From an uncultured Acidimicrobiales bacterium (lineage in GTDB: Bacteria; Actinomycetota; Acidimicrobiia; Acidimicrobiales; Aldehydirespiratoraceae), in assembly GCA_958296055.1 (NCBI GenBank), contig CATQHS010000001.1:1584277-1648276 (forward strand): a stretch of 64,000 nt of DNA, in the 5' to 3' direction. Below, piece after piece: positions 1 to 64,000 of this stretch (position 1 is its first letter; each line of letters starts with the position of its first letter). The notes beneath the pieces were generated by a model. It made no database searches. It was not told where the DNA came from and saw only the letters and a list, made by a program, of their open reading frames with translations. The position numbers and the translations under genes were made by a program.

Positions 1-1
1 C

Positions 2-70
2 ATAAACACCGCCGTCGCCACCCGAGGCGGCGACGTGGCCGGGGTGATCTCCCACACCGACCATGCCCCG
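2..70 (+). pseudogene. IS3-family transposase (OrfB) fragment
   Basis: Reading from base 2, the frame gives INTAVATRGGDVAGVISHTD. This matches the integrase-core segment of IS3-family OrfB transposases just before the second catalytic aspartate (usual form AVATRGG..GVI.HTDRGSQY). The expected DRGSQY is degraded and the frame then runs into unrelated sequence, so only a relic of the transposase is present. Its upstream part lies outside the window. Confidence 0.55.
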
Positions 71-379
71 ACGGGCCCGCAGCGATTCCCGCCAACCCGA
101 CCCTCAGGCTCAGATTGTTGGCACCAACGGCGCCGGTCAAGTCCAGGTAAACCCCTGGTCAAAGACTTGACGGGGAGTTCCAAAAGGCGAGACCCCAGGC
201 GCATGCCACGAAGGCATTGGCGGTCCCGGGGAATCGTTGCCAATGTTATCTTGAAGCGTCATGGATTCAACCAGAATCTGGAACGTGCGAACCGGCCCCC
301 CGCCCCTTGCGTCGATCAAGGATCTGGCCCCGCCCCGCCACCGGTCAGAGCAACAAGACCTCTCCCCCTCCCCGCCGTC

Positions 380-1093
380 ATGAAGTCGGCAGCGAACAAG
401 AGCCGGCTGGCGTGGCCCGTGGCCCTATCTCTAATCGCCATCATGGTGGGTGCCCGGGTGCGCAACCGCCGACGATTACGGCCCAACCCAGACTCGAGTC
501 GCTGCAACACCGACCAAGACGCCGACGGGCGAGACGATGGTGAACTGCGGGGCAACGATTTGAAGCCGCTGCCTCTGAAAGATCTTCCAGCCCGAAAGTT
601 AGTGTTTCGGGTGTGGGGTCCTGGAGTGTTTGTCGCACTTATAGGTGGTTTGTTTGGCCAGTGGCTAGCAGGAGATCACGATGCCAACCTCATCCGCCTC
701 GTCACTCTCTTAGTTGGTCCCTGTGCCGTGTTGATTGGAGCATTAATCGTGGCGATCACCTTCGCTAACAACTGGGAAATGACCGGGAATCAGGCTCAAC
801 GACGCGACAATCTTGTATACAGTTCATGGTTCCTCTCATCTTTTGCTGTGCTGGCTATATTGTCTGCGGGTGCTTACGTTGCAGTGACTCCCATGTCTAA
901 GGGTTCGGCTCTTTTAAACGTCACTATAGAGACCTTGGGCGCGTTGGCGACTGGGCTATTGGCCGGAAGCATTTTCGGCTTTACTACTCTTACTTATTGG
1001 ATAATCGATCTGGTTATCCACCAGGTTAAAGCCCACAAGAGTGAACCGCCTTCTGGAGACCATCGACCCTCAATGGACAATCCGACAGCCTGA
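380..1093 (+). CDS. hypothetical multi-pass membrane protein
   Basis: No family is recognised. The ATG at 380 is chosen over the far upstream ATG at 35, because the first 115 codons of the long frame are the transposase relic plus Arg/Pro-rich sequence of non-coding character. The 237-residue product has a short basic N-terminus with one hydrophobic stretch (near residues 9-25), a charged linker, and a C-terminal half with about four hydrophobic segments (around residues 80-215). The tail is hydrophilic. GC content falls through the second half of the gene, unlike the GC-rich flanks, which suggests acquired DNA. The neighbours are mobile-element remnants. Confidence 0.45.
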   Translation: MKSAANKSRLAWPVALSLIAIMVGARVRNRRRLRPNPDSSRCNTDQDADGRDDGELRGNDLKPLPLKDLPARKLVFRVWGPGVFVALIGGLFGQWLAGDHDANLIRLVTLLVGPCAVLIGALIVAITFANNWEMTGNQAQRRDNLVYSSWFLSSFAVLAILSAGAYVAVTPMSKGSALLNVTIETLGALATGLLAGSIFGFTTLTYWIIDLVIHQVKAHKSEPPSGDHRPSMDNPTA

Positions 1094-1630
1094 TCCTACT
1101 ACCTGCAACAGGCCGCGGCCGTCTTCCGTCTTGACGACTCGGACACGCTCGAACTCGTGGGGGGCTGGCGCGGTTTGTGGCGCCTATTAGGGGCCGGGTC
1201 TGGTTTGAGATTCGGGTTTGGGCCGGCGGGCTGGGTTGGGTGGCGTAATGTGAGCGCCGTGGGCCGGGTTGGGCGTTGTCGGGAGCGGCGGGCTGGGTTT
1301 GGGGGCGCGGCTGGGCACCCGGGGTCCGAGTGCCGGGTCTAAGGAGTTGGGGTTTAGGGGTCTTGTCCGAACCAGGGGTTGACCAGGCACCGGGCCGAGA
1401 GGGCCGCCCCAACCGCCCCGCGCCGTTGCGCGGCCGCCCGGATGCGGGCCCCCGGCCCCGGCAGGCCGGAGGCGCACGGGTAGCGGATGACGGCGTACGG
1501 CAGGGCGACGGGCGGCACGCCGCCGTGGAGGCATGCACCGCTCCGCGGTTCTTCGCCCCGGCGCGCTGACATGGCAGGCGACCGGCCTGGTGGCGAGACG
1601 AGCCGAGGCTCGACCAGCCCGCGGGCCCGG

Positions 1631-1670
1631 GCTAGCTGTGACAACCGGGGACGTTGTCCCTGGGTTGAGG
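1631..1670 (+). mobile_element. solitary IS481-type terminal sequence
   Basis: The target-like hexamer GCTAGC (1631-1636) is followed by TGTGACAACCGGGGACGTTG and continues to about 1670. The same sequence begins at 6706, right after CCTAGG, where it leads into a transposase remnant. The end is itself an imperfect palindrome: CAACCGGGGAC and GTCCCTGGGTTG surround GTT. Here the rest of the element is gone. NCTAGN is the published target consensus of Bordetella IS481. Confidence 0.6.
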
Positions 1671-1860
1671 GCCTGGAAGGGGCGGCCACGGGCGACCGCG
1701 GCTGGTTACTGGTTGACCGCCGACGAGCACGAAGGCGAACTGAAGGTTCTCATCGGCTCCCGGCAACCCGGGCCTTGCACTCTGACGGGATAGAGGACTC
1801 CCGTGCCGAGCGCCGCCGGGCCGCTCGTGCGGCGAGCCTGCACCTCCCGGTCCGGACCTC

Positions 1861-1935
1861 GCCTCGCTCAAGAAACGTCTCCGCTGCGCGAGTTCCCTTT
1901 GCTCCATTCAGGGAGCGGCCGCTTATGATTCACGA
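1861..1935 (-). repeat. 75-bp repeat, copy 1 (gene 3'-end relic)
   Basis: This is nearly identical (three differences by eye) to 3837-3911. On the minus strand it encodes the C-terminal tail VNHKRPLPEWSKGNSRSGDVS and a stop, the same tail that ends the intact gene at 3844-4212 (one residue differs). The sequence upstream on the minus strand does not continue the gene, so this is a relic of a second copy. Confidence 0.75.
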
Positions 1936-2397
1936 TCTCCTCACCAGCCCGCCCGCCGCGGGGCCGCCCGCTTGCCATTCAGCCCGGTGCGCTGCCATGT
2001 GAGCCGCCCGCAGTTCTCCCACCGGGCCGGGGCCGCCTCGTAATCGAAGACCTCGGCGGCGACGCTGCCCGACGACGGAGCCTGCATCGCACCCCGGCCC
2101 GGGTCCATTCCCCCGCCGGGACCGCCGCCGCCGCGGGGCTGGCACCAGCCCCCACGCCTTCCGCCGCCCGGACAGCGTCGCGATGCGATGACACCCAGGC
2201 CACCGAGTAGTGACCAGCCGAGATGCTCCATCCCGGCCCGGTGCTCTCCAGGGCCGGAGCGGGACAGCGGCCAGCCTTATCCATGCCTGAGAGTGGGCTG
2301 TCCTAGCCAAGCCTCTTCTCTAAAGCGCAGCTTCTCGGGCTGCCTGAGCTATGATCTCTGATCAATCCTAGAAGGCGACCGAGCAAGGAATTTCTGT

Positions 2398-2919
2398 ATG
2401 TCTAAGACCACTGAATCAGCCGACCCCAGGGAGTCGCGATGGATTAGCCTGTTCCCAGACTGGGCTGCGGATAAAGGGCTGACAGCTTTGGATTTGGCGA
2501 ATGGCCTTGCAGACAAACCAGAGCACAAAGCCGCTTACGAAGACTGGCTGCAGAACGACCCTGAAGGGCAACGATTAGCCGAAGCCCAGCGCTTATGGCA
2601 GCAAAACAATAGGTATATAAGGGGTGTCAATCTTCCCAGTAGGCAGTTCCATGCATTTCAGTCCGTTGAAGCCCAAAAACTGCTGAACAGTCGTAGAAGT
2701 ATTGTTAGTGATCTCGCAAACCACAAGTCACCTGAGTTCTATACCCAAGAAGCTGTCTATGCTGCCAAACAAGAGGTTAAAGAACTCAGAGAACTAATCG
2801 ATCATCAGGGTAGATCAAATCGTAGACACCACTGGACCATCGTCGCAATCGCATTGATATCTGTTATCGTGACGCTCATCTTGGACAACGCATTTCAGAT
2901 ATGGGTAGGCATCGGTTAG
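2398..2919 (+). CDS. hypothetical protein with C-terminal membrane anchor
   Basis: This is a 173-residue hydrophilic protein. Residues about 1-145 are charged and probably helical, including a coiled-coil-like stretch near 115-140. A single hydrophobic helix lies at about 147-170 (IVAIALISVIVTLIL) with a very short outer tail, a C-tail-anchored layout. No family is recognised. Base composition is lower in GC than the surroundings. It is followed 18 nt later by another hypothetical gene in the same direction, so the two may be co-transcribed. Confidence 0.6.
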   Translation: MSKTTESADPRESRWISLFPDWAADKGLTALDLANGLADKPEHKAAYEDWLQNDPEGQRLAEAQRLWQQNNRYIRGVNLPSRQFHAFQSVEAQKLLNSRRSIVSDLANHKSPEFYTQEAVYAAKQEVKELRELIDHQGRSNRRHHWTIVAIALISVIVTLILDNAFQIWVGIG

Positions 2920-2937
2920 AAGCATACCTGCCAATTA

Positions 2938-3460
2938 GTGAATAGCGTTACTAACATGGCTGATCTTGTCAACCCTGACGATTTGAAGGCTATCGGCTTT
3001 GATCTGGGCCGAGGAGATGGGCCGCTGACATACGCCCAGCAGACAGTGGAATCGATTTTGCAAGCTGACATAGACTTGGATGGAGATGTCGACGAGATAG
3101 ACAAGATACTAGTTGCGGGTCGCGTGCCGTCAGACGAACGGCGCTTAGTGGTTCGCTTGGCTATCGCTATCTACCAGAGTTGGCTGCCAGAGGTCCTTTC
3201 TCGCATGTCATATGCCGCTGGCCAAGGCAAACCCCCTGCCGTGTGGCATCAAGACAAAGCTCGCTGGATCATCGCCCCCCGACGATGCTCGCCGGGTATG
3301 GGACGCCTTTCGCCGTTCACGAGATTCGACCCTGGCCGACTTCCGCGCCACCACAGGCGAATCACCGCCAGAACCCTGGCCTGAAGCAGTGGGTGCCTGG
3401 ATAGCAGCCAAGACGCTGCTAACTATGCTCAAAGCGCTGCCCGCCGACGGCTCGTTATAG
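2938..3460 (+). pseudogene. hypothetical gene, probably frameshifted
   Basis: The first frame (from 2938) gives a sensible acidic protein up to about 3225 (MADLVNPDDLKAIGFDLGRG... and ...VVRLAIAIYQSWLPEVLSRM). It then turns into Arg/His/Pro-rich non-coding-like sequence. A second frame that opens near 3212 takes over with protein-like sequence (DDARRVWDAFRRSRDSTLAD...WIAAKTLLTMLKALPADGSL) and stops at 3460. The simplest reading is one gene with a single frameshift between about 3212 and 3290. Two overlapping genes are the alternative. Function is unknown. Confidence 0.45.
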
Positions 3461-3506
3461 CGGTAAGCTACACATTTAATGCTAACGAGAGAACGGAGGC
3501 ACAAGC

Positions 3507-3707
3507 ATGGGGGACGCGGCTAACGAGGCAGCTATGACAACGGTAGCGCAAGCCATCAACAGGCTTGCGGCAGACAGTAACCGAGTGGCGCGAAGCGCCG
3601 CCGAAATCCATCGCCACGGATACCAGGCCGTAGCAGTGTTCTCGGGCAGTTCCCAGAGCCGGGGAAACGAAACTCAGTGCGCTTCAATCCCTCATGAGCG
3701 TTGCTAA
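3507..3707 (+). CDS. small hypothetical protein
   Basis: The 66-codon frame begins with ATG 8 nt after a clear GGAGG (3494-3498). The first 45 residues (MGDAANEAAMTTVAQAINRL...) are amphipathic and helical in character. The C-terminal 20 residues look out of frame or foreign (SRGNETQCASIPHERC), so the gene may be truncated by a downstream rearrangement. No family is recognised. Confidence 0.4.
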   Translation: MGDAANEAAMTTVAQAINRLAADSNRVARSAAEIHRHGYQAVAVFSGSSQSRGNETQCASIPHERC

Positions 3708-3836
3708 AGCACCTCCACCAATGCCACGGATGTAGATCAACGCGGGTCAAGCACCAGCTCCAGACCGAGGAGCGGACTGCAACCCGATCACGAGAGCACA
3801 CTCAGCCGGGCCGTTCTTGTTGTGGTGGACCGATCC

Positions 3837-3911
3837 GCCTCACTCAAGAAACGTCTCCGCTGCGCGAGTTGCCTTTGCCCCATTCAGGGAGCGGCCGCTT
3901 ATGATTCACGA
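3837..3911 (-). repeat. 75-bp repeat, copy 2 (3' end of intact gene)
   Basis: This is the partner of 1861-1935. It covers the last 22 codons and stop of the minus-strand gene at 3844-4212 plus a few bases downstream. Confidence 0.75.
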
Positions 3912-4212
3912 ACACTGTCGGCTCATACGTATGCTCTTCCATCCACTCCGCTAGGCGTTCGGAGGCGTGATGCAACCAGCTATCCAACATCTCATCCAAC
4001 TTCGTTGATTTGATCTTGGCTTGCTTGAGCAGTCGCTTGATTTCCAAGACAGCCTGGATGTGGGCAGCTTGGCCTCGCACCGCATGGTCGTCGCCTTGGA
4101 TGGGGATTTGCACTATGGGCACTTTGCGGGTTACGTGCCTATAGGCCGCAATCGAGACGCCCACGCTGATCAACGATGCGGCTATGACACCAATAGCAAC
4201 GACAGTTTCCAT
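3844..4212 (-). CDS. small N-terminally anchored hypothetical protein
   Basis: The 122-residue product has one N-terminal hydrophobic helix (VVAIGVIAASLISVGVSIAA, residues 4-23). A basic stretch and an alpha-helical, charged region follow (about residues 50-95, with heptad-like Leu/Ile spacing). An AAAGGA-type ribosome binding site precedes ATG 4212. The tail VNHKRPLPEW... is shared with the 75-bp repeat at 1861-1935, so a second family member once lay there. Function is unknown. The topology suggests a cytoplasmic coiled-coil domain attached to the membrane. Confidence 0.55.
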   Translation of the reverse strand: METVVAIGVIAASLISVGVSIAAYRHVTRKVPIVQIPIQGDDHAVRGQAAHIQAVLEIKRLLKQAKIKSTKLDEMLDSWLHHASERLAEWMEEHTYEPTVFVNHKRPLPEWGKGNSRSGDVS

Positions 4213-4343
4213 GTTTTCGATTCCTTTCTTGAGCCTGACGTCTTTCAGGCAACCCGGCCAGCGTCAGAGCGTAGCAACTGAACACCGCCACCAGCCCCGA
4301 ATCGCCCCGGTACCTGAGTCGGCTGCGGACAATCAACGTCCCA

Positions 4344-4630
4344 GCTAGGTGTTCTGGGCATAGAGGTTGGTAGCAGCGCGATGGGATGAGCCCCCTGTGC
4401 GAGTGTGGTGGTGTTACAACCCCTCGAGCACAGGAGGCTCAATGTCGCACGCTAATGCAGGGTTGGCTCCCGCGGGGTGGCTGTTACTGGTCCAGCGGGT
4501 GGCCGGGGGGACGTCCCAGGCTGAGGTGGCCCGCCAGATGGGGCTGTCGCGGGGCACGGTCGCGAAGTGGTGGGGCCGTTGGGCGGATCTGCTGGCTGCG
4601 GCGCAGCCCGGAAGCAGGGGCCGGTGTACT
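4344..4630 (+). mobile_element. IS481-family remnant, copy A (internal deletion)
   Basis: Target-like GCTAGG (4344-4349) is followed by the terminal sequence TGTTCTGGGCATAG. The transposase start follows at 4442 (MSHANAGLAPAGWLLLVQRV...QMGLSRGTVAKWWGRW, a helix-turn-helix region). After the GRW codons the DNA jumps to sequence matching the RICRLRR...GPVY region of copies B and C. About 110 bp are therefore deleted and the frame is lost. The element ends at about 4630, where the AT-rich gene on the opposite strand begins. Confidence 0.75.
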
Positions 4631-5786
4631 AGGTGTCTAGAAAAAGACACAGACCTTTACTTGGATAATGCTGTGCCGGGAAATCTGGTTTAGATATTAA
4701 GAAGTAATCAATAATCTGGTTTTGTCGTGATTGAGACAACTTGTCCCATAGTTTCGGCGAAATAACGAAGTTGTAAGTGTCTCGCAAGATTATCTTAGAC
4801 AGTTCATTCTTAAACCTTCGACTTTTTACTGGTGCGGAAAGGTGCCTATCTAAATAGCGGTTCATCGCTGGAAAGTCGGTCTCAGTGGCAGAAAATATAG
4901 CTATTATACCCTCGGATGTTGGTAGTATTGAGTACACTGCCATTGATTGATCTTCTCGGTCTACATCGTCTAAAGATACTAACGCAGCAGCAGCCACAGT
5001 CGGGGTTGATCTGTCCAGAAATTTGAACTCGTGCTTAAGACCGTCCCATTGGCCAGCAGACAGCATCTTATCTATTTCTTCTTTATATTTTAAGATGGAT
5101 TCTGCTACTTGAATCTTGAAGCTGAAAATGTCGATATAGCCGATATCTGTTTCGATCACAGGAAGCGGCTTGCCTTGTACCGACTGCAAGGACCCCAATT
5201 GTGCATGGACCTCTCGTAGGATTGCCCGGTATGCCAACTTGAAGAGATATTCCATATTATCGGTATCTACGTCATTATCGTCTATGATATTGAATAGAGC
5301 ATGGTCATGCTCGGCGCAAAGTCCAAGGAAAATTGATGCTTGCGTGATGCCAACAAGTTTAAAGGGAGATGACAATAGAAACTCTCCGCTATCGCCAACT
5401 TCGGCTGCATGGTGTGGGGCCCAGATTTTACCATCTATGGCCAGTTGACTTAGAATCTTAGCCGCAGAAATAGAATGTGCCTTGATTATGTCTTTCGCTC
5501 CTCTGCTGCATCCGGGAGCAAGGCAGCACTTTGGCCCACCTCGCGAGCGATTGTTCTGTTTATAGAACTCGGCTAGCTGATCTGGCGTAGCGGGCAAAGC
5601 AGGGCCTTTTCTTTGAATATCTCGGTAGGTGATATCAACCAATTCCCCTGGCTCGCGATTCTCATCACCTAAACCGTTTAGATCAATAACCTCTGCCTTC
5701 GTGGTGGCGTTTAAAGGTGGAAATTGGCGAGCAGTGGTGCGCCCTTGATGCCGCTTTTTGCGTTCAGAACCATTCATCGCAGACAC
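4629..5786 (-). CDS. zinc-finger HNH-like protein, AT-rich cargo gene
   Basis: The 385-residue product is much richer in A+T than its surroundings. Residues about 85-180 carry CCLAPGCSRGAKDIIKAHSI...GITQASIFLGLCAEHDHALF, that is C-x4-C ... AHSIS ... C-x2-HD. I know this pattern from uncharacterised bacterial proteins with a treble-clef (HNH-like) metal site. Nuclease activity is an inference. The C-terminal 200 residues have no recognised domain. The stop codon lies at the junction with IS481 copy A, and copy B lies upstream in opposite orientation, so the gene looks like passenger DNA between two IS481 relics. A defence role is possible but unproven. Confidence 0.6.
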   Translation of the reverse strand: MSAMNGSERKKRHQGRTTARQFPPLNATTKAEVIDLNGLGDENREPGELVDITYRDIQRKGPALPATPDQLAEFYKQNNRSRGGPKCCLAPGCSRGAKDIIKAHSISAAKILSQLAIDGKIWAPHHAAEVGDSGEFLLSSPFKLVGITQASIFLGLCAEHDHALFNIIDDNDVDTDNMEYLFKLAYRAILREVHAQLGSLQSVQGKPLPVIETDIGYIDIFSFKIQVAESILKYKEEIDKMLSAGQWDGLKHEFKFLDRSTPTVAAAALVSLDDVDREDQSMAVYSILPTSEGIIAIFSATETDFPAMNRYLDRHLSAPVKSRRFKNELSKIILRDTYNFVISPKLWDKLSQSRQNQIIDYFLISKPDFPAQHYPSKGLCLFLDT

Positions 5787-6011
5787 AGGTTAGGTGCTTC
5801 AACCGAAGATTGAAACCAGCCCGTATGCCACGAACCTTCTAGATCGACACGCACAGGCTGGGATTAGAGCAGTCGTTCCTCGACACCGCGACGGAGTCAA
5901 CTTCCTTTGAGCGCAGACCCAAGTTTTCACGACACACGATCGCTTGGTCACCTGGACCGCATCGGACATTCCGCACCGGCATCGTGCCCGCCTCTGGCGC
6001 TTGTGCACTCT

Positions 6012-6705
6012 GATAGGCGGTCTCGTCGTCGCAGGCCTCGACGTAGGCGACTCGCAGTAGTCGTCGACGGCGACGTGCAGGTAGGTGTACCCCGAGCCTC
6101 GGGAGCGGCGGGAGCGGCGGGCCTGGGGGCTTTGGCGGCCGTGTGCCCTCCAGCCGCCCCCGGGCGGGATCTTCGCGACTTTCTTGATGTCGAGGTGCAC
6201 CAGCTCCCCCGGCGCCGATCTCTCATAGCGGCGGATCACCCGCCCGGTCGGGCGGTCGATGACATCGAGCCGGTTCAGCCCGTGGCGGCGAAGGACCCGC
6301 CACACCGTCGAAGCCGGCACCCCGGTGCGCGCCGACAGATACACCGGCCCCCGCTTCGTAGTGCGCCGCAGCCGGCAGATCCGCTCCTCGGTGCGGGCCG
6401 CGGTGCGCCGAGGAGACCGGCGCGGCCGCGAGCTGCGGTCCGCCAGCCCGCAATCGCCGTGCTCGACCCAGCGCCGCAACCACTTCGCGACCGTGCCCCG
6501 CGACAGCACCATCTGGCGGGCCGCCTCGGCCTGGGGCTCCCCCGCGGCCACCCGCTGGACCAGCAGCAGCCGCCCCGCGGGAGTCAAACGTGCATTAGCG
6601 TGCGACATCGAGCCTCCTGTGCTCGTGGGTTGGTACACCACCACACTCGCACAGGAGGCTCACCCCATCACGCTGCTACCAACCTCTATGCCCAGAACAC
6701 CTAGG
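6012..6705 (-). mobile_element. IS481-family element, copy B (3' truncated)
   Basis: The outer end CTATGCCCAGAACA (6686-6699) is followed by CCTAGG. The transposase starts at ATG 6608 on the minus strand: an HTH region (AARQMVLSRGTVAKWLRRW), then ICRLRRTTKRGPVYLSARTG, then the first catalytic block (GELVHLDIKKVAKIPPGGGW, and YTYLHVAVDDY). A one-base loss in the codons after VDDY breaks the frame. Homology stops near DDETA at about 6012, so the second Asp and the Glu of the DDE triad are missing. The open frame continues to 5799 in unrelated DNA. Confidence 0.75.
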
Positions 6706-7080
6706 TGTGACAACCGGGGACGTTGTCCCTGGGTTGAGGGTCTGAGCGAGGGTCCCCCCGGTGGGGTGAGCCCTCCGAGTGAGCTGTGGGTCCGTAATCG
6801 ACTCAGGTTCACAAGGAGGGCTCATGGCCTGCGTTAGGACCCAGCACCCGAATGCGGTGCACACCCCCGAGGGCCGCCGCCAGATGGTGGCCTGTGTGGT
6901 GGAGGGACTGGCCGGTGGCGGCAGCCACCGAGCGGTTTCAGGTGGATCCCAAGACGGTGCGCAATCAGCGGGACCGCTGGATCGCCTGGGGCGAAGCGGG
7001 CCGCAGCCGGCGGCGAGGGCTGCGGGGAACGTGGCGGCGCGTTGTCGGGCGGAGAGGGGCCCTGCGGCGGGGCGACGGAA
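6700..7080 (+). mobile_element. second IS481-type element, 5' remnant
   Basis: It starts at 6706 (TGTGACAACCGGGG...) immediately after the CCTAGG shared with copy B, so two different elements abut one NCTAGN site. A transposase start (MACVRTQHPNAVHTPEGRRQ, 6824) continues in a shifted frame as ATERFQVDPKTVRNQRDRWI, the typical helix-turn-helix start of these transposases. The rest is lost before about 7080. The frameshift lies near 6910-6930. Confidence 0.6.
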
Positions 7081-7127
7081 GAAACGGCTACTTGGGGCTC
7101 ACATACTTGCCTGTTAGCCTTGAGCCA

Positions 7128-7610
7128 ATGACGAAAAGCAGACAGAAGCACTCGTGGTCGATGGAAGGCTGCAAGCGTTACGCGCTGGCGGTCCTGCCCA
7201 TGATGGGAGACATGGCAGACGCATTGGACGGCGATCTCGCCGTCGTCCGATTGCCAGAGATGGGCGACAGTGATCTGCCGGCGCCTGAAGATTGCAATGA
7301 CGTCGACAACGCCGCGGCGGAAATAGCCGCAGAACTAGCAGCAGAATTGCTCTCACAAGGAAATCCGGCGATCACAGCCCACCCCAACCATGCAGTGCTA
7401 GCCGCCATAGGGGCCATTGGCCAGTCTCGGTTGAACAGGGGTGCCCCTGACCCCGACAGATACGCCGAAGCGATGGTCATGGTCAACGAGACCACCTGCG
7501 AACAGCACCTCACACCCCGAGAACGAACTGCCTTCCAAGAAGCCATCCAGCAGGCGCGGCACGGAAACAAGCGCTGGGGACAACTCGCACAGAGGCCCAA
7601 CCCCCAGTAG
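7128..7610 (+). CDS. hypothetical protein
   Basis: The 160-residue product starts at ATG 7128. The longer frame upstream is the transposase remnant and is excluded. The sequence is mainly helical, Ala-rich and acidic in the middle (AAAEIAAELAAELLSQGNPA), with a conserved-looking C-terminal part (YAEAMVMVNETTCEQHLTPRE). No signal peptide or membrane segment is visible and no family is recognised. A further hypothetical gene follows 32 nt downstream in the same direction, probably in one transcript. Confidence 0.55.
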   Translation: MTKSRQKHSWSMEGCKRYALAVLPMMGDMADALDGDLAVVRLPEMGDSDLPAPEDCNDVDNAAAEIAAELAAELLSQGNPAITAHPNHAVLAAIGAIGQSRLNRGAPDPDRYAEAMVMVNETTCEQHLTPRERTAFQEAIQQARHGNKRWGQLAQRPNPQ

Positions 7611-7642
7611 CCGCTGGTAAAACACGCGAGACGGAGGTCCGC

Positions 7643-8059
7643 ATGCGCTCCCAATTCAACCAGAAGCTACGCAACGTCGCCGAAGATCTGGACCGCAAGG
7701 TCAAAACGCACACCACCTCTCATATGGAGGTGCTGGACGACTCGTACAAAGATCTATTGCGGAAGTTGCTATACGAACTCGGGACGGCTTGGGTCACTGG
7801 CTACCTCGTGATCAACGATGAGAAGATCGGCGATGTGGAAGCCCAGTTCTCCGAGATCAGCGGGTTCGCCCAACAGTTAGAGGACAAGTTCCAAGAGCTC
7901 CACAAGTTCCACGCGGAACAAGCCTGGGACCAGTGGCGCATCGAAAACCTCGCCGAGTGCTCGCGTTACCTGGGCCCGGACCTCGGCGTCGCTCGACAGA
8001 CGGTGATCTCGCCGAACCGAATCAACGCACCGCCGACCACAACGTCCCCTCCCCCCTGA
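7643..8059 (+). CDS. hypothetical helical protein
   Basis: The 138-residue product is preceded by GGAGG at about 7635. Residues 1-105 are charged and strongly helical (RNVAEDLDRKVKTHTTSHME..., FAQQLEDKFQELHKFHAEQA). The C-terminus is Pro/Thr-rich and may have been altered by the nearby IS481 end. No family is recognised. It is probably co-transcribed with the gene at 7128. Confidence 0.5.
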   Translation: MRSQFNQKLRNVAEDLDRKVKTHTTSHMEVLDDSYKDLLRKLLYELGTAWVTGYLVINDEKIGDVEAQFSEISGFAQQLEDKFQELHKFHAEQAWDQWRIENLAECSRYLGPDLGVARQTVISPNRINAPPTTTSPPP

Positions 8060-8134
8060 GAGATGAAAGATCCGCTTTCTTCGAGACCGGGCCTAAGGCC
8101 GCCAGCCGCCTGCTGATGTTCGGGTGTCCGCCGG

Positions 8135-8154
8135 TCTAGGTGTTCTGGGCATAG
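8135..8154 (+). mobile_element. solitary IS481 end
   Basis: TCTAGG (8135-8140) is followed by TGTTCTGGGCATAG (8141-8154), identical to the outer end of copies A, B and C. No transposase sequence follows. It is either a deletion relic or an unused end. Confidence 0.65.
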
Positions 8155-8197
8155 CCCCAAGCGGGGATGGTAAGACGGACCGCCGCCTCGTTATTGT

Positions 8198-8911
8198 CTA
8201 TTCCTTAGCTGGTTGGTGCCACTGATGTAAGATGTCCTCCGCCCATGGGGCTGACGCTGACACTTTGTGGCGTTTGCCTTCTTTTATTTCTGAAGCTACT
8301 TGACGTAGCTTCTCTGCAGCAGGGGCTGGCCAACCATTTTGCATGGCCCACACCTTGATTGCATCAGGATCGTAAAAATGTCCGCCATGGATAAGGAGCC
8401 GAAACGCATGCACCACTTTATCCTTATCAAACTGGTGAGAAAAGCGATCTTTGATGTTGACATGATTCGATATCGCCTGCAACGCCCTGACCGTTACAGG
8501 GTCCAGTGATGATGGCATGACGATCTCAGATGATGAATCAAACAGTTCATTGGGGCGTCTAGCTACACGCCAAAGACGCGTGTCGCCTTCGGACCACGAG
8601 AGGACGCACAGTTTTGCCACCTCCCGGCCCACTAGATCCCAATCCAACTCGTCCAACTGTTTTTCAGTTGGCCAACACGCCAACACATTACGATATCTGG
8701 CGTAACAGTGTGAATAGGTCCGGAAGGACTCCTTGCCGCATCCTGGAGGCAAACCCCTTAGGAGGTTGCCTGTCTTGAAGTGGCTTTTCTGAGGGGCAAG
8801 CACCACCAAACTAGAAGGCGGATCGGTTGACATCACCCACTGTAATCCTATTGCCATGGCGCGTTCGTGGTCTTCGCCTGGAACAACATGCGCTATCTGG
8901 TCGGCCGTCAT
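8198..8911 (-). CDS. hypothetical protein
   Basis: I place the start at ATG 8911 (MTADQIAHVVPGEDHERAMA), giving 237 residues. The 27 codons upstream (to 8992) look like the tail of a decayed gene. The protein is soluble. A Cys/His-containing segment (GCGKESFRTYSHCYARYRNV) lies near residues 58-78, and a helical C-terminal domain (VTVRALQAISNHVNIKDRFS, RLLIHGGHFYDPDAIKVWAM) covers about 140-225. No family is recognised. GC content is lower than in neighbouring DNA. Confidence 0.5.
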   Translation of the reverse strand: MTADQIAHVVPGEDHERAMAIGLQWVMSTDPPSSLVVLAPQKSHFKTGNLLRGLPPGCGKESFRTYSHCYARYRNVLACWPTEKQLDELDWDLVGREVAKLCVLSWSEGDTRLWRVARRPNELFDSSSEIVMPSSLDPVTVRALQAISNHVNIKDRFSHQFDKDKVVHAFRLLIHGGHFYDPDAIKVWAMQNGWPAPAAEKLRQVASEIKEGKRHKVSASAPWAEDILHQWHQPAKE

Positions 8912-9290
8912 GTTTCGCCTACCCTTTTGCCGTCCATGTCGGGAGTTCTCCAGTTTGCCGCCGTAGCCGCCGATGTCTGCGACCTGCCGCATGGCCGCTT
9001 CAACCTTCCCCCTGGGAGTCTATCACGGCCTTTTTCGTGTTCCGCATCTCAGCCACGAAGCTCTCGGCCCGCCGGACCGGATCGCCGCCGTTCTCTTTGC
9101 CTGTGCCGCTCGGCCGCCTCCGACTCTTCCCGGCGGTACTTGTCGTACAATTCCGCGTAGACGCGTCCGAGCGCGCCAGTGCAAGCGCTGAAGGCGTTCC
9201 CACAGCGGGCCGCCCTGGCCGATCCACTCGGTGCGCAGCGCCGTGATCTCATCGGCGGCCCGCCCGCATCACGCGCTAACAACCTCACGC
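8912..9290 (-). pseudogene. decayed coding sequence
   Basis: On the minus strand, coding-like pieces occur in successive frames: GALGRVYAELYDKYRREESE (9049-9288 frame), then GDPVRRAESFVAEMRNTKKA, then RQVADIGGYGGKLENSRHGR, leading into the start of the gene at 8911. The pieces read like one charged coiled-coil protein broken by at least two frameshifts. Its identity is unknown. The remaining bases up to 9474 hold only a short plus-strand frame (YYCAVVGSEAEPREVVDTIL..., stop at 9425) that I cannot assign. Confidence 0.35.
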
Positions 9291-9474
9291 GAACTGACAG
9301 CTAGGTCCTCGCTGTACTTCGGGCTCATCTACTACTGCGCGGTGGTGGGCAGCGAGGCCGAGCCCAGAGAGGTGGTAGACACCATCCTGGTCGGCCTCAA
9401 CGGCTCCCTGTTCCGCCGCCCCTGACCTGCATCCGCAATCGCTGTCGCTCGGCTGTCGTTTCGGTTACGGGCGC

Positions 9475-10641
9475 TCAGAGTTGTGAAGTCGCGGCAGAGT
9501 GTTTGGCCGGGGGGTGTTTGAAGTCCCGCAGGATTTGCCACCCTAGAAGGGCAATGAGCATCAGCGGAATGATAGCAATCAACTCCAGTGGGACGATCAA
9601 CACTCCGTACAGAAATAACAAGTAACCATTGAGCGATACCAGACCGATAACTACCGGCACATACCAGTATTTAGGGAAGTAGAAGGCAAATATAATGGAG
9701 ATTACATCAGCGGGGAAGAAGTATCGATCATGCATTTTGGGCAGAATGTAGGGTAAGAGGAGGACCGAAAAAGTCGCTAGATGAACTAATAAGTCTTGGG
9801 TCACCTTCAGTTGGCTCTTATATATAAGTAGTGCTATAATAAACACTACTACCACTGTGAGGATTATGGCTAATGGGTACAAATCATAGTATGTATCGGG
9901 GATCCATTGGTACATTGTAGGCGCGCCTTGAGTGAGAACTTCTTCGGATTGGGTTTGGCGGATATAGATCAACAATAGATCGCCTAGGGGTCTGCCGATG
10001 ATCCAAGCCGGGATGAGAGTGATGAGATAAACGATAGGGCTTAGAAAGAAGTAGCGCCAGTTGACTGCTTTTTTCATCAACAGCCATAGGAATAGTGGTG
10101 CCAGAAAGATGGCTTGCAGCTTGAAGGAAAAGGATAGTCCAAAGGCGATGAAGGCCCATGCTTGGCGTCGGGCAAGCAGGGCGTAAAGGCAGGCTATAAG
10201 GAAGGCAGTATATATGGCGTCTGACTGTGCCCACGCGGCGCTGTTGAGGATGACTGTAGGCGCAAAGAGCGTCGCCAGCGCGGCCAGAATCGGTATCGTC
10301 TTTGGTTCATGGTATTTCATGCGCACACATTTATAGACGAAAAAGGCCATAATAACGTCAAAGATAATAGATATAACTTTTATGACAATGACGGTGTGGA
10401 TCTTGTGAGCAGGAAAGAGAGCCGCACTAATCATCAGCAAGTATAGATACGGTACGTTGTAGTTGGAAAAGGGGTGCTGTAAAGCGTCTAAGTTATAATT
10501 ACTTATAATAAAGTCATACCAAGGAGAAAGGGAATGGGTATAGTCAAGTGACTCGAAAAATATAAAATGGTAGCGAACCACAAGCGCCAGGAGAATGCCT
10601 GCGGCCAGCAATATCGCAACGCTCCACTTGGAGTTGTTCAT
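9475..10641 (-). CDS. GT-C-type mannosyltransferase-like membrane protein
   Basis: The 388-residue product has about ten transmembrane helices. The layout and the motif LNSAAWAQSDAIYTAFLIAC ... FGLSFSFKLQAIFLAPLFLW are typical of the Gpi18/PIG-V-related (COG5542-like) GT-C proteins, which use lipid-linked sugars at the outer face of the membrane. An acidic residue sits in the first extracytoplasmic loop (about residue 33), as expected for GT-C enzymes. The gene is markedly AT-rich. Its start lies 9 bp from the end of the acyl-CoA dehydrogenase relic, so it is probably inserted DNA. The substrate is unknown. Confidence 0.65.
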   Translation of the reverse strand: MNNSKWSVAILLAAGILLALVVRYHFIFFESLDYTHSLSPWYDFIISNYNLDALQHPFSNYNVPYLYLLMISAALFPAHKIHTVIVIKVISIIFDVIMAFFVYKCVRMKYHEPKTIPILAALATLFAPTVILNSAAWAQSDAIYTAFLIACLYALLARRQAWAFIAFGLSFSFKLQAIFLAPLFLWLLMKKAVNWRYFFLSPIVYLITLIPAWIIGRPLGDLLLIYIRQTQSEEVLTQGAPTMYQWIPDTYYDLYPLAIILTVVVVFIIALLIYKSQLKVTQDLLVHLATFSVLLLPYILPKMHDRYFFPADVISIIFAFYFPKYWYVPVVIGLVSLNGYLLFLYGVLIVPLELIAIIPLMLIALLGWQILRDFKHPPAKHSAATSQL

Positions 10642-10649
10642 GGGCGCAC

Positions 10650-11668
10650 TCAGCGGGGGATGTCGGCCCAGGGGGCGCCCTTGTAGGGGCCGGGCTCCCG
10701 TTCGCCGATGATGTTGCGCTGGATGTTCGAAGTGCCGCCCAGGATCGCCAGCGCCGGCGAGTAAGCGAACAGGTAGCCGGCGGGCAGGTCAGCCATGTTC
10801 AGCTCGCGGCGGCGGCTGGGCTCGGCCCAGGCCGCGGGGGCGGGGAAGGCGATCGCCTCGGGGCCCATCCAGGTCGATGCGGGCGGCCGCGATCGACTGG
10901 CTCAGTTCGCTGCCGGGGCTCGGCGGCCCTGGGGATCCGGCGTTGACCCCCACCCCGGCAAAGGCCGTCATCTGCAGCGCCCGCTCCCGGGCACCACAGC
11001 CCCATTAGCCGGTCCCGGACCAGCGGGTCGTCCCAGTCGCCCCGGGTCTCGTCGATGACCCTGTCGACTGGGCCGGGCCCGACCCGGGGGCGGCTGGAGA
11101 GGCCGCCCCGCTCGCTCATCAGGGTGGCGGTCGACACCGCCCAGCCCTCGTTGACCGGGCCCAGGCGCATCGCGTCGGGCACCTCGGCATCGCTGAGGAA
11201 GACCTCGTTGAACTCGGCCTCGCCGGTCATCTGTCTGAGCGGCCGCACCTCCACGCCGGGCGCGCCCATGTCGAGCATGAAGCAGGTGATGCTCTTGTGC
11301 TTGGGCCGCCGGGGATCGATGCGGGCCAGAAGCAGCCCGTAGTGGGACCGGTGGGCACATGAGTTCCAGACCTTCTGGCCGTTCACGACCCAGACGTCGC
11401 CGTCGGGCTCGGCCCGGGTGGACAGACCGGCCAGGTCCGATCCCGATCTCGGCTCGGAGAAGAGCTGGCACCAGTGGGTGCGGCTGCAGGCGATGTCGGC
11501 CAGCATAAGTTTCGGCTCGGGGGTGCCGAACCTTTTGATGCAGGGCGCCACCAGCACCCGGCCCACGAAGTCGAAGCCGCGGGGCGCCTGGCAGCGGGTC
11601 AGGGTCGCCTCAATGGCCGCGCCCTCCTCGGGGGTGACGCCCAGGCCGCCGTGGTCGAGGGCCCCGGG
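10650..11668 (-). pseudogene. acyl-CoA dehydrogenase, truncated and frameshifted
   Basis: Recognisable acyl-CoA dehydrogenase blocks on the minus strand include LADIACSRTHWCQLFSEPRS, GDVWVVNGQKVWNSCAHRSH, DMGAPGVEVRPLRQMTGEAE, and the C-terminal LAILGGTSNIQRNIIGERE. The N-terminal domain is missing because IS481 copy C abuts at about 11668. At least two frameshifts lie between about 10790 and 11000. The GC-rich codon use shows that it belonged to the host chromosome before decay. Confidence 0.8.
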
Positions 11669-12327
11669 AGTAGTCGTCGACGGCGACGTGCAGGTAGGTG
11701 TACCCGCCGCGGCGGGGGCCTCGGGCGCGGCGGGAGCGGCGGGCCTGGGGGCTTTGGCGGCCGTGTGCTCTCCAGCCCCCGCCCGGGGGGATTTTCGCGA
11801 CTTTCTTGATGTCGAGGTGCACCAGCTCCCCCGGCGCCGATCTCTCATAGCGTCGGATCACCCGCCCGGTCGGGCGGTCGATGACATCGAGCCGGTTCAG
11901 CCCGTGGCGGCGAAGGACCCGCCACACCGTCGAGGCCGGCACGCCGGTGCGCGCCGACAAGTACACCGGCCCTCGCTTGGTGCTGCGCCGCAGCCGGCAG
12001 ATCCGCTCCTCGGTGCGGGCCGCGGTGCGCCGAGGGGACCGGCGCGGCCGCGAGCTGCGGTCCACCAGACCGCAATCGCCGTGCTCCTGCCAGCGGCCCC
12101 ACCACTTCGCGACCGTGCCCCGCGACAGCCCCATCTGGCGGGCCACTTCGGCCTGGGGCTCCCCCGCAGCCACCCGCTGGACCAGCAGCAGCCGCCCCGC
12201 GGGAATCAAACGTGCATTAGCGTGCGACATCGAGCCTCCTGTGCTCGTGGGCTGTTACACCACCACACTCGCACAGGGGGCTCACCCCATCGCGCTGCTA
12301 CCAACCTCTATGCCCAGAACATCTAGA
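11669..12327 (-). mobile_element. IS481-family element, copy C (3' truncated)
   Basis: The outer end CTATGCCCAGAACA (12308-12321) is followed by TCTAGA. The transposase starts at ATG 12230 (MSHANARLIPAGRLLLVQRV) and runs in frame through the HTH and the first DDE block (GELVHLDIKKVAKIPPGGGW, TYLHVAVDDYS). It is cut at 11669, where acyl-CoA dehydrogenase sequence begins, so two catalytic residues are absent. Closely similar to copy B. A fused frame continues into the dehydrogenase relic. Confidence 0.75.
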
Positions 12328-12407
12328 ACGGGAGCGGACCATCTGACCTGCGGTTTTATCGGTTCGCGGCTCTCGGGCCTATTTGGGTAAAACCGTATAT
12401 AAGCCCC

Positions 12408-14090
12408 CTAATTATGTTCATTGTGATGCTTAAAATCGTAAAGGAACACTAACTGATTCTCAGGGGTGAGTAAGCCAGACACCTTATCTAGTCTCTCACG
12501 TCGAATGATATAGCGCGGGGGGCGAACCCCATCAATGGATGGGTCATCTCCTAAGATGATACCGTTCCCAGACAAATAGTAATCTAGGCCATGTCTCACT
12601 CCGGTGAACTCTATATGAAGTGAGTATTTATCAGCGATAGGGACAAAGATATTATTTCCCTGGGTTATTGTCCTAATGGCATCAAAATCAGCGGTTATGG
12701 CTTCATGGAATTCAACAGCTTCGCTATCAGAGCCAATACGACTTATCTGAAAGGCTGAAATCACGAAACTAGCCAGAGCTACGGTAACCAGTAACCATAG
12801 CCATCTATTAGATAGCTTTTGAATAAACTGCGCCACAAATGCAAAAAAAACCAATGGAATGCCGTAATAAAATACGGCTTCGTATTCATGCCACTCGGTG
12901 CTGTTACGCATAGGTATTGCCCAACAAAAGCCACTCGCTATCAAAGTAGCTACCAGCACCTTGTAACGTACCAAACTCGCTCCTACTACGCATAGAGCAA
13001 GCACTATCCCTGTGTATATACTGAATATCCAAACCGAGACATCACGACTGAATGCTAAGAATAACTTCTGGAAAGAAATCGGAGTGGATAAAACACCGAT
13101 ACGGCCCAATTGTTGTCTCAAGAATGCGGGCCATGTTCGTAGTACGGACTCATCTGAAAGCGGCAATTTATCCAATCCAGTTCTATTTAACATTGACTGA
13201 AATGATGGCAGATCATTCAGAGAAATATTATCGTTTATATTTAAAGAAAGGTATTCTCGACTTAAATTATATATAAGAACCAATACTCCCCAAATCAAAG
13301 TAATGCAAGCAAGCATCATATAGCGACTAGTAACCCCTCCAATAACACCGGCACGAACTAGAGTTACAAGGCGTTTGGACACTGACATCTTTAGTCCATT
13401 TATCTCTTGGGTTGTTTTACCCGCTATAAAGGCTTCTCGTACAACGCCTAGAATAATAAAGGCCATCAATAAACCATACACATGCCAACCAAAAACCAAT
13501 GCGAGACAGGACTTCGCAACTAACTGCCCAAATCGACCTTCCTGAGCAAATATAACCATAGAATGGAAAACCATTACTACTACGAAAAGATCTATCGTCA
13601 CTTCGTTGGAGATCATATCGTTATAGTACAAAAAGTAGTACGATGAGAACGACATCGACGTCGCGGTTAGGGCGACCCATTTATTAGACGAGAGGCGACA
13701 CACACACCGAAAGGCTATCACCCCTGTTCCAGCAAAAAATATTAGCATTAACACCCTTGTTGCATAGATCTGAGTCGACAGACCTTCGAAGGGTAAAGTG
13801 GCCAACTTGATCAGAGCATATCCGGCGGGTGGGAACCTGTTATAAGCTTCATACCAAGAATTACCATCAGACAATATTATTTGGCGAGTGAACCCAAGAA
13901 AGTTATGATTCGGCGAATAGTTCACGGCATTTGCCAGATGTTCAGATGATACATAATCGTGGTGACCATAACGATAGAAATGACCCCGGGCATTACTGAA
14001 CAAAAATACCGTCGACAGACCTAACATTAATAGTATAAGCGGTGATTGCGCAATAAGCCAGCGTTTTAATTTCCGATCAGCCATAACCAC
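12408..14090 (-). CDS. GT-C-type membrane glycosyltransferase-like protein
   Basis: The 560-residue, AT-rich gene encodes a protein with about 12 hydrophobic helices. An N-terminal helix is followed by a large extracytoplasmic loop with YRYGHHDYVSSEHLANAVNY, the place where GT-C enzymes carry catalytic acidic residues. A C-terminal soluble domain of about 110 residues (FQISRIGSDSEAVEFHEAIT onward) follows the last helix. I infer transfer of a sugar from a polyprenyl-phosphate donor during surface glycan assembly. It diverges from the gene at 14240 and forms a three-gene GT-C neighbourhood with it and the gene at 9475. Confidence 0.6.
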   Translation of the reverse strand: MVMADRKLKRWLIAQSPLILLMLGLSTVFLFSNARGHFYRYGHHDYVSSEHLANAVNYSPNHNFLGFTRQIILSDGNSWYEAYNRFPPAGYALIKLATLPFEGLSTQIYATRVLMLIFFAGTGVIAFRCVCRLSSNKWVALTATSMSFSSYYFLYYNDMISNEVTIDLFVVVMVFHSMVIFAQEGRFGQLVAKSCLALVFGWHVYGLLMAFIILGVVREAFIAGKTTQEINGLKMSVSKRLVTLVRAGVIGGVTSRYMMLACITLIWGVLVLIYNLSREYLSLNINDNISLNDLPSFQSMLNRTGLDKLPLSDESVLRTWPAFLRQQLGRIGVLSTPISFQKLFLAFSRDVSVWIFSIYTGIVLALCVVGASLVRYKVLVATLIASGFCWAIPMRNSTEWHEYEAVFYYGIPLVFFAFVAQFIQKLSNRWLWLLVTVALASFVISAFQISRIGSDSEAVEFHEAITADFDAIRTITQGNNIFVPIADKYSLHIEFTGVRHGLDYYLSGNGIILGDDPSIDGVRPPRYIIRRERLDKVSGLLTPENQLVFLYDFKHHNEHN

Positions 14091-14239
14091 AATCTAACCC
14101 CTCCGTTGCTGTAACCGGTAGCTCCAAGTTGATACAGACATTCCTGTTTGACTGAATTTTCAGTATTTTTCAATTTCTATTATATGATTCTATTAGCCTG
14201 GCAACCAGCTTTCTCCATTGGCGCTACACTTCCAACCAC

Positions 14240-16573
14240 ATGCCCAAGCAGCATAACCTCGGTAGCGGCAGAATCACCGCTACTCCGACCGTATCGGCCG
14301 ATTCTGGCGGAGAGGACATCTCAACCCAGCGGCGCAGACTGGCCGCGGTCTGGCTAGCAGCAGGAAGCGCAGTTGCCTATGTGGTGGGGGCAAGTTGGCT
14401 TGATGTGATCCGGGGTGGAGGCGTGCCACCAGGCGGTGACATGATCGGCCATGCTGCTGCCGCCGAGTGGCTCAAGACGTTGCCGTGGTGGGACTGGCGA
14501 GGCTGGTCGGACTGGTTCTACGGGGGCCAGGCTATCGGAATCAACTACCCGCCGCTGAGCCTCAACTGGCTGCGTTTCACCCACTCAACCCACGGACAGA
14601 TGACGGCTGTGGCGCTGGGTTTATTAGTGTTGATGCCGTGGGGAGCTTTGCGCCTGGCCCGAGCGGTGGACTACCCGCCAAAAATGCAACGCATCGCGGT
14701 GGGATCTGTTCTGGTGTTGGCGGCCGCTTCAGGCACCATGCACTGGGCACTACCCGGCTTTCATGCCGTGTTTACTTTTTACAGTTCTTGGCCTTTCATG
14801 CTGGCAACGGTCACTGGCTTATTCACCGCTGCTTGGGCGGCCCGTGGTAATCGCCCCGTCGCAGCCGGGATCATGGCTGGAGTGGCGTTGCTGTGCAACC
14901 CCACATCAATTCCCGGTCTGGGAGTGGCATCCTTGGCGCTACTAGCCACCAGCGGTGCCTCATTCCGCCAAGCCGCTCGCTGGTCCATCACCGCCGGAGC
15001 TGCTGCCTTGGTTATCAGTGGCTGGTGGCTGGTGCCGTTTTTGGCTTCATTGGACCGCCTGGTGCGCTGGGACGTGCCATTGCACCGGTTCTGGGGGTTT
15101 GGAGGCATTTATCAGATACTGGTTTTAACTAGCGTGGGGATGGGAGCAGCGTGGGCTAGTCGGCGGGGAGGCCCGTCTCGGCGGTTAGCCGGAGTGGCTG
15201 CCGCCGGTTTGGTGGCTACTTTGCTAGCCGAATGGGCCAGTTGGCTGCGCCCGGAGCGCTGGCTGATAATAGCCATCCTTATAGCAATCATTGCATGTGC
15301 CGGAATAGCCACGAGAGTGTCAACTCACTCGCAAGCTGGACTCCGGCCCGTCTGGAAGCTACATGTTGTTCTAGGCTTAGTCGTCTTCGTTGTTCTTACC
15401 TTCCGGTTTGAAATCCTAGTACTGGCGGTGGGGCTGTTCCTACTACCAGCACGTTCCTGGGCCTGGGTGGGAGCCCTGGCCTGGAGCATGACTTTACTCT
15501 GGGGAGGCCTCTGGGGAGTAACAAGCGACGCACTAGAGCCACCGGTGGAAACCCCCCTCGGAGCCGTGGTAGAGCGGAGCGAACCTGGTGCCAACGGACT
15601 AGTTTATGTAGACAGAAGGGTCACAAACCCCCAGACCGGAGACGTTCATACATGTGCCTGGGGTCAACCCTGGTTGAACACGGCACGCACCGGTGGCCGC
15701 ATCCGTCCGCTGTTGGGGCTGTATAGGGAGACTAGCCCATCCTTCGAGTTCATTGCCACCGAGCTTCTGATACGCACCGGTCAGTTGGGGGAACTTTACC
15801 CGGTGCGACCTCATTGGTTTGAGGTCTGGCAGGACGCCGGAGCGCCCGCGTTAGGCAGCCTTGCCGCTTCAGAGGCTCTGGGGGCCCGTTGGCACGCGAG
15901 ATGCGACGCAAGCGGCAACATCTCCCTGACCGATCTATCCGGGGTGACGGCTAGCGGCGTGACTGTGGATGCTTACCACTCCGAGGACGCCTGGCACCAA
16001 GCCGCGGCTCAATGGTGGATCCCAATCGTTGCCGAGGTCCGAACCGAACCGGAGTCGTGGCAGCCGGTGCCGATCCGGGTCGAGGACGATGATCCCAATC
16101 ATCCGGCTGACCAAGCCGCGACTGGTGTGTGGATGCGCGCCGACGGCGACCGACTCACTTTGGGAGCAGACACAGCCGGCTGGACCTGGCTGCGCGTGCC
16201 CTGGGACCCATACTGGCGTTCGTCGGCCAGCACCGCAGTGCACAAGGGAGGCCCAGGTCATCTAATCGTCTGGGTCCCCGCAGGGGGAACTGAGTTGATG
16301 TGGCAGGTGCCGGGCGCAGTGGACATCTCAGCAGCCGTCGTTACCGGAGCCGCCGTGCTCACGGTACTAATCATGGCCGTCGGAAACCGTCGTCATCAAA
16401 ACCGTGGGCTCGACCCCAACCGACCTCGCCCCGTCGGAGCCGCCATCGACCTGTACGCTGACACCGTGGACGAATGGCTGAACACCGTCAGCCGCTGGGC
16501 TCGGGCCGTGGGCCGAGTGTCCGGTGCAGTTACCGCTCGGGCCCGTAACCGACGCCTTGATCGATCTCGGTAG
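14240..16573 (+). CDS. PTPS-related GT-C-like membrane protein
   Basis: The 777-residue product begins with a cytoplasmic tail, then a helix (about 32-55), then the loop GGDMIGHAAAAEWLKTLPWW...WFYGGQAIGINYPPLSLNWL. That loop is characteristic of the 6-pyruvoyl-tetrahydropterin-synthase-related membrane family (PF10131-like), a group of predicted glycosyltransferases. About ten further helices reach to residue 430. A large outer domain follows, then one more helix near 695-715 and a basic cytoplasmic tail. GC content is closer to the chromosome than in the two neighbouring GT-C genes. It probably builds or modifies surface polysaccharide. Confidence 0.65.
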   Translation: MPKQHNLGSGRITATPTVSADSGGEDISTQRRRLAAVWLAAGSAVAYVVGASWLDVIRGGGVPPGGDMIGHAAAAEWLKTLPWWDWRGWSDWFYGGQAIGINYPPLSLNWLRFTHSTHGQMTAVALGLLVLMPWGALRLARAVDYPPKMQRIAVGSVLVLAAASGTMHWALPGFHAVFTFYSSWPFMLATVTGLFTAAWAARGNRPVAAGIMAGVALLCNPTSIPGLGVASLALLATSGASFRQAARWSITAGAAALVISGWWLVPFLASLDRLVRWDVPLHRFWGFGGIYQILVLTSVGMGAAWASRRGGPSRRLAGVAAAGLVATLLAEWASWLRPERWLIIAILIAIIACAGIATRVSTHSQAGLRPVWKLHVVLGLVVFVVLTFRFEILVLAVGLFLLPARSWAWVGALAWSMTLLWGGLWGVTSDALEPPVETPLGAVVERSEPGANGLVYVDRRVTNPQTGDVHTCAWGQPWLNTARTGGRIRPLLGLYRETSPSFEFIATELLIRTGQLGELYPVRPHWFEVWQDAGAPALGSLAASEALGARWHARCDASGNISLTDLSGVTASGVTVDAYHSEDAWHQAAAQWWIPIVAEVRTEPESWQPVPIRVEDDDPNHPADQAATGVWMRADGDRLTLGADTAGWTWLRVPWDPYWRSSASTAVHKGGPGHLIVWVPAGGTELMWQVPGAVDISAAVVTGAAVLTVLIMAVGNRRHQNRGLDPNRPRPVGAAIDLYADTVDEWLNTVSRWARAVGRVSGAVTARARNRRLDRSR

Positions 16574-16710
16574 CTAGATGCGACAACCGAGGTTCTAGAA
16601 ATTGGTTGCGCGAATGGCGGAAGTTCGGCTAGTCTTCAGTTCATGAGGCCAGTTGGGCATATCGTCGCTGCTAAACGGCAGCTTTAGTCGCGTTTCGAGA
16701 GGCAGGAAGC

Positions 16711-17022
16711 ATGATAGCCGTTGCTCTGTTAGCTGTTGGGGTGCCGAGTCTGCTCGGGATCGCTTCATTGGGACTGCGAAGGCGGTCGGAGGCTACGGCC
16801 ACCGACAGGCGAGGTATCGCCCTGCAAACCGTGATCATCATGGTGGTGCTGCTTGTCATCGCCGGAGCAGTGGCGGGAGTGTTGATCAATCGAGGCAACG
16901 AGGCGGTCAGCGATCTCGAGGACCAAGAACTCGGTTTGACCCCTGCCAGCTTCTCAGTCAAGGTCCTCTGCGAGAGCGCCAATTTCAGTTGGAACGCCGG
17001 CACCTGCGTCGCCAAACCCTAG
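16711..17022 (+). CDS. small two-helix membrane protein, pilin-like
   Basis: The 103-residue product has an N-terminal hydrophobic segment (MIAVALLAVGVPSLLGIASL), a basic linker, and a second segment RGIALQTVIIMVVLLVIAGA. The second segment resembles the start of Flp/TadE-type pilin-like proteins, where a charged residue plus Gly precedes a long helix. A short Cys-containing domain (VLCESANFSWNAGTCVAKP) follows. It lies just upstream of two TadE-like genes, which supports a role in a Tad-type envelope structure. Confidence 0.5.
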   Translation: MIAVALLAVGVPSLLGIASLGLRRRSEATATDRRGIALQTVIIMVVLLVIAGAVAGVLINRGNEAVSDLEDQELGLTPASFSVKVLCESANFSWNAGTCVAKP

Positions 17023-17170
17023 TTAGGGCCGCTGTCTCGGAACGCCGAACGCCATTCGCAAACATGGCGATTTCAGTCATTACCTGAAAGAGTCGGGCCT
17101 GAACCCGGCCAGTCAATTCGCGTGTCGAACCCGCCCGCTGACAGGGCGGGCCGATTCGCGGGGCGAGGCC

Positions 17171-17554
17171 TTGCCGGTGGCCATCCTGTTCTTGGGCGTG
17201 ATGTTCACGATCCTGATGGGAGTGCATGTGGTGGTGGTGGCCATGGCCCGCACCGCCGTGCAGGCCGCGGCCGACGCCGCCGTCGGCGCCGCTCAGAATG
17301 CTGCACCCGACGACCGCGTGAGTGAGGGCGTGCTAGCTGCCCAGCTTGCTTTGATCGCCGCCTCTAGTTCGGCCGTCGAGACCCGACCTCCAGTGGTGGT
17401 CGTGGAGTCCGACCGGGGCCAGGTGCAGGCCCTGGTGTTCGCCGGCACCATCTCGCCGATCTTCGGCGGGGTGGAACTCAGCGCTCTGGCTTGCGGTCCC
17501 CTCGACGACATCACCACCTCAGCTCTCAGCAGCGCCGAGGCCTGGACATGCTGA
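17171..17554 (+). CDS. TadE-like pilus assembly protein
   Basis: After a short cytoplasmic part, the helix PVAILFLGVMFTILMGVHVV is followed by VAMARTAVQAAADAAVGAAQ, the standard TadE/TadG arrangement of one N-terminal helix and an Ala-rich helical stalk. The start is uncertain. TTG 17171 is the first possible start in frame, but the preceding codons (ADSRGEA) fit the usual TadE N-terminus, so an unusual upstream start is possible. The stop overlaps the next start (ATGCTGA), implying translational coupling. Confidence 0.6.
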   Translation: MPVAILFLGVMFTILMGVHVVVVAMARTAVQAAADAAVGAAQNAAPDDRVSEGVLAAQLALIAASSSAVETRPPVVVVESDRGQVQALVFAGTISPIFGGVELSALACGPLDDITTSALSSAEAWTC

Positions 17555-18102
17555 GACTCCGGCCGCGGCTGGCCTGTCGCCGCTTGCCCCGGCTCATCGC
17601 TATCCGCATCGGCCCCAACCGCCGCCGCGGCGAGGACGGCTCGGGGACTGCCGTCGGGGTGGCGGTGATGTTTCCGATGCTGATGCTGGTGATCGTCCTC
17701 ATCCAGATGCTCTCCGACTCCACCCGGTCCGAGCAGGTGCTCCAGGCCACCGCCAACCGGGCCGCCCGGGTCGCCGCGCTGTGCTGCTACCGGGTCGACG
17801 GCGCCGACGGGGCGGTGGAGGTGGTGCGGGCCGGGCTGGCCAGCGTCACTGACGCCGCCGCGGGCAACCGCGTCTACTGCAACAACGACATGGCCGGCGA
17901 CGCCAGCATCGTCTTCATCGACGTGGACGGCGACGCGGTCACCACCGGCCCCGTGCCGCCGGGCGGGAGGGCCTACGTGTTCCTGACCTGCCGGGTGCCC
18001 CCCCAAGTGGTCGGCGGCTTCGGGATCGCCTCCCTCGACGCCGAGCGCCTGCTGGTGGGCTCGGCCACCATCGACCCCTTCCGCTCCCGCTCCGGCACCT
18101 GA
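17548..18102 (+). CDS. TadE/TadG-like protein
   Basis: The 184-residue product starts at ATG 17548, overlapping the upstream stop. A basic cytoplasmic leader (RLIAIRIGPNRRRGEDGSGT) precedes the helix VGVAVMFPMLMLVIVLIQML. An extracytoplasmic region with paired cysteines (AALCCYRV, VYCNND, LTCRV) follows. TadE-like proteins are minor pilins or assembly factors of tight-adherence pili. No TadA ATPase or TadBC genes are visible in the window, so this is a partial or satellite cluster. Confidence 0.65.
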   Translation: MLRLRPRLACRRLPRLIAIRIGPNRRRGEDGSGTAVGVAVMFPMLMLVIVLIQMLSDSTRSEQVLQATANRAARVAALCCYRVDGADGAVEVVRAGLASVTDAAAGNRVYCNNDMAGDASIVFIDVDGDAVTTGPVPPGGRAYVFLTCRVPPQVVGGFGIASLDAERLLVGSATIDPFRSRSGT

Positions 18103-18172
18103 CCCTCGTCGGCGGCCCGTCCCCGGCGGCGCCGCCCTCGGCCTGAGAATCTTAGATTTTTCCGAACGGGCG

Positions 18173-18201
18173 TTGTGGCTGTCACAGGGTCCCGGTACAT
18201 T
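18173..18201 (+). promoter_or_regulatory. sigma70-like promoter upstream of DUF222 gene
   Basis: TTGTGG (18173-18178), a 17-nt spacer and TACATT (18196-18201) lie about 145 bp before the GTG start at 18347. Pattern match only. Confidence 0.4.
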
Positions 18202-18346
18202 GTCGTTACCGGTCACGGAACCTCCTGAACGGATCGTTCGGATGGTTCTGGCACTTCCCCAGACTGGTGGCTCGCTGGCTTCGGCCGGCTTGCTGGTCCG
18301 AGTTCGATCCGGTCCCTTTGGGGCTGGATGTTAAAGGAAGCGCGCC

Positions 18347-19123
18347 GTGTTCGACCGGTTCGTCACCGAGCTGAACGCCCTAGACCTCTCGGGGACGGGC
18401 CTGACCGGGTTGCGCGACGCCACGGCCGGGGCCAAGCGGGCGCGGGCCGCGCTGGACGCCTTCGAGGCCCGGCTGCTGACCGCGGCCGCCGACCGGACCT
18501 TCGACCCCGCCGCGGGCATCGAGCTGCTGCGCTGTGCCGGGGGCTGCTCCCAGCGCGAGGCCCGCCGGCGGCTGCGCCGGGCCGAGGCTTTGGACCAGAC
18601 GCCCGCGGTGGCCGGCGCCCTGGCCGAGGGCGACATCACCGCCGAGCACGCCGACGCTTTGGCGCAAGCCGCCCGGGCGACCTCGGCCGAGGCGGTGGAC
18701 GGTGATGCGGCTTTGCTGGACCAGGCCAAGGAGCTGCCCGCCGATCTGGCCGCCCGAGAGGCCGCCGACTGGGCTCACCGCCATCAGACGGCGGCGGACC
18801 GCGAGGCCAAGTTCCGCCGTCAGCGGGCCATGCGCAGCCACCGGGCCTGGTGCGACGGCGAAGGCATGGTCAACTTCCGCACCCGCCTCGACCCCGTCAC
18901 CGGCGCCCAAGCCCGGGCCGTAATCGACGACATCGCCAACCGCCTCTACCAACTCGACGGCGGCCGAAACGCCAAACCCCGTAACGAATTTCACCCGTTT
19001 GCGGGAACGAATTCCGCGTGCGCGTTCACCACTCCCGGTCGGGCCGGGCCGTTGACTAGGCCCGGGGCGGCGGAACAGTTACTGGAGCGGCTCGTAGCCG
19101 TGTGTCGCCGGAAGCGGTTTTAG
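18347..19123 (+). pseudogene. DUF222/HNH endonuclease family protein, C-terminally truncated
   Basis: The frame starts at GTG 18347 and runs 258 codons. Residues about 1-210 match the DUF222 (13E12-type) domain of actinobacterial multicopy HNH proteins: ALDAFEARLLTAAADRTFDP, LRCAGGCSQREARRRLRRAE, MVNFRTRLDPVTGAQARAVI. The C-terminal HNH domain (about 100-150 further residues in intact members) is absent. From about 18985 the sequence becomes unrelated (NEFHPFAGTNSACAFTTPGR...), so the gene was cut by a rearrangement. Confidence 0.75.
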
Positions 19124-19339
19124 GTTCCTTGAACTGGGATTTCACTGGCGCGCCCGCTGATAGTGCAAGGCTCTGAGCGTGGTCTCAGCGCCCCGGGCAA
19201 CGGCATCGAGGACTCCGCTCAGACAAAAGACGGGGACGGGGTCAGGACGCCACCCGGTTGAGCGGTGAGGGTGTGACCGCAACGCCCCAGCCGCCGTTTT
19301 CCTTCTTGCATAATGTGTCGCATAGGGCGCATACAGATG

Positions 19340-19823
19340 AGACCCGTCTTGGACAGTCCGCAGTATGGCGAAACCTGGCCGACGAGTTCGGCCTGCACGA
19401 CACGGACCGGCCTTTGGTGGAGGCCGCAGCGGCGGTTACCGCGGAGGGCGTGGCCGAGTTCAAAGCCGACGGCGGCGGCCTCATCCACGACGAGTGGGTT
19501 CCGACGGTCGCCGAGGATGTCAGGTGTCGCTCTCCGACACGACGGGCGCGGTGTGCGCCATGGGGTGATCATCGCGGCTACGATCCGCGACGACCTGACA
19601 TGGGACGACGAGTCTGATCTCCGGCACTCACCGCGCCCAGTGCCTGCTCGAGGACCGCGCCGGAATTCAGTTGGGGGAGATCATCGACATGTGGAACGAC
19701 CACCTCGACCGCACGCAGGCGCAGGTCGTCGCCGCCAATGAGGTCGATTGGCCCAACCAGTACCGGTGGATTCGCAGTCTGCGGAATGACGCCTCCCGAC
19801 AGGAGCCTAAAAATGAAGGATAA
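19340..19823 (+). pseudogene. decayed gene of unknown family
   Basis: Coding-like pieces appear in three successive plus-strand frames: SAVWRNLADEFGLHDTDRPL...GGGLIHDEWVPTVAED, then GVIIAATIRDDLTWDDE, then LISGTHRAQCLLEDRAGIQL...VDWPNQYRWIRSLRNDASR up to TAA at 19821-19823. At least two frameshifts separate them. The third piece overlaps the start of the AT-rich gene at 19813. I do not recognise the family. Confidence 0.4.
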
Positions 19824-20952
19824 AAGATTGAAGTTTAAAAAGGCTGTTTTCTTTCAGAAGGATGCGGCTATTTTCCCTTCAGAGTCTATGAAGATAGAAA
19901 TATTAGCCCCTTGGCTAGGAGAGTTTCCTGATGGATCTAGGTGGATAAGTGAGCGTCAAAGCGTTCCGGCTATTTTAATTTTTGTGCGTGATGTTGTAGG
20001 TTTAACAAAGTTGTCTGATTGTGATGGGGTTAAGTTGGAGTATGGTTTAGACGGAAACAAGATTGTGTGGGAAGGTCCGGTGATTGGTGCTGAGTTTAAT
20101 TGGTCTCTTAGTCGTGTGGATGAGAGCAGCCGTAAGGCGATAGGGGAAGAGTCAGGAATATTGTTGTGTGAGTCGTCTGGGTTTAGGGAACTGTGGTTAC
20201 TCCCTAAGTTTCAGATGCCTTTGTATGAGGGAGAGGGTGAACTACTCAGGGACAGGAAGTTGTATGAGAAGGTGGTTTCTTTTAGGGAAGAACTAGAGGC
20301 TTTGGCTCAAGTTTGTCGTAGAGTGTTTACTGTTTTATATTTGAATCGGTGGGACATTAATGCAGGATATTATAAAAGTTATAGCCAGGTAGGTCCTGTC
20401 CAAAGTCTGTTGGATAGGATGCATCAGGATTATGATCAGATGTTGTTGCTGGTTTCCAAACTTGTTTTCGAGAGTGAAAGTTCTTTTAGTTCTTTTTCTA
20501 GTAGTCTTTTGAGTGCGAATAATCTGAGTGTGAATCAAAAGAAATATTGTAAGAAGTTGTTGGGTGTTTATGATGTTAGCAGTAGTATTTTCCGATGGTG
20601 TGAGGAACTAGACATAGTAGCTAGTAAGAGTGTTGTAAAGAAACCTCTGTTGAGTTTTAAAAGGAATAAACGGGTTGCTCATAATGATAAGTGGGCTGAT
20701 CGGTTAGTTCCATCAGAAGTTGAGATCGAGCGGGATTTGCAGGAAGTGATCTACGTGTTGCGACTGTTTGATAATATAGTGCATAGTTTGGGGAGGTTTC
20801 TCTTTTTGAGTGATCCGTTTCATCGCGTAGAGAGAGTTCCGTTGTGTGCAACTAGGTTATTTGATAAAGATCTTGTTTGGTCGTTTTGGGAAGGATTGAG
20901 TTATCAGACAGAAATGTCTAAGTTGCATCATGTGAGCTTGGGTATTACATAG
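19813..20952 (+). CDS. HEPN-like hypothetical protein, AT-rich
   Basis: The product has 379 residues from ATG 19813; the frame extends upstream to 19738, but that part is GC-rich relic sequence. Composition is very AT-rich. The C-terminal half is helical and contains SFKRNKRVAHNDKW (20653-20697), fitting the R-x4-6-H signature of HEPN ribonuclease domains such as those of AbiU2-type proteins. A conserved-looking helix (VQSLLDRMHQDYDQMLLLVS) precedes it. No transmembrane segment is seen. HEPN proteins often act in abortive infection or toxin systems. The assignment rests on one motif plus the fold-like helical pattern. Confidence 0.45.
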   Translation: MKDKRLKFKKAVFFQKDAAIFPSESMKIEILAPWLGEFPDGSRWISERQSVPAILIFVRDVVGLTKLSDCDGVKLEYGLDGNKIVWEGPVIGAEFNWSLSRVDESSRKAIGEESGILLCESSGFRELWLLPKFQMPLYEGEGELLRDRKLYEKVVSFREELEALAQVCRRVFTVLYLNRWDINAGYYKSYSQVGPVQSLLDRMHQDYDQMLLLVSKLVFESESSFSSFSSSLLSANNLSVNQKKYCKKLLGVYDVSSSIFRWCEELDIVASKSVVKKPLLSFKRNKRVAHNDKWADRLVPSEVEIERDLQEVIYVLRLFDNIVHSLGRFLFLSDPFHRVERVPLCATRLFDKDLVWSFWEGLSYQTEMSKLHHVSLGIT

Positions 20953-21743
20953 GGCCCTGACTTGGGATGATGCCGGGTTGCCACTGGCGGCTCGGCCAGA
21001 GATGCCCCGACGATCTCACTCTCTCGGCCTGATCCTTGCTCAGTTAGCCTGACATCCTGGTGGCTTTGGTCACTCCAAGCGCCCGCATCTGTTCTTTCGG
21101 GCTCATCAACGCCCCCGACCGGCGGGCCCGGAGGCGCGGGTCCGGGCCTCGGCTCAGACTGCGGGGCAAAGAGGCTCCGGCTCAACCGAAGCCGCTGGAC
21201 CCGCTGGACCGCTCACGGGTAGGTACGCCGCGACCCGGCCCGGCCGTTTCCTAACAGCGGAGGCGTGCTCGCGTCTGGTCTGGCTTGGGGTTTCGCTTCT
21301 GCTGGCTCACGCGGGCCGGTGCCGGCGGCCGAGGTGCCGGAGCGTCGGCTTGACAGACACGGTGATCCGATTATCGTTCGCGGCACTTGCTCTGGCGAGC
21401 CCGCCGTGCCAGCCTTGGAGGCATCACGTCGGCACCCGCCGGGGCATGGGACACTGTGGAGGGAACATATGGACAGCACTACGGACGGGAGCACCGTTTC
21501 GGCGCTTCGCCCACCGATAGCCGCGGGCGGCACCGGCGGACGCTGCGACCACACGGCCCCGGCCAGCGGCCACCCCAGGCAGCCCGTAGCGGCTAGACGG
21601 CGCAGATGACATCCCAGGGAGTGCAAAGCCCGGGGCTGATCGTCGCTCTGCTGCTTCCTGGCGGGTTGTTCTTGTGGAACTACGAATGTAAGTCATGAAG
21701 ATAACAATTCAAGACTCTCAATGTAACGAATGGAGTAATCCAA
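20953..21743. other. 790 bp without a convincing gene
   Basis: This GC-rich DNA lies between two AT-rich genes. Overlapping short frames occur on both strands with Pro/Arg/Ala-rich composition, and none shows a family motif or ribosome binding site. Probably chromosomal spacer or decayed DNA. Confidence 0.4.
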
Positions 21744-22544
21744 ATGGGGTGGATAGCCGGACTTCTAGTAGTTCTGGCTCCTACAGGTGGTGCAGGATTT
21801 GTTTGGATGTTCGAGAGGCACGTTCCAAGCTTCCGTCAACATCTCCCTGATAGGGTAACCAAGCTAATCTATAGCAGTTTGATCTTTGCGGTTGTACTTG
21901 GATGCCCAATATACTATGCGTACACCTACGTAGACACGTATTATCTACAATTAAATAGGCGTCTTCCTGGGTGGGTATGGATAGGTCTAATGGTAGCCGT
22001 TGCTTTACCACCTACCTTAGGTGAAATCATCGGGAGCTACTGGGAAAAGATCGGCAATACATGGGAATCCATACGTAGAAAGTTGTTCAGATATAGATCA
22101 AATGGTGAAAGATGGCGTCCTGATATACCTACAGCCTTTGACTATGTGATACGCTTGCTCATGAAGGAAAGGTCGCTATTCCCAATTGTTATGATACACT
22201 ATACTAACACGGGTGCTGTGCCATATGTTGTGGTAGGACATCTTGGCCACGCCTCGGGCACACCTAACCCGCAAGATATTTATTTATCAACAGTCTATTT
22301 TTATGGGCCAGAAGAAAAGTTTATCGATCCGGGTACAACTCTCAAGATACAAGAAGGAGGGTGCTTAATTAACTATAAAGATGTCACATATACAAGAGTT
22401 CTATTCTCGATTAGCAACCAAAACCAACAGGAAGGGAGTGAGTCATGCCTGCAAGTGCAAGCGAACAACGACCTACCCGGAGCCGCCGTAGAGGGTCTTT
22501 CGAGTACTGGGGCGGCACAAACGGCGAGCCACCTGGTGAGATAG
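21744..22544 (+). CDS. DUF6338 family membrane protein
   Basis: This 266-residue, AT-rich protein has two or three N-terminal helices (residues about 3-22, 38-58, 75-95) and a cytoplasmic domain. The domain motifs TAFDYVIRLLMKERSLFPIV, VVVGHLGHASGTPNPQDIYL and EGGCLINYKDVTYTRVLFS fit DUF6338: an F/WDY box, a G-x-S/A-s-x-P segment and a DIYL box. These are actinobacterial membrane proteins of unknown function often found in variable loci. The last 40 residues overlap the next gene in another frame and look unlike the family, so the true 3' end may have been altered by a frameshift near 22430. Confidence 0.6.
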   Translation: MGWIAGLLVVLAPTGGAGFVWMFERHVPSFRQHLPDRVTKLIYSSLIFAVVLGCPIYYAYTYVDTYYLQLNRRLPGWVWIGLMVAVALPPTLGEIIGSYWEKIGNTWESIRRKLFRYRSNGERWRPDIPTAFDYVIRLLMKERSLFPIVMIHYTNTGAVPYVVVGHLGHASGTPNPQDIYLSTVYFYGPEEKFIDPGTTLKIQEGGCLINYKDVTYTRVLFSISNQNQQEGSESCLQVQANNDLPGAAVEGLSSTGAAQTASHLVR

Positions 22545-22672
22545 TCGTCCCAGAAGCTTTCCGGCTGGTCACAGTCGTGCCATCTGACGCCAAAGAGTCC
22601 GCCGAAGAAACGAACACATACGAGACCGGCAGCGACGGATCAGGGCAGATAATGTCTGAAACCGACAAGTAG
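22445..22672 (+). CDS. small acidic hypothetical protein
   Basis: The 75-codon gene has a strong ribosome binding site (GGAAGGGAG) 6-14 nt before ATG 22445, inside the tail of the DUF6338 gene. The product is hydrophilic with a basic start (QRPTRSRRRG) and an acidic, Ser/Thr/Glu-rich end. Small hydrophilic partners downstream of DUF6338 genes are something I have seen before, but I cannot name the family. A hairpin (22708-22730) follows. Confidence 0.45.
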   Translation: MPASASEQRPTRSRRRGSFEYWGGTNGEPPGEIVVPEAFRLVTVVPSDAKESAEETNTYETGSDGSGQIMSETDK

Positions 22673-23363
22673 ACACAACCTCGCCCCAGATATCCAGGGT
22701 TTCACGGTGCCAGATGGTTCCTGTCTGGCAACCGCTAATATCAAGCCTCAGCGCCGATGGTTATCTCCTCAGACGCGTCCAATGAGCCGCGGTCTCAATC
22801 CAAAGCTGCGCTGAATGGTGAGGAGCATGGTGCCAGTGCATGGCCGGTGCCATGCGCCTGCCGGGGGGTATCGGGGATCCATGGGCCCCGGGGGTGGCCG
22901 GCGCTGGCCGCGGCCCAGACCGTCGGGCAACGAGCCCTGCGAGAAGCCATTACCGCAGAACACGGACGTCTGCCGCTCACATAACCCTCCAAGTAAGAGA
23001 CGACATTGGCTACAGCCGACCCTTGCGCCATGGGCAGTGACCTGATAGTGTTCATCTCACCTCCCCGCCCTCCACAGCCGCTAGACGGCCGTGGACTGGC
23101 GGGGCTTCGCTTTGGTAGCCGTGCGTTCTGGCAGCAGTTGGCCCTCCGCCTGATCGACGGAGGGCCAGCCGAGCGCCCCGACCCCGAGGAGGGCCAGTAA
23201 CGACGGCCACAGTAGCCATCCGCCGCGGTGTCCGCCCCCGGCCCGGCCCTGGCCCGGTAACGTTGTGGCGAAGCCCTTGCTGGCCATCGACCGTCATCGG
23301 CTCGGTCCCGAACCGTCACAGGCCTCTTATATGGTCCGATCGAGAACCGGGAGGTGGATGCAG
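22673..23363. other. 690 bp intergenic region with two hairpins
   Basis: No convincing gene is present. Two inverted repeats stand out: TGCCAGA (22708-22714) with TCTGGCA (22724-22730), just after the small gene at 22445 and terminator-like without a T run; and TGGCCCTCCG (23139-23148) with CGGAGGGCCA (23158-23167), ten perfect pairs and a 9-nt loop, upstream of the methyltransferase relic. Confidence 0.45.
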
Positions 23364-23990
23364 ATGAACAAGCAGGTCGTTCTCGCAGACTTCTTCTCCG
23401 GATGCGGCGGGACGAGCCTGGGATTCTCCAGGGCCGGGATCGAGCCGGTCGTGGCCGTCGACAGCGACGCCGACGCGGCGGCGACGTACCGACGGAACTT
23501 CCGTCGAGCCGCGGTGCTCGAAAAGGACATCCGCAAACTGGACCCGTCCGAGATCCGTGAGGTACTCGATCCGCACCGGGAAGCGCTTCGGCTGTTCGCG
23601 GGGTGCGCCCCTTGCCAGCCGTTCGCCAACCATCAGAAGAACCAGACGGATGAAGACGACAGAGTTCCGCTCCTGCTCGAGTTCCTTCGATTCGTCCGGG
23701 AGCTTCAACCCGAGCTGATCTTCGTGGAGAACGTTCCCGGCCTCCAAAGCTGCGGGCCTCCGAAGGACCCCACCCCGAGCAGGACCGGGCCCTGAGCGCC
23801 CGCGAGGCGGCCCGGCTCCAAACGCTTCGGACGACACCTCATCAACCACGCAAGAGAAGCGGCCTGAGTGGTCGGCTTCCGCGCCCGCGCCCGGGCCGTC
23901 GATCTCCTCGGCCGCCAGCAGATCGCGAGCCTGCCCACCGCGCTGAGCGAGTTGCTCAAACCTGTTTCCGTGAAGTCACCCCGCAGGCAT
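23364..23990 (+). pseudogene. C5 cytosine-specific DNA methyltransferase, truncated
   Basis: ATG 23364 follows GGGAGGTGG. The N-terminal half is well conserved: motif I ADFFSGCGGTSLGFSRAG, motif IV AGCAPCQPFANHQKN with the catalytic Pro-Cys, and motif VI PELIFVENVPGL. The frame stops at 23795. In another frame just downstream, HPEQDRALSAREAARLQT matches the motif IX region. The segment between motifs VI and IX, including the target recognition domain, is therefore deleted and the frame is broken. It must be inactive. No cognate restriction enzyme is visible. Confidence 0.8.
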
Positions 23991-24006
23991 ACGCCCAAGC
24001 ATGAGA

Positions 24007-24186
24007 TCAGCCACTCGGGCTTGCGCTTGATTCTTGACCGTCTGGTTTCTTCACGTACTTCTCGAAGATTTCAACAGCCATCCGCCGACCGAACTCCACT
24101 GGCTCTTCGTATCGTTCCGCCGCTCGCCTCGCTTCCGCAAGATCCTGAATCTCTTGGAGCGACTTATCGTCGGTCATTCTAGTCAT
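24007..24186 (-). CDS. small hypothetical protein (59 aa)
   Basis: ATG at 24186 on the minus strand follows GAGAGAGGAGCACC, a good ribosome binding site. The product (MTRMTDDKSLQEIQDLAEAR...RMAVEIFEKYVKKPDGQ...) is hydrophilic and helical. The stop is at 24007-24009. It begins 13 nt after the stop of the gene at 24200, in the same direction, so it should belong to the same transcript as the orotate phosphoribosyltransferase-like gene. The size and charge pattern would suit an antitoxin or a small regulator, but no family is recognised. Confidence 0.55.
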   Translation of the reverse strand: MTRMTDDKSLQEIQDLAEARRAAERYEEPVEFGRRMAVEIFEKYVKKPDGQESSASPSG

Positions 24187-24199
24187 GGTGCTCCTCTCT

Positions 24200-24499
24200 C
24201 TATTCAGACTCTCTGATGAGCCTTTGATCTCGGTAGGAATAGCGTGGATTTAACTCAGGCTTGAAATAGTGCTTACGTTTGATCCAAACGAGACCATCTC
24301 CCTTTGATATAACGGCAACATCAATCGGGCCGCCTACAGTTTCGTCCTCTGGTGTACTAAGCGTGACGGTAGTTGAAAACGCAACCCCACTTACCAAACT
24401 GGCTTCCGCGGCGCAGCCAGAACAGCTCTGAACTGGGATTTTGCCAGCAGCAGGCCCGTGACCGAAGTTGTGGGTTGGGGATGGGTGGCTCCAAGCCAT
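24200..24499 (-). CDS. hypothetical protein (99 aa) downstream of OPRT-like gene
   Basis: The start is uncertain; ATG 24499 lies 22 nt after the stop of the gene at 24522, and the frame stays open upstream inside that gene. The product has CSGCAAEAS near its N-terminus, then a beta-rich stretch (VAFSTTVTLSTPEDETVGGP, IDVAVISKGDGLVWIKRKHY) and a basic tail. Codon use becomes less GC-rich than in the gene upstream. Function is unknown. Confidence 0.45.
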   Translation of the reverse strand: MAWSHPSPTHNFGHGPAAGKIPVQSCSGCAAEASLVSGVAFSTTVTLSTPEDETVGGPIDVAVISKGDGLVWIKRKHYFKPELNPRYSYRDQRLIRESE

Positions 24500-24521
24500 C
24501 GCCAACGGGGCCGCGCTGAGA

Positions 24522-25103
24522 TCAGACGGGGTCCAAGCCCAGGTCTTGGTAGGTCGCGACCGGCAGATACTCGACACCCCGATCCGCGAATTGCTCGGCC
24601 GCGCGACCACCCCGGTCCACGAGCGCTGACGCGGCCACCACCTGCGCCCCGGTTTTGACGACCTCCTCGTAGACACGGAAGATCGACCCACCGGTCGTCA
24701 CCACATCGTCCACCAGCAACACTTGGTCGCCAGTGCTCAACCGAGCCCCCTCGATGATCCGTTTGAACCCATGTGCTTTGGGTTCTTTGCGCACCAAGAA
24801 CCACCGGGCATTCTCGACCTGAGAGACCGCTATGGCGATGGCGTCGGCACCCATCGTGAGCCCACCGACCACGGTGAAATCACATCCGGCGCGACGCATC
24901 TCGTCGCAGATTGCCTCCGCCGCGACTTGCAGGTCCGCCCATCTGGCCAGCGCCCTCTTGACATCCACGAAGACACTCGACTGCTTGCCGGAGGACAACT
25001 TCACCAACTCGCCGGGCCGGTGATCCAAGCCCTGTTCCTTCAGGATCTCAATCACCCGGTCCCGCAACATTGACGGCAGCCGGTCTGCTGGTGCGGGAGT
25101 CAT
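24522..25103 (-). CDS. pyrE: orotate phosphoribosyltransferase family protein
   Basis: The 193-residue product matches the type I PRTase fold of OPRT: KLSSGKQSSVFVDVKRAL (the FVD segment of the family), GGLTMGADAIAIAVS, the RKEPKAHG loop, and the PRPP-binding motif VLLVDDVVTTGGS. OPRT joins orotate and PRPP to give OMP in pyrimidine synthesis. GGAGGATG precedes ATG 25103. No other pyr genes lie nearby. The gene sits in a mobile region and heads a short operon with two unknown small genes, so a non-housekeeping PRTase role is possible. Confidence 0.75.
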   Translation of the reverse strand: MTPAPADRLPSMLRDRVIEILKEQGLDHRPGELVKLSSGKQSSVFVDVKRALARWADLQVAAEAICDEMRRAGCDFTVVGGLTMGADAIAIAVSQVENARWFLVRKEPKAHGFKRIIEGARLSTGDQVLLVDDVVTTGGSIFRVYEEVVKTGAQVVAASALVDRGGRAAEQFADRGVEYLPVATYQDLGLDPV

Positions 25104-25544
25104 GGCACATCCTCCAGATATCGGCGCATCTTGAATCTTGGCCCCAAGCGGCCCGCGGCGGTTCGCGGCCGTTGCTCAAACAAGGTCGTCGCCCGGCACC
25201 GAGCCAGCACGCTGCCCGCAAGCCACCGCAGAACCCACCCGCCCAGATTAACCAGATTAAGTAGCCCCGATTCCTCTCTGTCCAGCAGGCCGAGCTGGCT
25301 CGGCCGACGGGTAGCGGGCGGATCTGCGGATTCTCGCACTCAGGCTGTTGGACGCAGGGCGCAGTCCGCTCGCCCGCGACGACCGGGGCCCCGACAGCCA
25401 CGGGCCCTCTAGCGGCGCTGGTCGTCGAGGCGTGGGGCTTGACGATCCTTTTGTCCTCTAATCTGATCGCTGATCGTGTACCCGCGGCCGGGGACCGGGT
25501 AGTCACCGGAAGGCGAACTCCGTCGGGCACAGGAGATGGGCCTA
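25104..25544. other. 440 bp intergenic region
   Basis: Only overlapping short frames without motifs are seen. It separates the divergent OPRT-like gene from the 2TM/TIR pair and should contain both promoters. I cannot place them with confidence. Confidence 0.35.
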
Positions 25545-25985
25545 GTGACAGACACAGCGCCATCGGCTCAGCCCTCCGACGACTCCGCCCGCAGGCACCA
25601 TCTCGACATGATCCAGCGAGTCGTGGAGCGCTTGGCTGGCAACTCGGCTCAGATCAAGAACTGGGCCATCGCCATCCTCGCGGCGCTGTTGCTGTTCAGT
25701 CGGACCGCAACCGAAGGAGACGAGCGGGCCAGTGTTGGCTTCGCCATGTTGACGCTCACACTCGTGTTCTGGGGTCTTGACCGCTACTACCTGAAGCAGG
25801 AACGACTGTTCCGATGCCTCTACGACCGGGTGCGCCAGACGGACCCTGACCTAGTCGACTACTCCATGGACGTGTCAGAGTTCCAGAAGAGCGTCGGCGG
25901 CATCCGGCTGCTTGCCTCGGTATCTTTGCTGCCATTCTACATAACTTTGGTAATGTTATGTGTTTTGTATATCATCGTATCCTAG
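25545..25985 (+). CDS. two-helix membrane protein, partner of TIR protein
   Basis: GTG 25545 is chosen because AGGAG (25531-25535) is 9 nt upstream; the ATG at 25536 would touch it. The product has 146 residues. A helical N-terminal part (HHLDMIQRVVERLAGNSAQI) leads into helix 1 (NWAIAILAALLLF), with a second hydrophobic stretch close by (VGFAMLTLTLVFWGLDRYYL). A cytoplasmic charged segment (ERLFRCLYDRVRQTDPDLVD) and a final helix pair-like region (LASVSLLPFYITLVMLCVLY) follow. It lies 114 nt upstream of a ThsB-like TIR gene. I read it as a candidate membrane effector or sensor, by inference from context. Confidence 0.55.
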   Translation: MTDTAPSAQPSDDSARRHHLDMIQRVVERLAGNSAQIKNWAIAILAALLLFSRTATEGDERASVGFAMLTLTLVFWGLDRYYLKQERLFRCLYDRVRQTDPDLVDYSMDVSEFQKSVGGIRLLASVSLLPFYITLVMLCVLYIIVS

Positions 25986-26099
25986 GAAGATGCAGCCACA
26001 GTCCGACGGCGATTGGTGTCCCAGAACTGCATCTGAAGTTGTTGCCGTCGTCGGTTACTGCTATTTTGTCGTAGATTTCATCGCGCAAGGAGGCAACTC

Positions 26100-26597
26100 A
26101 TGGCCACACAACGAAGATGCTTTTTTAGCTTCCACTATGAGCTAGATGCATGGCGAGCTAGCCAAATTAGAAATATGGGAGTTGTTGAAGGGAACCAACC
26201 TGTATCCGATAACGATTGGGAGAGCATCAAGAAGGGTGGCGAGGCAACCATAAAGCAGTGGATAAATGGACAGCTAACCGGCAAATCGTGTACAATAGTT
26301 CTGATAGGCAGTCAAACGGCTAGCCGTAAGTGGATCAAATACGAAATTAAGAAATCATGGGATGACAAAAAGGGGCTACTAGGCATATACATTCATAACC
26401 TTAAGGATCAGGATGAGAAACAAACATTCAAAGGGGCGAACCCTTTTAGTAGCATTACAATCAACGGAACCCCTTTATCAAACATAGCCAAAGCATATGA
26501 CCCGCCTTACCTAGCTAGCGAAAATGTATATGCCCATATTAAGAACAACCTCTCCCAGTGGGTGGAAGAGGCAATCAGAATCCGAAAATGTTATTAG
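26100..26597 (+). CDS. ThsB-like TIR domain protein (DUF1863)
   Basis: A perfect AAGGAGG precedes ATG 26100. The 165-residue product is a single TIR-like domain of the MTH538/ThsB type: the first strand RRCFFSFHYELDAWRASQIR, the helix WESIKKGGEATIKQWINGQL, and the core SCTIVLIGSQTASRKWIKYE with a Glu in the place expected for catalysis. ThsB proteins of Thoeris make a NAD-derived signal that activates an effector. No ThsA (SIR2 or Macro) gene is visible; the only neighbour is the 2TM protein upstream. The gene is AT-rich, unlike its GC-rich downstream neighbour. Confidence 0.8.
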   Translation: MATQRRCFFSFHYELDAWRASQIRNMGVVEGNQPVSDNDWESIKKGGEATIKQWINGQLTGKSCTIVLIGSQTASRKWIKYEIKKSWDDKKGLLGIYIHNLKDQDEKQTFKGANPFSSITINGTPLSNIAKAYDPPYLASENVYAHIKNNLSQWVEEAIRIRKCY

Positions 26598-26770
26598 TTA
26601 TACTCTAACTTGATGTTTTCAATTCATGCTGGCTGCTGGCTCCCGGCTCCCGGCACGGGGACGCGGTGCTGGCGCTTGCGCGACCATGGCAACGGGCCGC
26701 TCCCGGTATCGCTGGGCAGCCCCATCCGGGACGCGCGCTAATTCGCCGGCCCCTCATTAGCGTTGGCGAC

Positions 26771-27823
26771 ATGCTCACCCTCACCCGAACCAAGCTCGTC
26801 ACCGTCCTCTCGGCTGGGATCGTTGCCGCCGCTCTCGTCGCCGCGGGGTGCGGGTCGGACGACGACGCCACATCATCGGGGTCGTCGTCGCCCGCCACAT
26901 CGGCGGCCCTAGCCCCGGACCCGGACCCCGTCGCACCGGACGCTCCCGACGCCGAGGCTCCGGCCACCACCGCCCCGCCAGCCACTACCGAGGCGGCGAC
27001 CACCACAGAACCGGCCGCAGAACCCGCCGAACCCGCTGCCCCGACAGGCATCGAGGGCACCTACGGGAGCTTCGGCAACCTCGACGCCGACACCGTCGTG
27101 ATCGTCACCCAGGGCGGGCCGGTGACGTTCCTGCTCGGGCCGGAGGAACTCATAGAAGAGGTGGGCCTGCTCAACCCCGAGCAAGTCCAACTGGTGAGCG
27201 TCCACCAAGCCCAGACCCTCGACCCCAGCCGGTTCATCGCCGCCGACATCAGCTTCGACGAGGCCAAGGCGGCCGACGCCGAGTCGGTGGCCATGCTCGC
27301 CGACGTGGTCGCCTACTTCAAAGGCCAGGGCAAGACCGTCCACGTGGTCGGGTTCTCCTTCGGGGCCTTCATGGTGCAGGACCTGCTCGCCACCCAGGGC
27401 AACGCCGCCGACGGATACCTGATCAAGGTGGGCCGCGTCGACATGCCCGACGAGGTCTGGACCGAGTTCTCCGAAGGCCGGGCCGTCGGGTTCGTGGACG
27501 GCGTCGAGATCGTGAAGTTCGACATCGCCGAGGCTGGCATGGGCGGCGAGACCCCCGAGGCCGACCGCAACATGGCCCGCCTGGCCGCCGGCCTGGGCCA
27601 CAAGCGCTACAGCCAACTCCTAGCCGACATCGACATGGCCAACGTCGTCTACGTGTACGGCGACATCGACGAGCAGGTCGGGCGGCTCAGCGAGGCCGAG
27701 GTCGCCTTCCTGGAGGGCCGGTCGGCCACCGTCATCGAGTACCAGGGCGGCCACGCCACCCCCGCCGAGGTCACCCAGGACGCCATCGCCCGCCTCCTTC
27801 CGCCCGAACTGCTGCTCTACTGA
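26771..27823 (+). CDS. lipoprotein with alpha/beta-hydrolase-like domain
   Basis: ATG 26771 starts a lipoprotein signal peptide (TKLVTVLSAGIVAAALVAAG then Cys). A Ser/Asp/Pro/Thr-rich linker of about 80 residues follows, then a domain with strand-turn patterns of the alpha/beta hydrolase fold: TVVIVTQGGPVTFLLG and the nucleophile elbow-like VHVVGFSFGAFMVQDLLA (G-F-S-F-G). The final segment EYQGGHATPAEVTQDAIARL supplies a possible catalytic His. The substrate is unknown. The product has 350 residues and should be anchored outside the cell membrane. The frame upstream of 26771 is non-coding. Confidence 0.6.
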   Translation: MLTLTRTKLVTVLSAGIVAAALVAAGCGSDDDATSSGSSSPATSAALAPDPDPVAPDAPDAEAPATTAPPATTEAATTTEPAAEPAEPAAPTGIEGTYGSFGNLDADTVVIVTQGGPVTFLLGPEELIEEVGLLNPEQVQLVSVHQAQTLDPSRFIAADISFDEAKAADAESVAMLADVVAYFKGQGKTVHVVGFSFGAFMVQDLLATQGNAADGYLIKVGRVDMPDEVWTEFSEGRAVGFVDGVEIVKFDIAEAGMGGETPEADRNMARLAAGLGHKRYSQLLADIDMANVVYVYGDIDEQVGRLSEAEVAFLEGRSATVIEYQGGHATPAEVTQDAIARLLPPELLLY

Positions 27824-27897
27824 GGCGCCCCGCCGACCGCCGACCGACCGCCGGCCGACCGCGGGCCGGGGCGCTCGGGGCCGGTAGGTTGACCGGG

Positions 27898-28356
27898 GTG
27901 GGCCAACGTCGGCTAGACGACCAGCGCGGCGTCTACGCGCCGTTCATCGCCGTCATCTCCTCGGCCCTGCTGTTCTTGGGCGGCATCGCCTACGACGCCC
28001 CTCGCATCACCGCCGCCCGCCAAGACGCCGTCCACGCCGCCAACGAAGCCGCCCGGGTGGCTGCCATCACCGTCGCCAGCGGGGGATCGCTGGCCGAGGC
28101 CACCGACGCGGCCGAAGACCGCCTGGAGTCCCACCCGCTGATCTACGGCGAGGAGATCCTGGTGGCCAACGTCCACTGCGTCGGCAGCCTGGTGGAGGTG
28201 ACGGTGGTGACCGGCTACATACTGCGCTCGGCCCTGGCCATTGTCTGGAACCGCCGGCCCATCATCGCCAGGGGCGCGGCCGAAGCCATATTGCTGACCC
28301 CGTACGGCGATCCCGAGGCTCTCGACTATCTGGGCGAATGCCCCATCATTGAGTGA
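27898..28356 (+). CDS. TadG-like pilus protein
   Basis: GTG 27898 starts a 152-residue protein with DDQRGVYAPFIAVISSALLF then LGGIAYDAPRITAARQDAVH and AANEAARVAAITVASGG. This is the N-terminal helix and Ala-rich stalk of the TadE/TadG family, with the typical Q/D-RG motif before the helix. A compact extracytoplasmic part follows. It sits between the hydrolase-like lipoprotein and the LysM protein, in the same direction. Confidence 0.6.
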   Translation: MGQRRLDDQRGVYAPFIAVISSALLFLGGIAYDAPRITAARQDAVHAANEAARVAAITVASGGSLAEATDAAEDRLESHPLIYGEEILVANVHCVGSLVEVTVVTGYILRSALAIVWNRRPIIARGAAEAILLTPYGDPEALDYLGECPIIE

Positions 28357-28470
28357 ACCCCCGTCGAAACACCGGCCGAACCTGAGAAACTGGGGGTTGT
28401 GAACCGTGACCGGCGCGCTGCGGAACCGCCGGGTGGTGACCCCTATTGCTCCAGTTAGAGTTATGCACCC

Positions 28471-31400
28471 ATGGTGCACCTTCCCCCCGGCGCCGATTAC
28501 CAGTCTGATCTCCCGGAACAGAAAGACGGGGGCTCCAGCAAGGGCATCCTCTTCGACCTGCTCACGGCTCTGGTCGTGGTCGGCCTCCCAATCGCCTTCT
28601 TGGTGGTGCTTGGCGTGCCCCAGCTCGGACTGCCGACCGGGTGGCCTGAGGTCGAGACCCTGGTCAACGACGGGACGCTGCCGGGAGGGTTCATCCTCAA
28701 CCTCATCGTCTTGGTCTTGGCCCTGGCCTGGGTCGGCGCCCTAGCCCTGCTCGCCAACTCTGTAGCGCCCCGCACTCGGGAGGGCAAGCCGTCCCGCCCG
28801 ACCAAGACCCGCCGCCCGGGTAAGGAGCCCCGGCGCCAGGGCCGCCCGCAGGCCGAGGCCGAAGCCGAGGAGCCCTGGTACCGGCAAAGCGCCCCCCTGT
28901 TCAGCGAGCCCATCGTCGACATCGAGCGGATCGAGCCCCAAAGCGACGCCGAGCTGGTCGCCGGGCAAACCCCGGACCTGAGCGGGACGGCCGAGCCCTA
29001 CGGCGGCTACGCCCTGGCCGAACCGATGGGGCCGGACGCCGGACAACCAATGCACCCGATGGGGCCGAGCGCCGAGCAACCGATGGGGCCAGACGCCGGA
29101 CAACCAACGCAGCCGATGGGCCCGAGCGCCGAGCAACCGATGGGCGCGCCGCCGCCGGTAGCGGCTCACGAGACCGGGGTCGCCCGCACAGACGACGAGC
29201 ACCCGATGATCGTGCCGATACGGGCCTACTACGTCGCCCGGTCCGCCGACACGCTCCGCAGCGTCGCGGCCCAGTTCCTCAACTCGCCAGCTCGCTGGGA
29301 GGAGGTCCGGGCCCTCAACGCCGCCTATCCGGGCATGGCCGGCCTGGGGCCCGACGAGCTGATCCCGGAGGGCAGCGCGCTGATGCTGCCGGGCGACCCC
29401 ATGCCCTGGGGCAAACCCGACCCGGTCTACCTCTGGACCCTGGCGGAGCGGTTCCTGTTCACGGCGTGGGGGAGGACGCCAGCGCCGGCGGAGGTAGTCC
29501 CCTTCTGGAAGGGCCTGGCCATGGGCACGGAGATCGACGAGGACGCCCTCGGCGACCTCGGGGAGATCCCCGGCGCCGCGGCGGCGCTCGCCCCGAGCCC
29601 CGAGCCGCCGCTTGCCGAACCAGCCGCGGCGGCCCAGGCACCCCCCGACGAGCCGGCGCCCCAAGAAACCGCATACGCCGACGAAGCCGAACCCGACGAA
29701 CCCGCCGAGGCGGAACCCGCGGCCGAGCATCGGCCCGAGCCGTCGCCCGCATACGCCGACGAACCCGTGGCGGCGCCGCCTGCACCCGAACCGGCTGCCG
29801 CGCCCTCGCCGCCTGCTGAACCGCCGCCGACCGACCCGGCCGCGACGGCTGAGCCAGCCGCGCCGCCGGTTGCCGAACCAGCCGCGTACTCCCCCCCGCC
29901 ACCCGCCGAACCCGCCGCCGAGCCCCCGGTTGCCGAACCAGCCGCGCCCCCGGTTGCCGAACCGCCAGCCGCCTACCAACCGCCACCCGCCGAACCCGCC
30001 GCCGAGCCGCCCAGGTACGAGCCGCCCACCGCCGAACCCGCCGCCTACCAACCGCCACCCGCTGAACCCGCCGCCGAGCCGCCCGCCTACCAGCCACCCG
30101 TCGCTGAGCCCTCCGACGCACCGCCCAGGTACGAGCCGCCCGCCGCCGCGCCCGCCGAACCGCCCGCCTACCAACCGCCTCCCGAACCGCCCACGTACGC
30201 ACCCCCTACTGCCGAGCCCCCCACCTACGCGCCGCCCACCGCCGAACCACCCGTCGCCGAACCCTCCGAACCGGCCGCCGCCGAGCCGCCCGCCTACCAA
30301 CCGGCCGCCGCCGCGCCCCCCGAACCGCCCGCCGCCGAGCCACCCAGGTACGAGCCCCCCACCGCCGAACCTGCCAAGCCCGCCGCCGAACCGCCCACGT
30401 ACGAGCCGCCCACCGCTGCACCACCCGCCTACCAACCGGCCGCCGCCACGCCCGCCGCTGCGCCCCCTGAACCGCCCCCTTACCAGCCCCCCGCCGCCGA
30501 ACCGCCACCCGCTGCACCCGCCTACCAACCGCCCCCCGCTGCTCCCGCCGAACCGCCCGCCTACCAGCCGCCCCCCGAACCGCCTACGTACGCACCCCCT
30601 ACCGCTGAGCCCCCCACCTACGCGCCGCCCACCGCCTACGAACCCCCGAGCCAGCCCCCCACCCCCGACACCCCCGAACCCGAGCCGCCCGCCTACTACG
30701 CAGAACCCGAGACCCAGCAGCCCTACGAGGAACAAGAAGCCCCGCCGCTGCCGCAGTTCATGCCCTCGGTCACCGGGCCGGAAGTCTCAGCGCAGCAGTC
30801 GATAGGAGAACTCGGCGTCTCCCAGCGCAGCCTGGGCGGCACGGCCATAGGCGACGCCATGCTGCTGTGGCGGCTGTCCCGCATGCGCCAGCGCCGCTCC
30901 GGCGGCCCCGGCCGGGTCAGGGTCCCCGACCCCCTCGTGGAATCGCTGGAGCGCAACGCCCGCATGGACTCGCTCCGCCTCATAGAGGCGGCCATGCGCC
31001 AGCTCCGAGCCGTGACGGTGGCCCAGCTCAAGGAGAAGCCCAAGGTCATGGCCGTCCGGGTCGGCACCTACGGGTTCGAGGTGCTGCTGGACCAGCCGAC
31101 CGCCGCCCCCGAAGGCTGGCAGTCGGCCTCGGGCGGCTACGTGCTGGAGCTGTCCGAAGGGGTCACCCTCGAACAACTCGACGCCTCCGGGCACGGGCTG
31201 TCGCTGTGCCCGGCCCTCGTCCCGGTCGGCGACACCGTCGAGGGCCCGCTGCTGCTGAACATAGAGGAGATCGGCTGCCTGATGGTCTCGGGCACCAGCA
31301 TCGCCTCGGCCAGCCTGCTGTCGGCCATCGTCGAGGCTCTGGGCTCCTCGCCCATGGCCTCCAACATCAGGGTGGTGACGGTGGGGGTGAACGCCCCGGT

Positions 31401-31773
31401 CGGGCCGGGGTGGGAGCGGGTCCTGGCCACCAGCTTCGACTCGCCCCAGCTCGAGCAGCTCCTGGTCAACGCCTCGTCCCCGGAGCTCGCCAGCCCCGGC
31501 CTCGACGTGCTGGTGGTGGGCCCGGGCCACGACGTGCTGATCCAGCGGGCCGGGCAGATCGCGTCGTCGCCCCGCTCGAACCTGACCCTCGTGGGCGCCA
31601 CCTCATCGACTGCGGCTCGCTGGCCGTGGCGGATCCACGTGGACGAAGCCACCAGGGCCGTGGTCCAGCCCATCGCCTGCACGATGGTGGCCGCGCAAGC
31701 CATGTCGTCCGAGCTGGCCGCATCTCTGTCGGCCGAGGCCGCGGATCAGTTGAACAACCCGCCAGGTTTTTGA
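28471..31773 (+). CDS. giant LysM / proline-rich membrane protein
   Basis: The 1100-residue product has two N-terminal helices (residues about 27-50 and 70-92), then a short Met/Pro repeat region (PMGPSAEQPMGPDAGQP type). A LysM-like domain lies at about 250-310 (YYVARSADTLRSVAAQFLNS...LGPDELIPEGSALMLPGD). Roughly 380 residues of Pro/Ala/Glu repeats follow (PPAYQPP, PPTYAPPTAEP types, about 370-750). A C-terminal domain (about 780-1100) contains GCLMVSGTSIASASLLSAIV. The layout resembles the N-terminal and central parts of large actinobacterial LysM proteins related to BTAD regulators. The Pro-rich part probably spans the cell wall. Confidence 0.65.
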   Translation: MVHLPPGADYQSDLPEQKDGGSSKGILFDLLTALVVVGLPIAFLVVLGVPQLGLPTGWPEVETLVNDGTLPGGFILNLIVLVLALAWVGALALLANSVAPRTREGKPSRPTKTRRPGKEPRRQGRPQAEAEAEEPWYRQSAPLFSEPIVDIERIEPQSDAELVAGQTPDLSGTAEPYGGYALAEPMGPDAGQPMHPMGPSAEQPMGPDAGQPTQPMGPSAEQPMGAPPPVAAHETGVARTDDEHPMIVPIRAYYVARSADTLRSVAAQFLNSPARWEEVRALNAAYPGMAGLGPDELIPEGSALMLPGDPMPWGKPDPVYLWTLAERFLFTAWGRTPAPAEVVPFWKGLAMGTEIDEDALGDLGEIPGAAAALAPSPEPPLAEPAAAAQAPPDEPAPQETAYADEAEPDEPAEAEPAAEHRPEPSPAYADEPVAAPPAPEPAAAPSPPAEPPPTDPAATAEPAAPPVAEPAAYSPPPPAEPAAEPPVAEPAAPPVAEPPAAYQPPPAEPAAEPPRYEPPTAEPAAYQPPPAEPAAEPPAYQPPVAEPSDAPPRYEPPAAAPAEPPAYQPPPEPPTYAPPTAEPPTYAPPTAEPPVAEPSEPAAAEPPAYQPAAAAPPEPPAAEPPRYEPPTAEPAKPAAEPPTYEPPTAAPPAYQPAAATPAAAPPEPPPYQPPAAEPPPAAPAYQPPPAAPAEPPAYQPPPEPPTYAPPTAEPPTYAPPTAYEPPSQPPTPDTPEPEPPAYYAEPETQQPYEEQEAPPLPQFMPSVTGPEVSAQQSIGELGVSQRSLGGTAIGDAMLLWRLSRMRQRRSGGPGRVRVPDPLVESLERNARMDSLRLIEAAMRQLRAVTVAQLKEKPKVMAVRVGTYGFEVLLDQPTAAPEGWQSASGGYVLELSEGVTLEQLDASGHGLSLCPALVPVGDTVEGPLLLNIEEIGCLMVSGTSIASASLLSAIVEALGSSPMASNIRVVTVGVNAPVGPGWERVLATSFDSPQLEQLLVNASSPELASPGLDVLVVGPGHDVLIQRAGQIASSPRSNLTLVGATSSTAARWPWRIHVDEATRAVVQPIACTMVAAQAMSSELAASLSAEAADQLNNPPGF

Positions 31774-31786
31774 GGCAAGGGACCCG

Positions 31787-33310
31787 ATGCACGCACCACC
31801 TTCCGCACTCTTGAACCGCGTCCGAGGCCAGGGCCGGGACCAGGGCCAAGGCCGGAACCGAAGCCGTCGTCAAGCCGCCAAGCCCGCGGCAGGCGTGATG
31901 ATCGCCGCGGCCCTGCTGGCCGGGGCCTGCGGCTCCATGGAGGCGGCCGACCCGGTCGAAGGCCCCGTCACCCCGGAGAACCAGGCCGTCCAGACCAGCA
32001 GCCTGATGTCAACCCGGCCCGGAGCCGGCATCGACGCGGCCGGCGGGATCCTGCACGGCGACAGCGAGTGCCCGGAGAACCCGGCGGCCGGAGCCCCCAA
32101 CGTCCGCAGCATCGCCTGGTACGGGCCCGACTTCGAGGAACTGGCCTCCATCGGCCTGGAGACCCTCGATCTCGACGACCCGGTCCTGATGCTCGAATCC
32201 TACGTCGCCGAGATCAACCGCCACGGCGGGCTCAACGGCCACTGCTTCCGGGTGGACCCCTACATCTGGAGCCTGGCCAACCCGGTCGAGTCGATAGGGC
32301 AGATCTGCGCCGAGCTGCCGCCGACGCAGCCCTTGGCCATCATGGCCCTGGGGCTGGACTCGTTCGGCTTCCAGTGCCTCACCGCCGCGGCCGGGATCCC
32401 CGCGGTCACCATCCTCAGCACCCGGAGCTGGGCCGAGATGAGCATCGGGATGGCGTCCGGGCGCTACTTCGACTACCTCGGCACCCGCGAGGCCGTGGTG
32501 GCCGGCGGCCTAGAGGTGGCCGCCAACGCCGGGGAGATCGGCGCCGGCGACCGCATCGCCCTGCTGTACGCGGCCGAGAGCGAGCGCCAAGCGGCCGAAG
32601 ATGCGGCCGGGCACCTGGGACTGCATCTCGACTACTTCGCCATCATCCCCGAACAGCCCGAGGAGGTCGGCCCGTTCCTGGCCGCCACCGCGGCCCAGTG
32701 GCAGAACGAGAACGTGACCGCGGTCACCACCTCGGCCGACTGGGAGAACGTGAGCCAGTTCATGATCGAGGCCGAGGCGCTGGACTGGCTGCCCATCTGG
32801 GTGACCACCGACCTCCAGACCGCCACCCTGGTCCTCGACGACGCCCCGGACCGCCAGGGGCTGAACCTGATCCAGGCCAGCACCTGGAGGGCACCGGGCG
32901 ACCCGATCAGCACCCTGGACCAAGGCTGCGTGACCCTGCGCAACGCCTCGGGCGCCGAGATCTTCGGGTACCGGCTCCACACCGACGCCTGGGTGCTGCT
33001 GACCTCTTTGTGCGACACGCTGGACGCCCTGTTCGCCGCGGTGTCGCGGGCCGAGATGCCGCTGACCAACGAGTCGATGGCCACGGCCCTGGCCACTACC
33101 AGCTTCGAGGCCCCGCACGGCTTGCTCATCGCCTTCGACTCCGGCAACCAGTTCAGCCCGAGCCGCATGCGGCTCCTGAAAGCCGACCCCAACTGCGCGC
33201 TCAACCCCTGGGGGTGCCTGCGGGCCATCAGCTCCTGGTTCGACTTGGCCCCCCTCATGCCGCCCGACATGCCCGCCCCCGTCGCCGCCGAAGGGGCGGC
33301 CGGTGGGTGA
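31787..33310 (+). CDS. Liv-type periplasmic-binding lipoprotein
   Basis: The 507-residue product has a long basic leader, then VMIAAALLAGAC, a lipobox with the acylated Cys at about residue 49. The mature part has the type 1 periplasmic-binding fold of branched-chain amino acid or amide receptors: VRSIAWYGPDFEELASIG, LMLESYVAEINRHGGLNGHC, AVTTSADWENVSQFMIEAEA. The family normally feeds Liv-type ABC transporters, whereas the genes downstream are NitT/TauT type. It overlaps the next gene by 8 nt, so both are probably co-translated. Confidence 0.7.
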   Translation: MHAPPSALLNRVRGQGRDQGQGRNRSRRQAAKPAAGVMIAAALLAGACGSMEAADPVEGPVTPENQAVQTSSLMSTRPGAGIDAAGGILHGDSECPENPAAGAPNVRSIAWYGPDFEELASIGLETLDLDDPVLMLESYVAEINRHGGLNGHCFRVDPYIWSLANPVESIGQICAELPPTQPLAIMALGLDSFGFQCLTAAAGIPAVTILSTRSWAEMSIGMASGRYFDYLGTREAVVAGGLEVAANAGEIGAGDRIALLYAAESERQAAEDAAGHLGLHLDYFAIIPEQPEEVGPFLAATAAQWQNENVTAVTTSADWENVSQFMIEAEALDWLPIWVTTDLQTATLVLDDAPDRQGLNLIQASTWRAPGDPISTLDQGCVTLRNASGAEIFGYRLHTDAWVLLTSLCDTLDALFAAVSRAEMPLTNESMATALATTSFEAPHGLLIAFDSGNQFSPSRMRLLKADPNCALNPWGCLRAISSWFDLAPLMPPDMPAPVAAEGAAGG

Positions 33311-34445
33311 CCGCCGTCGGGTCCGGTCCGCCGCCCGGCGCCCCCGTCGGCCCAGGGCCGGCCTCGCCGCCGCCACCGCCGCGGCGCTGGCCTCGCTCTG
33401 CGCCTTGGCCGCGGCGGCCTGCGGCAGCTCGGCCGAGACCACCCCGGCAGCAGCGCCCTCAGGCCAGCAGGCCGGGCCGGACGACGGCGCCCTCATCCGG
33501 CTCGCCATCCCGCCCGACCCCCTGTGGGACTGGCTCAACGACAGCGGCGCCCTGGCCGAGTGGCAGCAGTCCAACAGCGTCCGCATCGACGCCAGCCAGT
33601 CCTTCGACCAGTTCGGCGCCTTCGCCGGCGGCCATGCCGACATGGTGCTCATCAACGCCATGAACGTGCCCAACATCGAGAGGCAGTCCCAGCGGGAGGC
33701 GGTGATCCTCGGCAAGTACACCTTCGACCGCAGCTTCATCGGGGTGAGGCGCTTCTCCCCCGCTGAGACCCTCGGCGACTTGGGCGGGATGCAGATCGCC
33801 GTCTACAGCCCGGTGGAGTCCACCCTGGTGTGGGGGGTGATCGCCGACGCCCTGCACGATTTGAGACTCGACATCAACGGCGGCGACTTCGACTTGGTGG
33901 TGGCCGAGCCGACCCGGCTGGCCGACTTGGTGATGCGCGGCGACGTGGACGCCTGCGTCTGCCTGCCCGACCCCACCGTCTCCTATTTCTCGGGTAGAGA
34001 GATGAAAGCCCTCTACGAAGGGCGGTCCGCGGCTCAGATCTACGCCGAGGAGATCGCGGCCGACCCGGCCCAGGGCCTGCCCATGGCCGACGTCTTCGTG
34101 GCGGACAAGCAGTGGTACGACCAGCACACCGCCGTCGCCGAATCCTTCCTGGCCCTGTGGGACACGGCCCTGAGCGAATGGCAGCAGAACAAAGCCGGGC
34201 TGGTGGACGACTACCGGCACCACTTCTCCGTGCAAAGCGCCGACGATGTGGCCTGGCTCACCGACTACATCACCCACAACGACTGGATCGCCCCGTCGGC
34301 ATACGTGAGCCAAGGGGAAGCAAAGACTCAGGCTGATATATTTTCACGGATGAAGGGGGCCGGGCTGATCGCCGAAGACACCGCTGAGCCGGAGATCATT
34401 CTCTCCGTTTCTTCGAGTTCTACCGTCCCCGAACCGGGCTCGTAA
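33303..34445 (+). CDS. NitT/TauT-type ABC transporter substrate-binding lipoprotein
   Basis: GTG 33303 overlaps the preceding stop. A lipoprotein signal (ALASLCALAAAACG) precedes a type 2 binding-protein domain: IRLAIPPDPLWDWLNDSGAL, ADMVLINAMNVPNIERQSQR, LGDLGGMQIAVYSPVESTLV, LVMRGDVDACVCLPDPTVSY. This pattern fits the SsuA/TauA/THI5-like receptors, whose ligands include sulfonates, nitrate, taurine or thiamine precursors. The ligand here is not evident. The genes for two permeases and an ATPase follow directly. Confidence 0.75.
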   Translation: MGDRRRVRSAARRPRRPRAGLAAATAAALASLCALAAAACGSSAETTPAAAPSGQQAGPDDGALIRLAIPPDPLWDWLNDSGALAEWQQSNSVRIDASQSFDQFGAFAGGHADMVLINAMNVPNIERQSQREAVILGKYTFDRSFIGVRRFSPAETLGDLGGMQIAVYSPVESTLVWGVIADALHDLRLDINGGDFDLVVAEPTRLADLVMRGDVDACVCLPDPTVSYFSGREMKALYEGRSAAQIYAEEIAADPAQGLPMADVFVADKQWYDQHTAVAESFLALWDTALSEWQQNKAGLVDDYRHHFSVQSADDVAWLTDYITHNDWIAPSAYVSQGEAKTQADIFSRMKGAGLIAEDTAEPEIILSVSSSSTVPEPGS

Positions 34446-34467
34446 GGACAGTCAGGACCGCACCGAA

Positions 34468-35310
34468 GTGTCGGCCGTACCCTCCGTCGCCCCCGACGCC
34501 ATATCGCAGCTTTCGGCCCAGGAGCTGCGCCGGTCGGTGTGGCGGCGCTGGGGCCTCCGCTCCACCGTCGTCATCGGCTGGGTCGTGTTCGTCGGGGTCT
34601 GGTATCTCTTCTCCAGCTTCTTGGGCCAAGCGCTGCTGCCGCCCCTCCACACGGTCGTCAACCGGGCATGGGAACTGATCACCGAGGGCGGCTTCGGCTC
34701 CAACCTCATCTCCAGCGTCACCCGGCTGGTGGGCGGCTTCCTGCTCGCCTTGGTGGCGGGAACCGGCGTGGGCCTGCTCATCGCCTACAACGACTGGTGG
34801 CGGAACCTGCTACAGGGCCCGCTGCAGCTAATCATCAGCCTGCCCACCATCAGCCTGGCGGTGATGACCCTGATCCTGTTCGGCATCTCCCCCCTGGGCC
34901 CGGTGCTGATGACCATGCTGGTGGCCATCCCCTACATAACCATGAACGTGGCCCAGGGGATCACCGGCGTGGACCGCAAGCTGATCGTCATGAGCGAGGC
35001 GTTCGGGCGGACCCGCCGGCAGATCGTCAAGGACATCTTGGTGCCCTCGTCGATCCTGTCCACCCTGGGAGGGGCCCGGCTGGCCTTCGCCGTGGCTTGG
35101 AGGATGGAGCTGCTGGCCGAGGTGTTCGCCTCATCTCAGGGGATCGGCTTCCAGATCAGGCGCAGCTTCGAGAGCTACGACACCCAGGCCATGCTGGCCT
35201 GGACGGTGCTGTTCGTGGCGGTGATGCTCCTCTTCGAGAACTTCGTCCTGCGCCGGATCGACCGCTGGGCCGGCCGCTGGCGCATGCAGGACTGGGGCGC
35301 GAACCCATGA
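34468..35310 (+). CDS. ABC transporter permease (SsuC/TauC type)
   Basis: The 280-residue permease has six helices. It shows the BPD_transp_1 pattern: VTRLVGGFLLALVAGTGVGL, PTISLAVMTLILFGISPLGP, and the EAA-loop segment MSEAFGRTRRQIVKDILVPS followed by GGARLAFAVAWRMELLAEVF. It begins 22 nt after the binding protein. It should pair with the second permease at 35384 as a heterodimeric channel. Confidence 0.85.
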   Translation: MSAVPSVAPDAISQLSAQELRRSVWRRWGLRSTVVIGWVVFVGVWYLFSSFLGQALLPPLHTVVNRAWELITEGGFGSNLISSVTRLVGGFLLALVAGTGVGLLIAYNDWWRNLLQGPLQLIISLPTISLAVMTLILFGISPLGPVLMTMLVAIPYITMNVAQGITGVDRKLIVMSEAFGRTRRQIVKDILVPSSILSTLGGARLAFAVAWRMELLAEVFASSQGIGFQIRRSFESYDTQAMLAWTVLFVAVMLLFENFVLRRIDRWAGRWRMQDWGANP

Positions 35311-35383
35311 GCCCGACCAGCCAGACCAGCCGGCGACCGACCAGCCGGCGACCGACCAGCCCGGCCGACCGGGGCGCGAACCC

Positions 35384-36292
35384 GTGAGCGAGTTCGGCGC
35401 CTTCCGGCCCCCGCCCGACATCCTGCCCGAGGCGGCCGCGACGCGGGGCCGGGCGGGGCGGGCCGGGCGGGGCAGGCCAGCGCCGGGCCGGCCCGGGGAG
35501 AGCCGGTGGCGCAGGCCCGGCTTCGTGCGCCTGCTGGGCGTGGTTCTGCTGGTGCTGCTCTGGGTCTATATCGCCTTCATCAACGAGAACGTGCCCGGCA
35601 TCACCGAGGTGCTGGCCTTCCTCTGGACCGAGCTGTCCGGCGGCTCCCACGGCGGCATGGTGCTCAGGGGCGAGTTCTGGCCGCCGCTGCTGGACAGCCT
35701 GCAGCGTTACGCCATCGGCCTGATCATCGGCATACCCATGGGGGTGGCCCTGGGGCTGCTGGTCGGCGCCTCCTCGGTGGCCCGGGGCCTGCTCAACGAC
35801 ACCACCCTGGCCCTGCTGGGGCTGCCCACCGTGGTCTGGGCCTTCTTGGCCTTCCTGTGGTTCGGCCTGACCGACTCGGGCCCGATCATCGCCGTGGTGC
35901 TGACCGTGGTCCCCTTCGTGGCCGTCAACGTGAGCGCGGGGGTGCGCAGCATCGACCGGGGCCTGGTGGAGATGTCCCGGTCGTTCCGGGTGCCCTGGCC
36001 CCGGCTGACCGGGACCCTGCTCTTGGGCGGGACCCTGCCCAGCGCCTGCACCGGCATACGGCTGGCGTTCACCGCCGGGTGGAACAGCCTGCTGATCGTG
36101 GAGTGGTTCGGCGCCACGTCCGGGGTGGGCTGGAGGGCCCGGTTCTGGTACGACGCCCTGCGCTACCCCGGCTTCGTGGCCTGGGTGCTGGTCTACGTGG
36201 TGCTGATCGTCCTGTTGGACCGGCTCATGCTGCGCCCGCTGGAGCGCCGCGCCTTCCGCTGGAGCGAGCGCCCCGTCTTAGTGGCGAGGTAG
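35384..36292 (+). CDS. ABC transporter permease (SsuC/TauC type)
   Basis: GTG 35384 starts a 302-residue permease with a 45-residue basic, Gly/Arg-rich cytoplasmic leader before the first helix (FVRLLGVVLLVLLWVYIAFI). The EAA-like loop is EMSRSFRVPWPRLTGTLLLG. A short duplication surrounds the start: GGGGCGCGAACCC followed by TGAG occurs both at the previous gene's end and here, with a CGACCAGCCGG repeat between. That suggests the spacer arose by local duplication. It works with the permease at 34468. Confidence 0.85.
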   Translation: MSEFGAFRPPPDILPEAAATRGRAGRAGRGRPAPGRPGESRWRRPGFVRLLGVVLLVLLWVYIAFINENVPGITEVLAFLWTELSGGSHGGMVLRGEFWPPLLDSLQRYAIGLIIGIPMGVALGLLVGASSVARGLLNDTTLALLGLPTVVWAFLAFLWFGLTDSGPIIAVVLTVVPFVAVNVSAGVRSIDRGLVEMSRSFRVPWPRLTGTLLLGGTLPSACTGIRLAFTAGWNSLLIVEWFGATSGVGWRARFWYDALRYPGFVAWVLVYVVLIVLLDRLMLRPLERRAFRWSERPVLVAR

Positions 36293-36339
36293 CGGCGCAG
36301 CGGTGGCGAGGCAGTCCCCGAACCCGAGGTAAAGAGAAA

Positions 36340-37107
36340 ATGGCAACCGTACTGATCGACAACCTCACCAAGATCTTCCCGCCGACCGCCACCCACCCCA
36401 GCCAGGTGCAGGCCCTCGGCGGCGTGAACATATCGGTCACCGGGAACGTGCTGGTGGCCATCCTCGGCCCGTCCGGCAGCGGCAAGACCACGCTGCTGAA
36501 CATCGTGGCCGGGGTGGAGGAGCCCACGTCTGGGACGGTCCGCGCCGTCCAGGACAGCGTCCCGGCCCAGATCAGCTACGTATTCCAGGAGCCCCGGCTG
36601 CTGCCGTGGCGCACCGTGGTCGACAACATGCTCTACGTGCAGGACCGCAAGTCGGACCGGTCCCGGCGCGAGGCCGAGTTCTACCTGTCCATGGTGGGCC
36701 TGAGCGAGGTGGGCGACCTGTACCCATCGCAGCTCTCAGCCGGCATGCAGCAGCGGGTGGGGATCGCCCGGGCCTTCCTGGTCAACCCGGACGTGCTGCT
36801 GATGGACGAGCCCTTCAGCCACTTGGACGCCCTCACCGGCCGGTCGCTGCGCGAGTACGTCCAGCGAATATGGCTGCAAACCCGCAAGACGGCCCTGCTG
36901 GTCACCCACGACGTGAACGAAGCGGTGGAGCTGGCCGACCGGATCGTGCTGCTGCGGCCCGGAGGCGTGATCTACGACGACATCCCCGTGGACCTGCCCC
37001 GACCCCGCTTCCCCGACAACCCCGCCGTCCGCGACGTGCAAGCCGACGTGCTGCGCCGGTTCGACTCCATGGGCGCAGCCGTCCAGTTCGGCGGAGCCCG
37101 GCGATAA
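36340..37107 (+). CDS. ABC transporter ATP-binding protein (NitT/TauT type)
   Basis: The 255-residue ATPase has Walker A GPSGSGKTT (near residue 45), Q-loop YVFQEPRLLPWRTVVDNM, a slightly altered signature LSAGMQQRVGIARAF, Walker B VLLMDEPFSHLDALT, and H-loop LLVTHDVNEAVELADRIVLL. It energises the two permeases upstream. Its last 176 bp are duplicated at 41106-41282 (one-base insertion there), on the far side of a 4-kb island, so this copy keeps the intact reading frame. Confidence 0.9.
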   Translation: MATVLIDNLTKIFPPTATHPSQVQALGGVNISVTGNVLVAILGPSGSGKTTLLNIVAGVEEPTSGTVRAVQDSVPAQISYVFQEPRLLPWRTVVDNMLYVQDRKSDRSRREAEFYLSMVGLSEVGDLYPSQLSAGMQQRVGIARAFLVNPDVLLMDEPFSHLDALTGRSLREYVQRIWLQTRKTALLVTHDVNEAVELADRIVLLRPGGVIYDDIPVDLPRPRFPDNPAVRDVQADVLRRFDSMGAAVQFGGARR

Positions 37108-37112
37108 AGACC
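36937..37112 (+). repeat. direct repeat of ABC ATPase 3' end, left copy
   Basis: GACCGGATCGTGCTGCTGCG through AAAGACC. It matches 41106-41282 apart from an inserted C and a few substitutions. The left copy is part of the intact ATPase gene. The two copies bound the 37.1-41.1 kb island. Confidence 0.9.
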
Positions 37113-37835
37113 AGGGCGCGGGCCGGGCGCGGGCCGGGCCACGGACCCCGCCGCTTCCGCCGCGATGGTGGGGGCCTGTCAGGTAATGGCTGGCATGCGC
37201 TCCGCCGCGGCGGGGTCCGTGGCCGCATGGCGTTGCGCCTTTTCCGCTCGGTCTGGGTCTTCTGACTTGGTGGACAGGCCGAGAACGGAAGCTTGGAGCA
37301 GGTCGACTGTTTTGGCGTCGCGCTCTGAGCGGGCTTCGACCGCCGCCACGAGCGAAGACGGCGCCCCCGCCGACGGTTCCCGAAAATACCGGGACGATTT
37401 CGAATGGCTGCTGGACCGGCGGCGGATGATCATCCGACAGCTCGACCGGTCAGATTCGCCGGGGCGGCTGCACAGACGCGGCGTCCACGAAACAGTGCTC
37501 GACGTTGTCGGCCGGGCGGCGGTCCAGACATCGCCGCCCGATCCGCCGCTGGGGGTCGTCTGCTTCTCCGGCGCCGGATGCGGCGAATACGCCGAAACCG
37601 CCCGGAAGCGTTTCGGGGCGGAGGCATGGCCCGCCGCGCCGACAGGGCGGCCAATAGCCGAGAAACCCCGCCGCAGCGGGCGCGTCTGGTCGGCGGAACC
37701 GCCCGATAGGCGACCCCGCCGACCCGTCCTTCCTCCGACAGCGGGGCGGCCAAACCCTGCCTCAGTCGGTGGTTGGACCCCTGCCGGATCCCGTTGCCTG
37801 GCTAGTGGCGGGGAGCGGAGGGACTGAGAACTTCC
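37113..37835. other. 720 bp without a convincing gene
   Basis: Long overlapping frames occur on both strands (for example 37165-37827 plus and 37179-37946 minus), but neither shows family motifs. A plus-strand stretch, KYRDDFEWLLDRRRMIIRQL followed by PDPPLGVVCFSGAGCGEYAE, is faintly protein-like and may be a relic. It lies directly inside the left end of the direct-repeat-bounded island. Confidence 0.35.
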
Positions 37836-38083
37836 ATGATAGCGGCAAGGGCGCCACAGCGGCCGGGGCGGCCTGCGCCCGGCGCCGATGTGGTGGTGCT
37901 GTTCTCGGGCGACTCCGACCTCTTGCCTGCCCTGCACGGGGCACACCGGCTCGGCGCGGCCTGCGAGACCGCGGCCTGGTCATATGGAGACCGCCGCATG
38001 AGCCCCGAACCGTTTATCAGCCAGAGCCACATGCTCGGCCCGGCTGACTACGCACACGCCCGCCGCGGCGAAAACGTTTGACG
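37836..38083 (+). pseudogene. NYN-domain protein, C-terminal fragment
   Basis: The frame contains ADVVVLFSGDSDLLPALHGA, the final strand and SGDSD acidic motif of NYN (PIN-like RNase) domains, then a short tail ending GENV. The N-terminal two thirds of the domain, including the first catalytic Asp block, are absent. Its last codons overlap the -35 element of the promoter/hairpin module at 38078. Confidence 0.6.
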
Positions 38084-38160
38084 GGCACCGGTGATGCCGC
38101 TATCGTGGGATCATCCCCCCGCCGCCGGCAACGCTTGTCGCTGCCGCTCGGCGGGCCTTC
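38078..38160 (+). ncRNA. promoter-hairpin module 1 (putative short RNA)
   Basis: TTGACG (38078-38083), a 17-nt spacer and TATCGT (38101-38106) form a good sigma70-type promoter. The predicted transcript starts near 38113 with GGATCATCCCCCC. It then enters an imperfect GC-rich hairpin (about 38119-38154) followed by CCTTCTTT, terminator-like. It lies downstream of the NYN fragment and is one of five such modules in 8.5 kb. Confidence 0.5.
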
Positions 38161-38439
38161 TTTAAACCCGCATCGGGCGTGGCCGCATCGGCGGGCCGGG
38201 GGTCTTGATCCAGTCCGCGGCCGGGGGAGTGTCAGGCCGGGTTGTGGGCCTCCCAGGACACCACACCACCTCCTTCAGCCCGGTCAGGGGCTCGCGCCCG
38301 GCCTTTACCGGCCCTCAACCTAGAATGGGGGGGACAGCGAAACCCCAGGTCAGAGCCCATGGCAACCGCTCGGGCTGCCACGCTCACAAGGGCCTCACGG
38401 GCGATGGATCCGCGGCCGTAGCTAAATTGGCAACGCTGG

Positions 38440-38545
38440 TTGACAAAGGCCACCGGACATGGCACACTTCAAGTTATCTGCTCCCTCCCCATTTGGGGAG
38501 GCAACGAGGGCCCGCAAGGGCCCTCGTTCTGTTCTTCTCTTCCCC
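38440..38545 (+). ncRNA. promoter-hairpin module 2, leader of NYN gene
   Basis: TTGACA (38440-38445), a 17-nt spacer and CACACT (38463-38468). Hairpin A is CCTCCCC (38484-38490) with GGGGAGG (38495-38501). Hairpin B is CGAGGGCCC-GCAA-GGGCCCTCG (38505-38526), followed by a pyrimidine-rich TTCTGTTCTTCTC tail. Hairpin B looks like an intrinsic terminator between the promoter and the NYN start codon at 38581, so the NYN gene may be attenuated and a short RNA released. Confidence 0.6.
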
Positions 38546-38580
38546 TCGTTCTGTTCGTCTGTTCTAGGAGGCGATTTCCA

Positions 38581-39420
38581 GTGGATCGCTGCGCAGTGTT
38601 CGTCGACGCTGGCTATCTCTACGCGGGAGCTGGCGAACTCTGCTGCGGCACCCGAATTCGAAAGTTGATCCAGTTGGACGGCACCGGAGTCAACGAACTA
38701 TTGGTGCGCCTGGCTCGCCAGTCTTGCGGCCTTCCCCCGCTCCGAACCTACTGGTACGACGGAGCCAAGAATGGAATCCCGACCATAGAGCAACAACGGA
38801 TCGCCGCGATCCCGAACGTGAAGCTTCGGCTAGGCCGACTCAACATCAAGAACCAACAGAAAGGCGTTGATGCACTTATCTACCGCGATCTGATGACACT
38901 GGCCCGCGAGCGGGCCATCTGCGAAGCCTACGTTCTCTCAGGAGACGAAGATCTGCGAGAGGGCGTTCTAGCAGCCCAGGACATGGGGGTCCGAGTGACG
39001 CTGATCGGCATCGCTACAAGCGACCACGCCCGGAATCAATCAAGAGCACTCGTCGACGAGGCAGACGAAGCTGTCACGTTGACCAAGCAGGAATTGGCCA
39101 ACGTGGTCATGCTAGCCCCTTCGATCAGGCCGCTACAGCCGCCAGTTGGCTACGCCTCCGCCCCTGTCGGCCACAAGGCAGAGGTGTCGGCGGCTGAGGT
39201 GTCGGCGGCCGCGGCCCAATACGCCCAGCAGTGGCTAGAGCAAGCAACCAATGACGAGTGCGAAGCATTAATCGCGAGCCAGCCGAATATCCCGGTGCCG
39301 CTGGATGCCAGTCTTTTGGGTTTAGTCGAGAACAAGGTCGGCGGAAGCCTGCGTAAGCGCGAAGATCTCCGACGGGCGGCCCGTCGGGCTTTCTGGGGGG
39401 AAATCGCGCCACGGCGCTGA
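38581..39420 (+). CDS. NYN-domain RNase-like protein
   Basis: GTG 38581 follows AGGAGG (about 38567-38572). The N-terminal 165 residues form a NYN domain: first strand with catalytic Asp CAVFVDAGYLYAGAGEL, the middle GVDALIYRDLMTLARE, and the terminal CEAYVLSGDEDLREGVLAAQ. A C-terminal helical extension of about 110 residues (EVSAAAAQYAQQWLEQATND ... LRKREDLRRAARRAFWGEI) may be a substrate-binding module. NYN proteins are metal-dependent RNases of the PIN-like group. Its leader contains promoter-hairpin module 2. It lies in the island with the KAP NTPase. Confidence 0.75.
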   Translation: MDRCAVFVDAGYLYAGAGELCCGTRIRKLIQLDGTGVNELLVRLARQSCGLPPLRTYWYDGAKNGIPTIEQQRIAAIPNVKLRLGRLNIKNQQKGVDALIYRDLMTLARERAICEAYVLSGDEDLREGVLAAQDMGVRVTLIGIATSDHARNQSRALVDEADEAVTLTKQELANVVMLAPSIRPLQPPVGYASAPVGHKAEVSAAEVSAAAAQYAQQWLEQATNDECEALIASQPNIPVPLDASLLGLVENKVGGSLRKREDLRRAARRAFWGEIAPRR

Positions 39421-39632
39421 TCGTCAGCGCGTCTGGCGGCGGCCCGGCCGCTGCATCGCCTTGACGATCTCGCCGTCCAGCGGCGGACATGGATGTGAAA
39501 TGCGTCACGGGAGGCTGTGCGACGCTGTGACGATATGATCGTGGTGTAATCGCCGTCCAGGCAATTATTAGAGCCAAAGCAGGCAATCACCAACTCGGTC
39601 GTGCAGGGTAAACTAGGAGCAACCATCAGCCG

Positions 39633-41075
39633 ATGAAGCTACGTGTCACTGACTTCCAAGTTGACGATAATGCGCCGTTCGACAATGACTGGATGAACCG
39701 GCGGCCGGTGATAGAAGACTGGACGACCCGCTACATTGACGAGATTCAAGGCCCGTGCGTGCTAGCTGTCGATGGCGGCTACGGAACGGGTAAGTCGGCT
39801 ATTCTGAAAATGTGGGCGGCGTACCTTCGCAGCCTCGGACGACGCAATAGGGTAGCAGAAATTAATATCTGGGAAGCGGCTTACATGGACAACCCGCTCT
39901 TCGCATTATTGGCAGAATTAAAGCAGCAAAATATAATCAAGTTAGAGGACGATAAATTACTAAGACTGCTCGCTATGACCGGGCGCACCATTTCTCAGAT
40001 CATCAGCGATGTTTTTCATATAGATATAGCAGCAATTAGCGCTCCAACTAGTCAGGATAGGATCGTTGACGGGTTGGAACGCTTTGAGCAGGATAAGAAA
40101 ATTGTTCAAGCGTTTGCTGACAGTTTGACTGCAAAGCTTTCAGACGGCAAACTCGTATTGTTCGTAGATGAGCTTGATAGGTGTGATGCTGATTATGCTG
40201 TCCGATTCCTAGAAGTCATCAACCTGCTTTTCAAATCTCCCAATGTTATTTTTGTAGTTGGCGTCAATCTATCCCAACTGGATGCTGCTATTCAGCAAAG
40301 ATACGGATGGGACGCAGAGGCATATAGACGACGATTTATTGATCTTGTGTTGAATGTGCCGCCCAATGCGAGTGACAGTTTGAAGCAATATTTTGATAAG
40401 GTATTGAGCCGATTGGGTTTGCAAGATCAGCCGTATAGGGCGCTTGACTTTATTCGTGACTCGTTGCTTGGCAGGCCAGATGAGTCAATGAATTCTACAG
40501 CCGCAGCGGCATTGGCTGCGGATGCTTCTTTGAGAGATTTACAGCAGTTCGCTAACCAATGGCTAATTTTCAATCGCCGGATAGATGATATCGTGTCTAT
40601 GGGCGGGGGTGACAAAGACGACGTGTCAGAAATAGGGACTGTTCTTCTACTGGCTAAGCATCTAGCACCGAATAAGTATCATGGCATGTTAGAAGGCTCT
40701 GTTACGGATGCTGAGGTTCTAGATTCTTTGAACCAGGCACTCAAATCACGGTTCGATATTTACACTTCTCCGATGCTTGCAACACTCCAAGCCGCTTTGT
40801 CCTTGTGTGTGATCGTGGCTGGCATGCCCGATAGGAACTACGATATTAAGATGCTTTTGCACCGCGGAGAATTGAGAGACAAGCGACGATCAACGATTTT
40901 AATGAATAAGAGTCAAGATGACAGCCGACGGTCACTTTATGAACAACTAATCGACAGCCCATACAAAAATAGATTGCATGACATGCAACAACTTAATTTT
41001 CAACAACTAGACGGGATTGTGTCCGCACTAGAAGGGTGTCAATCCGGGGCTTTGGGCCACTTGCGGGGAATCTAG
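39633..41075 (+). CDS. KAP family P-loop NTPase
   Basis: The 480-residue product has Walker A VDGGYGTGKSAILKMWAAYL (residues about 46-66), Walker B KLVLFVDELDRCDADYAVRF, and the arginine-rich sensor region AYRRRFIDLVLNVPP, typical of KAP ATPases. The usual transmembrane insertion between the Walker motifs is not evident, so this is probably a soluble member. Codon use is more AT-rich than the flanking chromosome. KAP NTPases occur in mobile and defence loci, often with an effector gene. The nearest gene is the NYN protein 210 bp upstream. Confidence 0.75.
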   Translation: MKLRVTDFQVDDNAPFDNDWMNRRPVIEDWTTRYIDEIQGPCVLAVDGGYGTGKSAILKMWAAYLRSLGRRNRVAEINIWEAAYMDNPLFALLAELKQQNIIKLEDDKLLRLLAMTGRTISQIISDVFHIDIAAISAPTSQDRIVDGLERFEQDKKIVQAFADSLTAKLSDGKLVLFVDELDRCDADYAVRFLEVINLLFKSPNVIFVVGVNLSQLDAAIQQRYGWDAEAYRRRFIDLVLNVPPNASDSLKQYFDKVLSRLGLQDQPYRALDFIRDSLLGRPDESMNSTAAAALAADASLRDLQQFANQWLIFNRRIDDIVSMGGGDKDDVSEIGTVLLLAKHLAPNKYHGMLEGSVTDAEVLDSLNQALKSRFDIYTSPMLATLQAALSLCVIVAGMPDRNYDIKMLLHRGELRDKRRSTILMNKSQDDSRRSLYEQLIDSPYKNRLHDMQQLNFQQLDGIVSALEGCQSGALGHLRGI

Positions 41076-41105
41076 TCGTCGAGCTTACTCTCAACGCTAA
41101 CGACC

Positions 41106-41282
41106 GACCGGATCGTGCTGCTGCGGCCCGGAGGCGTGATCTACGACGACATCCCCCGTAGACCTGCCCCGACCCCGCTACCTCGACAACCCCGCCGTCC
41201 GCGACGTGCAAGCCGACGTGCTGCGCCGGTTCGACTCCATGGGCGCAGCCGTCCAGTTCGGCGGAGCCCGGCGATAAAGACC
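41106..41282 (+). repeat. direct repeat of ABC ATPase 3' end, right copy
   Basis: This duplicates 36937-37112 (one extra C in CATCCCCC plus a few substitutions), so it is a frameshifted fragment and not a gene. It restores the original neighbourhood: after AAAGACC comes the 3' end of the minus-strand secreted-protein gene. Interpretation: the 4-kb island entered at the ATPase 3' end. Confidence 0.9.
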
Positions 41283-41287
41283 GGGCC

Positions 41288-43228
41288 TCAGGGCGAGGGG
41301 GTGCGGGAGACGACCCGCACCTCGTGAACCTGGATGCCGATCGGCTCGTTGTTGATGTAGACCCCTACGGATGAACTGCCAGTGGGCAAAAACTGGCAGG
41401 TGGGGGGCGGGTTGCGGTCGCATGCCTTGAGGGTCTCGTACGAGAGCTGATCGTGCCATTCGGTAGGCAACGCCCCCGAGTATCCGGGGTTTTTATGAAT
41501 GTTTAGCTGGCTGGCCCTTAACGCCCCGATGGCGGTCAGGCTGTAGTAGCCGGATTGCCGGGGTTCCCAGACACACCAGACCGGGACGCTAAGGCTGCAG
41601 GCAACTTCGACGGCTGCCGTGCCGGTCGTGGCGTAGAACGCCGTGGTTCGCTCGCTCTGTTCCGCGGCGGAGAGAGCGTCCCACCAGCGCAGCGATCCGG
41701 AGCCGAACAGCTCCTCGATCAGAGTCCTGTCGCCGGTATCGCTCGAGTCGTCCGGGTCTCCCTGCGGCCAGAGCGGTTCCACCTCCACGGCAAAGTAGAC
41801 GCGGACCTTCGTCTCCCCGTCGGTCTGCGCAAGGGTGGATCTCAAGAAACACTGCACCAAGCCCGCTGAAGTGGACGCCGCCGGCGCCCGGGAAATGTTC
41901 GCCTCGTCCCACTCCAGGTCCAGCCTGATTCTGGTGTTGACCATGGCCAAGCCGGTGAAGCTCGGGGCACTCCACGTCAGCCGGCCGGGGGGTAATTCCC
42001 GACAGCCCTGACCGGAGCTTTCCCTGTTCTGGAAGGCGCTTTTTTGGTCACTGACAATCCCCGCATCTATACGCTGCTGGTTGACGTTGAGATCGACCGT
42101 CTCCGGCACGCCGCTCAAGGCTGCGCAATCGCTGTTGGGGGGCTGGAAGGGCATCACCCGACACGGTTCGCACCCGTCTCCTCGGATGGTGTCGGCCAGT
42201 GCGCCAAGATCCGTCCCCGTGCCGACTTGGTCGGCGTAGCCGGCTTGGTGGATGGCGCATTCGATGTTGCGGGCGATGGCGCGGCAACCGCCGAACGCTC
42301 TGATCTGTTGACCCCGGGTGGTGCTGGCCCGCTTTAGGCAGACACCGGTCGATGGGGTGCAGTCGGCATCGCCGGGGCGCAGGTTGCGATGGCAGTCGAC
42401 GCTCAGTTCATAGGCCTCGAACTCGCACCAGTACGCGGCTGCGGCCCCCCCAGAGCGGTCGGTCAGATGAGAGGAGATGTCAGCACAGCCTTCATCGTCG
42501 TCGTAGTCATCGCCCACGTAGTCTTCGCAGTTCAGCAGCGGGAAGTCGGGGGCGCCGGTGCTCGTGTCGCAGGCTGGCGGCGTCCCCGACTGCAACGGTG
42601 TATGGGCTTGGTAGCAGGCGTTGAACCGATTGTGCTGTTCGTACCCGTCGGGGCAGTCCCAAGGGTGCCGTTGGACGTAGCGGCACAGTCCCTCGTGGGT
42701 GGGACCGATCCCGGTTTGGCACCTCGTCAACTGGAACACCCGGCACGCATCAACCCCAGAGGTGTCCACACCTGCTAGGGGCATCCAGTACTCCCCGACC
42801 CGATCGACGTCGAAGGCGGTGTCCGAGCACGACTGCGGGTAGCACAGGTAGGAGGGTGTGCCGGAGGTGGTTGGCTTGACATGGCCGTCTGGGCATACGG
42901 CTGGGGAGGTTAAGACGCAATCCCGGTCGCCGGAATCCGAGACCACGGTCCAAGTGGTGTCCGGGGCCAAGGTCGAGCAATCCTTGAGGGTGCCGGCCAC
43001 GACGATTCCCGCCGCGGCCTCCGCCGGCGGGGCGGGGGCCAAGCCCTCGAGCGGCCCGGGCAGAGACTCCACCGGGGCCACCACCCCGGCCACCAGCAGC
43101 CCGGCGGCGGCCACCCACCGACCGGCCCGGCGCGGCGACCTCCGCGTATCCGCCCTCCAAGCCACCCCGAAATGATAAGCCCCGCCGCTCCCGATCAAGA
43201 CCAGAACCCACCGGCCAGCGCTGCCCAC
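41288..43228 (-). CDS. large Cys-rich secreted protein, unknown
   Basis: The 646-residue frame could start at 43228 or, more likely, at GTG 43165 (VAWRADTRRSPRRAGRWVAA), which gives a normal signal peptide (WVAAAGLLVAGVVAPVESLP). The mature protein has many Cys residues, often paired (CPDGHVKP...YLCYPQSCSD; CRYVQRHPWDCPDGYEQHNR), as in extracellular disulfide-rich proteins. A beta-rich C-terminal part follows with Trp/Thr-rich segments. No family is recognised. It is convergent with the ABC transporter operon (before the island arrived). Confidence 0.6.
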   Translation of the reverse strand: MGSAGRWVLVLIGSGGAYHFGVAWRADTRRSPRRAGRWVAAAGLLVAGVVAPVESLPGPLEGLAPAPPAEAAAGIVVAGTLKDCSTLAPDTTWTVVSDSGDRDCVLTSPAVCPDGHVKPTTSGTPSYLCYPQSCSDTAFDVDRVGEYWMPLAGVDTSGVDACRVFQLTRCQTGIGPTHEGLCRYVQRHPWDCPDGYEQHNRFNACYQAHTPLQSGTPPACDTSTGAPDFPLLNCEDYVGDDYDDDEGCADISSHLTDRSGGAAAAYWCEFEAYELSVDCHRNLRPGDADCTPSTGVCLKRASTTRGQQIRAFGGCRAIARNIECAIHQAGYADQVGTGTDLGALADTIRGDGCEPCRVMPFQPPNSDCAALSGVPETVDLNVNQQRIDAGIVSDQKSAFQNRESSGQGCRELPPGRLTWSAPSFTGLAMVNTRIRLDLEWDEANISRAPAASTSAGLVQCFLRSTLAQTDGETKVRVYFAVEVEPLWPQGDPDDSSDTGDRTLIEELFGSGSLRWWDALSAAEQSERTTAFYATTGTAAVEVACSLSVPVWCVWEPRQSGYYSLTAIGALRASQLNIHKNPGYSGALPTEWHDQLSYETLKACDRNPPPTCQFLPTGSSSVGVYINNEPIGIQVHEVRVVSRTPSP

Positions 43229-43495
43229 CCCCGCAGGCAGCCCCGAGCGGCTTGCGGCTTCGCAGCCAGGCGAAGGTTCGCCGCGCCAGTGGCTTCACCG
43301 TTTCGAGAATTCACCGCAGGTAAGGCCGTCCGCTTGTCGCTGCCGGGAACGGCCCGAGCCAGCGTGCTGCACCCACCACGCCACTCAGGGCGGGGGGTAG
43401 CAAGTAACGGAGGCCGCATCGTTCACGCGGTACGGCTGGCCGCGCGTCTCGCCCGCGGCACCCGGGAGCGATCGCTGCGCCGTCCCACTCCTCGC

Positions 43496-44127
43496 TCAGA
43501 AACTCGACTTAGTCCATCCCGCCGGTGCCCGCAACATGATCCCGCTGGCCGTAACAACCGGGTCAGGAAGCCGGTTGCCTCGAATGGTCCTTTTCAAAAT
43601 TCCGAAGCTGGCGTGAACTGCACCCCTGAGTTCGCTGGAGCGCCTCATGGGCGGAAATGCGACCATCAACCTTTTGTTTGGGAAACGATTCCTAACTGAT
43701 TCAAGGGCAGTTACGAGATCGCCGTCCCCGGAGACAATGAGGGCGATGTCAAAGCGGTCGTCATAGGCATCGTTGAGGAGACGCACCGCAATGTTGACAT
43801 CAGTCCTCTTCTCCTCGTATCTGGGCCAGCGGTGTCCACAGTTGCGACATTCGACATCCCGTTTTTGAGGAAGAATCCAAAATCTATCTCAATGCCTACG
43901 CGAGCCTGAAGAGCGTCGATGTAAGTGCTCTGCCGCTCTTCCTTGCCAGGTTGATCGCGAACCCGAGTTGTGAAGTAGCGGACTAACTCGAGTCGTTGGT
44001 TCGATTCGAGGAGTGACTGGCTCATCGCGCCGAGATCAAGCCAGCGGGAACTACCCAACTGAGCATCCATCAACCCGTGGTACAGGTTGAACCCGTCGAT
44101 GTAGGCGATGGCTCGCTGAGCGCCCAT
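43496..44127 (-). pseudogene. NYN-domain protein with a poly-A frameshift
   Basis: The first frame (44127 to about 43862) gives QRAIAYIDGFNLYHGLMDAQ...LVRYFTTRVRDQPGKEERQS...EIDFGFFLK. The second frame continues with RDVECRNCGHRWPRYEEKRT DVNIAVRLLNDAYDD and IALIVSGDGDLVTALESVRN to 43496. Restoring one A in the A5 run (T5 on plus, 43862-43866) joins the two parts into an LabA-like NYN protein with a CxxC zinc knuckle. The change may be a true mutation, a sequencing error, or slippage. The first Asp block (YIDGFN) and the SGDGD block are intact. Confidence 0.7.
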
Positions 44128-44231
44128 GATGGACTCCAGATCCGGCGAAGACTCACTTCACGAGTGCCGAGCACTCATGCACGCGTGCACGAACGACAGA
44201 AGCCGCCCGAACGACAAGGCCAGAAGGCTAC

Positions 44232-44330
44232 TTGCTCTTGCCCCCTCCCCCCGGTACACTGTCCTCATCCTCGCCGGGGTGAGTAGCCCCGGCTCGACGG
44301 CCCCGGCTGCAGCCGGGGCCGTTACGCGCT
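44232..44330 (+). ncRNA. promoter-hairpin module 3
   Basis: TTGCTC (44232-44237), a 17-nt spacer and TACACT (44255-44260). Hairpin A is GCCGGGG (44273-44279) with CCCCGGC; hairpin B is ACGGCCCCGGC-TG-CAGCCGGGGCCGT style (44297-44322). It is oriented away from the NYN gene at 43496-44127, with its promoter about 105 bp from that gene's start. No gene follows on the plus strand before the convergent SDR gene. Confidence 0.5.
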
Positions 44331-44528
44331 CGGCTGATAGCCCGCCCGCGGAACCCCCGCCCCCGACCGGGCCCGCGGGAGCGGTTGCGCGTCACCGCCA
44401 CAACCGGGGCGGGCGGCAGCGGGGGCGGGCCGGGGGTTGTGGTGACTGAGCGTCTGGCTCCCCGTCACTTTGCGGCGGCTCCGCCGGAGGTCAAAAAGCC
44501 TGGCCCGACCACCCCGAACGGCGCACGC

Positions 44529-45311
44529 TCAGTGCGCCGCGAATCCGCCGTCCACGCAGAGGACCTGACCGGTCATGAAGTCGCTGTCGGATGAGCAGAG
44601 GAACAGCACCGTCCCGACGATGTCCTTTGGCCAGGCCTGACGGCGCAGGGCCTGGCTCTGGGCCACCGCCTCCATCCGCTCGGCGTCGATGTGCTCGCCC
44701 ACGGTCTCAGTGTTGGTGACCCCCGGAGCGACCGCGTTGACCGTGACGCCGTGGGGTCCGGCTTCACCGGCCAAGGCCCGAGTGAGACCGATCACGCCGG
44801 CCTTGGAGGTGGTGTAGGCCGCCATCCGGGCCGGCCACGCGAGATCGGTGCCCAAGGCCATGTTCGACGAGATGTTGATGATCTTGCCGCTCCCCTGACG
44901 CCGCATATGAGGGAATACGGCTTTGGCGCACAACCACGAGCCGGTGACGTTGACCCGCTGCACCAATTCGAACTCGGCCACGGGCATCTCCCAGAATGGG
45001 GTGCGGGGCTTGTCGAGGAAACGGAACATCACCGCGGCGTTGTTGATCAAGATGTCGACCTTGCCGAATCGATTGACCGCCCGGTCCACCATGGCGTGGA
45101 CCGCCCCCTCGTCGGTGATGTCGACCTCGATCCCCATCGCCTCGCCGCCCGCGGCCTCGATCCGGTCGGCGGCGGCCCCGGCCTCGGGGCCGCGAATGTC
45201 GGCTACGACAACCTGGACACCGCCAGCGGCCAACGCATCGGCGTAGGCCGCGCCGAGCCCGCCGCTCCCGGCGCCGGTCACGATCGCCGTCTGGCCGTCA
45301 AAGCGTTTCAT
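44529..45311 (-). CDS. short-chain dehydrogenase/reductase
   Basis: ATG 45311 gives a classical 260-residue SDR: cofactor motif AIVTGAGSGGLGAAYADALA (TGxxxGxG), VVVADIRG and VDITDEGAVHAM after beta-3, NNAAV (NNAG position), catalytic Ser in IINISSNMA, YTTSKAGVIGLTRALA (YxxxK), and the C-terminal TGQVLCVDGGFAAH typical of the FabG-like group. NAD(P)-dependent oxidoreductase; substrate not predictable. The frame extends 18 codons upstream to 45365 without a ribosome binding site. Confidence 0.8.
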   Translation of the reverse strand: MKRFDGQTAIVTGAGSGGLGAAYADALAAGGVQVVVADIRGPEAGAAADRIEAAGGEAMGIEVDITDEGAVHAMVDRAVNRFGKVDILINNAAVMFRFLDKPRTPFWEMPVAEFELVQRVNVTGSWLCAKAVFPHMRRQGSGKIINISSNMALGTDLAWPARMAAYTTSKAGVIGLTRALAGEAGPHGVTVNAVAPGVTNTETVGEHIDAERMEAVAQSQALRRQAWPKDIVGTVLFLCSSDSDFMTGQVLCVDGGFAAH

Positions 45312-45607
45312 CAGTTGCCGGTGTTGCCCGGTCCTATCGGTCGGCCTGCTGTGATCAGTGACCATGCTAGAAGGTGAGGATCATCAGGCCCCCACGCCTC
45401 GACGGCCAGCGCTCCGCCTTGTGCGGGCTTCACCGAGCGAGTCCAGTGAGCACGGGCGACAAGCGCTGCGGAATGCCATCGCGGCTTGGCCGGTGAGCGC
45501 CCTCGCGGCGGCCTCACCAAGGCCGACGCGCTGGCGGCGGCTCGGTTTCTACGAGTGCTTCTCGCATAGAGGGCTCTGTCGCGAAATGGAGGGTTAGGCC
45601 CGAACGG

Positions 45608-45712
45608 TTGCCGGTTGTCTCACGCTGTGGTACCGTGGGGGCAATCCCCCCAGTCCCTTCGGTGGCTGGGCAAGAGCCCGCCGCAAGGCGGGCTCTTGAG
45701 TTTTACCAGCCC
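45608..45712 (+). ncRNA. promoter-hairpin module 4, upstream of NYN gene
   Basis: TTGCCG (45608-45613), a 17-nt spacer and TACCGT (45631-45636). Hairpin A is GGGGG-CAAT-CCCCC (45637-45650). Hairpin B is AAGAGCCCGCC-GCAA-GGCGGGCTCTT (45672-45697) followed by GAGTTTT, terminator-like. The bases after it are the reverse complement of the 3' end of a NYN gene. The NYN start codon is at 45789. Confidence 0.6.
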
Positions 45713-45728
45713 TTTGGCTTGCGGATTT
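45615..45728 (+). repeat. 114-bp inverted repeat, left arm
   Basis: Reverse complement of 46471-46584 with six mismatches by eye. It contains the promoter -10, both hairpins and a relic of NYN codons EIRKPKGW on the minus strand. Confidence 0.85.
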
Positions 45729-45788
45729 CAGACTTGCAAGGCGACTGACTTGTTGGCGAACTGGACTTGGCGGATGTAGGTTTAAACA

Positions 45789-46496
45789 GTGCCGATCAGG
45801 GCCTTTCCTCCGTCCATAGCCGAAAGTGACCATCTGGCATTGAATGATCCCAGCGGGACAGGTCCAAGAACGATCGTCTATATCGACGGATACAACTTCT
45901 ATTACGGTGCCGTCAGAAAAACCTCGTACAAATGGATCGACTTTGAGGCTCTGTGCCGACTCCTTCTACCGGAAGATCGGATTGTCAAGATCCGGTATTT
46001 CACTGCTCTGGTTCAGGACCGGCCCGACGACCCTCAAAAGACCGTACGCCAGTTGACCTACTTGCGGGCGATAGCCACCCAATCTCTTATTGAGACCCAC
46101 TTCGGTCATTTCATCACCAGACCTGCCAGTATGCTGCTGGTTGATCCCCCCAGCACGGGGCCACGGTTCGTCAAGGTCTTCAAAACCGAAGAGAAGGGCT
46201 CAGATGTCAATCTCGCCACTCACCTGTTGCTTGATGCCTTCAAGAATCGGTGCGAGATTGCTGTCGTGGTCAGCAATGACTCGGACCTCGCCGAAGCCGT
46301 TCGCGTCGCGCAAAGCGATCTGGGCATCCAGGTGGGCCTGATCAATCCACATCCGCGCAAGAGGCGGTCCCGGAAGCTCAACGAACTTCCGTGCCTATTC
46401 TTCAAGCAAATCCCTAAACGAGCACTCGCTGATGCTCAACTGCCTGACATCATCCGCGACGCTCAAGGAGAAATTCGCAAGCCAAAGGGCTGGTAA
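45789..46496 (+). CDS. NYN-domain RNase-like protein
   Basis: The GTG at 45789 opens a 235-residue frame (an ATG at 45844 is the alternative). NYN blocks: GPRTIVYIDGYNFYYGAVRK with the first catalytic Asp, KTEEKGSDVNLATHLLLDAF with the second acidic site, and CEIAVVVSNDSDLAEAVRVA, where SNDSD replaces SGDSD. A short C-terminal tail ends in EIRKPKGW. The gene sits inside a 114-bp inverted repeat; a promoter-hairpin module precedes it and another points at its 3' end. It is likely an RNase of the LabA/PIN-like group. Confidence 0.75.
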   Translation: MPIRAFPPSIAESDHLALNDPSGTGPRTIVYIDGYNFYYGAVRKTSYKWIDFEALCRLLLPEDRIVKIRYFTALVQDRPDDPQKTVRQLTYLRAIATQSLIETHFGHFITRPASMLLVDPPSTGPRFVKVFKTEEKGSDVNLATHLLLDAFKNRCEIAVVVSNDSDLAEAVRVAQSDLGIQVGLINPHPRKRRSRKLNELPCLFFKQIPKRALADAQLPDIIRDAQGEIRKPKGW

Positions 46497-46584
46497 AACT
46501 CAAGAGCCCGCCTTGCGGCGGGCTCTTGCCCAGCCACCGAAGCAACTGGGGGGATTGGCTCCACGGTACCACAGGGTGAGACAA
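46471..46584 (-). repeat. 114-bp inverted repeat, right arm
   Basis: Pairs with 45615-45728. It includes the last nine codons of the NYN gene (EIRKPKGW and stop), hairpin B, and the -10 of module 5 on the minus strand. Confidence 0.85.
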
Positions 46585-46591
46585 TCATCAA
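46502..46591 (-). ncRNA. promoter-hairpin module 5, antisense to NYN 3' end
   Basis: On the minus strand, TTGATG (46591-46586), a 17-nt spacer and TACCGT (46568-46563) are followed by a weakened hairpin A and then hairpin B with a GCAA loop (46527-46502). Transcription would converge on the NYN gene. Read the other way, hairpin B can terminate the NYN mRNA just after its stop codon at 46496. Confidence 0.5.
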
Positions 46592-46620
46592 TCAACCCGG
46601 CCTGTCTTTAGAAGGTTCCC

Positions 46621-47682
46621 TCACGACCAGTCGGAGGGGCACTCCAGCACGTTCCTCTCCAGCGCGTTCTCGGGGGCGGTCCCAGGGCTTGAGTCGCCGC
46701 AGAGGTCGCCGACGGTGATGGTCAGCCCGACCGGCTCCCACAACCGGCCCTCGGCGGCCCACTGCTCGGCCCGGCCCCGCCACTCGCCCGTCCACGCCGC
46801 CAGCTCTTCGCAGCTCTCGGCGGGGCGGTGGTACACGGTCGACACCCGCAGGGAGACGTCGGCCACATCGTCCTCGAGGCCCCGAGCCACCCTCAGGAGA
46901 TAAGCCTGGAGCCGGGCCGGGGCCCGGGGCTCAGACCGGACCTCGCCGCCAGCCGTCACCACCGTGGGGTAGCCGGGCTCCACGCAGGCCGCGGCCAGCA
47001 CCGAGGTGGGGGCCACCGCCAGCACCGTCACCTCGTCGGGGTGGCGGGCCGGCTCGGCCCGGCGGCTGCCGGTCTCCAAGTAGGAAGCGAGCACGGCCAG
47101 GCTCTCCGAGCGGGCCGGCTCCACCGCGGCGACGGCCACGCAGAGCTGGGCCAGGGCGCTGGGGGCAGCCAGCGCCGCCGAGAACAGGTGCTCGTAGCGC
47201 ATGACGGCCAGGGCGGCCGTAGCCGGGACGGGGTCGAGCAGGAACGAAGAGGTGGTCCTGCCGTCCGGGGAGGCGACGGCGTCCAGCTCCCAGGCGCTGC
47301 CGCACACTTCGGGCGGGAAGGCCCAGTCCAGCTCGCGGTCCCACACCGGCAGGTGGGCGGCCCGCAGTTCCCCCAGCGGCGTGCGGGGATCGCCGACGGC
47401 CGGGGTCGGCCCGGCAGTGCCAGCGTCGCCGCCGGGATCCACGAAGGCGAAGCCGGTCGCAGCCGAGTCCTCGGGCACCCCCGGCCCGTCATCGGCCAAA
47501 GCGCCGCCGTCGGCCGGGGCCGGTCCGGCCGAGCAGGAGGCTGCCGCCAGCGCCGCCACCAGCGCCAGCGCTCCCACCACCTGGATGGGGCGATCAGCAC
47601 CGGGACGACGACTCCTCGCCAGCGCCGCCACCAGCGCCAGCGCTCCCACCGGTCTGACGGCGGCGCGCTCGCCTGCGGTCAC
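46621..47682 (-). CDS. lipoprotein of unknown function
   Basis: The frame spans 353 codons. The lipobox ALALVAALAAASC lies near residue 50. A 33-bp repeat (47546-47578 and 47618-47650, 72 bp apart) duplicates the GALALVAALA codons, so the real start is probably a GTG between the copies, giving a normal-length signal peptide. The mature protein is acidic then Ala-rich with scattered Cys and no recognised domain. It starts 3 bp after the stop of the esterase gene upstream, in the same direction, so it may be the last gene of the citE-like/ABM/esterase operon. Confidence 0.55.
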   Translation of the reverse strand: MTAGERAAVRPVGALALVAALARSRRPGADRPIQVVGALALVAALAAASCSAGPAPADGGALADDGPGVPEDSAATGFAFVDPGGDAGTAGPTPAVGDPRTPLGELRAAHLPVWDRELDWAFPPEVCGSAWELDAVASPDGRTTSSFLLDPVPATAALAVMRYEHLFSAALAAPSALAQLCVAVAAVEPARSESLAVLASYLETGSRRAEPARHPDEVTVLAVAPTSVLAAACVEPGYPTVVTAGGEVRSEPRAPARLQAYLLRVARGLEDDVADVSLRVSTVYHRPAESCEELAAWTGEWRGRAEQWAAEGRLWEPVGLTITVGDLCGDSSPGTAPENALERNVLECPSDWS

Positions 47683-47685
47683 TGC

Positions 47686-48444
47686 TCAGCCGGTTTCGAG
47701 CAGCCAGACGGCTACCGCTTCCGGTGCGGTCATCGGCGCGTCGTGGGCGGCGTCGAGGAGGGTGTAGGGGATGTCCGCCCGGTCGCAGGCGGCCCGGGTG
47801 GCTTGGCTCGGGTAGCCGGGCGGGGTCAGGGAGCAGAAGGCGTAGCGCTCGGGCAGGGCCAGCGCGGCCGGGTCGTCGAGCCGGACCGGCTCCATGGAGA
47901 CGGCGACGGCCTGGGGGACTAGCCGCTCATTCACCCAGGCCGCCTGTTCGGCGGAGACGCCTGGACCCGGGGCCAAGGGCCGGGGCGGGACGGCCTCCCC
48001 CCAGCGCACCGCCGGGGCGGGCGCGCCCGCGGGCCGGAAGTCGAAAGCCCGCTGGCCGTGGGCCGGGACGGGCGCGTCCAGGTAGGCGAGCTCGGCGATG
48101 CAGGGGGCCAGGCGCTGGCTGGCGGCCCGGGCCACGAACCCGCCCTGGCTGTGCCCGACCAAACAGACGCCGGCCAGGCCACGGCCGGCGATCAGGTCCT
48201 CCAGGATGCGGATGCAGCCCGAGAGGGTGGCGTCGGAGGCGCTCAGGTCTGGGGTGTGGACCTCGTGCCCGGCCGCCTCCAGCCGAGGGCGGACGAAATC
48301 CCACGCCCACGGCCCCCGGAAGGCCCCGTGGAGCAACACGAACGGGGGCCGAGTTGGAATCGGCGCCGCCTCACCGGGAGGCACCGGGCCGGGTGCCTCT
48401 GGAATCGGCGCCGCCCCACCGGGAGGCGCCGCCGGGGGCGTCAT
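47686..48444 (-). CDS. MES/pheophorbidase-like alpha/beta-hydrolase
   Basis: The 252-residue product begins with a 30-residue Pro-rich leader, then PFVLLHGAFRGPWAWDFVRP RLEAAGHEVHTPDLSAS and VCLVGHSQGGFVARAASQRL. Nucleophile Ser is in GHSQG; the probable Asp/His are in the C-terminal half (TLLDAAHDAPMTAPEAVAV). The HGAFRGPWAW start and the overall length match the plant methylesterase (MES/SABP2/pheophorbidase) branch, whose member MES16 demethylates pheophorbide and phyllobilins. That link is inference from homology and from the cluster around it. It overlaps the ABM gene by 4 nt. Confidence 0.65.
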   Translation of the reverse strand: MTPPAAPPGGAAPIPEAPGPVPPGEAAPIPTRPPFVLLHGAFRGPWAWDFVRPRLEAAGHEVHTPDLSASDATLSGCIRILEDLIAGRGLAGVCLVGHSQGGFVARAASQRLAPCIAELAYLDAPVPAHGQRAFDFRPAGAPAPAVRWGEAVPPRPLAPGPGVSAEQAAWVNERLVPQAVAVSMEPVRLDDPAALALPERYAFCSLTPPGYPSQATRAACDRADIPYTLLDAAHDAPMTAPEAVAVWLLETG

Positions 48445-48884
48445 CGGGCGGGGCGGGGCGGCGGGGTGGCGTGCACGATCCGGCCGTACTCCCGGGCGGC
48501 GGCCCCGGCCGGGTAGGCGCCGGCGTCCACGTGCCAGCTCAGTGCGGCGATGTGGTCCCGGTACTCGGGGTCGGCCGTCATCTCCTCGTAGGCCTCGATG
48601 GAGGTGAACTCGCGCCAGTGGATGAGATGGCGGGCGTCGTCGAGAGACCGGACCAAGAAGCGGCGCACGAAGCCCGGTCTCGCCGTCAGGTAGCGGTCGA
48701 AGTCGGCCGCCAGGCGCAGGTAGGCGGCGGCGTGCTCCTCGCCATCGGCGAGCCAGGTCTGGCTCACCACCACGCAGTTGCCCGCATCGCCGTCACCGGC
48801 GGCGTCGGCTTTCGCCGCTCTGCCCGGGTCTCCGGCGGGCGCGGCGCCGTCGGCGTCCGGGGCCGAGGCAGCCCCGGCGGTCAC
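48441..48884 (-). CDS. ABM-domain (antibiotic biosynthesis monooxygenase-like) protein
   Basis: The 147-residue product has a 35-residue Ala/Asp-rich leader, then a dimeric alpha/beta-barrel domain: VVVSQTWLADGEEHAAAYLR, FDRYLTARPGFVRRFLVRSL, HLIHWREFTSIEAYEEMTAD, YRDHIAALSWHVDAGAYP. Related small monooxygenases oxidise polyketides or open haem (IsdG group). It overlaps both flanking genes by 4 nt, so it is made together with the CitE-like lyase and the esterase. In this context a role in opening or trimming a tetrapyrrole is possible but unproven. Confidence 0.65.
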   Translation of the reverse strand: MTAGAASAPDADGAAPAGDPGRAAKADAAGDGDAGNCVVVSQTWLADGEEHAAAYLRLAADFDRYLTARPGFVRRFLVRSLDDARHLIHWREFTSIEAYEEMTADPEYRDHIAALSWHVDAGAYPAGAAAREYGRIVHATPPPRPAR

Positions 48885-49672
48885 GGGTCGGCCTGCTCCA
48901 GCACTCGGCGGGCTTGGCGGACCACGGCGAAGTCGACGAAAGACCCGTCCGCCGTCACCGCCGCGCCCTCTCCCGCGGCCTCATGGACTTCGACGATGCG
49001 GCGGGCCCGCTCCACCTCGGCGGCATCGGGGGTGAAGGCGGCGTTGACCGCGGCCACCTGGCGGGGGTGGATCACACTGCGACCGCAGAAACCCTGGCGG
49101 CGCAACTGGCGGCTGGTGCGATCCAGCGCCTCGTCGTCGTCCAGATCGACGGGGACGGGACCGACGGGAGGCGCCAGCCCGGCCGCGGCCGACGCCACCA
49201 CCACGTCGCTGCGAATCGCCCACAGCTCGCAGGAGTCGGCGGACGGGACCACGCCCAACTCGGCGCACAGATCGGCCTCGCCCAGGGCCAGGCGCACCAC
49301 CGGCGGGGTCCCGGCGATCCGGCCCAGGGTCGCCGCCCCCTCGGCCGTCTCCACCAAGGCCTGCACCGGGACCGGGCTGGCCGCGCACGCCGCGGCGGTG
49401 GCCTTGGGGATCACCGCCCCCGCGGCCCCCGACGCCGCCACCATGGCCAGGTCCTCGACCAGCAGTTCGTCGCGGTGGTTGACCCGGACCCACACGGGCA
49501 CGGCCGGAGGCTCATCCAGCCATTCGGCCACCGCTGACCGGGCCTCGCGTTTGGCCTCGGGCGGGACCGCATCCTCCAAGTCGACGATGACGGCGTCGGC
49601 CCCGCTGGCGGCCGCCTTGCCGAACCGGTCGGGGCGGTGGCCGGGAACGTAGAGGTAGCTGCGGTTGGCCAT
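48881..49672 (-). CDS. HpcH/HpaI aldolase / CitE-like lyase
   Basis: ATG 49672 gives a 263-residue CitE-like protein: NRSYLYVPGHRPDRFGKAAA, the metal/acid segment ADAVIVDLEDAVPPEAKREA, VWVRVNHRDELLVEDL, VQALVETAEGA (active-site Glu), LALGEADLCAELG, and GFCGRSVIHPRQVAAVNAAF. The family cleaves or forms C-C bonds in acyl-CoA or related acids. Codons upstream of 49672 to 49816 look non-coding. It is the first gene of an operon that diverges from the RCCR-like gene and shares a 240-bp promoter region with it. Confidence 0.8.
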   Translation of the reverse strand: MANRSYLYVPGHRPDRFGKAAASGADAVIVDLEDAVPPEAKREARSAVAEWLDEPPAVPVWVRVNHRDELLVEDLAMVAASGAAGAVIPKATAAACAASPVPVQALVETAEGAATLGRIAGTPPVVRLALGEADLCAELGVVPSADSCELWAIRSDVVVASAAAGLAPPVGPVPVDLDDDEALDRTSRQLRRQGFCGRSVIHPRQVAAVNAAFTPDAAEVERARRIVEVHEAAGEGAAVTADGSFVDFAVVRQARRVLEQADP

Positions 49673-49806
49673 GGCGCCCGGCCAGGCTAGGCGGCCCCCG
49701 AGCCGACATCCCCGCGCCCAGCCCGGGCCAGCGCGGGGAACAGACTTTGGGCGTCGAACAGGGTGATGCCCCCGCGCCCAGCGCCCAGCCCGGGCCGGCG
49801 CGGGCG

Positions 49807-49835
49807 TTGACATCAAGGCGGCCCGGCCCTAGCGT
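49807..49835 (+). promoter_or_regulatory. sigma70-like promoter of RCCR/Rieske operon
   Basis: TTGACA (49807-49812), a 17-nt spacer and TAGCGT (49830-49835). The predicted start of transcription is near 49842, 72 bp before the ATG at 49914. Confidence 0.65.
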
Positions 49836-49848
49836 TCAACGAAACGCC

Positions 49849-49865
49849 GTTCCGCTCAGCGGAAC
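49849..49865. promoter_or_regulatory. palindromic operator-like site
   Basis: GTTCCGCT-C-AGCGGAAC, eight perfect pairs around one base, lies just after the predicted transcription start of the RCCR/Rieske operon. The position suits a repressor of the TetR or GntR type. No regulator gene is visible in the window. Confidence 0.5.
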
Positions 49866-49913
49866 CAGCCGGCCACCAGCCGCCGGCCCCGCTCACGACC
49901 ACAGGTTGCACGA

Positions 49914-50774
49914 ATGCGCGAGACGCTCGAGGGAGTCGAGGAGATCTTCGACCGGCGGGCGACGCGAGACACCACCGACACGGTCGAGAGACTGTGGGCC
50001 ACCACCGAGGAGCTCATGGCCAAGCTCCGCGGCCGCTTCGAGCTGACCCGGGACCCCAGCACCGACGAGCTGGAGTCGTACCGCCGAGCCGACGGGCAGT
50101 ACCCGGCCGGCAGCCTGAACGCCTACACCGGCCCCGAGATCGACTGGCTGGTGCACAGTTGGATCGGGAACCCGCCCCGGGGGTTCACCAACATGCACGT
50201 CACGTCCTGGCTCGGCCCCCACCTAGAGGTGCCCCACTTCGGGTTCGCCTGCGGGACGCTGCCCGACCTGTGGTTCTACGTCGACTACGTGCCCCGCTCG
50301 GACCTGATGGTGGACACCGACGCCCTCGATGAGTTCTACGGCCCGCTCAACCAGCAGTTCCTGGAAGTCAGGGCCGACCCGGGCCTGATCCCGTTCACCT
50401 CCAAGTCCTTATACGTCCGCCAGGCCCTGTCCCATGTCGCCCTCTGCTTCACCACCGAGGCCACCGACGCCCGGCTCGAGCAGATCCGCAGCCTGGCCCA
50501 CGACCGCCTCGACCGGTGGCTGGGCCACGTGGACGCCGCCGAGCCCATTGATCCCGACCGGCGCGGCCCCCTGGCCGCCGAGGATCTGGCCCGGCGCCGC
50601 AACGTCGCCGAGCGGGACCCGGCCAACGTCATGGGCGTACGCTTCTTCGGCCAAGACATGACCGACCGACTGGTGCGGGCCCTCTGGGGGGGCGACCGCC
50701 TCCTCCCCCGCCCGGACGGGACCGCGGCGCCGGCGCCGGCATCAGAGCCCGTTGCCAGCGCCGGAGGGGCATAA
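49914..50774 (+). CDS. red chlorophyll catabolite reductase (RCCR)-like protein
   Basis: The 286-residue product shares the block order of plant RCCR: LVHSWIGNPPRGFTNMHVTS, WLGPHLEVPHFGFACGTL, LWFYVDYVPRSDLMVDTDAL, IPFTSKSLYVRQALSHVALC, and the C-terminal ERDPANVMGVRFFGQDMTDR. The plant counterparts read SWIHCKIP.., DLPHRKDLV, SPSLFVRSAFSPTA and ..FPRMFGEEVSSRV. RCCR is a ferredoxin-dependent bilin-reductase-fold enzyme that reduces the open-chain product of pheophorbide a oxygenase. The next gene is a Rieske oxygenase of that type, 20 nt downstream. Homology is judged by eye; activity is inferred. Confidence 0.7.
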   Translation: MRETLEGVEEIFDRRATRDTTDTVERLWATTEELMAKLRGRFELTRDPSTDELESYRRADGQYPAGSLNAYTGPEIDWLVHSWIGNPPRGFTNMHVTSWLGPHLEVPHFGFACGTLPDLWFYVDYVPRSDLMVDTDALDEFYGPLNQQFLEVRADPGLIPFTSKSLYVRQALSHVALCFTTEATDARLEQIRSLAHDRLDRWLGHVDAAEPIDPDRRGPLAAEDLARRRNVAERDPANVMGVRFFGQDMTDRLVRALWGGDRLLPRPDGTAAPAPASEPVASAGGA

Positions 50775-50794
50775 CCGAGGAAGCGAGGGTCAAC

Positions 50795-51961
50795 GTGCTG
50801 ATAAAGGACCAGTGGTACGCCATCGAGTTCGGCGCCGCGGTGGGGGCCGGGCCGGTGCGGGTGCCGGTGCACGGCCACGACCTGGTGCTGTACCGGTCCT
50901 CGGACGGGACCGTTCACGCCCACTCCGACCTGTGCGTTCACCGGGGCGGAGCCCTGTCGGGGGGCCGGGTGGCGGGCGACTGCCTGGAGTGCCCCTACCA
51001 CGGCTGGCAGTACGACCCGTCCGGCCGGTGCGTGAAGATCCCGGCCAACCGGCCCGGCGCCCCCATCCCCCGCAAGGCCCGGATCGACACCTACCCCTGC
51101 GTCGAGCGCTACGGCTTCGTGTGGGTGTTCCTGGGCGACGCCCCCGAACAGGACCGCCCGCCGCTGCCCGCCCTCGACGGCCTCGACGACGCCCCCGAGG
51201 CCCGCCGGGAAGGCTGCCGGGCCGTGACCGGGACCTTCGAGTGGCAGGCCAACTACGACCGGGTGCTGGAAAACGCCGTGGACATCGCCCACACCCCGTT
51301 CGTACACGCCGGGTCGTTCGGCAACCCCGACAAGCCCCAGATCCACGATTTCGAGCTGGCCGAGGAGCGCGACAACGGCCACCTGGTCTCGGTGACCGCC
51401 ACCGTGGACCTGGACCCGCCCGCCCCCTCGGGCCTGTGGGCGAAGGTCTACCGGACCAAGGGCGAGCGGCCCCCGGTGCGCACCACCACCGGCTTCTACC
51501 CGCCCAACGTGTCAATGCTCATCGTGCGGCCGCCGCTGGGCGAGATCAGGCTCTACACCGCCGCGGTCCCGGTGGACGAGCACCGCACCGTCTCCAAGTT
51601 CTGCATGCTGCGCGACTTCTTCACCGGCAAGTGGGCCGACCGCGACTCCATCCGGCGGACGCTGAAGATCTTCGCCGAGGACCGGGCCACGGTCGAGGGC
51701 CAGCGCCCGGAGCTGCTGCCCTTCGACTTGGCCGCCGAACTGCACGTCAAGTCGGACTCAATCCAGTTGGCCTACCGGCGCTGGCGCCAGGGCTGCCTGG
51801 ACCGGGGTCTGGGCCTGGCCGCTCCCTCCGGCCCCGAGGCGGGCCACCGGGCCTGGGTGATCCCGTCGCCAGCCCGAGTCGGCGACTCCGACGACGGAGA
51901 CGACGGAGACCGGGCCGACGGGTGGGTGTTCCCCGCGGTGGCACCCGCGGCGGCCGAATGA
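50795..51961 (+). CDS. Rieske oxygenase, pheophorbide a oxygenase-like
   Basis: GTG 50795 starts a 388-residue protein. The Rieske [2Fe-2S] ligands are in DLCVHRGGALSGG and LECPYHGWQYDPSG (C-x-H, C-x2-H). The mononuclear iron site is in NYDRVLENAVDIAHTPFVHAG (Asp plus two His). The PaO/Tic55/CAO-like subgroup is suggested by WYAIEF at the start and NAVDIAHTPFVH, and by RCCR-like genes on both sides. PaO opens the porphyrin ring of pheophorbide a. The C-terminal membrane helices of plant PaO are not seen, so this would be a soluble version. Another aromatic substrate remains possible. Confidence 0.75.
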   Translation: MLIKDQWYAIEFGAAVGAGPVRVPVHGHDLVLYRSSDGTVHAHSDLCVHRGGALSGGRVAGDCLECPYHGWQYDPSGRCVKIPANRPGAPIPRKARIDTYPCVERYGFVWVFLGDAPEQDRPPLPALDGLDDAPEARREGCRAVTGTFEWQANYDRVLENAVDIAHTPFVHAGSFGNPDKPQIHDFELAEERDNGHLVSVTATVDLDPPAPSGLWAKVYRTKGERPPVRTTTGFYPPNVSMLIVRPPLGEIRLYTAAVPVDEHRTVSKFCMLRDFFTGKWADRDSIRRTLKIFAEDRATVEGQRPELLPFDLAAELHVKSDSIQLAYRRWRQGCLDRGLGLAAPSGPEAGHRAWVIPSPARVGDSDDGDDGDRADGWVFPAVAPAAAE

Positions 51962-52025
51962 CCCCGGACTGGTCGAAAGATCGGGCGGCTGCGGGTCGGG
52001 CGGCCGCGGGTCGAACGGCACGCGG

Positions 52026-52754
52026 ATGAGCCTCACCTGGGACTTGGCCGCGGAGACGATCGAGGTCATCGCCGAGGCCCTGGACTTGGCCGAGTCCCAC
52101 GACGCCGACTTGGTGAGCGCGCTCGACGGCAGCCGGGTCGGCACCCATCGGGTGCTCGATGGCGAGCGAGCCAGCCTGGTCTACGTGGGCATGACCGTGG
52201 AGACCATCGGGCTCGACAGCCACATGGTCTTCGCCTTCTCCCCGCCGCAGAGCGCGGTCCCCCACTTCACGGTGGACTCGGTTCTGGCCGGGTCCCACTA
52301 CGCCTTCCACCTCGACCTCATCCCCAGGGTCGACCCCGGCGCCCACCTGGCCTACCTGCGGCACTGCTATGAGCCCCTCACCGAGGCCCGGGGCGCGGCG
52401 GCCCAGATCGAGGGGCTGACCCCGGCGCACCTGTCGGAGCTGCAGTGGCAGCTCATGTCAGCCTGGATGCTGGCCCACCGAGCCGACGAAGCCGGGTTCG
52501 CCGCCATCGGACCGGTGGTGGCCGCCTACCGCGATCACTGGGTGGGGCTGGCCCGCGACGGGGTGCCCGAGCAGGCCCGGGCCGGGGTGACCGGCGCCGA
52601 GCTGGCCGAGCGGGACCGCCGCAACCGGGCCGCCGTCTTCAACCCCGAGGTCGACCCGGTCTGGGCCCAGGTGGACCGGCTCCTCGGCCCCGAGACCAGC
52701 GCGGCCATCCGCCGCGGGCTGCGCACCGCCAGCCGCGGCGAGGCTCCGGCCTAG
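52026..52754 (+). CDS. second bilin-reductase-fold (RCCR/FDBR-like) protein
   Basis: The 242-residue product follows the same pattern as the RCCR-like gene upstream: a central sheet HMVFAFSPPQSAVPHFTVDS then VLAGSHYAFHLDLIPRVDPG with YLRHCYEPLTEA, matching the P-x-F-..-D-..-DL-P-R blocks of ferredoxin-dependent bilin reductases. It ends with AAVFNPEVDPVWAQVDRLLG, comparable to the RCCR end. Similarity to any single named family is weak by eye, so the call rests on pattern and context. It follows the Rieske gene by 64 nt, in the same direction. Confidence 0.5.
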   Translation: MSLTWDLAAETIEVIAEALDLAESHDADLVSALDGSRVGTHRVLDGERASLVYVGMTVETIGLDSHMVFAFSPPQSAVPHFTVDSVLAGSHYAFHLDLIPRVDPGAHLAYLRHCYEPLTEARGAAAQIEGLTPAHLSELQWQLMSAWMLAHRADEAGFAAIGPVVAAYRDHWVGLARDGVPEQARAGVTGAELAERDRRNRAAVFNPEVDPVWAQVDRLLGPETSAAIRRGLRTASRGEAPA

Positions 52755-52836
52755 CCCGGCCCGAGACCGCCACCCGCTCGGCCGAGCCCAGACCGGCCCG
52801 ACCGAGCCCAGACCTCGCTAACGAAGGGACTCCCCC

Positions 52837-53790
52837 ATGACCGACGAGAACCGGCCCGAGGCCACCGAGCCCAGCGAGTGGCAGAAGCGCATCACCGGCG
52901 AGTGGTTCGGCCTTCCCGCGGTGTTCGACGCCGACGGGGCCCACACCGGGTTCAACAAGGTGAACCGGTCCAGCGTCTTCGAAGACGGCGCCACCAACTA
53001 CTACATGGACTGCAACTTCATGAATACCGGACCGCTGCGGAACCGGTTCGAGGCCAGCCGGTTCGCCTTCGGGGTGAACGACACCGGCAGCCACCGGATC
53101 TACCTCGGCCCCGACTTCTACGGCGCCGGTCACCCCTACGGAGCCTTGGTCGACTCCCACTACTACTCGCCGGCGTGGCGGGCCGGGCTGAACACCGTCA
53201 ACCAGATCCTCCCCGACGAGACGACCCAGGTCTACTCGTCGCTGCTGTACGAGGGGCCGACCATCGTGGCCGTCTTCAACGGCGTCTACCGCAAAGCCTT
53301 CGACTATGAGACCAGCCCGAAGACCAGGGCGGCCATCGACGCCTTCCTGGAGCGGGAGAGGGAGCTGTCGTCCAAGCCCCACGTCCTGCCCGACCGCACC
53401 GCCGGGACCTGGGCCGGAACCTGCGACGTGTTCGGCGCCGACCAGCGCCAAGAGGGGACGGTTGAGGTGGAGATCCGCCATTCCCCGGTCGATCTGGTGC
53501 GGGCCGAGCAGACCTGGGCGATGAGCGGCGCGCTGGACCGGTCCTTCGCCTACGCCCGGACCCGGATCGGCAACCGCCACACCTACGACGGCGGAGACCT
53601 GCACGGCAACGCCATCGCCTACGGCCGGGCTCTGTACACCACCCAGTACCACCGGGCCGAGCCGATGCGGATCGAGGGCCGGGAGTTCTTCATCGACGCC
53701 GACCACACCATGGCCGCGGCGTGGAAGCTGTACGAGGGCGGCGTCATGGCCCACGTCGTGTTCGGCCCCCTCGCCTGGAACCCCGACTGA
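52837..53790 (+). CDS. two-barrel lipocalin-like (calycin, DUF3598-like) protein
   Basis: The 317-residue product consists of two beta-barrel-like halves, each opening with a G-x-W motif: ITGEWFGLPAVFDADG (residue about 20) and TAGTWAGTCDVFGADQ (about 190). Long runs of alternating hydrophobic strands follow (HRIYLGPDFYGAGHPYGALV, TQVYSSLLYEGPTIVAVFNG). It resembles cyanobacterial DUF3598/CpcS-like calycins, some of which bind bilins. GAAGGGA precedes ATG 52837. It is the last gene of the RCCR/Rieske operon. A pigment-binding or carrier role is inferred. Confidence 0.55.
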   Translation: MTDENRPEATEPSEWQKRITGEWFGLPAVFDADGAHTGFNKVNRSSVFEDGATNYYMDCNFMNTGPLRNRFEASRFAFGVNDTGSHRIYLGPDFYGAGHPYGALVDSHYYSPAWRAGLNTVNQILPDETTQVYSSLLYEGPTIVAVFNGVYRKAFDYETSPKTRAAIDAFLERERELSSKPHVLPDRTAGTWAGTCDVFGADQRQEGTVEVEIRHSPVDLVRAEQTWAMSGALDRSFAYARTRIGNRHTYDGGDLHGNAIAYGRALYTTQYHRAEPMRIEGREFFIDADHTMAAAWKLYEGGVMAHVVFGPLAWNPD

Positions 53791-53984
53791 ATCGCCCTCG
53801 CGGTTTTAGCTCCCCTTTTGGGTGTTTGCTTAGCCCGGCCGGCGGGTCCTGTCACGGGGGCGGTCGTCGCCGCAAGCGGCGCCGACGCTGACCCCCGTGC
53901 CACCCCCCGGCCTAGCACTGACTCAAAGAGCGACCGTATATATCTGCGGCCTATCTCGGCCTTGTGGACGCTGCCCGAGCCCGA

Positions 53985-54695
53985 TCAGCTATCCCTGGTT
54001 GCCTGAGGGGTGACCGATACGTCCACGCGGCGAGTCCCGGGGCTCTGGCGGTCGATGATGACCACCGACTGGCCGGTCTGGGAGTCGGCTAGGGCCAGTG
54101 TCCGCACCTGCTCGACCGGCGACGGCCACCGCTCGGCTACCGTCAACGGCCCTATCCGGCGGTCGGCACCAGGGCCGCCGACGTCGGGATCGGGGGGCGG
54201 GGCGGCGAGGTCGAGGGCGGGCCAGGCACCGCCGTCGGGGGCGGCCACGCCGACGATGGCGGCCACCTCGCGCCCGGCGGCGGAGAAAAACCCGCCGGTG
54301 AGCTGGCGCCCGGGAGCGATGAGGACGGCGTAGGACTCGAAGCCGTGGCCGAACCGGGGCCAGAAACCCCGGCTGGTCATGGCGCCGGGCGACCACTCGA
54401 CGCCGTAGCCCACCACGTCGGGGCCGACGTAGGTGCGCAGCCCTCCAGCGCCGGCCTCTTCGGTCTCGGTCTCGGCGCTGTGCCTAACTAGATCGAAGAC
54501 CCACCGGCCGGCGAAGGCCCCCATGGGATGGGCGGCCAGCCCACCGTCGGGCTCGCAGATCTGGATCACCCGGATCCGGTCCTCGGCCAGCGCCTCGAGC
54601 GTGCGGCGCTGGCGGACCACCCCGGCGAACCGGCCGTCGGGGTCGTGGACGTACTCGGTGACCAGCCAGGCCCCGCCGAACCGGTCCTCGGTCAC
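53985..54695 (-). CDS. lipocalin-like protein
   Basis: GTG 54695 (VTEDRFGGAWLVTEYVHDPD) begins a 236-residue, beta-rich protein with the G-x-W start and strands such as GAFAGRWVFDLVRHSAETET, YVGPDVVGYGVEWSPGAMTS, YAVLIAPGRQLTGGFFSAAG. The start region (CGGTCCTCGGTCACGGCCGC on plus) is duplicated 57 bp upstream, leaving a second, short false start. Calycin-like fold by pattern; ligand unknown. Last gene of the minus-strand operon that begins at 57078. Confidence 0.5.
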   Translation of the reverse strand: MTEDRFGGAWLVTEYVHDPDGRFAGVVRQRRTLEALAEDRIRVIQICEPDGGLAAHPMGAFAGRWVFDLVRHSAETETEEAGAGGLRTYVGPDVVGYGVEWSPGAMTSRGFWPRFGHGFESYAVLIAPGRQLTGGFFSAAGREVAAIVGVAAPDGGAWPALDLAAPPPDPDVGGPGADRRIGPLTVAERWPSPVEQVRTLALADSQTGQSVVIIDRQSPGTRRVDVSVTPQATRDS

Positions 54696-54758
54696 GGCCG
54701 CGTCAGGGTTGAGGCCGCGAGCCAGCCGGAGACGAACCGGTCCTCGGTCACGGCCGCG

Positions 54759-55745
54759 TCAGGGGTTGGCGGGGGCGAAGTCGAGCACGCCGTGGGCGAC
54801 GCCGACCCGGGCCCCGCCCCGGTACCAGGCGTGGAGCACGGCCTTGCCGCTCCCGTCGGACCGGGCCACCTCGCGGCGCCACAGCCGGAGCCGGCCGCCG
54901 TCGAAGAACAGGTTGCCGGCCAGCGCCCGGCCCCCCCACAGGCTCTGGCTGCCGACCACGGCCCCGGCGCTGGTCCAGTGGTGCCAGCCGTCGGCGGCGA
55001 ACGAGACGGCGGCGTCGGCGGCGAACCCGGTGCCGGTCATCGCCACCACCAACTCGCGGCCGTCGGCGGCGGGCTCGACTCGCTCGGAGTACTCGGTGGC
55101 ACCGGCGGCCGCACCGGCGGGGCCGGTCACGCTCAGGGGGCCCGACCAGATCCCGGGCCGCTCCAGCAGCGAGACCGGCCGTCCGGCCCGGGGGTCCTCG
55201 GAAAGGTCGTGGGCCGAGCCGGGGACCACCGCGGGCCCGGCGCCCGGTCCGCGGCCGTATTCGCCGACCACGGTGTAGACGGCCCGCTCGCCCCGGCTCA
55301 GCAGGGCCAGCGAGAGTTGGGCCCCGCCGCCGGGCAGCACCATGAGGAACAGGCGCTGGGAGAAGCCGAGGTCGGGCCAGTAGTTGTTGGCGTCCACCAG
55401 ACCGTCGCCGAAGGCCTCGGCGTAGCCGTAGTTGAGGGGGCCTTCATAGAGGCGGTGGTCGCCGCGGTCGGCGATGACGTAGGACCCCGACATCCGGAAT
55501 GGCCCGGTGAAGGAGACCTCCACCTCCACGGCGCCGTCGTCGCGGCAGCGGCGTACGGCCCGGGCGTCGTGGCCCCCGCCCAGAAACCGGCCCCGGCCGT
55601 CGTACACCTCGGCCGAGCCCCGCCACTGCCCCTCCCCCGCCTCAAAGGAGCGCCCCGGCTCGGAAGGCGCTCCCGGCTCGGGCGGCTCAGGTTTGGGCGC
55701 CTCAGGCTCGGATGGCGCTCCCGGTTCGGGCGGCGGGTCGCTCAC
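54759..55745 (-). CDS. two-barrel lipocalin-like protein
   Basis: The 328-residue product has a 35-residue Pro/Glu-rich leader (EPEAPKPEPPEPGAPSEPG). Two calycin-like halves follow: GEGQWRGSAEVYDGRGRFLG (G-x-W) with YVIADRGDHRLYEGPLNYGY, then GIWSGPLSVTGPAGAAAGAT with FFDGGRLRLWRREVAR. This parallels the plus-strand protein at 52837. It overlaps the DUF3891 gene by 4 nt (translational coupling). Confidence 0.5.
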   Translation of the reverse strand: MSDPPPEPGAPSEPEAPKPEPPEPGAPSEPGRSFEAGEGQWRGSAEVYDGRGRFLGGGHDARAVRRCRDDGAVEVEVSFTGPFRMSGSYVIADRGDHRLYEGPLNYGYAEAFGDGLVDANNYWPDLGFSQRLFLMVLPGGGAQLSLALLSRGERAVYTVVGEYGRGPGAGPAVVPGSAHDLSEDPRAGRPVSLLERPGIWSGPLSVTGPAGAAAGATEYSERVEPAADGRELVVAMTGTGFAADAAVSFAADGWHHWTSAGAVVGSQSLWGGRALAGNLFFDGGRLRLWRREVARSDGSGKAVLHAWYRGGARVGVAHGVLDFAPANP

Positions 55746-56560
55746 GCGGCGACGAGCGTCACGGCCTGCTCCCGCACCGGGGTCGAGGCCAAGACCGCGG
55801 CCAGATCGGCGCCGGGCTCCTGGGGGAGGAGGTACCGGCCCGAGGTGGCCGCTTCCAAGGGCTCGACGTCGAACGGGTACGGGTCGAGCGCGTAGACCGC
55901 CCCCGGGCGCTCTTGGACCGAGATCGTCACGTCGGCGCCCGGGCCGGCGGGGACGTGGGCGAAGGCGGCGTCGCCCCGGGACCCCTCGGGCACGAGGTGG
56001 CAGTACAGCGAGAAGGTGTCGAAGAACTGGAGTTGCTTGTAGGCGGTGAAGATGGCCTCGTCGGCGCCCCAGGCCGCGGTGGCGGGGTCGGACCCGAGCC
56101 GGTCGCGGAGCCGGTCCTGGCGGGCCAGCTCCGCCTCCAGCATGGCGTCGGTCTCGGGGCGGAGGTCGTCGGGGATCCGGTCGATGAACAACTTGTCGGG
56201 GGCCAGCCCGTACCGGCCGTGGTAGAGCCCGTAGCTGTGCATCGACGAGATGATCCCGCTGAGCGGGTGGTGCCGCTCGTTGTAGTCGGGCGAGCCGGCG
56301 CTGGTGGCGACGATCTCGGTCAGCGGGGTGGCCGAGAGGTTGTAGGGCAGGCCGGTGGCGGGATCCTGGGGAGCCCGGGCGTCGAGTTCGTCCCAGCCCC
56401 GGTCGTGGTTGGCCACCACGAACTCCAGCGGCTCGCGGGGATCGAGCGGCGCGAACTCGTCGTTGCCGAAGTGCCGGGCCAGCTCGCCGGCGAAGGTCGT
56501 GTGCTGGATCATGGCGATGACGAAGCGGGGCGAGCCCTCCGGGGCGCTCTGGACGATCAT
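55742..56560 (-). CDS. DUF3891 family protein
   Basis: The 272-residue product fits DUF3891: RFVIAMIQHTTFAGELARHF (I-x-Q-x2-H), FVVANHDRGWDELDARAPQD (HD-x-GW), and YGLYHGRYGLAPD. The conserved His/Asp set resembles HD-type metal sites, but no activity is established for the family as far as I know. It lies between two lipocalin-like genes in a minus-strand operon, so it probably acts in the same pathway. Confidence 0.7.
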   Translation of the reverse strand: MIVQSAPEGSPRFVIAMIQHTTFAGELARHFGNDEFAPLDPREPLEFVVANHDRGWDELDARAPQDPATGLPYNLSATPLTEIVATSAGSPDYNERHHPLSGIISSMHSYGLYHGRYGLAPDKLFIDRIPDDLRPETDAMLEAELARQDRLRDRLGSDPATAAWGADEAIFTAYKQLQFFDTFSLYCHLVPEGSRGDAAFAHVPAGPGADVTISVQERPGAVYALDPYPFDVEPLEAATSGRYLLPQEPGADLAAVLASTPVREQAVTLVAA

Positions 56561-56619
56561 GGTCTCACCAACCTTTGCCTATCGGCGGGTCGCGGCCTCG
56601 CCTCGGCGCTGCGCCGCCC

Positions 56620-57078
56620 TCACGGCCGCACCACCCTGGTGAAGTCCTGGATCTGGAAGACGTGGGTGGCGCCGTCGCGCACCTTGTGGGTGATGATCCG
56701 GCGGGTGTCGCGGTCCAAGAAGTAGTGGTTGTTGTAGACGGTGCTGGCCGACACCCGGCTGTGGATCGTGAACACGTAGTTGAACGGGGTGAGCTCGGCC
56801 CCCTCCAAGTCGATCATGTCGCTGGCGGCGAAACAGCGCTTGCCGTCCACCGTGATGGGCGTGTCGTAGACCGTCTCGCCCACCCCGTACAGGTTCTCGA
56901 AGTGCTCGTGGAGGTGCCAGGCGTTCTCGCCGATCCAGTACACGTCCATGTGCACCGGGCTCGACTCGACGAACTCTCCGGCCGGGGTGAAGGTCTTGCA
57001 CAGGCCCTCCCATTGGCCCATGAAGCACTGGTAGGGCCGCTCGGTCGGCGGGCCGTAGCTGCGATTGACGTCGCCCAC
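56620..57078 (-). CDS. single-barrel lipocalin-like protein
   Basis: The 152-residue product starts at GTG 57078 with a candidate -10 (TAGGAT on minus, 57091-57086) placed so that the transcript would be leaderless. The chain is a single calycin-like barrel: FMGQWEGLCKTFTPAGEFVE (G-x-W), MDVYWIGENAWHLHEHFENL, YNNHYFLDRDTRRIITHKVR, and VFQIQDFTRVV. Several exposed His/Trp/Tyr residues could line a pigment pocket (inference). First gene of the minus-strand operon, divergent from the chlorophyllase-like gene. Confidence 0.5.
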   Translation of the reverse strand: MGDVNRSYGPPTERPYQCFMGQWEGLCKTFTPAGEFVESSPVHMDVYWIGENAWHLHEHFENLYGVGETVYDTPITVDGKRCFAASDMIDLEGAELTPFNYVFTIHSRVSASTVYNNHYFLDRDTRRIITHKVRDGATHVFQIQDFTRVVRP

Positions 57079-57100
57079 GGCACCATCCTAGCGTGAACCT

Positions 57101-57113
57101 GGAACACTGTTCC
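57101..57113. promoter_or_regulatory. palindromic operator-like site in divergent promoter
   Basis: GGAACA-C-TGTTCC, six perfect pairs around one base, lies between the divergent genes starting at 57078 (minus) and 57145 (plus), over the -35 region of the minus promoter. It has the form of TetR-family operators common in actinobacteria. Confidence 0.5.
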
Positions 57114-57144
57114 TCATGGCGGAACACGGGCGGAGGGGGCGGTC

Positions 57145-58110
57145 ATGGCGGTCCGACAGCTTGTCCGCTCGGTGCATCGGGCCGGGGCCGGCAGCCTGCG
57201 GGCCACCCTGCTCTACCCGGCCGACCCCGACGGCCTGGACGGGGCCCGGCTCACCGGCGTCGTCCCGCCCGCCCCCGGCGATCCCCGGCCCGTCGTGGTG
57301 TTCATGCCCGGCATCAACGTGGCCCCCGACTCCTACCGCTGGCTGGCCGAGGGGCTGGCCGCAGCCGGGTTCGTCGTGGCCCTCTACTCGCTGATCGGGG
57401 ACCTGGGGCCGGTCGGGCCGGGCATCACCCCCGGCATCGACCTAGACGCGCTGGTGCCGGGGGCCCTGGGCCAACGGCCCTCGGCCCCGGCGCTGGGCGA
57501 GGTGATCGACTTGGTGGCCGCCGACCCGCTGCTGGGCGACTTCGCCGACCCGAACCGGATCGGGCTGGGCGGGCACTCCGCGGGCGGGACGGTGGCGCTG
57601 CACAACGCCTCGCCCGACTGGTTTCCGGGGGTGCGGGCCGCCTTCGCCTACGCTGGCCACACCATGGCCACCGCCGCCCTCGGCCACGGCGAAGCCGCGG
57701 TGATGTCAATCCCGTCGGCCACGCCGCTGCTGATCATGGCCGGGGCCCGAGACGGCGTCATCGAGGCCAGCCGCGACCGCTACCGCTCCAAGGACCCCCG
57801 GAGCGAGGGCGCCCACGACCCGGTCCGGCGCACCTTCGAGGAGGCGGTGACCTCTAGCGCCGGGGACTGCTGGTGGGTCGAGCTGGCCAGCGGCACCCAC
57901 TTCACGCCCTGCCACCCGGTGGACCACACCTCGGGGCGGTCGTTCCTGGACCCCCCAGCCAATCCGGCCAATCAGCCGGGACGAGACCGGGCCCGGGAAC
58001 TGCTGGCTGAGCTGGTGACGGCCTTTCTGGTCGAGCACCTGATGGACGGGCCTTCGACCCTCGGCGAACTCGTGACCAGTCAGGACGTCTCAGACTGGGA
58101 CCGGCGCTGA
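57145..58110 (+). CDS. chlorophyllase-like alpha/beta-hydrolase
   Basis: ATG 57145 gives a 321-residue hydrolase: PRPVVVFMPGINVAPDSYRW LAEGLAAAGFVVALYSLIGD near residues 48-90, the nucleophile elbow NRIGLGGHSAGGTVALHNAS, then PLLIMAGARDGVIE (Asp) and ELASGTHFTPCHP (His). The order and the spacing match the chlorophyllase/dienelactone-hydrolase-like group, where plant enzymes have GHSRGG. Chlorophyllase removes phytol from chlorophyll or pheophytin. The assignment to that substrate relies on the cluster. It diverges from the lipocalin operon across the GGAACA palindrome. Confidence 0.65.
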   Translation: MAVRQLVRSVHRAGAGSLRATLLYPADPDGLDGARLTGVVPPAPGDPRPVVVFMPGINVAPDSYRWLAEGLAAAGFVVALYSLIGDLGPVGPGITPGIDLDALVPGALGQRPSAPALGEVIDLVAADPLLGDFADPNRIGLGGHSAGGTVALHNASPDWFPGVRAAFAYAGHTMATAALGHGEAAVMSIPSATPLLIMAGARDGVIEASRDRYRSKDPRSEGAHDPVRRTFEEAVTSSAGDCWWVELASGTHFTPCHPVDHTSGRSFLDPPANPANQPGRDRARELLAELVTAFLVEHLMDGPSTLGELVTSQDVSDWDRR

Positions 58111-58177
58111 CCGAGACGGCGGCGATGCGCATCGGGCCGGGCCCGGCCCCGGCCGGACGACTCCAGGAAGGAGAACC

Positions 58178-58978
58178 ATGTCCAAGACCTTCGTGATCAC
58201 CGGGAGCACCCGGGGCATCGGCCGGGGGCTGGCCCGGGAACTGCTGGCCCGGGGGTGCCGGGTGGCGGTGAGCGGGCGCTCCGCCGCCGGGGTCTCCAGC
58301 GCGGTGGCCGAGCTGGGAGCGGAGTTCGGGGTCGAGCGGGTGGCGGGAGCGGCCTGCGACGTGGCCGACCCGGAGCAGGTGCGGGAGCTGTGGCGGACGG
58401 CGGCCGACGCCTTCGGCCCAGTCGACGCCTGGGTCAACAACGCGGGCGCCAGCGCCGAGCGCAAACCGCTGTGGGAGCAATCCGACGAGGACCTGCGCCG
58501 GGTGGTGGAGTCGAACCTCACCGGCACGCTGTTCGGGCTGAAGATCCCGGTGGCGGCCATGATCGAGCAGGGCGGGGGCCAGGTGTGGATGACCGAGGGC
58601 TTCGGCAGCGACGGGGCCGCCCAAGCTGGCATGGCCGCCTACGGGGCCACCAAACGGGCGGTTCGCTACCTCCGCAAGGCCCTGCTGGCCGACACGGCCG
58701 GCACGCCGGTGCAGGTGGGCACGCTGTCGCCGGGCATCGTGGTGACCGACCTGCTGACCGGCGACTACGACCCGGCCTCAGAGCAGTGGGAAAAGGCCAA
58801 GCGGATCTTCAACATCCTCGGCGACCGGGTGGAGACGGTCACCCCGTGGCTGGCCGAGCACCTCCTGGCCGCCGACAAGCCGGGCAGCCGCATCGTGTGG
58901 CTCACCCGCCGCAAGGCCTTCGCCCGCTTCGCCCTGGCCCCCTTCCGCAAACGCGACCTCTTCGCCCGCCCAGCCTGA
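58178..58978 (+). CDS. NYC1/NOL-like chlorophyll b reductase family SDR
   Basis: AGGAAGGAG precedes ATG 58178. The 266-residue SDR has TFVITGSTRGIGRGLARELL, AACDVADPEQVRELW, NNAGA, and YGATKRAVRYLRKALL (YxxxK). The end is not FabG-like but follows plant NOL/NYC1: LSPGIVVTDLLTGDYDPASE, RIFNILGDRVETVTPWLAEH, SRIVWLTRRKAFARFALAP. The plant versions read SPGMVLTDLLLSG, FNIICELPETVA.. and INYLTP. These enzymes reduce the 7-formyl of chlorophyll b. One unusual point: the catalytic Ser region reads WMTEGFGSDGAAQ, as NOL also has GxGS there. Confidence 0.7.
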   Translation: MSKTFVITGSTRGIGRGLARELLARGCRVAVSGRSAAGVSSAVAELGAEFGVERVAGAACDVADPEQVRELWRTAADAFGPVDAWVNNAGASAERKPLWEQSDEDLRRVVESNLTGTLFGLKIPVAAMIEQGGGQVWMTEGFGSDGAAQAGMAAYGATKRAVRYLRKALLADTAGTPVQVGTLSPGIVVTDLLTGDYDPASEQWEKAKRIFNILGDRVETVTPWLAEHLLAADKPGSRIVWLTRRKAFARFALAPFRKRDLFARPA

Positions 58979-59005
58979 ACCAGCCTGATGGGTAGACTGC
59001 GCCCC

Positions 59006-59191
59006 GTGACGATCAAACGCCAATCGGAGGCAGGCTGGACCCCAGCTCCGGATGCGCCACAAGGCGACGCCGCCGCGACTCTGCCCGAGCCTTCCCCCTC
59101 CGAAACGCCGGACGATGACATCCGGGAGGGCAGGTTCCGCTTTTACAAGTCCTCCGAAGAGTTCCTGGCATCCATAGAAGCGCGCATCTGA
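59006..59191 (+). CDS. small antitoxin-like protein
   Basis: The frame opens at 58988 (ATG) with an alternative GTG at 59006 (MTIKRQSEAGWTPAPDAPQG). It encodes about 61 hydrophilic residues, Pro-rich in the middle, and ends REGRFRFYKSSEEFLASIEA. The end is a charged helix of the kind that antitoxins place on their toxin. A broken toxin-like start follows 9 nt downstream. No family is certain. Confidence 0.45.
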   Translation: MTIKRQSEAGWTPAPDAPQGDAAATLPEPSPSETPDDDIREGRFRFYKSSEEFLASIEARI

Positions 59192-59200
59192 GCACCAGTA

Positions 59201-59248
59201 GTGCCAACCCACGCCGAGACAGACTTCTTTCGGCGCGACTTCAACTAG
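59201..59248 (+). pseudogene. toxin gene remnant
   Basis: GTG 59201 opens VPTHAETDFFRRDFN and stops at TAG 59246-59248. The short peptide looks like the start of a RelE-type toxin, whose family members begin with a strand followed by F-x-R/K-D-F. Nothing further of the toxin is seen before the next gene. Confidence 0.35.
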
Positions 59249-59274
59249 ACCGGCCCTGCCGTAATCTGTTCCTG

Positions 59275-59997
59275 GTGACAGCAGCAACGACGACAACGGC
59301 GGCAGCGGAACGGCGGCTGCCCGCGTTGCAGGGCGGCGCGGCGCAGATCGACCGGGACTTGGCCGGCTGCTTCGGGGCGGCCCCCCGACGTATCTCGCAT
59401 GACGCCGCGCTGGCCGTTTACGGATGCCCGCTGATGCCGGTCCCGGCCGTGCGGTCTGCTGCTGAACCTGTCGCCGGGGGGATCGACCGGTGGGAATGGG
59501 CTGCGGAGCCCGAACAGACGCTGCTGGTCGCCGCCCGCCGCTGGACCGGCGACACCTGGCTGTCTGATCCAGACCGGGCGCTGCTGGAGTTCGCTCAAGA
59601 CGGGCACCCCAGAAGCGGCCGGTGGGAGGAGTATTCGCTGGTGGCGCTGTCCTACCGCCCCGAACTGTTCGACGCGGCCAGCATCGTGAGGCTGTCGGAG
59701 CAGATGGGCTGGAACGCCGGTCTGCGGAGGCTGTGCTCGCTCGTCGACTGGATCGGCGCACTGATGAGGCGCGGCAGGAGAGGCACCGGGCGGCGGCTCC
59801 CGCCCGCAGCCCGCGCCATCCCCGAACTGGCCCCGACGCCCGACCCACACGCCCTGTGGACCGACATCAGCGCCGGGTTCGGGCCGGAGGACGCCGAGCT
59901 GCCGTCGCCGATAGCGTCCAAGCCCAGTTGGGACCACCGGTGGAAGGTCCGCTGGCACTGCGACCCGCGGATCGTGCTCAGGGCATACGAGACCTAG
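59275..59997 (+). CDS. abiEi: AbiEi-like antitoxin
   Basis: GTG 59275 starts a 240-residue protein just upstream (2-nt gap) of a nucleotidyltransferase toxin of the AbiEii type. It contains GGIDRWEWAAEPEQTLLVAA and DTWLSDPDRALLEFAQDG, matching the segment of AbiEi-related antitoxins that precedes their C-terminal domain (SDPERALLE.. pattern). The usual N-terminal winged helix is not obvious. AbiEi represses the operon and blocks the toxin in type IV toxin-antitoxin systems. Confidence 0.6.
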   Translation: MTAATTTTAAAERRLPALQGGAAQIDRDLAGCFGAAPRRISHDAALAVYGCPLMPVPAVRSAAEPVAGGIDRWEWAAEPEQTLLVAARRWTGDTWLSDPDRALLEFAQDGHPRSGRWEEYSLVALSYRPELFDAASIVRLSEQMGWNAGLRRLCSLVDWIGALMRRGRRGTGRRLPPAARAIPELAPTPDPHALWTDISAGFGPEDAELPSPIASKPSWDHRWKVRWHCDPRIVLRAYET

Positions 59998-59999
59998 CT

Positions 60000-60959
60000 G
60001 TGGCGGACCACCTGGCCAGAGACCGGGTTCTGACCTGCGTCATAGCGGGGCTGGGACGGCTGGACGACTCCCGGCTGGTCCTGACTGGCGGGACACTGCT
60101 CAGGATCTGCGGGTTCGAGCACTATCGATTTTCGGAGGACTTGGACTTCGACTGGCTCGGAAGCCGGCGATCCTTCGCGAAGGCGGTGCGGCGAGCCTGG
60201 CCGACGATCAGATCCCTGGCCCATTCTCACAACCCGGCGGCTGACATATCCGAGCATTCGGTCCGTATCAGCCATGACGACGCCGACGGCCAGCACAACA
60301 ACGATCTGAAGGTCGATTGCAACGACTATCCCCTGCTGCGCCGCAGGATCTACGACCGCCCGAATTGCATGTGGACGGTGAGAGATCGGTACGGGGATCT
60401 GGGCGCGCCGACGCTCATTCGGGGCCTCACTTTGGAGTCCGTCGCGGCGAGCAAGATCGGCTGCTTGTCGGCCCGGCGGGCCCCCCGCGATCTGTACGAC
60501 CTGCACCGGCTGATGAAAGCGGACGCGGTGGACATGGACGCCGCCTGGTCCTTGTATCTGGATCTGTGGGAGCGCTATCGGATCGACAAGCGGCTGGGCC
60601 CCGGCAGGCGCCTGGCGCGGCGCTGGAAGCCCGATCCGCACCCGGTGTACCTGAAAGAGCACTTCCTGGGAGGGCGGAGGGCGCTCGCCGGGCTTTGGGC
60701 AGCGACGATGCCGGAATTGCTTTCGGGCGACCAGCGCCCCGGCGGGCCGCCCGGCTTCAACCATTGCTACGACACAGTGTCGGAATGGGTCTCACACAAG
60801 CATGAGCGATACCTGGCCGAATACCCAGGCGACAGCAACCCCTTCACCGACGCCGCCAGGTATCAAAAGCGAACGCGAAGGACCGCCCGCCAACGGGAGG
60901 CGTACCACAGGCGCCGCTTGGCCGCGCGGTCATCCGTGCCCGGCGGCGCTGGGCCGTGA
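60000..60959 (+). CDS. abiEii: AbiEii-type nucleotidyltransferase toxin
   Basis: GTG 60000 is chosen because it lies directly after the AbiEi stop; the much longer upstream frame is a shadow. The 319-residue product has the DNA polymerase beta-like motif LVLTGGTLLRICGFEHYRFS EDLDFDW, followed by LKVDCNDYP, LTLESVAASKIGCLSARRAP RDLYDL (the K-x8-R-x2-RDLYD block of AbiEii). These enzymes inactivate tRNA or other targets by adding nucleotides and cause growth arrest on phage infection. All key motifs are present, so it is probably functional. Confidence 0.8.
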   Translation: MADHLARDRVLTCVIAGLGRLDDSRLVLTGGTLLRICGFEHYRFSEDLDFDWLGSRRSFAKAVRRAWPTIRSLAHSHNPAADISEHSVRISHDDADGQHNNDLKVDCNDYPLLRRRIYDRPNCMWTVRDRYGDLGAPTLIRGLTLESVAASKIGCLSARRAPRDLYDLHRLMKADAVDMDAAWSLYLDLWERYRIDKRLGPGRRLARRWKPDPHPVYLKEHFLGGRRALAGLWAATMPELLSGDQRPGGPPGFNHCYDTVSEWVSHKHERYLAEYPGDSNPFTDAARYQKRTRRTARQREAYHRRRLAARSSVPGGAGP

Positions 60960-61007
60960 CGGTCTTCAGAAGCCGACTTCCCGCCGCCGGCGCTGCGGGG
61001 ACGCGCT

Positions 61008-63833
61008 CTAATCGGTGTGGTCGCCTAGGTAGGAGCGGATCACGTCGGGGTGGGAGGTCACCTCGGCCGGGGAGCCCAGGGCGATGACCTGGCCGACCTC
61101 CAGGGCCATCATCCGGTCGCAGACCTCGGTGAGCAGGGCCACGTCGTGCTCGATGATCACGAAGGTCACGCCGTGGTCGGCGGCGATCTGGTCCAGCACC
61201 CCGGCCAGCCGCTCGGTTTCGGAATGGGCGATCCCGGCCGACGGCTCGTCGAGCAGCAGCAGGCGGGGGGACAGCGCCAGGCACGTCGCCAGCTCCACCA
61301 GCCGTCGAGCCCCGGTGGGGACGGTGCTCAGGGGCTGCGAGGCCCATCGATCCAAGCCGAAGTAGCGCAGCAACTCGGAGGGGTTCTCGGGGCCCGACGA
61401 AGAGGCCAGCTCCAGCGTTTCCAGCACGGTCATGGTCGGGAACAGCCGGGCGTTCTGGAAGGAGCGCACCAGCCCGGCCCGGCTGCGGCGCTCGGGGGGA
61501 TGCGAGGAAACGTCGGCGCCGGCGAAGCGCACCGACCCGGAGTCGGGACGGACGAAGCCGCCGATCATCTCGAACAGGGTCGTCTTGCCCGCCCCGTTGG
61601 GCCCGATGATGCCCAGGCGGTCGCCCTCGGCTACCGAGAAGCTCACCCCGTCCACGGCCAGGGTGCCCCCGAAGCGCTTGGACAGCCCCTCCACCACCAG
61701 CAGGTCCTCGGCCCGCTCCCCGTCGGTCCGGCCAGCCGCGGCCCGCAGGTGCAGAGTCGGCGCCCCGGCCGCGGGCCGGAGTCTGAGGTCCATCTCTCCG
61801 ATGGCCAGCTCCTCGGGGGCGGGCTCTCCAGGAGCGGACTCCTCGGAGGCGGGCTCTCCGGGAGCGAGCTCCTCGGGGGTCGGCACCCAGGAGGCGGTCG
61901 GCCCGGGTATCGGCTCGGCCCGGGCCGCGGCCGGGTCGAGACCGTGGCGGCGGGCCACGGCACCGACGTAGCCGTCGCGCACCTTGGCCAGCAGGGCCGA
62001 CAGCCCGCGGGGCTGCTCGAGGATCAGGATGAGCCACCCGGCGTTCAGGGCGGCCAACGGCGTCAGCCCCAGATCGAACAGCCGGGGGATGCCGATCAGG
62101 TACAGCGCCCCGAGCAGAGGCCCGATCACCCCGCCCAAGCCGCCGATGACGGCGATGGAGACGGCGTCCACGCTGCCCCGGGGAGTGAACAGGGCGGCTG
62201 AGATCTGGGTGCTGGCGAAGGCGATGACCGCACCGCCCAGCCCGGCCAGCGCCCCCGCCACCCCGTAGGAGCCGAGCTTCACCGCGCTGGCCCGAGTCCC
62301 CAGGGCCCGGGCCGAGTCCTCGTTGTCGCGGACGGCCCGGAGGCGGCGGCCGAAACCGGACCGGCGGGCCAGCGCGGCCGCGGCCGCGGCCACCACGAAA
62401 GCGGCCAGGGCGGCGTAGTAGTACGAGCGGGACGTGGTCAGCTCCACGCCCAGGAACCGGCGCGGCGGCGCAGACACGCCGGTGCGCCCGAAGGCCCAGT
62501 CCTGGCGCAGCAGCCAGCCCGAGGCCATGAGGGTGAAGGCCAGGGTGGCCACGCCCAAGAGCTGACCCCGGACCCGCAGGGCGGGCAGCCCCACCACCGC
62601 GGCCGCCGCCCCGCCCGCGGCGGCGGCGCAGGCCATGGCCGCCACCAGGCTGCCGGTCTCCCGCAGCACCGGGACGGCGACCAGGGCGCCGACCGCGGCG
62701 AAGGCGACCTGGCCCAAAGAGAGCTGTCCGCCGATCCCGGTGAGCAGGCTCACCGACACGGCCACCACCGCGAACCCGAACACGACGGCCAGCACAAAGG
62801 CGTGCTGGTTGCTCAGCCACACCGGGGCCAGCGCGGCCGCGGCCACGCCCAGCCCGGCCATGCCCGCAGGGGCCCAGCGGACCAGCGGGAGCCGCCGATA
62901 GGCGGCGGGGATCGGCGGCGCCGGGGCCAGGTCGGCCCAGCGGTCCTCGGGCTCGCGGCCCCGGCGGAAGCGGGACTGCAAGCCGACCCCGACGAAGACC
63001 AGCGCGAACACGGCCACCTCGAACGTGCCGGCCGCGCCGGGCTTGGAGGCGAAGACGGCCTCCATGACCCCCAGCCCCACGCCGGCCGCGAAGGTGACCG
63101 GCAGGTTGGCGAAGCGGGCCAGGGCGGCGGCGGCCAGGCCCCGCAGCAGGAAGCCGGGGCCGAGCGAGTCGGGCGTGACCACCCCTTTGGAGGGCAGGAC
63201 CAGAAGGGCGGAGAAGGTGGCGATGGCCCCGGCCAGGCCCCAGGCCAGCATGGACATGTTGGCGGGGGCGGCCCCGGCCAAGGTGGCCGCGTCGGGGTTG
63301 GAGGCGGCGCCCCGCATGGCGATGCCGTAGCGGGACCTCCACAGGAACAGCCCCAGCGCCCCCAGCACGACCGGGGTGAGCACCATCAGCGCGGTCAGAG
63401 ACGGGCTGACGAACAGCGGGCCCACCTCGAAGTCCCAGAAGAAGGGAGGCAGGGGGAAGTTGCGCCCGCCCAGGCCCCCCGAGTTGAACGAGAGGGCCAG
63501 CAGCAGCAGGGCCTCGCCGATCCCCAGGGTGGCGACCATGGCCAAGACCCGGGGGGCGGCGTCGAGCCGCCGGATGATCCCGGCGTGGAGCCCGGCCCCG
63601 ATCAACCCGCCGCACAGCAACGCGGCCGGGAAGCCCAGCAGGTACGGGACCCCGTAGCGGCCCACCACCACCGCGAACAGCCCGGCCGCGAACAGGCCGA
63701 CCGCGCCGTGGGCGAAGTTGATGACCCGGCTGGAGCGGTAGGTGAGGACCAGGCCGATGCCGAGCAGGGCGTACCCCAGCCCGGTCATGGCGCCGAGCAG
63801 CAGCACCGGCCCGGTGAAGTCGTAACCGCTCAC
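61008..63833 (-). CDS. fused LivH-LivM-LivG branched-chain amino acid ABC transporter
   Basis: The 941-residue chain joins three normally separate proteins. LivH-like permease covers about 1-285 (GLGYALLGIGLVLTYRSSRV INFAHGA). LivM-like permease covers about 315-640 (LSLLTGIGGQLSLGQVAFAA, RAVRDNEDSARALGTRASAV). An acidic Pro/Glu linker, with GEPASEESAPGEP repeats, precedes the LivG-like ATPase (about 700-941): Walker A GIIGPNGAGKTT, Walker B RLLLLDEPSAGI, H-loop VIIEHD. The signature is VPTGARRLVELA instead of LSGGQ-like. It imports branched-chain amino acids, amides or related acids. LivF follows downstream. Confidence 0.85.
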   Translation of the reverse strand: MSGYDFTGPVLLLGAMTGLGYALLGIGLVLTYRSSRVINFAHGAVGLFAAGLFAVVVGRYGVPYLLGFPAALLCGGLIGAGLHAGIIRRLDAAPRVLAMVATLGIGEALLLLALSFNSGGLGGRNFPLPPFFWDFEVGPLFVSPSLTALMVLTPVVLGALGLFLWRSRYGIAMRGAASNPDAATLAGAAPANMSMLAWGLAGAIATFSALLVLPSKGVVTPDSLGPGFLLRGLAAAALARFANLPVTFAAGVGLGVMEAVFASKPGAAGTFEVAVFALVFVGVGLQSRFRRGREPEDRWADLAPAPPIPAAYRRLPLVRWAPAGMAGLGVAAAALAPVWLSNQHAFVLAVVFGFAVVAVSVSLLTGIGGQLSLGQVAFAAVGALVAVPVLRETGSLVAAMACAAAAGGAAAAVVGLPALRVRGQLLGVATLAFTLMASGWLLRQDWAFGRTGVSAPPRRFLGVELTTSRSYYYAALAAFVVAAAAAALARRSGFGRRLRAVRDNEDSARALGTRASAVKLGSYGVAGALAGLGGAVIAFASTQISAALFTPRGSVDAVSIAVIGGLGGVIGPLLGALYLIGIPRLFDLGLTPLAALNAGWLILILEQPRGLSALLAKVRDGYVGAVARRHGLDPAAARAEPIPGPTASWVPTPEELAPGEPASEESAPGEPAPEELAIGEMDLRLRPAAGAPTLHLRAAAGRTDGERAEDLLVVEGLSKRFGGTLAVDGVSFSVAEGDRLGIIGPNGAGKTTLFEMIGGFVRPDSGSVRFAGADVSSHPPERRSRAGLVRSFQNARLFPTMTVLETLELASSSGPENPSELLRYFGLDRWASQPLSTVPTGARRLVELATCLALSPRLLLLDEPSAGIAHSETERLAGVLDQIAADHGVTFVIIEHDVALLTEVCDRMMALEVGQVIALGSPAEVTSHPDVIRSYLGDHTD

Positions 63834-63886
63834 GACGACGGGGCGAGGCTCACGGAACCAGGCTCACGGGGCGAGGCCCACGGGGC

Positions 63887-64000
63887 TCACGGGGCCGGGC
63901 GCGTGTCGGCCAGGTACACCGAGCGCATGAGGTCGGCCATGGTCTCGGGGTCGGCGACCGGGCCCCGGTGGCGGATCTCGCCCTTCTCCATCACGTAGGC
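63887..64000 (-). CDS. LivF-type ABC ATPase, 3' end only
   Basis: The minus-strand frame reads in from the window edge: AYVMEKGEIRHRGPVADPET MADLMRSVYLADTRPAP, then TGA (63887-63889). This is the C-terminal strand and helix of LivF (A-x-V-M/L-x-x-G-x-I ... L ... YL). It lies immediately upstream of the LivHMG fusion on the minus strand, as expected for a Liv operon. Confidence 0.75.
   Translation of the reverse strand, partial: AYVMEKGEIRHRGPVADPETMADLMRSVYLADTRPAP

Follow-up and report, generated by a model that had tools for sequence, protein, structure and literature searches.

In the type III toxin-antitoxin systems ToxIN, CptIN and TenpIN, a small-RNA gene adjoins the gene of an RNase, and the parts follow in the order promoter, RNA, Rho-independent terminator and RNase on plasmids and phages (PMC5086642). 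AbiF with its RNA RCd22 is an experimentally supported type III-like analogue in layout, in which an RNA with a sigma70-type promoter, structured motifs and a terminator lies directly upstream of the toxin on a prophage (PMC12373285). In AvcID, also type III-like, an adjacent RNA inhibits a non-ToxN enzyme, the nucleotide deaminase AvcD, in a defence role (PMC10511110). HEC-09 is one of the Hma-embedded candidates (HECs), some of which are antiviral and most of which await validation (PMC12988326), and it correlated with phage susceptibility in one survey (PMC12447246). PADLOC lists HEC-09 as a protein model only, and an adjacent RNA is apparently unreported in the literature searched. Additionally, an NYN-domain RNase found in a type III CRISPR locus has been proposed to act on small RNAs (PMC11346440).

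We analyzed a locus in a 64,000-nucleotide stretch (the window) from an uncultured bacterium of the order Acidimicrobiales, where an NYN RNase gene of the HEC-09 family stands between two copies of a putative small-RNA gene. We consider it probable that enzyme and RNA form a toxin-antitoxin or abortive-infection module, type III-like, with the RNA as antitoxin. ToxIN, AbiF with RCd22 and AvcID would then be the closest proven analogues. As in type III systems, a small-RNA gene adjoins an RNase gene, with the RNA as the presumed antitoxin; most non-actinobacterial members of the family show the same order of parts, some NYN loci contain RNA repeats, and plasmids and phages carry them. However, the predicted fold is NYN rather than ToxN-, CptN- or TenpN-type, the RNA differs in sequence and structure, usually only one RNA unit is present, and gene order is variable. 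AbiF/RCd22 differs in toxin family and RNA motif, and NYN loci also occur in convergent and divergent orders. AvcD is a deaminase, whereas here the adjacent RNA would inhibit an RNase, and in contrast to the CRISPR-associated enzyme the NYN protein has a single conserved RNA gene as its partner.

The NYN protein

The NYN protein scores 45.1 bits against the NYN domain PF01936 (gathering cut-off 24.2), and its residues 27-235 align with positions 3-202/203 of the PADLOC HEC-09 profile, a full-length match with an E value of 2.5e-38. It also matches phrog_7929. Homology sets in only at residue 24-28, and translation may therefore begin downstream of the GTG at 45789. An NYN RNase fold is predicted from the AF2 model (pLDDT 91.3), whose best PDB matches are 2qip and the NYN domain of MARF1; no ToxN-type structure is present among the PDB matches listed, the best of which are NYN domains. 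Since this fold lies outside the classical type III families, our claim is that the locus works like a type III system, not that it is one. A search of the PDB by sequence gave nothing informative. Residues D33, E135, D139, D164 and D166 are invariant or nearly so in the family. HEC-09 itself is a candidate defence family only. We note that the homologues on four Klebsiella plasmids (H64, H66, H70, H79) are annotated as 6-hydroxy-3-succinoylpyridine 3-monooxygenase HspA, probably a misannotation.

Two small-RNA genes in an inverted repeat

The inverted repeat is 114 bp long. Its arms, at 45615-45728 on the plus strand and 46471-46584 on the minus strand, have exactly six mismatches between them, in agreement with the roughly six differences given in the initial annotation, and a weaker extension brings the match to 134 nt at 90%. 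The remaining inverted pairs in the same 6 kb are only 20-31 nt long with 70-83% identity, so the arm match is far beyond chance. Further copies of the arm are found nowhere else in the 3.3-Mb genome. On the opposite strand of the left arm we recovered the relic of the NYN tail that had been reported there, the last eight codons and the stop (Table 1). The left arm reads from its sequence as a recent inverted duplicate that took in these codons, and the copying by inversion proposed earlier holds for the segment containing the NYN 3′ end.

Table 1. Features of the NYN locus and its surroundings (window coordinates)
Feature	Position	Strand	Remarks
Second NYN homologue	43499..44127	-	frameshifted pseudogene, 1.7 kb from intact NYN
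Candidate small RNA of second NYN	44250..44326	+	divergent, upstream; two GC-rich hairpins
Left small-RNA putative promoter	45608..45636	+	TTGCCG, 17 nt, TACCGT
Left small-RNA gene (putative)	45643..45705	+	inverted duplicate upstream of NYN, reading toward NYN; R1 73.7 bits, E 6e-18 (R1 training row); fold
NYN tail relic	45703..45729	-	last 8 codons + stop (EIRKPKGW*), copied with left arm
NYN-domain RNase gene	45789..46496	+	235 aa from GTG 45789; family HEC-09 / phrog_7929; catalytic acids conserved
Right small-RNA gene (putative)	46495..46556	-	convergent with NYN; R1 76.5 bits, E 1e-18 (R1 training row); alignment, covariation, fold
Right small-RNA putative promoter	46563..46591	-	TTGATG (46591-46586), 17 nt, TACCGT (46568-46563)

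What had been overlooked is that each arm has the makings of a small-RNA gene, with promoter-like hexamers, a start at AAUCCCCCC, a first hairpin, a terminator hairpin and a U-run. From the outer end inward, both arms contain TTGnnG, 17 nt, TACCGT, AATCCCCCCAG, a UUCG-closed hairpin, a 12-bp hairpin and AGTTTT, and the second hairpin is a perfect 12 bp (CAAGAGCCCGCC/GGCGGGCTCTTG). The RNA would be about 62 nt, composed of a C-rich 5′ end, a UUCG-type hairpin and the terminator hairpin. In the right copy, AAUCCCCCC and hairpin 1 are followed by a terminator hairpin at 46528-46501 and a U-run that overlaps the NYN stop codon, whose complement sits inside the terminator T-run. In the left copy the terminator consists of a hairpin at 45671-45698 and AGTTTT. 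The right putative promoter has 7 of 12 matches, and its position is conserved across the RNA family. A consensus promoter and terminator scan of the window made no calls; the cut-offs used exceed what such hexamers and the interrupted T-run can reach, so we count this null result neither way. In Acidimicrobiia RNA promoters, including those of the window (45615, 46584), a TTGTCRCA-like element is conserved between the -35 and -10 hexamers; it is reminiscent of the PafBC RecA-NDp motif of actinobacterial DNA-damage promoters.

On this sequence evidence the inverted repeat is an RNA-gene duplication, with one copy upstream of NYN and one convergent downstream. A transcript across both arms is predicted to pair arm with arm in the minimum-free-energy fold, in keeping with the large stem that the initial annotation envisaged. 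In an alignment of 19 arms from the order (A3), 7 of the 21 pairs predicted have changed in a compensatory manner, and relatives with the close NYN gene have the same element at its 3′ end, usually once. Together, the compensatory changes and the conserved element beside NYN make the arm best read as a small-RNA gene and not as a transposon end. The initial annotation had also suggested that arm, NYN and arm could form a mobile cassette, or an invertible segment. The near-perfect 114-bp inverted arms would suit such a unit, as would the patchy NYN family with its members on plasmids and prophages. However, the unit has no transposase, the arm is kept as a covarying RNA, most relatives have a single arm, and no second arm-NYN-arm unit was found among 198 relatives, of which G004 comes nearest with a pair of arms in direct orientation. 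Mobility is therefore most improbable, and we dropped the cassette with inverted ends because the unit is unique both in the genome and among these relatives and its arm is conserved as RNA. A unique arrangement is also what the initial annotation had named as counting against its proposal.

A conserved RNA family beside NYN genes

A covariance model built only from the 19 arms of the order (R1) was run on 88 loci fetched by NYN protein similarity, comprising 522 kb from plasmids, one prophage and genomes that span many phyla. At E<0.01 it matched 72 of the 88 NYN loci, a count that includes two contigs (L203, L204) that also supplied training rows. Nearly all of these matches directly adjoin NYN, and almost none fall elsewhere in the 522 kb. 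A second model built from the 72 matches (R2) recovers the RNA at most of the remaining loci as well as other classes within the order, and places it beside NYN in 25 of the 32 closest viral-contig homologues. R2 also has a weak match at 5-52 (minus strand) of the window, probably by chance (18.8 bits, E 0.013).

In the 72 RNA sequences, 93.7% of cells pair (70.5% when shuffled), and 20 of the 21 pairs vary on both sides. Covariation amounts to a score of 0.640, compared with 0.212 for shuffled and at most 0.108 for slid alignments. Because the model itself served to align these sequences, the independent A3 alignment is the cleaner, if smaller, support. A sigma70-like promoter at constant distance precedes 65% of the RNAs, as opposed to 4.6% in upstream control windows. 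The range of the RNA takes in Chloroflexi and Acidobacteria as well as plasmids of Leptospira, and E. coli plasmids show related layouts; cmscan against the Rfam 15 families found no match over the RNA at E up to 1. The family is apparently new, widely distributed, strongly covarying and outside Rfam. 6C RNA is a C-rich small RNA of actinobacteria with hairpins, and in these respects resembles the arms; however, its covariance model (RF01066) matched neither the arms nor anything in 61 genomes of the order. Identity with 6C RNA or another Rfam family was dropped on these null results from the arms, the 61 genomes and Rfam 15.

Since the second hairpin and its T-run form a terminator, the element might be nothing but a bidirectional terminator of NYN or of a neighboring gene. 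The conservation of the first hairpin and the 5′ sequence, the promoter at a fixed distance and the placement of the RNA also in upstream codirectional and divergent positions make this extremely unlikely, and a simple terminator was set aside in view of the promoter, the first hairpin and the conservation at the 5′ end.

The 5′ end AUAUCCCCCC is the best-conserved unpaired part of the RNA, and the hairpin sequences drift with compensation. This pattern, along with a linkage of RNA and RNase that persists through changes of gene order, could point to an RNA-guided or RNA-cofactor RNase, where the RNA loads NYN and its fixed C-rich 5′ end directs the enzyme to G-rich sites such as ribosome-binding sites. 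However, the 5′ end is not variable, so the RNA is not a programmable guide, and broken NYN genes with intact RNA as well as orphan RNAs fit inhibition at least equally well. We regard targeting of this kind as rather unlikely. A broader proposal, that these are bacteria-wide RNA-protein defence modules in which the NYN RNase is both inhibited and targeted by a dedicated small RNA whose C-rich 5′ end is fixed, seems to us distinctly doubtful; if true, NYN with its targeting RNA would be an RNA-directed RNase unrelated to CRISPR, Argonaute and TnpB.

Gene order and copy number

The NYN family occurs on 449 plasmid records, in a Mycobacterium prophage and on viral contigs, and many of the plasmids, in E. 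coli and Klebsiella, are only 3.5-5 kb. A modelled RNA was mapped beside 104 NYN genes; it is upstream and codirectional in 64, downstream and convergent in 28, and upstream and divergent in 12. The NYN tree requires at least six switches between these orders. Promoter, RNA, terminator and NYN is the commonest order, and in codirectional upstream copies the terminator directly precedes the start of NYN. Of the two copies in the window, only the left one places RNA and terminator before NYN. RNA and NYN thus remain neighbors even where position and strand have changed; this points to an RNA-protein partnership that acts in trans and not to a leader, an antisense or a shared terminator. Sequence comparison establishes that an RNA gene of conserved structure has long accompanied NYN at these loci and that the catalytic acids are conserved; the NYN fold is supported by prediction.

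Regulation of NYN by the RNA, as attenuator or antisense, was also considered, as was a role of NYN in processing a small RNA that has targets of its own. The terminator of upstream codirectional copies immediately precedes NYN, convergent copies lie antisense to its 3′ end, orphan RNAs occur, and the CRISPR-associated NYN enzyme was proposed as a crRNA trimmer (PMC11346440). Nevertheless, no one cis mechanism serves upstream, convergent and divergent positions, and we hold such roles to be possible but unlikely. Cis-antisense control as a general mechanism was dropped because the RNA also occurs upstream of NYN, either codirectional or divergent.

With one RNA copy in each of two orders, the window is plausibly an intermediate between them, and the locus shows how such modules may change their layout. 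Multiple RNA units at one NYN gene were also observed at L197, L214, L250, L251, L121, L123 and G004; all of these except L197 have two copies, as does the window. In G004 (contig C10, L007), two direct copies of the RNA gene (91021-91085 and 91297-91361) lie beside one NYN gene, the outer one with an NYN-tail relic. Tandem RNA repeats occur at some loci, such as L197, and most loci are single-copy. On this 4.6-kb E. coli plasmid (pRHB40-C03_3), about three to four hairpin repeats of roughly 33 bp (556-726) precede a terminator, after which NYN starts. Of 5426 E. coli genomes, 10 contain the same stretch of about 830 bp with 95-100% identity, always on a plasmid. Tandem repeats suspected by eye in a plasmid of E. 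coli SE11 (L359) were not confirmed by TRF. The two copies of L250 (1002-1073 and 2920-2993) are codirectional, 1.9 kb apart and have near-identical promoters, and only one adjoins NYN.

Unpaired RNAs and broken NYN genes

Within the order, 21 of 57 strong RNA matches have no NYN gene nearby. Such copies were found in G359, G229, G267, G148, G017, G388, G357 and others (L064-L087, L189-L194), and in G017 and G388 an NYN-tail relic is kept beside the RNA. They may be decayed modules or independent RNAs. Five genomes (G033, G322, G013, G003, G045) have a broken NYN gene with an intact RNA, although some seeming frameshifts may be assembly errors of draft genomes. Conversely, 53 of 86 NYN matches in the order have no R2 match under strict filters; at most of the R2-negative loci examined, a diverged, unmodelled RNA-like element with two hairpins or one is visible. 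No RNA-like element was seen at an NYN gene with two stop codons (G010:C4, L129).

A proposed toxin-antitoxin or abortive-infection module

In the reading that we favor, a dedicated RNA of about 62 nt would be transcribed from its own promoter beside the NYN RNase, bind the enzyme and hold it inactive. When transcription stops, upon phage infection or plasmid loss, the RNA would decay, and the freed RNase would cut cellular or phage RNA. Transcription in this organism, RNA-protein binding, toxicity, neutralization and defence are steps that we infer from the sequences. An RNA antitoxin and an RNase toxin would fit the RNA-terminator-RNase layout, the occasional repeats, the carriage by plasmids and phages, the broken NYN genes with intact RNA and the RNA-only loci. 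On the other side, NYN-less RNAs could also reflect an independent role of the RNA, convergent and divergent loci do not have a shared-transcript layout, and most loci hold one RNA copy where type III antitoxins are usually repeat arrays.

No link of NYN or HEC-09 to a small-RNA partner appeared in the open-access papers searched; subscription journals and preprints lay outside this scope, so priority is uncertain. Catalogues treat HEC-09 as a one-gene defence candidate, and if its partner is a small RNA, protein-only cloning or annotation misses half of the module. If the proposal is correct, the principle of RNA antitoxins would extend to a further, unrelated RNase fold. The RNA family also lends itself to direct experiment in a laboratory strain.

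Neighboring genes

A second, frameshifted NYN homologue in the window is possibly the remains of another module. The candidate RNA beside it resembles the divergent RNA class of relatives (L134, L135, L139) and is recognized by neither R1 nor R2. At 39633-41075 the window also encodes a KAP P-loop NTPase that matches PADLOC PDC-S20 (E 1.4e-53), a candidate defence gene near the module.
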